A program made the translations under genes and the position numbers. Below the pieces are notes generated by a model. The model saw nothing but the letters and a program-made list of their open reading frames with translations, ran no database searches and was not told the DNA's origin. 21,655 nt of DNA, taken from NCBI GenBank assembly GCA_016931085.1, contig JAFGFO010000252.1:1-21655 (forward strand), in the 5' to 3' direction. Origin of the DNA: Thermoflexales bacterium. GTDB taxonomy: Bacteria > Chloroflexota > Anaerolineae > Fen-1058. This document shows positions 1-21,655 of the stretch, piece after piece; positions within the stretch are counted from its first letter, which is position 1, and each line of letters starts with the position of its first letter.

Positions 1-4
1 AGCA

Positions 5-69
5 CGCAGAGTGCGCCGAGAAGATTTTTAAACACTCTGCGTTCTCGGCGCTCTCGGCGGTAAAATCTT
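5..69. repeat. Degenerate inverted-repeat spacer at window edge
   Basis: AAGATTTT (21-28) is the exact reverse complement of AAAATCTT (62-69). The stretch 5-22 also matches the reverse complement of 42-59 at about 14 of 18 positions. The interior is built from TCTGCG/TCTCGGCG units of about 8 bases, a style of low-complexity spacer seen between genes in Chloroflexota and cyanobacteria (recalled, not searched). It has no coding appearance. It may carry a -10-like TAAAAT (61-66), but I see no good -35. Confidence 0.45.
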
Positions 70-104
70 TGGTTGCGGCCGAAGGCCACGCTAGGGCTAA
101 CGCT

Positions 105-440
105 GTGAAAAGACGGCCGGCCGCCAAGCCAGCCCACACGGCCTTTGAACACCAACGCCTGGCATGGACACTCGCCGCCGCACTCGCCGTCGCCTTTCTC
201 GCAACCCTGCCGGCTGCACAAAGCAAGCTGCGAGAGCTGATTAGCATGGGCGCCGGGCACACTCTTGCCGATGTGACGCCAACACTGCTGTCGCCCACAC
301 TGACGGTCACCGGCCTACCCTCTCCAACCAGTATGTTGCTCACAGTCACACCACAACCCTCGTCCACGCCACTATCCTCAGCGCAAGCACAAGCGGAATT
401 GCCCCCCTACCCCTTTGCCCCTGGGGGACGCCTAGACTAG
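105..440 (+). CDS. Small single-pass membrane protein, function unknown
   Basis: I do not recognise a family. With the GTG at 105 the product is 111 residues: a basic start (KRRPAAK), one hydrophobic segment (about residues 21-38, AWTLAAALAVAFLATLP), then a Ser/Thr/Pro-rich tail with no cysteines, suggesting a short membrane-anchored extracytoplasmic linker. The frame is open to the left edge of the window, so TTG at 69 or a start outside the window is possible. GTG 105 is preferred because the preceding residues are encoded partly by the spacer repeat, and AGGG lies about 10 bases upstream of it. It sits 61 bp before the GT-C-like gene on the same strand and may be co-transcribed with it. 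It could also be the 3' remnant of a longer gene. Confidence 0.5.
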   Translation: MKRRPAAKPAHTAFEHQRLAWTLAAALAVAFLATLPAAQSKLRELISMGAGHTLADVTPTLLSPTLTVTGLPSPTSMLLTVTPQPSSTPLSSAQAQAELPPYPFAPGGRLD

Positions 441-501
441 GCGGAGATCGCCTTCGCCAAATGTCGGCGCTCAACATTCAAACTGAAAAGAACGAGCAAA
501 A

Positions 502-2373
502 ATGTCTCAAACACAACCGTCCGCAAGCCCACCCCACAACGCGCTCAAGTCAAATACGCCCGGCTGGAACCTGGAACTGGTACGCGGCGAACACGCCGCA
601 TACGCCCTCATCCTGGCCATGGCAGCCGCCATGCGCCTGTACCGCCTGGGTCTGGCGCCGCTTTCGGGCAGCGAAGCCGCCCAGGCCCTGGCCGCATGGC
701 ACGGGACACCCCCACCCATCGGCGCCAGCCCAGTGCTGTACGCGATCAACAGCCTGCTCTTTGGGCTAATGGGCACCTCCGATGGCCTGGCCCGCTTGGG
801 AGCAGCCATCTGCGGCGTGGCCCTGGCCGGCGTACCGTTCTTCCTGCGACACCGCCTGGGACGCGTTGGCGCATTGAGCGCAGCAGCCATACTGGCGATT
901 TCACCCACAGCCATTATGGCCTCGCGCACGCTGAGCGGCGAGGTCATCGTGGCTTTGGCCAGCCTGGGACTGTTGGCTGCCGGCGAACGCTATGTGCAAA
1001 CACACGAACGCCGGTGGGCCTACAGCCTCGCTATTCTTTTGGCACTCGGATTGAGCGGAGGGAGCGGCATATACACCATGACGATTGCCTATGCCGGCGG
1101 CCTGGGACTATGGATACTCGCCGGCCAACCAGCCTCCGAGTTTGCCCCGCTGCTCTCCACCCTTCAATCCGAGTGGAAACGGCTGGCCCTCATCCTGGCC
1201 AGCGGCCTCGTCGGACTGAGTACAGCTTTGTTGCTGCGCCCGGCCGGGCTAGCCGCAGTGGGGAATCTGCTATCCGCCTGGCTGCAAGGCTTCCAACCCT
1301 CTGCACTTGCTACGAGCTGGCACATGCCATTCCAAGTCATGATCTCTTATGAATTGTTGGCACTGCTGGCAGGAGTTGCCGGGCTGGCCATCGCCTCACT
1401 CCGCAACAAGCTGCTCGGCATTTTCCTGGGCTACTGGGCCGCGGTCGCGCTGCTGATCGTCACGCTGCGGCAAGGACGCACACCCCAAGACATGGTGCTG
1501 GTCATCACCCCGCTGGCCTGCCTGGCCGCCTACGCCATCGAAGAGTTGGCCGGCTTGTTTCGCCGGCCGCGCGCCCACGGCATCGAATTAGCCTTTGTGG
1601 CCTCCCTCCTGGTCATCCTGGCCTTCGAGCTACTAGGACTGGCCGACTATGCCACCCACCCTGGCACCGCCCAGTCCTTCGCGCTACTGGGACGCGCTAT
1701 CAGCGTTCACCGTGTTGTCATCCAGACTATTTTGGGCTCGGCACTGCTCGTCATCGCCATCCTACTGATCATCGGCCTGAGCGGGTACGAGCTTGCCCTG
1801 CGCAATGGCCTGCTGGCCGCGCTGATTGTACTGATCCTGGGCACATGGTCAGGCGGCTGGGGCGCAGCCCAACGATGCCCAGGCGACTCGCGCGAGCTGC
1901 TGGCCGGGCCACGCCCCACTTCAACATCCGTGCGCTTGATGGTCGCCACGCTCAACGCCACCTCCGCCCAGAAAACCGGCGAGCCTTACGCGTTGCCGCT
2001 GAGTGTCGTCATCCCATCCAGCTTGCCTGACCCAACTTCGCTGAACGTTTACGAGCCATCTTCCACCTCTTTGACCTCATCCGGGCTGGAAAGCGTGCTC
2101 AGATGGCACTTGCGCGATTTTGCTCAAGCCCAGTTTGTATCTGCATTGGATGAAAGCAGCACGCCCTACGTCGTGGTCGCCCCGGCCGGCACGACGCCAG
2201 CCCTGGCCAGCAGCTACGCCGGCCAGGATTTTGCCGTGACGACCAGCGGTGGGCAAGCCAGCTCGACGGCCAGGGTGCTTGGTTGGCTGTTGTATCACCA
2301 GACAACCGAGACACCCCCTGCCCTGGAAAGCGTCGTGGTCTGGGTGAGGCAGGAAGTAGGGAGTAGGGAGTAG
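502..2373 (+). CDS. Polytopic GT-C/Agl23-like membrane protein lacking the Asp-Glu motif
   Basis: This is a 623-residue protein with roughly ten hydrophobic segments up to about residue 455, then a soluble domain to the end. Overall shape and the first-loop context (RLYRLGLAPLSGSEAAQAL, about residues 45-62) match GT-C (GT39/PMT-like) glycosyltransferases. The acidic pair normally seen there (His-Asp-Glu in the next gene) reads Ser57-Glu58. The soluble part keeps a W-H-L-R-D-F block (535-540) and a later P-Y-V-V-V-A block that align with W-Y-L-R-D-Y and P-I-V-I-A in the downstream Agl23-like protein, so the two look like tandem paralogues. The ATG at 502 has only a weak purine-rich stretch upstream. 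The last codons (QEVGSRE and TAG) are made of a heptamer repeat, so the original C-terminus may have differed. It may be a non-catalytic partner or a divergent enzyme; its substrate is unknown. Confidence 0.7.
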   Translation: MSQTQPSASPPHNALKSNTPGWNLELVRGEHAAYALILAMAAAMRLYRLGLAPLSGSEAAQALAAWHGTPPPIGASPVLYAINSLLFGLMGTSDGLARLGAAICGVALAGVPFFLRHRLGRVGALSAAAILAISPTAIMASRTLSGEVIVALASLGLLAAGERYVQTHERRWAYSLAILLALGLSGGSGIYTMTIAYAGGLGLWILAGQPASEFAPLLSTLQSEWKRLALILASGLVGLSTALLLRPAGLAAVGNLLSAWLQGFQPSALATSWHMPFQVMISYELLALLAGVAGLAIASLRNKLLGIFLGYWAAVALLIVTLRQGRTPQDMVLVITPLACLAAYAIEELAGLFRRPRAHGIELAFVASLLVILAFELLGLADYATHPGTAQSFALLGRAISVHRVVIQTILGSALLVIAILLIIGLSGYELALRNGLLAALIVLILGTWSGGWGAAQRCPGDSRELLAGPRPTSTSVRLMVATLNATSAQKTGEPYALPLSVVIPSSLPDPTSLNVYEPSSTSLTSSGLESVLRWHLRDFAQAQFVSALDESSTPYVVVAPAGTTPALASSYAGQDFAVTTSGGQASSTARVLGWLLYHQTTETPPALESVVVWVRQEVGSRE

Positions 2374-2381
2374 GAAGTAGG
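2352..2381 (+). repeat. GGGAGTA heptanucleotide array
   Basis: Four tandem heptamers are visible: GGAAGTA, GGGAGTA, GGGAGTA, GGAAGTA, followed by GG. The array covers the last codons and TAG stop of the upstream membrane protein and runs into the intergenic gap. It resembles the short tandemly repeated heptanucleotides (STRR type) described in cyanobacteria. In the 94-bp gap that follows (2374-2467) there is a small palindrome AGGGG-TTG-CCCCT (2418-2430), and I see no confident promoter. Confidence 0.8.
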
Positions 2382-2467
2382 CGCAGACCCCCGTGCCTGT
2401 CCTCAAGTGCACATACAAGGGGTTGCCCCTACGAAATGTCCATTTTCGGAGTATAAAACAAAATACC

Positions 2468-5400
2468 ATGAAAGCTGAAACCTTGAAACATGAAACCACC
2501 TCCACCTGGCTTGATCGACCCTTGTCCAGCTTGAAGTTTGATTATGAAAAGGGATTGTACCTGCTCTTTATTCTGGGCGCGCTCTTGACCCGCTTTTACC
2601 GCCTCGGCGAGCGGGTGATGAGCCACGACGAGAGCTTGCACACCTACTTTTCGTGGAACCTTTACACCGGGCGCGGCTTTTCGCACACGCCCTTGATGCA
2701 TGGCCCATTCCTTTTCCACATCAACACGCTGATGTATACCCTCTTCGGCGCAGACGATTTCACCGCACGCATCAGCACGGCCTTGTTTGGCGTCGTGTTG
2801 GTAGGGCTGCCGTGGGCGCTGCGCCGCTGGCTAGGGCGGGCCGGGGCATTGGTCGTCTCGTTCATGTTCCTCATCTCGCCAGCGATCATGTATTACGCCC
2901 GCTACATCCGCAACGAAAGCTTTGTCACTGTGTGGGCGGTACTCATCGTGTGGGCCACTTTTGCCTTCTTTCAAAAACGCCAGGAGCGCTGGCTGTACTT
3001 GTACGTCATTGCCCACGTCCTGCTCTTTACCACCAAAGAAGTATCCTTCATCTACACAGCCATCTTTGGCACTTTTCTCGTGATTTTACTCGTCTGGCAA
3101 CTGGTCAGCAACAACAAGCTCGGCCTGGACGGCCTGGGTGGCATCGGGGCCGCCGCAGGCGGAGGTGCTGTGGCCTTGGTCATCGCCCTGCTTCTGCAGT
3201 ATACGCTGCTCAATGCCATGGGCCTGGGGCCAAGCGGCAGCATCGCCGCCGATGGCGTCCCCAAAGAAACGATCGGGCCTAATCTGCCGGTCGGCAGCGT
3301 CATCGCTTACCTGGGCTTGCTCGGCCTGATCGCCGCCGCGGCCGGCGCAGCCGTCTACTTCCTGCTGCGCCGCTTGATGCCACAGCCTGATCGCATCGCC
3401 AGCGGCACGGGGCACGCCGCGTTCGACCTGCTGATCACCGTCGGCACGCTGTACCTTCCCACCCTCTCGCCCTTCGCGATGCACGTGCTCAAGATTGACC
3501 CCATGGACTATGGCCCAGCCGGGATAGTGCGCGCTGGCGGGATATTCCTGCTGTTTCTGGCCATCTCAATCGCGGTAGGTCTCTGGTGGGACGCACGGCG
3601 TTGGGCCATCAGCGCCGGCCTGTGGTACGGCATCGGCATCACGCTGTTCACATCTGTTTTCACCAATGGCGGCGGCATCGCTTCTGGCTTTGTCGGATCC
3701 TTGGGCTACTGGATCGTTCAACAAGGCGTCCAACGCGGCAGCCAGCCCCTGTACTATTACCTGATCATCACGCCGCTTTACGAGTACTTTCCGATCCTGA
3801 TCAGCCTGACTGCTGCACTCTACTACGGGGTCAAAGCCGCGTCCTTTCAAAGCCCAGCCCCCGCGTCCGACCAGGCAACTGTGCCAAGCGATGACGCGGC
3901 CGGCCAATCAAACTCCAAAGGCCTGTTTCTCCTCTTCCTGGCCTATTGGATCACGTGGACCTGGGGCATCTACTCATACGCCGGCGAAAAGATGCCGTGG
4001 CTGATCGTGCACTTTAGCCTGCCCATGATTTTATTGGCCGGCGCATTCCTGGGTGATGTCATCCAATCCACAGATTGGCGCTCGCTTGGGGCGGCCTGGT
4101 TGGCCAGTCTGCTCACCCCCTTGTTGCTCATCGGCCTGACCAGCCTATCGAGCGCGATGGCCGCCGGCGCTTTTCGGGGCGATCAGACCACTAACCTGGT
4201 GGCCACCGGCCAGTGGTTCTCTGGCCTCCTGGCAGTGGTAGGCGCCGGGGCAGCCCTCTTCTGGCTCGTCATGCGCGTGGGCGCCGACAAAACCCTGCGC
4301 GTACTCGGCCTGAGCGTGGTCGTGCTCCTGGCAATTTCCACTTTCCGCACGGCCTGGCGATGGAACTTTATCAACGCCGACTATGTCAACGAGCACGGCG
4401 TATATGCCCACGGAGGGCCCGGCGTCAAGCTCGCCTTGCAGCAAATCGAAGAGATCGCCGACCGCACCGTCGGCAGGTCCCAGATCAAGGTGGCCTACGA
4501 CTCGGACTCTTCGTGGCCCTTTACCTGGTACCTGCGTGACTATCCCAGCCAATCCTTCTTCGGCTCTACACCCACTCGCCAGGCGTTGGATGCGCCGATA
4601 GTCATAGCCGGCAACGCGAGCTGGAGCACGGTCGAACAAATCCTGGGCAAAAATTACGAATCCTTCACTTATCGCCTGGTGTGGTGGCCGATGGAGGATT
4701 ACAAAGGCAAGAACGGCCGCTCGCTCACCTGGAGCGAAATCGCCCAGGCGTTGGGCAATGGCCAGATGCGAGCAGCCCTGTGGGATATTTTTTGGAGTCG
4801 TGACTATAACCGCTACGATCAAATCACCACCAAGACTCACGCGCCCGACAAATGGCCTCTCGTTCACGATTTCAAGCTGTATATGCGCAGGGATGTGGCC
4901 GCCCAGGTATGGAGCCTGGGGATAGGGCCGGCCATCGCCCGCGAGCCTATCGAAGACCCCTACGCCAAGGGGCGGCGAACGCTCGCCGCGGTCCAGGTGA
5001 TTGGCGGAGAAGGCAGCCAAACGGGCCAGTTTTCCGCGCCGCACGGCCTGGCCCTAGGGCCGGACGGCAGCCTGTACGTGGCCGACTCGAACAACCACCG
5101 CATTCAAAAGTTTTCCCCCGACGGACAATTTATCTTGTCGTTTGGGACACCTTCCGGTACCAGTGGCGATGGGGCGTCCGCCCCGGCCGGCACGTTCAAC
5201 GAGCCTTGGAGCGTGGCCGTCGCACCTGATGGCAATGCGGTCTACGTGGCCGATACCTGGAACCACCGCATACAAAAATTCAGTCCAGACGGGCAATTCA
5301 TCGCCCAGTGGGGCAAAGCCGGTCAAACAGATGGCACACTCCGCGACGACCCTGCTAATTACTATATCCTGTGGGGGCCGCGCGACGTGGCAGTGGATAG

Positions 5401-5908
5401 CGACGGCAACGTATACGTCACCGACACAGGTGACAAGCGCATCGTGGTGTTCGACAGCAACGGCAAATATCTGCGCCAACTGGGCGGCAAGGGCTTTGAG
5501 CCGGGACAGTTGGACGAGCCGGTTGGCTTGGCCTGCAGCCCGGATAATGCGTCATTAGGAAATGACGTGCTGGTGGTGGCCGACACGTGGAATCAACGCA
5601 TCCAGGTCCTCACACTGGAAGGTGCGGCGCTGCGCAACTGGGCCATCGACGGCTGGATAGGCCAAGCCGTGACCAACAAGCCCTACCTGGCGGTAGGACC
5701 GGGCGGCACTATTTACACGACCGACCCCACCGGCTTCCGCGTGCTGGTCTTTCAGCCCGACGGGACTTTTGTGGCTACCTTTGGCGACATCGGCACCGAC
5801 AACACGAGCTTCCAACAACCGGTGGGGATCGCAGTGGACAATGCTGGCTATGTTTGGGTCAGCGACGCCGGCACCGGGCGCGTGCTCAAATTCCCGCCGT
5901 TGGACTAG
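2468..5908 (+). CDS. Agl23-like (TIGR03663) membrane protein with C-terminal NHL propeller
   Basis: The product is 1146 residues from ATG 2468. A GTG at 2393 would add 25 residues read from spacer DNA and is rejected. Residues 1-640 are polytopic with the GT-C first-loop motif S52-H53-D54-E55; residues 640-840 form a soluble region with the conserved block W687-Y-L-R-D-Y692; residues about 845-1146 hold about six NHL-type blades with repeated ADSNNHRIQKFSPDG-like units. The family is annotated as 'flippase activity-associated Agl23', linked with glycosylation in archaea and common in Chloroflexota, but its biochemistry in bacteria is not established. The likely role is transfer or flipping of a lipid-linked glycan, with the propeller outside the membrane binding protein or glycan (inference). 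It follows its paralogue by 94 bp and is probably in one operon with it. The N-terminal codons (MKAETLKHET) lie in a degenerate TGAAAC heptamer repeat. GGAG at about 2448 is too distant to be a good ribosome site. Confidence 0.85.
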   Translation: MKAETLKHETTSTWLDRPLSSLKFDYEKGLYLLFILGALLTRFYRLGERVMSHDESLHTYFSWNLYTGRGFSHTPLMHGPFLFHINTLMYTLFGADDFTARISTALFGVVLVGLPWALRRWLGRAGALVVSFMFLISPAIMYYARYIRNESFVTVWAVLIVWATFAFFQKRQERWLYLYVIAHVLLFTTKEVSFIYTAIFGTFLVILLVWQLVSNNKLGLDGLGGIGAAAGGGAVALVIALLLQYTLLNAMGLGPSGSIAADGVPKETIGPNLPVGSVIAYLGLLGLIAAAAGAAVYFLLRRLMPQPDRIASGTGHAAFDLLITVGTLYLPTLSPFAMHVLKIDPMDYGPAGIVRAGGIFLLFLAISIAVGLWWDARRWAISAGLWYGIGITLFTSVFTNGGGIASGFVGSLGYWIVQQGVQRGSQPLYYYLIITPLYEYFPILISLTAALYYGVKAASFQSPAPASDQATVPSDDAAGQSNSKGLFLLFLAYWITWTWGIYSYAGEKMPWLIVHFSLPMILLAGAFLGDVIQSTDWRSLGAAWLASLLTPLLLIGLTSLSSAMAAGAFRGDQTTNLVATGQWFSGLLAVVGAGAALFWLVMRVGADKTLRVLGLSVVVLLAISTFRTAWRWNFINADYVNEHGVYAHGGPGVKLALQQIEEIADRTVGRSQIKVAYDSDSSWPFTWYLRDYPSQSFFGSTPTRQALDAPIVIAGNASWSTVEQILGKNYESFTYRLVWWPMEDYKGKNGRSLTWSEIAQALGNGQMRAALWDIFWSRDYNRYDQITTKTHAPDKWPLVHDFKLYMRRDVAAQVWSLGIGPAIAREPIEDPYAKGRRTLAAVQVIGGEGSQTGQFSAPHGLALGPDGSLYVADSNNHRIQKFSPDGQFILSFGTPSGTSGDGASAPAGTFNEPWSVAVAPDGNAVYVADTWNHRIQKFSPDGQFIAQWGKAGQTDGTLRDDPANYYILWGPRDVAVDSDGNVYVTDTGDKRIVVFDSNGKYLRQLGGKGFEPGQLDEPVGLACSPDNASLGNDVLVVADTWNQRIQVLTLEGAALRNWAIDGWIGQAVTNKPYLAVGPGGTIYTTDPTGFRVLVFQPDGTFVATFGDIGTDNTSFQQPVGIAVDNAGYVWVSDAGTGRVLKFPPLD
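2469..2498 (+). repeat. TGAAAC heptamer-like array at the start of the Agl23-like gene
   Basis: TGAAAGC, TGAAACC, TTGAAAC and ATGAAAC follow each other, with TGAAA recurring at spacings of 7, 8 and 7 bases. They encode residues 1-10 of the Agl23-like protein and include its ATG. This suggests that spacer repeat DNA has been recruited as the start of the reading frame, or that the true start lies a little downstream. Confidence 0.6.
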
Positions 5909-5910
5909 TA

Positions 5911-5961
5911 CAATTGGGCTTAAATATACCCTCTATAGGTTTGAGCGTTATGGCCCAATTG
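5911..5961. repeat. 9-bp inverted repeat after the NHL gene
   Basis: CAATTGGGC (5911-5919) is the exact reverse complement of GCCCAATTG (5953-5961), enclosing a 33-base AT-rich loop. It starts 2 bases after the stop of the Agl23-like gene. It could form a transcript-end hairpin, but it lacks a T-run and the loop is long, so a factor-independent terminator is only a possibility. Confidence 0.55.
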
Positions 5962-5965
5962 CCTG

Positions 5966-6023
5966 AGTATTTCGCGGCGATTGCACGATCACCATGGTAG
6001 GCGCATTTACGCCGCGAAATACT
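5966..6023. repeat. 14-bp perfect inverted repeat upstream of Uma2 gene
   Basis: AGTATTTCGCGGCG (5966-5979) is the exact reverse complement of CGCCGCGAAATACT (6010-6023), with a 30-base loop containing CCATGG. It lies directly upstream of the extended -10 element of the Uma2 gene. It could be a terminator, an operator-like site or a small non-autonomous mobile repeat. No T-tract follows it. Confidence 0.75.
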
Positions 6024-6042
6024 AGCTATCCGGCCAGGAATA

Positions 6043-6051
6043 TGATATACT
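6043..6051 (+). promoter_or_regulatory. Extended -10 promoter of the Uma2 gene
   Basis: TG-A-TATACT (6043-6051) fits an extended -10 element; the hexamer at the -35 distance (TAGCTA) is poor, as extended -10 promoters allow. Transcription would start at about 6058, the A of the ATG, giving a leaderless message. This agrees with the absence of a Shine-Dalgarno sequence. Confidence 0.55.
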
Positions 6052-6057
6052 AGAGTT

Positions 6058-6747
6058 ATGAATACCCATTCTCCCACGATGCAATCACCAGTAGAAGACA
6101 TGGTGCGGCGGCTGCTGCGCTCTCCCCGCCTGCCGTTGGTGGCACAACGCTTTCAGACTGTGCTACAAGCGGAACAGGAAAAACGCCAGCATTTCTACGA
6201 TGAAATTTCCGAGCTGCACAAAGCCGAGTTTATCAACGGAGAAATCGTTATGCACTCACCCGTAAAACTGCGACACGACCACGCTAGCGTCAATCTATTG
6301 TTCCTACTGGGAGCCTTTGTCCGCAAACACGGCCTGGGCTATGTCGGACACGAGAAGCTATTGGTATGCCTCACCCGTAACGATTACGAACCGGATGTGT
6401 GCTTCTTTGGGCAAGCCAAGCCGCAAAGCTTCACGCCCGATCAAACCAAGTTCCCAGCGCCAGACCTGGCCATCGAAATACTGTCCGACTCCACCGAAGC
6501 GATCGACCGCGGCGTCAAATTTGAGGACTATGCCCTACACGGGGTGAGCGAATACTGGATCGTCGACCCCGATCAGGAATTTGTGGAACAATACGTTCTC
6601 AAAGGCGAAGCCTACGAGCTAGCTGTCAAGGTCAAGACAGGCAGCATTGCCAGCGCAACCATCAGCGGGTTCGACATCCCGGTGCGAGCCATCTTTGACC
6701 CGGACGAGCAGTTGGCGACGTTGCAAAAAATATTGAGCGAGGCTTAG
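6058..6747 (+). CDS. Uma2 family (DUF820) PD-(D/E)XK nuclease-like protein
   Basis: This 229-residue protein matches the Uma2/DUF820 family, which is numerous in Chloroflexota and cyanobacteria and whose biological role is unclear. The core motifs are in order: EFINGEIVMHSPV with a following HDHAS, then YEPDV (acidic residue), APDLAIEILS (Glu) and K in GVKFEDYALHGVSEYWIVDP. Together these give the PD...ExK nuclease signature, so the active site looks intact. The N-terminal 50 residues are an extra segment rich in Gln/Arg. It has its own leaderless promoter and converges on the L,D-transpeptidase gene; the two stop codons overlap by 4 bp. No toxin or antitoxin partner is adjacent. Confidence 0.88.
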   Translation: MNTHSPTMQSPVEDMVRRLLRSPRLPLVAQRFQTVLQAEQEKRQHFYDEISELHKAEFINGEIVMHSPVKLRHDHASVNLLFLLGAFVRKHGLGYVGHEKLLVCLTRNDYEPDVCFFGQAKPQSFTPDQTKFPAPDLAIEILSDSTEAIDRGVKFEDYALHGVSEYWIVDPDQEFVEQYVLKGEAYELAVKVKTGSIASATISGFDIPVRAIFDPDEQLATLQKILSEA

Positions 6748-7772
6748 GTCACAATCACAGTCGTGGCCAGGACGTCGCGGGGGGTATAGTAAAAAGGCTC
6801 TTCATGCGGAGCTACCGGCGCTGTCCAGCGCCAGAACCAACGTGCCACGTCCGGAGGCACGTTCAAGCAGCCGTGGCTGCGCGGCCGGCCATAGTCGTTA
6901 TGCCAGTAGGTACCGTGGATGGCTACGCCGCTCCAAGTAAAAAAGGTTGAAAAAGCCACGCCAGGCAGATCGTAAAAGTCGCTGCCCGTTCCCCCGGTCA
7001 TGCGCACGGCTGGGTATTTGAACAGCACGCTGTGCTTGCCGCGCGGCGTGCGGAATTCCCCATAGCCGCTCGACACACGCGAGCTCACGACAGGGCTGCC
7101 GCTCTCGTAAGCCGTGATCGTCTGAGCCTGCAAATCCACCTCGATGTGCTTATCTAACACACCGGGCGAGATCGGTTCCAGTTCAGCCAGGTCAAAACGA
7201 CGGATGTGGACGGCCGGCACGTAAGGACCAGGACTTGACGTGATGCCCTCCTGCAAACGATACCACCACTGGCCATCCTTGCCCATAACTGCGTCGACGA
7301 CGCGGAACACGGCCGAGTAGTACACACGCATAAAGCGAGCCGCCTGCGGGTCAGGCGCCAGGCGCGAGTCGCTGAAAGGCACGGTCAGCTCACCCCAGAA
7401 TTTAGACACGGCGTAATAAGGCTCGACGATGTTCTCGACCTGGCGAACCGGCTGGACCCACGAGGAGTACACATAACCCTCGCCGGTTCTATACCAGGTC
7501 GAGTTATGAAGCAACACCGCCTGCCCCCCCACCTGCTCGAGCAATTCCAACACCTCGTCGCGAGGCGCAGAACGAATCAGCCTGGCCTTGGCCACAGGCA
7601 ATTCCCGGATCTCGACACTGGCAAACGCCACACGCCCCAAGGGAGCAGGAGGCAGGATAGGCTCCCGCTCCTCGAGCTCATAAGCCAATGCCGCGGGCGT
7701 GCCGAACGCCGCCGCGCCTATCGCGCCACCTACAAGCTTGAGAAAATCACGCCGGGTAATACGATCAGTCAT
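6744..7772 (-). CDS. Tat-exported L,D-transpeptidase (YkuD domain)
   Basis: The 342-residue product begins with a twin-arginine signal (TRRDFLK followed by a hydrophobic Gly/Ala stretch and TPAALA, about residues 1-30). Residues about 45-115 resemble a bacterial SH3-like wall-binding module. The C-terminal YkuD domain holds the catalytic signature H286...S299-H300-G301-C302, with Cys302 the expected nucleophile. Such enzymes make 3-3 peptidoglycan cross-links or attach proteins to the wall, acting outside the membrane. Export through Tat is less common for this family than Sec. The start at 7772 agrees with the Tat signal and with a promoter 55 bp upstream; no strong Shine-Dalgarno is visible. 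The C-terminus converges on the Uma2 gene with a 4-bp overlap of stop codons. Confidence 0.92.
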   Translation of the reverse strand: MTDRITRRDFLKLVGGAIGAAAFGTPAALAYELEEREPILPPAPLGRVAFASVEIRELPVAKARLIRSAPRDEVLELLEQVGGQAVLLHNSTWYRTGEGYVYSSWVQPVRQVENIVEPYYAVSKFWGELTVPFSDSRLAPDPQAARFMRVYYSAVFRVVDAVMGKDGQWWYRLQEGITSSPGPYVPAVHIRRFDLAELEPISPGVLDKHIEVDLQAQTITAYESGSPVVSSRVSSGYGEFRTPRGKHSVLFKYPAVRMTGGTGSDFYDLPGVAFSTFFTWSGVAIHGTYWHNDYGRPRSHGCLNVPPDVARWFWRWTAPVAPHEEPFYYTPRDVLATTVIVT

Positions 7773-7826
7773 GTCGATTTCAAGTTTCAGGTAAGACCTG
7801 CGATTGCATTAGTTTCGAATGGCGCA

Positions 7827-7855
7827 ATATTATCACACTTTTCTTACTTTTTCAA
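7827..7855 (-). promoter_or_regulatory. Sigma70-type promoter of the L,D-transpeptidase gene
   Basis: On the minus strand, TTGAAA (7855-7850) and TAATAT (7832-7827) are separated by exactly 17 bases. The predicted start of transcription is near 7820, giving a leader of about 47 bases. Confidence 0.65.
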
Positions 7856-7872
7856 GATGGAAGAGTTTTTAT

Positions 7873-7926
7873 CACAAATGGCACGAATAAACGAATCTCA
7901 CGAATGTTTTGAGTCAACTCGTGCCA
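7873..7926. repeat. CACGAAT repeat cluster with inverted repeat
   Basis: CACAAATGG, CACGAATA, AACGAATCT and CACGAAT (7873-7906) form a degenerate array with 8-9 base period. TGGCACGA (7879-7886) pairs with TCGTGCCA (7919-7926) as a perfect 8-bp inverted repeat. The cluster lies in the 202-bp gap between the L,D-transpeptidase promoter and the 3' end of the radical SAM operon. It might help end that transcript, but no T-run is present. Confidence 0.6.
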
Positions 7927-7974
7927 ATCATCAGTTCGCCTCGAAGGTGATTTGTAATTATTCACGACCCAAGA

Positions 7975-8607
7975 TTAAGAAAAACGTAGCCGAGTACGGC
8001 AGACGTCCGCCGGCGCACCGGCCAGCCCTAACGCGTCCAACACCTCATCGGGACGGCCAGTGCCACCGCTTTGGCTGGCCAGCAGATGGGCCCACAACGT
8101 CACACGCCCGACGCTTGCCTCAAGCAAGCGCAAATCGAGGACCAGGGGGCGCAGGTCATACGACTTGCCACGCCGCTGGCGCGGCAGGCTGACCGCTTCG
8201 AGCAGGGCGCGCACCCGTTGGCCCAACGCCTCAAGCGGCTCGCTCGTTTCGACGCTCAACTGGTACTCGGCCGAGTGCAGCGCGGCCTGCAATGCCGGCG
8301 CATCGAGCGGCACAGGCACGATAGATATCACCTGCAAGCCATCCGGCAACTGCGGCGCAAGCGCTTGCAGGACCGCCTCAGGCGTGAGCGGCTGGCTCAA
8401 CACCACGTCCGCCATCTCGCCTGTGCTGGCACAGCCCACCGGCAAGGCCGAAGCGAACTGCAGCTTGGGTTGGGGGTGAAAGCCCTGCGAATACGCCACC
8501 GGCAGGCCGGCCCGGCGCAAGATGCGCTCCCAGGTCTTGGCCATGTCCAGGTGGCCAACGTAACGCAGCCCATGCTGCTTGGTAAAAACAACTCTTAAAC
8601 GGATCAT
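7975..8607 (-). CDS. DUF2344 / TIGR03936 radical SAM-associated protein
   Basis: This 210-residue protein has the family's N-terminal signature (RLRVVFTKQHGLRYVGHLD, then RAGLPVAYSQGFHPQPKL) and normal length. In many bacteria it is encoded next to, or fused with, TIGR03960 radical SAM proteins; its function is unknown, and the pairing suggests it helps bind the substrate. Here its ATG overlaps the TGA of the upstream partner as ATGA, so translation is likely coupled. The overlap sits at the edge of a heptamer array. The rne/rng and rplU genes that I recall as frequent neighbours elsewhere are not present. Confidence 0.9.
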   Translation of the reverse strand: MIRLRVVFTKQHGLRYVGHLDMAKTWERILRRAGLPVAYSQGFHPQPKLQFASALPVGCASTGEMADVVLSQPLTPEAVLQALAPQLPDGLQVISIVPVPLDAPALQAALHSAEYQLSVETSEPLEALGQRVRALLEAVSLPRQRRGKSYDLRPLVLDLRLLEASVGRVTLWAHLLASQSGGTGRPDEVLDALGLAGAPADVCRTRLRFS

Positions 8608-10532
8608 GTATGTTTTACGTCTTGCGTTTTACGTTTCACGTCCCCCGGCGGGCAGTACCACGTGTCTAGCCGCAGCTCGTCAAAGGTTGGAAGGATGCCA
8701 CAAGCCAGGCACTGTTCGCGGCAGTCAGGGCGCACCTCGCCCTGCTGGCTCATCACGTAATCCTTCAATAAATAAGCCTTGCGCACGCCGGTGTCAATGT
8801 GATCCCAGGGGAAGACCTCGTCCGACGCACGCTGTCGATAGGTGTAAAACGCCGGCTCAAGGGGCGGCACAGCCTCGGCAAAGGCTTGCTGCCAGGCCTC
8901 GAAGCGAAAGTGCTCGCTCCAGGCGTCGAACTGGGCGCCCAACTGCCAGGCGCGATAAATGACCTGGCCCAAGCGCCGGTCGCCGCGTGACAGGAATGCC
9001 TCTAAAAAAGTCTCTTCCGGCTCAACCCAGTTGAGCTTGATCCCCGGCCGGCGCAACTGCTGCTTGAGCAGCGCCAGCTTTTGACGGATGGCCTCGTCAG
9101 CGTCCAGGCTGACCCACTGAAACGGCGTGTGTGGCTTGGGGATGAAGGTGGCACAGCCAATATTGACTTGGGCAGCCCGGCCGTGGACCCGGCGTCCCTC
9201 AGCCAACACAGCCTGGCTCAACTCGACGATGGCTTGCACATCCTCCAAGGTCTCGTCAGGATGGCCAATCATAAAGTAAAGCTTGATCGTGCGCCAGCCA
9301 CGCTCAAAAACCTGGCGCACCGTGTCCAGCACCTGCTGGTCGGGGATAAACTTGTTAATGCGGCGGCGCTGAGCCTCAGTAGCCGCTTCAGGGGCAAAGG
9401 TCAAACCGGTGCGCCGTCTCCCCACACCCCCCTCCGGGCCAGGCGCGGCGTTGAGCGCGTCGGCCAAACCGACCGAGAAGGAATCTATACGCAAACTGGG
9501 CAGCGAAAGCGCCACGCTTTGCCCGGCATACTTGTGGCTGAGCTGTCCTACCAACTCAGCCACCTGGGAATAGTCGCTGGATGATAGCGACAGCAAGCCC
9601 ACCTCATCGTAGCCGGTCGCGTGCAGGAGCTCGTCTACCACCGCGACGACCTGTTCAACCGGACGCTCGCGCACCGGCCGGGTGACAAAGCCGGCGTGGC
9701 AGTAGCGGCAGCCGCGCGTGCAACCGCGCATGATCTCGACCGAAGCACGATTGTGAGTGATGTCGATAAAAGGCACCACCAGGCGTGTGGGGGGCGGCGG
9801 CAACTCGGATACGATACGTTTCGTGATGCGCTGCGGCAGGCCTGCCACAGTGGGAAACACGCGAGCCACAGTGCCGTCGTCCTTGTAATTCACGTCGTAA
9901 AAACGCGGTACGTATACGCCGGGAATGGAGGCCAGGGAATGGAGAATGGCAGATTTCAGATTGCGAATCGCGGATTGAGAATTGCGGATACGCAATACGC
10001 AATACGCAATATCCAAGATAACTTCCTCTCCCTCGCCGATGACAAAGGCGTCGATAAAATCGCTCATCGGCTCAGGGTTGTAGGTGGCGTGCCCGCCAGC
10101 AATGACGATCGGGTGAGAATCATCGCGCTCGGCAGCCAGCACCGGTATGCCACCCAGATCAAGCATGCTCAGGGCATTCGTGTACAATTGCTCGTAAGGC
10201 AAGCTAAAACCGACCAGGTCGAATTCAGCTAGCCCCCGCTTGTTTTCGAGCGAGTAAAGCGGCAAGCCGGCCTGCCGGAGTTGAGCCTGCATGTCAGGCC
10301 AAGGCGCATAAACGCGCTCGGCCAGCAGATCTGGCTGCCGGTTGAGAATGTCGTACAGCACGGCCAAGCCCAGATTGGACATGCCGATCTCGTACACATC
10401 GGGGAAGCACAAAGCCACGCGCAGAGAGGCCGCGTCCCAATCCTTGACGAGGCTGCCCCATTCACCGCCGGTGTAACGGCCGGGCTTTTCGACGCGCGGC
10501 AAAACACGCTCGAGCACTGATTGAATAGTCAT
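8604..10532 (-). CDS. TIGR03960 B12-binding domain radical SAM protein
   Basis: The product is 642 residues from ATG 10532; a TTG start at 10556 would cross the -10 box and is rejected. The N-terminal part (about 25-175) is the B12-binding-like domain (DVYEIGMSNLGLAVLYDIL, IGEGEEVI). The radical SAM core follows, with the [4Fe-4S] ligands C271, C275 and C278 in RGCTRGCRYCHAG and a glycine-rich region with an LTFAPEAATE block. Near the C-terminus a CREQCLACG cluster and a further Cys may hold a second metal site. The reaction is not known. Two oddities concern repeats: residues about 174-199 are encoded by a degenerate heptamer array where relatives normally go almost directly to the IPGVYVP motif, and the last residues (DVKRKTQDVKHT) are also heptamer-encoded. 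It is first in a two-gene operon with its own promoter. Confidence 0.9.
   Translation of the reverse strand: MTIQSVLERVLPRVEKPGRYTGGEWGSLVKDWDAASLRVALCFPDVYEIGMSNLGLAVLYDILNRQPDLLAERVYAPWPDMQAQLRQAGLPLYSLENKRGLAEFDLVGFSLPYEQLYTNALSMLDLGGIPVLAAERDDSHPIVIAGGHATYNPEPMSDFIDAFVIGEGEEVILDIAYCVLRIRNSQSAIRNLKSAILHSLASIPGVYVPRFYDVNYKDDGTVARVFPTVAGLPQRITKRIVSELPPPPTRLVVPFIDITHNRASVEIMRGCTRGCRYCHAGFVTRPVRERPVEQVVAVVDELLHATGYDEVGLLSLSSSDYSQVAELVGQLSHKYAGQSVALSLPSLRIDSFSVGLADALNAAPGPEGGVGRRRTGLTFAPEAATEAQRRRINKFIPDQQVLDTVRQVFERGWRTIKLYFMIGHPDETLEDVQAIVELSQAVLAEGRRVHGRAAQVNIGCATFIPKPHTPFQWVSLDADEAIRQKLALLKQQLRRPGIKLNWVEPEETFLEAFLSRGDRRLGQVIYRAWQLGAQFDAWSEHFRFEAWQQAFAEAVPPLEPAFYTYRQRASDEVFPWDHIDTGVRKAYLLKDYVMSQQGEVRPDCREQCLACGILPTFDELRLDTWYCPPGDVKRKTQDVKHT
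8608..8642 (-). repeat. ACGTAAA-type heptamer array at the radical SAM operon junction
   Basis: On the plus strand the five units are GTATGTT, TTACGTC, TTGCGTT, TTACGTT and TCACGTC. The array encodes the last 11-12 residues of the radical SAM protein and ends one base before the ATGA stop/start overlap with the DUF2344 gene. The arrangement suggests that repeat insertion or expansion rewrote the C-terminus and created the present junction. Confidence 0.8.
9923..10013 (-). repeat. In-frame heptamer array inside the radical SAM gene
   Basis: Read on the plus strand from 9923, thirteen consecutive 7-base units run to 10013, nearly all with AT at positions 3-4 (GAATGGA, AGATTGC, GAATCGC, GGATACG, CAATACG, CAATACG, CAATATC and so on). 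They encode the residues AYCVLRIRNSQSAIRNLKSA (about 176-195). The frame is kept, which needs a net length divisible by 3 (for example nine units, 63 bases). The tract falls between the B12-binding and radical SAM domains, a place likely to tolerate a linker. Confidence 0.75.
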
Positions 10533-10541
10533 AAGATGGTC

Positions 10542-10570
10542 ATTATAACATGCCAAACAGGGGTGAGCAA
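10542..10570 (-). promoter_or_regulatory. Promoter of the radical SAM operon
   Basis: TTGCTC (10570-10565) and TATAAT (10547-10542) on the minus strand have a 17-base spacer. Transcription would begin near 10535, about 3 bases before the ATG at 10532. No Shine-Dalgarno is present, so the message is probably close to leaderless. Confidence 0.7.
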
Positions 10571-10584
10571 GACTGATCCAATCT

Positions 10585-10613
10585 TTGAGTTTTTCCCCTT
10601 AATCGTTTATAAT
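10585..10613 (+). promoter_or_regulatory. Promoter of the secreted hydrolase gene
   Basis: TTGAGT (10585-10590), a 17-base spacer and TATAAT (10608-10613) form a clear sigma70-type promoter, divergent from the radical SAM promoter with only 14 bases between the two -35 boxes. The start is predicted near 10620, and a Shine-Dalgarno AGGAG (10638-10642) lies 7 bases before the ATG. Confidence 0.75.
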
Positions 10614-10649
10614 GTGTGTACAGACCCCAAGCAAAACAGGAGATAAGAT

Positions 10650-12314
10650 ATGTCAAGCTCAAGCCAGTTAAAGTCAAAGTTGGTTTTGGCCATCAGCCTC
10701 GCGATGCTGCTGGCGACAGCGGCCCCCAGCGTGTTGGCCCAACCTATAGACGAGCCGGCCGGCGCGACAAGCCCCTCCGCCGACTGCACGGACGGCGTGC
10801 AAGCCAGCGGCGCCAGGTATCGCATCTGCATGCCCTCTGCACCGATCGCCTGGAACGGCGAGTTGGTCGTGTACGCTCACGGCTACGTTGCCTATAACGA
10901 GCCGGTCGCCATACCCGAAAACCAGCTCGTCCTGGGCGGTATATCAGTCCCAGACATCGTCACCATGCTGGGTTACGCCTTTGCGACGACCAGCTACTAC
11001 ACCAACGGCCTGGCCGTGCAAGCCGGCATCGCCGACCTGGTCGACCTGGTCGACGTTTTCCAGGCCGCACACGGCGCTTCTGCCCGCACCTACCTGACCG
11101 GTGTGTCCGAGGGTGGCCTAATCACAGCCCTGGCCGTCGAGCAGTATCCAGACATATTCGATGGCGGCCTGGCCACATGTGGGCCAGTGGGCAGCTTCCG
11201 AGAACAAATCAACTATTTCGGCGATTTTCGGGTTGTGTTCGACTACTTTTTTCCGGGCCTGATGCCCGGCGAGGCGGTGACAATCCCTCAGGCGCTCATC
11301 GATGGCTGGAGCGCCTATTATACCTCTACCGTTGAACCTGCCATCATCGACCCGGCCAATGCCTATTCGCTCACCCAGGTGTTTAGCGTTACCCACGCCG
11401 CCTACGACCCGGCCAACCCCGCTACCATGATCACCTCAGCCGAAAGGCTGCTGTGGTACAATGTCTTTTCGACCAACGACGGCAAGCTCAAGCTGGGCGG
11501 ACAGCCTTTCGACAACACAGAACGCGTCTACAGCGGCTCGGCTGACGACACGGCGCTGAACGATCCGGCTTCGGGCGTCAAGCGCTTCAAGGCCGATCAG
11601 GCCACGCTGGAGGCCATGCAGGCTGGCTACCAGACCAGCGGGCGGCTCAATTCGCCCATGGTCACGCTTCACACCACGCTGGACGAGATCGTTCCCTACT
11701 TCCACGAGGATCTTTACCGAGAACTGGTTGTGGCCAACAATCGACAGCTATGGCACACCAACATCCCGGTCGAGCGCTACGGTCATTGCAATTTCACGCA
11801 AAGCGACGTGACAAGTGCCTTTACGACACTGGTTAACCAGGTGCGCACTCTCACGTCAGATCTAGCCACATCTCGCAAAAGCGTGATAGACAGCAGCGGC
11901 GATGGGGTAGCCCAGGCCAGCGAAGTGCTCACCTACACCATCACGATTACCAACAGCGGCACTGTTGGCGCCGGGATCATCTTGACCGACGAGCTGCCGG
12001 CTGGCCTGGACTATGCCGGCTACCTGGCGCACAACTTTCCCGGCACAGGCTTCACGGCTGTTTTTAGCGGCAACGTGCTGATGGCTCACACAGAGGGATA
12101 TCTCTATCCACCGGCTGGCGGCTCCCTATCCCTGTTCAACACCTTTAGCCTGACATTCACGGCGCGGGTGAGCGAGACACTGCCGGGCGGCACGCATATC
12201 GTCAACACGATCCAGCTCAGGGATCAGGACGCGCCGTACACCATTCCGCCAGCGTCCATCGGCGTCGAGAGGCAATACGGGATCTTTTTACCCGTCATTC
12301 TAAGAAACGCCTGA
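10650..12314 (+). CDS. Secreted alpha/beta hydrolase with DUF11 domain and LPVILRN tail
   Basis: This is a 554-residue protein with a Sec signal peptide (KSKLVLAISLAMLLATAAPSVLA, about residues 9-31). The hydrolase domain has an HG pair (H77-G78) in VVYAHGY, the nucleophile elbow G151-V-S153-E-G-G, and likely partners D345 (TLDEIVPY) and H379 (YGHCNF), so a complete Ser-Asp-His triad can be proposed. Residues about 409-540 form a DUF11-type Ig-like domain (EVLTYTITITNSGTVG). The end reads YGIFLPVILRNA, a short tail I recall at the C-termini of many exported Chloroflexota proteins, perhaps a surface-retention signal. The substrate is unknown; an esterase or peptidase acting outside the cell is most likely. 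The start is fixed by the promoter, AGGAG and signal peptide. It converges on the zinc-ribbon gene. Confidence 0.85.
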   Translation: MSSSSQLKSKLVLAISLAMLLATAAPSVLAQPIDEPAGATSPSADCTDGVQASGARYRICMPSAPIAWNGELVVYAHGYVAYNEPVAIPENQLVLGGISVPDIVTMLGYAFATTSYYTNGLAVQAGIADLVDLVDVFQAAHGASARTYLTGVSEGGLITALAVEQYPDIFDGGLATCGPVGSFREQINYFGDFRVVFDYFFPGLMPGEAVTIPQALIDGWSAYYTSTVEPAIIDPANAYSLTQVFSVTHAAYDPANPATMITSAERLLWYNVFSTNDGKLKLGGQPFDNTERVYSGSADDTALNDPASGVKRFKADQATLEAMQAGYQTSGRLNSPMVTLHTTLDEIVPYFHEDLYRELVVANNRQLWHTNIPVERYGHCNFTQSDVTSAFTTLVNQVRTLTSDLATSRKSVIDSSGDGVAQASEVLTYTITITNSGTVGAGIILTDELPAGLDYAGYLAHNFPGTGFTAVFSGNVLMAHTEGYLYPPAGGSLSLFNTFSLTFTARVSETLPGGTHIVNTIQLRDQDAPYTIPPASIGVERQYGIFLPVILRNA

Positions 12315-12338
12315 GAGATGCCCCGGCGGGGTATCTCT
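12314..12338. terminator. Hairpin shared by two convergent genes
   Basis: AGAGATGCCCC (12314-12324) pairs with GGGGTATCTCT (12328-12338) through a 3-base loop, with one G-T wobble. It overlaps the TGA of the hydrolase and the TAG of the zinc-ribbon gene. There is no T-tract on either side, so a bidirectional terminator or 3'-end stabiliser is inferred. Confidence 0.65.
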
Positions 12339-12867
12339 ACACGTCGGCGAGCAGCACGTCTTCCTCAGCCCGCTGGGCCTTGCGAGGCTCGGGAGAAGCG
12401 GGCGGCACCGGCGCGGCAGGTGCGGGCACGCTTTGACCTAACACCGGGCTGGTGCAATAAGGACATGCAGTCCATCGCAAGTTGAGCGGCTTGCCGCAGT
12501 GGGAGCAAGCGCGCTTGAGCTTGGTATGGCAGGTAGGGCAAATGATATAATCCGGGTGTACACTTCCGCTACAGCCGGGGCACTCTTCAGTTTCTTCGAT
12601 ACCCTGCAGGAGCGCCTCTTCCTCCAACGAGCGTTCGTATGCCTCGGCCAGCGTTTCACGTGGGCGCAGCATATAGTAAATTAACAACCCAGGCACATTA
12701 AAGATCGCCACGACCAACGCGGCCAATATCCAGGCGAAAATATCGCGCGTGCGGCTGCGAATGTCGCGAAAGGTCCAGATGATGAGACTCAACCACAAAG
12801 CCGCCACAAAGGCGCTCGTGAAGGCAATGACGATTAGGACGATATCGAGTAATCTTTCAGGTATCAC
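12337..12867 (-). CDS. Membrane-anchored double zinc-ribbon protein
   Basis: The product is 176 residues from GTG 12867, chosen because AGGAG (12878-12874) lies 6 bases before it; an in-frame extension to 12921 lacks such a site. Two membrane segments lie at about residues 5-32 (LLDIVLIVIAFTSAF...) and 43-67 (IFAWILAALVVAIFN...). A short acidic linker is followed by two CxxC-type zinc ribbons with eight cysteines: CPGC/CPTC and CSHC/CPYC. A Pro/Ala-rich tail ends the protein. This architecture is a common uncharacterised type in Chloroflexota; the ribbons would face the cytoplasm if the N-terminus is also inside (inference). It has its own promoter and leader of about 66 bases and converges on the secreted hydrolase. 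Confidence 0.82.
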   Translation of the reverse strand: MIPERLLDIVLIVIAFTSAFVAALWLSLIIWTFRDIRSRTRDIFAWILAALVVAIFNVPGLLIYYMLRPRETLAEAYERSLEEEALLQGIEETEECPGCSGSVHPDYIICPTCHTKLKRACSHCGKPLNLRWTACPYCTSPVLGQSVPAPAAPVPPASPEPRKAQRAEEDVLLADV

Positions 12868-12939
12868 GTTGTACTCCTGGTGGCAACCAGGCCAGCTCGT
12901 GCTGCCGGCCGCCAATGACACTGATAGCTATAAGCCTGC

Positions 12940-12968
12940 ATTATACCATCCGGTGCATTTTCGGGCAA
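12940..12968 (-). promoter_or_regulatory. Promoter of the zinc-ribbon gene
   Basis: TTGCCC (12968-12963), a 17-base spacer and TATAAT (12945-12940) are seen on the minus strand. Transcription would start near 12933. Confidence 0.65.
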
Positions 12969-13005
12969 GGCACACGCACACCTGGGCATTCGTAGCAGAT
13001 CGCTC

Positions 13006-13055
13006 AAGTGGGGCAAGCTCCCCGAAAGCTTAGCTTTCGGGGAGGTAAGTGGGGC
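13006..13055. repeat. Strong 12-bp hairpin flanked by 9-bp direct repeats
   Basis: CTCCCCGAAAGC (13018-13029), loop TTA, and GCTTTCGGGGAG (13033-13044) form a perfect stem. Identical copies of AAGTGGGGC lie on both sides (13006-13014 and 13047-13055). The hairpin resembles the end structures of IS200/IS605-type elements, and the flanking repeats resemble a target duplication, but there is no transposase gene. It could instead be a terminator without a T-tract. The remaining gap, 12969-13146, holds no gene that I can support. Confidence 0.7.
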
Positions 13056-13146
13056 GCCAGGCCGCAAAATGACGCCATTGTGGGGGATGTATGCCCGCAA
13101 TTGCCTTTCGCTTCGGATGCCCACACCTACTGGTACCAAAAGGCTA

Positions 13147-13175
13147 TTGACGGCTATGCCTCATTATGTTAAAAT
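13147..13175 (+). promoter_or_regulatory. Promoter of the giant stalk-protein gene
   Basis: TTGACG (13147-13152), 17 bases, then TAAAAT (13170-13175). The start of transcription is predicted near 13182, giving a leader of about 129 bases before the ATG at 13311. Confidence 0.7.
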
Positions 13176-13194
13176 GAACCTATCGCCAGCGTTC

Positions 13195-13246
13195 CAAACC
13201 ATGTGGAACTGTTTGGTTTGAAGATACGCCAAGATACCTCAAACCA
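13195..13246 (+). promoter_or_regulatory. Mutually exclusive hairpins in the stalk-gene leader
   Basis: TGGTTTG (13214-13220) can pair with CAAACCA upstream (13195-13201, 12-base loop) or, as TGGTTTGA (13214-13221), with TCAAACCA downstream (13239-13246, 17-base loop). The two structures cannot form together. The second loop also holds a direct repeat of AGATAC. It lies in the transcribed leader 65 bases before the ATG. This is the layout of a switch or protein-bound leader, but no known riboswitch class is recognised. Confidence 0.45.
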
Positions 13247-13310
13247 ATCATCCATAAAGTAGATTGTGAACGATCACCCTCATCTCAAAGCATCGTTCAA
13301 GGAGATCACT

Positions 13311-16300
13311 ATGAATAAGAAATCTATCGTACTAGCATGTGTGGGGCTGCTCGTCATCGTCGCCTTCATAGCCAGCGTGGCAGAAGGAAGCCGAGATTTA
13401 ACGCCCAACCTGTTTCTGTCCCCCTTCATGTCCCCCATCGACGGCACTGTCTTTGACGATGCTGATCTGGATGGGGTGCACGATACTGGTGAAGGCGGCC
13501 TAGCGGGCGTCACGATCCAGTTGCGCAAAGACAATCTCAATGTCATTGCCTCCACAAGCACCAACGCTACCGGCTACTATGTCTTTACCAATGTTGACCA
13601 GCCCAACGACAGCAGTGCAGTGACCGTGCACGAAATCGACCCGTTCGGCTATGGCAGCACGACACCCAACTCGGTGGCCATTCCCATAAGCGAAACCATC
13701 TACCCCCATACGGTGAATTTCGGCGACCACGGCATTGGCGAGATCGTAGGCGTCGTTTTTGACGACCTCAACGGCAACGGCATTAAGGAGGGGCTAGAGC
13801 CAGGGCTTAGCGGCGTGACCGTCTCGCTCTTACAAGGAGGATCGACGATCAGCTCAACCATTACCGGCAGCAATGGCCGCTATCAATTCTCTCACCTGTG
13901 GCTGGGCACGTACAGAGTCCGCTCCCAAAGGCCACTTCACTACCTCAATACAAACGCGGGTGAAATAGAGGTTATGCTGACTACGCCCGGCCAGACAGAA
14001 GAATGGGATTTCGGCTACCGGGGATATGGAAGCGTCCGGGGCGTGGTCTTTGACGACCGCAACAACAACCAGGTACAAGACACCGGCGAGCCAGGCATCG
14101 GCGGGGTGACGATCACCCTGCGATACCGGGCCGGCGCAACGATCAGCACGACCACGACGTCTATCACCGGCAGCTACGAATTCGTTCCGGTGTGGTTGGG
14201 CGATTACACACTCCACGAAACAGACCTGCCTAACTATACCAGCACGACGTTCAACGACGTCGACTTTACACTGAGCACTCCAGGCCAGGCAGAGACCATC
14301 AACTTTGGCGACCAGGCCCAGGCCAGGGTCCACGGGCGGGTCTTTAACGATCTCAATGCCAACGGCGTCCCAGACAGCGGCGAGCCAGGCATCGGCGGGG
14401 TGGAAATCCGCTTGATCGACAGCGGCGGCGGCAGCCGCATCCGCAACACTGGCCTCGACGGCTCCTACGAGTTCACTTCTCTTCCCTTAGGGAATTACAC
14501 CGTCGAGGAAAGCGATCCATCAGGCTTTAGCAGCACCACACCCAACGTTGTGCCTGTCTCGCTGACTCTACCCGGCCAAGACATAACGGTCAACTTTGGC
14601 GACCGGGGCTTGCCGGGCGAGGTGAGCGGCACGGTCTTTGACGACGTCAATGGAAATGGCACACAGGACATCGGCGAGCTTGGACTCGAGGGCGTCACCA
14701 TCACGCTCAAGATAGGCGGGACTGTGATCACCGCCACGCGCACGCTCAGCGACGGCAGCTTTTTGCTCGAGCCAGTCTGGCCTGGGGGCTACACGGTCGA
14801 AGAAACAGACCCGCCCGGCTACGCCAGCACCACGTCTAACGTGAGAAGTATCTCCCTGGCGCCAGAGGGAAAAGTCGTGGTCAATTTTGGCGACCGCGGC
14901 ATAGGCACCATCGGCGGCGTGGTTTTTAATGACCTCAACGGCGATGGCGTGCAAGGCATAGGCGAAGATGGCCTTGTCAGCGTCACTCTGCGCTTGCTGC
15001 AAAGCGGCCTCCCAATCAGCACGACGACCACGAATAGCTTTGGCAGTTATAGCTTCCCAGCACTTGCGGTGGGGGTCTATACCGTGCAGGAAGTCGACCC
15101 TCCCGGCTACGTCAGCACCACACCCAACGAGCTAGGCGTATCCATCCTGCCCGGCAGCAGCGGGCAGGCCGACTTTGGCGATCAGCAAGTAGGCACGATC
15201 AGTGGAATCGTGTACAACGACGTCAACGGCAACGGCACGTCGGACCCGGGTGAAAGTGGCATTGCCGGCGTCACCATCCAGTTGCGACAAAGCGACAGCA
15301 CGCTGAGCACGACGACTACCACCCTCACCGGCACCTACATCTTTACCGATGTCCAGGCCGGCCTCTACACCGTGCGTGAAACAGACCTAGTCGGCTACGT
15401 CAGCACAACTCCTAACGACGTCACTGTACCCGTCGCCGTCGGCGGCAGCGCCACAGCCAGCTTTGGCGACCAGGAACAAGGCAGCGTCAGCGGCGTGGCC
15501 TTTAACGACACCAACAGCAACGGCACGCAAGACGGGGGGGAGAGCGGCATCGCCGGCGTCACCATCCAGTTGCGGCAAGGCAGCAGCACGCTCGCCACGA
15601 CCAGCACAAACAGCAATGGCAATTACAGTTTCAGCGGAGTCACGCCAGGGAACTATAGCGTCCGGGCTGGGAGACCGGCCGGGTTCATCAACACCACGCC
15701 TGACGAGCTTGCCATTTTCATCGCGGCCGGCGGCAGCGCGCAAGCCTCCTTCGGTTACCAACAACAAGGCACAATCAGCGGGGTGGCCTTTAACGATAGC
15801 AATGGAAACGGGAGCCAAGATAGCGGCGAAGCCGGCATCGGCGGCGTGTTAGTGACCCTGAACACGGTCACCGGCACACTTGTCGCCACGATGACAACCG
15901 GCAGCGATGGCTCTTATCTGTTCAGCGGCATCACGCCCGGCAGTTACGAGATATTGGCAGGTGAGGTGCCAGGCTACGTACGAACGACGCCAGGTTCAGC
16001 CGGAGTTTCCGTGCTGCCTGGAGGAAGTGGAAGCGCCAGTTTCGGCTATCAGGAAATAGGCGCGATCGGGGGTGAAGTCTTTAATGACAGCAATGGCAGC
16101 GGCATCCGGGATAGTGGTGAAGGGGGATTTGGCGGGGTGACGATCACGTTGAGAACGGCCGGCGGCACGTTTGTCACCGAGACACTCAGCGTAGGCAACG
16201 GCTCTTACATCTTCCACGATGTTGCGCCAGGCAACTATGTGGTCTCGGCAGCCCCTATCGCCGGCTTTGTGCGCACCACACTTGAATCAGTAGCTGCCTC

Positions 16301-19300
16301 TGTCGCACCCGGCAGCAGCGCGCAAGCCTCCTTTGGTTACCAGGAGACGGGCACTATCGGCGGCGAGATATTCAACGATAGCAACGGAAATGGCATCAAA
16401 GATAGCAGCGAGGATGGCCTGGGCGGGGTGACGGTCACGTTGAGAACGGCCGGCGGCACGTTTGTCACCGAGACGCTCAGCGTGGGCAACGGCTCTTATA
16501 TCTTTGCCGGCCTCGAGACGGGTGACTATATCGTCTCGGCAGCCGACGTGCCGGGCTTTGTACGCACCACTTTGGGCTCGGTGGGGGTACCGTTGCCGGC
16601 TGGCAGCAGCGGCAGCGCCAATTTTGGCTACCAGGAAATGGGCACGATCAGCGGAGAAACCTTTAACGACGCCAACGGCAACAGCGTTCGAGACAGTGGC
16701 GAAGCAGGCATGAGCGGCGTGGTCATTACCCTACGAAGAGGCGACGGGACGATCTGGGGGACAGTTGTCAGCGCTGGCGACGGCTCTTATCACTTTAGCA
16801 ACGTCAGCGCCGGCAGCTACATCCTGTCGGCGGCCGATGTGCCGGGCTATATGCATACCACAGTCAGCACATTGGGAGTTTCGGTCGCGCCCGGCGGCAG
16901 CGCCACAGCCAGCTTTGGCTACCAAGCAGTTGGCACGGTCGGTGGAGTCGTCTACAACGATGTGAACGGCAACGGCGTCAGGGACAGCGGCGAAGCGGGG
17001 ATCGGTGGGGTAACAGTCACTTTGAGGACGACCACCGGCACGCTCCAAACAACCCTCAGCACCGGCAGCGGATCGTACCTGTTCAGCCAGGTGGCGCCGG
17101 GCAGTTACATCGTGGCAGCCGCCGACGTGCCAGGCTATGTGCACACCACGCCCGGCTCTGTGGGCATCTCGATCGCACCCGGCGGCAGCGCGCCAGCCTC
17201 CTTTGGCTACCAGCAACAAGGCTCGGTCGGCGGGGTGGTCTACAACGATGCGAACGGCAACGGCGTCAGGGACAGCGGCGAAGCTGGCATCAGCGGCATA
17301 GTCGTCACCTTGACACTGAGCAGCGGGGGATTGATCGGCACAGCCACCAGCGTAGGCAACGGTGACTATACTTTTAGCGGCGTGACGGCCGGCGCCTATT
17401 GGGTGACAGCGGCAGAAGTGCCAGGGTACATGCACACGACGCTCAATCCGGTGGCCATTTCCGTGGCCGCCGGCGGCAGCGGGGCAGCTTCCTTTGGCTA
17501 CCAGCAACAGGGCACGGTCAGCGGCGTGGTCTACAACGACACCAACGGCAACGGCGTTCAAGACGGCAGCGAAACAGGCCTCGGCGGCGTAATGGTCACG
17601 CTGAAAACACTGAGTGACACAATTGCCCTGACGGCAAGCAGCACGGGTGATGGGAGCTATGTCATGCACGGCGCTAACGCCGGCAGTTACACGGTCGAGG
17701 CAGCGGATGTGCCTGGCTATGTGCGCACGACGGCCAACCCAGTAGCAGTCTCCGTGGCCGCCGGCAGCAGCGCGCAGGCCAACTTTGGCTACCAGCAAAG
17801 CGGCACCATCAGCGGCGTGGCCTTCAACGACCTCAACGGCAACGGCCTCAAAGATGCGAGCGAGCTTGGCATGGGCAGCGTGCTGATCAGCTTGAAAACA
17901 GGCTCCGGCACCACGGTGATGACGACGACCAGTGCCGGCGATGGCTCCTACTACCTGTTTACCGGCCTCGCCGCCGGCAGTTACGAAGTGGCGGCGTCTG
18001 ATGTGCCTGGGTACGTGCGTACCACACCCGCTTCGGCGGCAGCGCACTTGGTCGCCGGTGGCGCCGTCGTGATCAACTTTGGCTACCAGCAAGTGGGCAC
18101 GATCGGCGGCGTGGTCTACAGCGACGCCAACGGCAACGGCGTCCGAGATAGCGGCGAGCTGGGGATCGGCGGAGTGACAGTGACCTTGAGGACAACCACC
18201 AGCACGCTTCAAACGACCCTCAGCACAGGCGATGGCTCGTACCTGTTGAGCGGGGTCGAGGCCGGCAGTTACACCGTGTCGGCGGTCGATGTGCCGGGCT
18301 ACATGCACACCACGCTCGGCTCGGTGGGCGTTTCAATTGGCGCCGGCGGCAGCGCCAGCGCCAACTTTGGCTACCAGGCGATTGGCACAGTCAGCGGCGT
18401 GGTCTTTAACGACGCCAATGGTAATGGCGTCAAGGAGGCCGGCGAGCTGGGCTTGGGCGGTGTGGTCATTACGCTGACCCTGCCCGACGGAAGCGGAGCG
18501 CGAACAGCAACCAGCGCCGGCAACGGCGATTACATGTTCACCAACGTCGCAGTGGGCAGTTATATCGTATCAGCACCCGAAATAGCCGGCTTTGCCCGTA
18601 CCACGCTAGGCTCCATAGGTGTTTCAGTGGCAGCCGGCGGCAGCGCGCAGGCATCCTTCGGTTACCAGCAGGTAGGCACGATCAGCGGCGTGGCCTTTAA
18701 CGACACCAACGGCAACAGCACGCAGGACGCCGGCGAACCAGGGATAGGCAGCCTGATCGTCACGGCGCAAGCCCTGGCCGGGACAGGCATCGCCACAGCC
18801 ACCACAACCAGTAGCGGCTTTTACGTGATCGGCGGCTTGACTGTGGGCAGTTACCAGGTCTCGGCATCTGTCGTGCAAGACTTTGTTCGCACTACACCCA
18901 GCCCAGTCACGGTCTTTGTTGCCCAGGGTGGCAGCGCCACTGCCCATTTTGGTTACCAGCGCAAAGGCACGATCAGCGGCGTGACTTTCAACGACAGGAA
19001 CGGCAACGGCGTGCAGGATACAGGCGAGCCAGGGCTAGCCGTAACTCTCACGCTCCAGACCGGAGCCGGGACGACGATTACATACACCACCAGCACTAAC
19101 AACGGCTCGTACTCATTCGGCCAGATAACGCCTGGAAGCTACGTGGTGTCAGCCGCCGAGGTGCCTTCGTATATACGCACTACACCCGAATCGATTACCG
19201 TCAGCGTATCATCCAGCCAGAACGCGCTGGCCTCATTCGGCTACCAGCAAATCGGCACGCTCAGCGGGGTGACCTTCAACGACCTCAATGGCAACGGGAT

Positions 19301-20294
19301 CAAGAACGACGGCGAAGGCGGACTAGGCGGCGTGGTCATCACGCTGACCAGAGGCAGCAGTGTACTGACGACAACCAGCGTGGGCGATGGCTCCTACACC
19401 TTCATCGACCTGGCGGCCGATAACTATACCGTGGCAGCAGCCGACGTGCCCGGTTACTCGCGCACCACGGCCAGCTCGGTCACTGTCACGATAGGGGACA
19501 ACAACGCGCAGGCATCCTTTGGCTACCGGCAAATCGGCACCGTCAGCGGCATGGTGTTCCGCGACGACAACGCCAACGCGCAAATCGATCCGGGCGAGCA
19601 AGGGATAGGCGGTGTGGAAATAACCTTGCTCACACCACAAGGCAGCGTGAGTGCTACCCAGCAGACCGCCGGCAGCGGCTACTATCTGTTCAGCCACGTG
19701 CTCCCTGGCGACTATATCGTCAGGGAAACGACACCGCCTGGCTTCAGCAGCACAACCCCAGACGAAGTACCCATCACCTTGACGGCCGGCGGAAGCGCCA
19801 GCGCCAATTTTGGCGACCGGGCAGGATATGATCTCCGCTTGCCGTTTATAGCGAAAAAGTATGATTCGTCCAAAGTGCGTGGCATCCACCTGCCTAAAAT
19901 CACCAAAAACTATGTGTTGCCGATCAGGTTTCCGGTATATATCGGCCCAGCTATTTCCTCCCGCCCAGTCGGGACTATAGGCGAGGTCTTTTACGCGCTC
20001 TCGGTGCGAATACCGGGCACCCTGCCCACCACGAGTCGCTTTTATCTCTCGAGCCGAACTGATCAGGCGACCGAGGTGCTCGTCGACGACGAGCTCGTCA
20101 TCCTGGTAGGAGGAACGCCGGTCTTTACCGCGACCTTTAGCACAGCCAGCAATCCCACGCCAGTCCGGCGCATCGTCGAGGTACCATACGCCGTGATGGG
20201 GCAAATAGCCGGGAGGACAGTGCAGGTTGTGTATCGTGACGTGTATGGCAGCAATGTCTCGGCCGACAGACTGTGGCTGATCTTTGTTGACTAA
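13311..20294 (+). CDS. Giant exported SdrD-B-repeat stalk protein (2327 aa)
   Basis: ATG 13311 has AAGGAG (13299-13304) 6 bases upstream; a GTG at 13266 adds only leader-encoded residues. The product starts with a signal peptide (about 1-26, SIVLACVGLLVIVAFIASV). From about residue 45 to 2172 it consists of 22 SdrD-B/Cna-B-like beta domains of about 96 residues. Nearly all open with a motif like VxFNDxNGNGxxDxGExGIGGV, whose D/N-rich loop is expected to bind calcium, and close with NFGD or SFGYQ. After the last repeat come two LP motifs (L2177-PFIAKKY and L2194-PKITKNY) and an unrecognised C-terminal domain of about 125 residues. There is no LPXTG signal and no C-terminal membrane segment. 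The likely role is a long, calcium-stiffened adhesin or surface filament. It is monocistronic, with its own promoter and terminator. Confidence 0.9.
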   Translation: MNKKSIVLACVGLLVIVAFIASVAEGSRDLTPNLFLSPFMSPIDGTVFDDADLDGVHDTGEGGLAGVTIQLRKDNLNVIASTSTNATGYYVFTNVDQPNDSSAVTVHEIDPFGYGSTTPNSVAIPISETIYPHTVNFGDHGIGEIVGVVFDDLNGNGIKEGLEPGLSGVTVSLLQGGSTISSTITGSNGRYQFSHLWLGTYRVRSQRPLHYLNTNAGEIEVMLTTPGQTEEWDFGYRGYGSVRGVVFDDRNNNQVQDTGEPGIGGVTITLRYRAGATISTTTTSITGSYEFVPVWLGDYTLHETDLPNYTSTTFNDVDFTLSTPGQAETINFGDQAQARVHGRVFNDLNANGVPDSGEPGIGGVEIRLIDSGGGSRIRNTGLDGSYEFTSLPLGNYTVEESDPSGFSSTTPNVVPVSLTLPGQDITVNFGDRGLPGEVSGTVFDDVNGNGTQDIGELGLEGVTITLKIGGTVITATRTLSDGSFLLEPVWPGGYTVEETDPPGYASTTSNVRSISLAPEGKVVVNFGDRGIGTIGGVVFNDLNGDGVQGIGEDGLVSVTLRLLQSGLPISTTTTNSFGSYSFPALAVGVYTVQEVDPPGYVSTTPNELGVSILPGSSGQADFGDQQVGTISGIVYNDVNGNGTSDPGESGIAGVTIQLRQSDSTLSTTTTTLTGTYIFTDVQAGLYTVRETDLVGYVSTTPNDVTVPVAVGGSATASFGDQEQGSVSGVAFNDTNSNGTQDGGESGIAGVTIQLRQGSSTLATTSTNSNGNYSFSGVTPGNYSVRAGRPAGFINTTPDELAIFIAAGGSAQASFGYQQQGTISGVAFNDSNGNGSQDSGEAGIGGVLVTLNTVTGTLVATMTTGSDGSYLFSGITPGSYEILAGEVPGYVRTTPGSAGVSVLPGGSGSASFGYQEIGAIGGEVFNDSNGSGIRDSGEGGFGGVTITLRTAGGTFVTETLSVGNGSYIFHDVAPGNYVVSAAPIAGFVRTTLESVAASVAPGSSAQASFGYQETGTIGGEIFNDSNGNGIKDSSEDGLGGVTVTLRTAGGTFVTETLSVGNGSYIFAGLETGDYIVSAADVPGFVRTTLGSVGVPLPAGSSGSANFGYQEMGTISGETFNDANGNSVRDSGEAGMSGVVITLRRGDGTIWGTVVSAGDGSYHFSNVSAGSYILSAADVPGYMHTTVSTLGVSVAPGGSATASFGYQAVGTVGGVVYNDVNGNGVRDSGEAGIGGVTVTLRTTTGTLQTTLSTGSGSYLFSQVAPGSYIVAAADVPGYVHTTPGSVGISIAPGGSAPASFGYQQQGSVGGVVYNDANGNGVRDSGEAGISGIVVTLTLSSGGLIGTATSVGNGDYTFSGVTAGAYWVTAAEVPGYMHTTLNPVAISVAAGGSGAASFGYQQQGTVSGVVYNDTNGNGVQDGSETGLGGVMVTLKTLSDTIALTASSTGDGSYVMHGANAGSYTVEAADVPGYVRTTANPVAVSVAAGSSAQANFGYQQSGTISGVAFNDLNGNGLKDASELGMGSVLISLKTGSGTTVMTTTSAGDGSYYLFTGLAAGSYEVAASDVPGYVRTTPASAAAHLVAGGAVVINFGYQQVGTIGGVVYSDANGNGVRDSGELGIGGVTVTLRTTTSTLQTTLSTGDGSYLLSGVEAGSYTVSAVDVPGYMHTTLGSVGVSIGAGGSASANFGYQAIGTVSGVVFNDANGNGVKEAGELGLGGVVITLTLPDGSGARTATSAGNGDYMFTNVAVGSYIVSAPEIAGFARTTLGSIGVSVAAGGSAQASFGYQQVGTISGVAFNDTNGNSTQDAGEPGIGSLIVTAQALAGTGIATATTTSSGFYVIGGLTVGSYQVSASVVQDFVRTTPSPVTVFVAQGGSATAHFGYQRKGTISGVTFNDRNGNGVQDTGEPGLAVTLTLQTGAGTTITYTTSTNNGSYSFGQITPGSYVVSAAEVPSYIRTTPESITVSVSSSQNALASFGYQQIGTLSGVTFNDLNGNGIKNDGEGGLGGVVITLTRGSSVLTTTSVGDGSYTFIDLAADNYTVAAADVPGYSRTTASSVTVTIGDNNAQASFGYRQIGTVSGMVFRDDNANAQIDPGEQGIGGVEITLLTPQGSVSATQQTAGSGYYLFSHVLPGDYIVRETTPPGFSSTTPDEVPITLTAGGSASANFGDRAGYDLRLPFIAKKYDSSKVRGIHLPKITKNYVLPIRFPVYIGPAISSRPVGTIGEVFYALSVRIPGTLPTTSRFYLSSRTDQATEVLVDDELVILVGGTPVFTATFSTASNPTPVRRIVEVPYAVMGQIAGRTVQVVYRDVYGSNVSADRLWLIFVD
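13443..19825 (+). repeat. 22 tandem SdrD-B-like repeats, about 290 bp each
   Basis: Counted by the start motif, 22 units occur in direct order. Repeats 1, 3-7 and 22 end in FGD, whereas repeat 2 and the whole central block 8-21 end in FGY. The same block changes from xxDPPGYxSTTPN to AADVPGYxxTT before that ending. Pairs 13-14 and 17-18 share features (TLRTTT with TLQTTLSTG, and TLTL with GNGDY), suggesting an older multi-repeat duplication. The central block appears to have been amplified while the cap repeats were kept. Confidence 0.9.
16131..16505 (+). repeat. Recently homogenised repeat pair 10/11
   Basis: The 69 bases 16146-16214 and 16437-16505, 291 bp apart, differ at only three positions, all silent third-codon changes (ACA/ACG, GTA/GTG, TAC/TAT). 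Both encode TLRTAGGTFVTETLSVGNG followed by SYIF. Repeats 13 and 14 show a second such tract (16950-16996 against 17238-17284, 46 of 47 identical). Confidence 0.85.
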
Positions 20295-20296
20295 CA

Positions 20297-20332
20297 GGTG
20301 AGCGGCACCCGCTTCGCGAGGCGCCGCTCACC
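20297..20332. terminator. Bidirectional hairpin terminator
   Basis: GGTGAGCGGC (20297-20306) pairs perfectly with GCCGCTCACC (20323-20332), and the inner CC/GC/TTC/GC/GG bases extend the stem imperfectly. It lies between the stop of the stalk gene and the stop of the convergent alcohol dehydrogenase gene. A T-tract is lacking. Confidence 0.75.
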
Positions 20333-20334
20333 CT

Positions 20335-21489
20335 CTACAGCGCCTGCGCCAGGACCTCGCCCAACTCGGCCTCCGCCAGTTGGACCGGGTTACCTTGCGT
20401 GCTGCTGGCGGTTTGGGCTTTTTCAACCAGCAGCGGAAAGTCTTGCTCAGTCAGTCCATAAGCGCTCAGCGAGAGAATCTGCAGCGCCTCGCACAGTTCG
20501 CGTACCCATACGATGGCATCAACCGCGCCAGCCGCCACATTTCCGGTCAGGAGTTGGCCGATTTCGTCGTAACGCCGCAGGGCAAGGCTGCCAGGCTGCC
20601 GTAGCCGCAGCGCCTGGACGTTGGCAGCCATCACGTGCGGCAAGAGACAGGCACAGACGGCCCCATGCGGAGCCGGAAACATCCCACCCACTACCCCGGC
20701 CAGCCCGTGCACCACACCCAGCTTGGCGTTAGCCAAGGCCAGCCCCCCCAGGAGACTGGCCAGGGACATGTCCTCGCGGGCAGCCGCGTCGTCGCCGTGC
20801 TCGCAGGCACGCCGCAGCGAGCGGGCAGCTCGGCCTATCCCTTCGCGGCAAAAAGCATCGGTCAGCGGGTTCGCCTTGTTGGAGACAAAGGGCTCCACCA
20901 GTTGGGTGAGAGCATCCAGCCCCGTGCTGGCAGTGAGCTTCGGCGGCAAGCTGTGGGTAAGCTCCGGATCCACCAGCGCTAGACGCGGCAGCATATAGGG
21001 GCCGCGCAAGCTGACCTTGAGGCGGTGCTGAGGTGAAGCCAATACCGCATTGCGGGTCACCTCGGCGCCGGTGCCGGCAGTGGTGGGGATAGCCATATAG
21101 GGAGCGGAGGGATTGGCAAGCGGGCGGCCTCGACCGACAATCTCCAGGTAATCGAGCGGCTCCCCCTCGTTGCTCAGCAACGCCGCCACCGCCTTGGCGG
21201 CATCCAGCACACTCCCACCGCCAAAGCCCACCACCACGTCACACCTATCCTGCCTGGCGCGCTCGGTGCCTGCGCAGGCCACTTCGATCGTTGGCTCGCC
21301 GAGTACCGAAAAGACGGAGGATTCGACGCCACAGGCTGCCAATTGCTCGATCAGCGGACTGGCTCGCGTGGCTGTGCTGCCGATGACCACCAGTGCGCGC
21401 CGGCCCATCTCGGCCGCAAGCACACCAGCCTGAGCCAGCACACCGTTCCCAAAGATAATCCGGGTAGCTGTTGCGAATTCAAAAAACAT
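20335..21489 (-). CDS. Iron-containing (group III) alcohol dehydrogenase
   Basis: This 384-residue protein is of normal family length and has an N-terminal nucleotide-binding half with GFGGGSVLDAAK (about 94-105) and IPTTAGTGAEVT. In the metal-binding half, D192 lies in GLDALTQ, H261 in VHGLAG and H275 in PHGAV; Q196 stands where FucO-type enzymes have His. I recall this Gln form in a branch of the family, so it is probably active, perhaps with a different metal preference. The reaction would be NAD(P)-dependent oxidation of an alcohol or reduction of an aldehyde in the cytoplasm; the substrate cannot be read from the sequence. The start ATG 21489 directly abuts an AT-rich heptamer array, and no Shine-Dalgarno is seen. 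Confidence 0.9.
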   Translation of the reverse strand: MFFEFATATRIIFGNGVLAQAGVLAAEMGRRALVVIGSTATRASPLIEQLAACGVESSVFSVLGEPTIEVACAGTERARQDRCDVVVGFGGGSVLDAAKAVAALLSNEGEPLDYLEIVGRGRPLANPSAPYMAIPTTAGTGAEVTRNAVLASPQHRLKVSLRGPYMLPRLALVDPELTHSLPPKLTASTGLDALTQLVEPFVSNKANPLTDAFCREGIGRAARSLRRACEHGDDAAAREDMSLASLLGGLALANAKLGVVHGLAGVVGGMFPAPHGAVCACLLPHVMAANVQALRLRQPGSLALRRYDEIGQLLTGNVAAGAVDAIVWVRELCEALQILSLSAYGLTEQDFPLLVEKAQTASSTQGNPVQLAEAELGEVLAQAL

Positions 21490-21490
21490 A

Positions 21491-21532
21491 TTAATTGTTA
21501 ATTATTAATTGTTAATTGTTAATTATTAATGG
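21491..21532 (-). repeat. TTAATTG heptanucleotide array before the dehydrogenase
   Basis: Six exact-length units on the plus strand: TTAATTG, TTAATTA, TTAATTG, TTAATTG, TTAATTA, TTAATGG. The array begins one base upstream of the dehydrogenase start codon and occupies its whole predicted leader and -10 region, so its copy number could affect expression. Confidence 0.85.
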
Positions 21533-21543
21533 TCGACAGTCAA
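21515..21543 (-). promoter_or_regulatory. Possible promoter of the alcohol dehydrogenase gene
   Basis: TTGACT (21543-21538) and AACAAT (21520-21515) on the minus strand are 17 bases apart. The -10 box lies inside the heptamer array and matches the consensus at 4 of 6 positions. It is weaker than the other promoters listed here. Confidence 0.35.
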
Positions 21544-21580
21544 GATTTTCTATGACTATTTTAGGTAACTTCTCAAAAAA

Positions 21581-21634
21581 GCGGGGCGATGGAAGACTTC
21601 CGAAGTCTAAGAAGACTTCGGAAGTCTGGCCCGC
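21581..21634. repeat. AGACTTC palindromic repeat cluster
   Basis: AGACTTCCGAAGTCT (21594-21608) and AGACTTCGGAAGTCT (21613-21627) are each nearly self-palindromic and are exact reverse complements of each other. GCGGG (21581-21585) and CCCGC (21630-21634) add an outer stem. It is a REP-like intergenic repeat. The rest of the 166-bp end region, 21535-21580 and 21635-21655, shows no gene. Confidence 0.75.
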
Positions 21635-21655
21635 AGCCCAAGCACCCCGAAATAT

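Follow-up and report, generated by a model that had tools for sequence, protein, structure and literature searches.

Heptamer repeats in the linker of a B12-binding radical SAM protein from an Anaerolineae bacterium and its relatives

Results

The locus

We analysed a stretch of 21,655 nucleotides from a Thermoflexales bacterium (Anaerolineae, Chloroflexota), referred to below as the window. The gene of interest encodes a B12-binding radical SAM protein of the TIGR03960 family (Table 1). The 650-aa protein scores 717.8 bits against the NCBIfam model, for which the curated cut-off is 462.3, spans positions 1-597 of the 605 of the model, and matches Radical_SAM_N2 and Radical_SAM in Pfam. An in-frame ATG at 10532 is a likelier start codon than the listed TTG. 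The cysteines C279, C283 and C286 are invariant across the 18 sequences compared, and we take them to be the CxxxCxxC cluster motif of the radical SAM family. The gene for a DUF2344 protein follows as the downstream neighbour with a 4-base overlap.

Table 1. Features of the window and, in the last four lines, enzyme genes of a related genome (G226) that contain heptamer arrays
Feature	Position	Strand	Evidence
TIGR03960 family B12-binding radical SAM protein	8604..10556	-	650 aa as listed; NCBIfam and Pfam
DUF2344 protein	7975..8607	-	Pfam PF10105, 156.9 bits
Imperfect heptamer tract, ~12 units, in the linker between the B12-type domain and the radical SAM domain	9937..10019	-	lag-7 score 30
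Perfect 3.4 units, 5' arm of the tract	9988..10011	-	TRF, 100% match; unit ATACGCA, ATTGCGT on the coding strand
Degenerate 3' arm of the tract, opposite-orientation units CGCAATT..CGCAATC	9959..9987	-	TRF 14-mer, 2.2 copies, 9959-9989
Weak ACGTAAA-type heptamer array, C-terminal tail of the TIGR03960 protein	8609..8641	-	lag-7 score 14
AGTAGGR array overlapping the end of ORF 502-2373	2346..2381	+	lag-7 score 21; TRF
TTAATTG array just upstream of ORF 20335-21489 (minus)	21491..21530	.	lag-7 score 27
LigA, in-frame heptamer array	L202:14144-16228 (G226)		above NCBIfam cut-off
GlpK, in-frame heptamer array	L189:16289-17905 (G226)		above NCBIfam cut-off
HemW, in-frame heptamer array	L196:13376-14989 (G226)		above NCBIfam cut-off
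GlyQS, in-frame heptamer arrays	L199:12354-15455 (G226)		GlyQ and GlyS above NCBIfam cut-offs

An earlier sequence-only reading of this DNA had reported period-7 DNA inside the radical SAM enzyme gene, and this is borne out by our scores. The tract reaches 30 at lag 7, compared with a maximum of 13 when the window was simulated 100 times with a first-order Markov model, no simulation reaching 15. At a threshold of 15 the window contains three arrays at lag 7, none at lags 4-6, 8 and 10-13, and one each at lags 9 and 19, while lags 14 and 21, as multiples of 7, recover the lag-7 arrays again. The simulations and the other lags together rule out chance and ordinary coding periodicity as the source of the tract. 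The same reading had counted thirteen consecutive units at 9923-10013. The repeats are present, but this count was generous, as the block of 83 nt consists of about 12 imperfect units, and only the 3.4 units of the 5' arm are perfect.

On the coding strand the tract starts with three ATTGCGT units, which are followed by units in inverted orientation, and the 3' arm pairs with the 5' arm. The 5' arm encodes the heptapeptide cycle IAYCVLR and the 3' arm an IRNSQSAIRN-like peptide, which is a degenerate form of the antisense cycle TQYAIRN. Folded as RNA, the tract forms a hairpin of -22.3 kcal/mol (z -2.43), with equally good folds in 2 of 200 shuffles. In the predicted protein model the tract falls at the end of one helix (residues 176-192), a loop (193-199) and a second helix (200-209), with block pLDDT values of 89, 72 and 90. 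A structure search with this model, which is weak overall (mean pLDDT 63), gave nothing at E <= 0.001, and five sequences of solved structure match the protein, either along the radical SAM part or as RimO/MiaB-type chains.

The heptamer arrays of the window differ from one another in unit. The stop codon TAG of ORF 502-2373, at 2371-2373, falls within the AGTAGGR array, and the TTAATTG unit gives stops in both orientations. The window also contains a 2342-aa ORF (13266-20294) for a large repeat-domain protein, in which a 291-bp repeat occurs about 5.7 times, and a short palindromic repeat, GGAAGACTTC, in about 3.5 imperfect copies at 21591-21624, adjoining the TTAATTG array.

The linker in relatives

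Family members without repeats have a plain, non-repetitive segment at the linker. Measured from GEGEE to YVP, the linker of the window protein is 44 residues long, and in 137 locus linkers, which are not all independent because some share a genome (e.g. L001 and L083), it has 38 aa in 64, 40 aa in 39 and more than 42 aa in 13. The repeats had been thought to encode about 21 extra residues, which is not what we find: repeats account for about 21 residues, but the linker is lengthened by a net 4-6 aa only. Because the corresponding segment of most relatives is non-repetitive and nearly as long, native codons have been overwritten or lost as well as gained. As far as extra residues are concerned, this comes close to the alignment outcome that the earlier reading had named as its refutation; it leaves the repeat origin of the segment intact.

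The six closest proteins among the matches listed are 73-90% identical to the window protein. In the 21 pairs formed by the window protein and these six, identity outside the linker is 79-92%, and the variable part of the linker ranges from 21 to 71 residues. The window protein and its closest relative, P0001, are 92% identical outside the variable segment and agree in 8 of 21 positions inside it; inside the linker the window protein and P0003 agree in 4 of 21, and the best pair, P0003 and P0006, in 19 of 32. To judge from these alignments, the linker segment turns over fast.

For the window protein and 120 listed homologs we scored how well the linker peptide back-translates to lag-7 DNA, using 20 shuffles each. 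A z of at least 4.5 at lag 7 was obtained for 17 of the 121 linkers, all of them within the window protein and homologs P0002-P0028. Other lags were low in most of the 17, with lag 5 close in a few (P0007, P0013, P0016, P0020). P0001 gave only a weak lag-7 signal (z 2.6).

Heptamer arrays were seen in the linker DNA of seven other genomes, namely G133, G226, G005, G167 and G066 (loci L100, L097, L018, L086 and L102) and, further, G375 and G102 (L150 and L153). The last two came from 20 stretches picked largely for long frames, in which four repeated known positives and two were new. The suggestion that the linker accepts such DNA is supported, and it has done so repeatedly: with arrays in the window and in these seven genomes the site is a hotspot, and its heptamers, which differ between relatives, belong to about five unit families. 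Five of the 137 linkers score at least 10 at lag 7, none at lags 4, 5, 8 or 11, and one at lag 10. Along the whole gene in 138 loci, five of seven lag-7 stretches are placed inside the linker by a strict segment rule that misses L102; the two outside are the C-terminal tail of the window protein and an AT-rich stretch in Romboutsia. An array together with its inverse, as judged by eye, is found in four linkers (L100, L102, L150, L153). The GACYTTY family is common to G133, G226, G375, G167 and G066. These five of the seven other genomes may be close kin, so that arrivals in the linker may number fewer than eight.

Other repeat-like peptides occupy the same linker in L001, L083, L085, L107, P0100, P0105 and P0118 (ERSAVESKSA, STSLHSAQHA, LRATKWRSNPLANEEIAS), and these probably derive from other interspersed repeats. 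In L139 (G426 C25) the homolog is split across frames at the linker, which is G-rich and without heptamers, and near the position of residue 370 of the window protein; the split is possibly a sequencing error.

Unit families across genomes

Genome-wide counts are forward plus reverse pattern matches, of which longer arrays give several. In five of six genomes tested (G102, G005, G133, G375, G167) the linker's unit is abundant genome-wide, with 19-519 matches. Two of the linker unit families are nearly private and two are common within a group. The CGCCATT dimer has 288 matches in G102, one in G375 and none in four others, and CACGYYN has 519 in G005 and no more than 3 in any of 11 other genomes, with a reversed control that gave none in G005 and as many as 9 in G167. 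AAAGTRG is found 81 times in G133, 26 in G066 and 23 in G354, 9, 5 and 1 times in three others and in none of six (reversed controls up to 7), and GACYTTY has 11-86 matches in 7 of 12 genomes (86 in G375, 63 in G226, 19 in G167; reversed control 1). AAACGCC, the unit of the G226 linker, has a single match in G226, which is the linker itself, and 1-3 in three others; this speaks against a pure dispersal model. The adjoining unit in that linker, GACCTTC, belongs to the GACYTTY family. The window unit is present in 104 of 396 genomes of the class, with up to 157 matches per genome, and has none in 292, and its reversed control gave 3 matches in all among the matches listed for these genomes.

Heptamer richness is uneven. 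At a score of at least 15 we counted 49 lag-7 arrays over 400 kb of G226 and 33 over 311 kb of G102, against 16 over 740 kb of L001-L045 and 7 over 380 kb of Firmicutes-type loci, and 32 of the 36 Chloroflexota loci longer than 10 kb have no lag-7 array at 15. The 49 arrays of G226 compare with 0-15 at other lags: lags 4, 5, 11 and 13 gave none, and lags 8, 10 and 16 gave 15, 10 and 14. The 33 of G102 compare with 0-23 at the lags compared. Apart from 14, which is twice 7, lag 8 is the next commonest period, with 15 arrays in G226 and 21 or 23, in two counts, in G102, and these arrays are perhaps heptamers with one extra base. We counted 70 lag-7 arrays (at least 14) in 162 kb of G005 contigs, a density that is unrepresentative because the contigs were chosen for unit matches.

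Arrays in other protein genes

Of the 49 arrays in G226, 28 are mostly noncoding and 17 lie fully within ORFs, 12 in number. Coding calls here are an ORF proxy that covers 89% of the 400 kb, and arrays are therefore depleted from genes. All 12 array-bearing ORFs match some family. A single family match spans the array in GlpK and LigA. In HemW the best match ends at the array and a second matching stretch exists, and GlyQS has two arrays between the subunit regions and two inside GlyS. The remaining ORFs, all above Pfam cut-offs, encode a methyltransferase, two FemAB proteins, DUF1786, Cas6, an amine-oxidase-type protein, a molybdopterin oxidoreductase and a LUD-domain protein. The arrays of the Cas6 and LUD ORFs are outside the matched stretch and may sit in a wrongly extended ORF. 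The G102 linker and a neighbouring 699-aa ORF, for which a Pfam search gave no match, have the peptides GEWRMANG and HSPFAIRH in common, following both CGCCATT cycles.

Reading frames

Because 7 equals 1 modulo 3, all three frames of a regular array read the same heptapeptide cycle if its unit is free of stops, and only the total length of the array therefore matters for the frame. We propose this as the reason why dispersed heptamer families are tolerated in protein loops. Ohno reportedly pointed out that repeats read the same in every frame when their unit length does not divide by three; among the papers listed in our literature search, judged by title and abstract opening, none evidently dealt with this idea. 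Of 48 noncoding strand-arrays, 16 are free of stops in all three frames, compared with 57 of 480 shuffled ones. Of 29 ORF-interior arrays, 16 are open in all three frames on the sense strand (58 of 290 shuffled), a figure to which the choice of arrays itself contributes, since any array inside an ORF must have one open frame; on the antisense strand, with 7 of 29, there is little excess. The window tract has two of its three sense frames open, not three. A net length divisible by three would still be required, and selection would supply it.

Inverted pairs

Pairs of same-unit arrays within 200 bp are inverted or direct in ratios of 11:0 in G102, 3:0 in G226 and 22:7 in G005, with p-values of 0.00098, 0.25 and 0.0081 that are optimistic because pairs share arrays. 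Except for the G102 linker region, the stretches of G102 and G226 were selected without regard to pairs; the G005 contigs were chosen for unit matches, and several for visible pairs, which biases the 22:7 ratio. Among the inverted pairs, a 5' unit with 4 or more purines out of 7 is seen in 10 of 11 in G102, 3 of 3 in G226 and 17 of 22 in the picked G005 contigs, the pairs not being independent. The 5' unit of the window tract, with 3 purines of 7, is unlike most of these.

A universal hairpin rule was rejected, as an exact 10-mer test in G226 was positive for 10 of 49 arrays and 168 of 1000 noncoding controls, which is no clear enrichment. Unit, unit number and loop differ between array loci, and we found no conserved element of fixed sequence or length. 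A fixed mobile element was likewise rejected: the cores between inverted arms have little in common, and a blast comparison of 22 such cores, taken at picked sites in G005 and G102, gave only a local duplication and one 14-base match. In G005 (L248, L250, L253, L254) we observed nested inverted arrays of two families, GTGAAAC arms around GTAACTC/GGGTTAC arms, some of them around a palindromic CCGGA..TCCGG core of about 35 bp. A model of this core found its 5 seeds and 5 weak sites, 4 of them at E < 1, in the 162 kb of G005, and no site with an E lower than 1.5 in G226, G102 or the window (shuffled control E 2.7).

Discussion

We consider it likely that the window tract is a member of dispersed, lineage-specific heptamer families which pervade certain Anaerolineae (Chloroflexota) and are tolerated where fold and frame permit. 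The earlier proposal that spacer-type heptamer DNA entered a conserved enzyme in frame is supported by the linker DNA and the heptamer families of the relatives. Arrays, often as inverted pairs, would enter or grow in both spacers and genes, and in genes they would survive only where the fold accepts them and the net length keeps the frame. The accepting site in our case would be the predicted helix-loop-helix that closes the B12-type domain. Copy-dispersal plus local slippage might be the source of the repeats, the tract might be neutral for the enzyme, and the window genome would share the history seen in its relatives' genomes. A spreading process of this kind may lie behind the hotspot. 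It is tempting to go further and to see the heptamer-armed palindromes as self-propagating genomic parasites of Anaerolineae, which would have a unit of their own in each lineage, inverted pairs with a purine-rich 5' arm and nesting, would enter genes by virtue of a period of 7 that reads in any frame, and would steadily add peptide loops to core enzymes. We regard this extension as possible and rather doubtful.

A simpler explanation would be purely local replication slippage, by which a chance repeat in a floppy linker was expanded in place and is unlinked to repeats elsewhere. Passages of two reports (PMC4692102, PMC4679880) describe an excess of heptamers in many bacteria and a proposed origin by polymerase slippage; the single occurrence of AAACGCC in G226 and the adjacent perfect units of the window tract also fit. 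We nevertheless think it unlikely as a full account, given that five of the six genomes tested contain the unit of their own linker in abundance and that slippage does not produce inverted arms, yet inverted pairs prevail in G102, G226 and, with the bias of its sampling, G005. The inverted arms could instead point to a function at the RNA level, in which an mRNA hairpin regulates expression and coding is merely tolerated. The hairpin z-score, the purine-rich 5' unit of most inverted pairs and the position of some picked sites in spacers just ahead of start codons (seen by eye, uncounted) are consistent with this. The z-score is modest, however, the window tract lacks a purine-rich 5' unit, exact hairpins show no clear enrichment in G226, and units, lengths and loops vary among relatives at the linker, all of which makes a regulatory hairpin quite improbable.

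One heptamer more or less would shift the frame, 7 not being divisible by three, and the 3.4 perfect units might in principle act as a phase-variable switch that toggles the enzyme off and on. Such a switch is highly improbable: most units are degenerate, which should lower slippage, and the 120 listed homologs are all 618-692 aa long, although the search itself selects for length. That ordinary coding sequence or an assembly artefact merely appears periodic is scarcely credible, with chance excluded by the simulations and the other lags and with heptamers at the same site in the DNA of seven other genomes.

The bacterial preference for 7-nt repeats is an open question, and a linker with different heptamer families in different genomes, together with core enzymes such as LigA and GlpK that contain heptamers in a relative, is a natural experiment for addressing it. 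If the dispersal of heptamer families into genes is true, it offers a route from non-coding repeats to protein and explains why genes can survive more easily a repeat period that does not divide by three. ORF calls and family alignments in these genomes should be used with caution, as they include repeat-derived peptides. Our literature search, which covered titles and abstract openings among the matches listed, with subscription journals mostly outside, did not find heptamer arrays inside Anaerolineae enzymes. Bacterial heptamer repeats are already known, and it is their invasion of coding DNA that looks new.

Over-represented heptameric repeats have been described in bacteria, such as GGGAATC in Xanthomonas, GGGGAYT in Nostoc, repeats in Calothrix and the GATAGRA satellites of Chloroflexus aurantiacus (PMC4692102, PMC6749651). 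In the passages of these reports that bear on the comparison, they resemble our arrays in having imperfect 7-nt units, many loci per genome, species-bound units and some inverted pairs. They differ in being mainly intergenic or scattered, whereas our arrays lie in frame in conserved enzymes, with differing units at one orthologous site. The TAACTGA repeats of marine Beggiatoaceae are also direct heptamers in many sets, few of which (10 of 170) are ORF-interior (PMC4679880). In contrast to our families, the relevant passages describe one unit conserved across phyla, with stops in the forward orientation and one inverted repeat only.

Two further systems are similar in their effect on proteins. 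Rickettsia palindromic elements are in-frame insertions into unrelated protein genes (PMC10969869), as are the arrays in GlpK, LigA, HemW and GlyQS of G226. As characterised in the part of that source concerned with them, the Rickettsia elements are about 150 bp long and encode a conserved peptide, whereas we see variable 7-nt arrays with a weak common core in G005 only. The tandem repeats in Borg ORFs are, in the corresponding part of their description, rapidly evolving and genome-specific and add peptide segments, as our arrays do (PMC9879509). Their unit lengths are divisible by three, whereas the units described here have 7 nt and are able to stay open through their indifference to frame.
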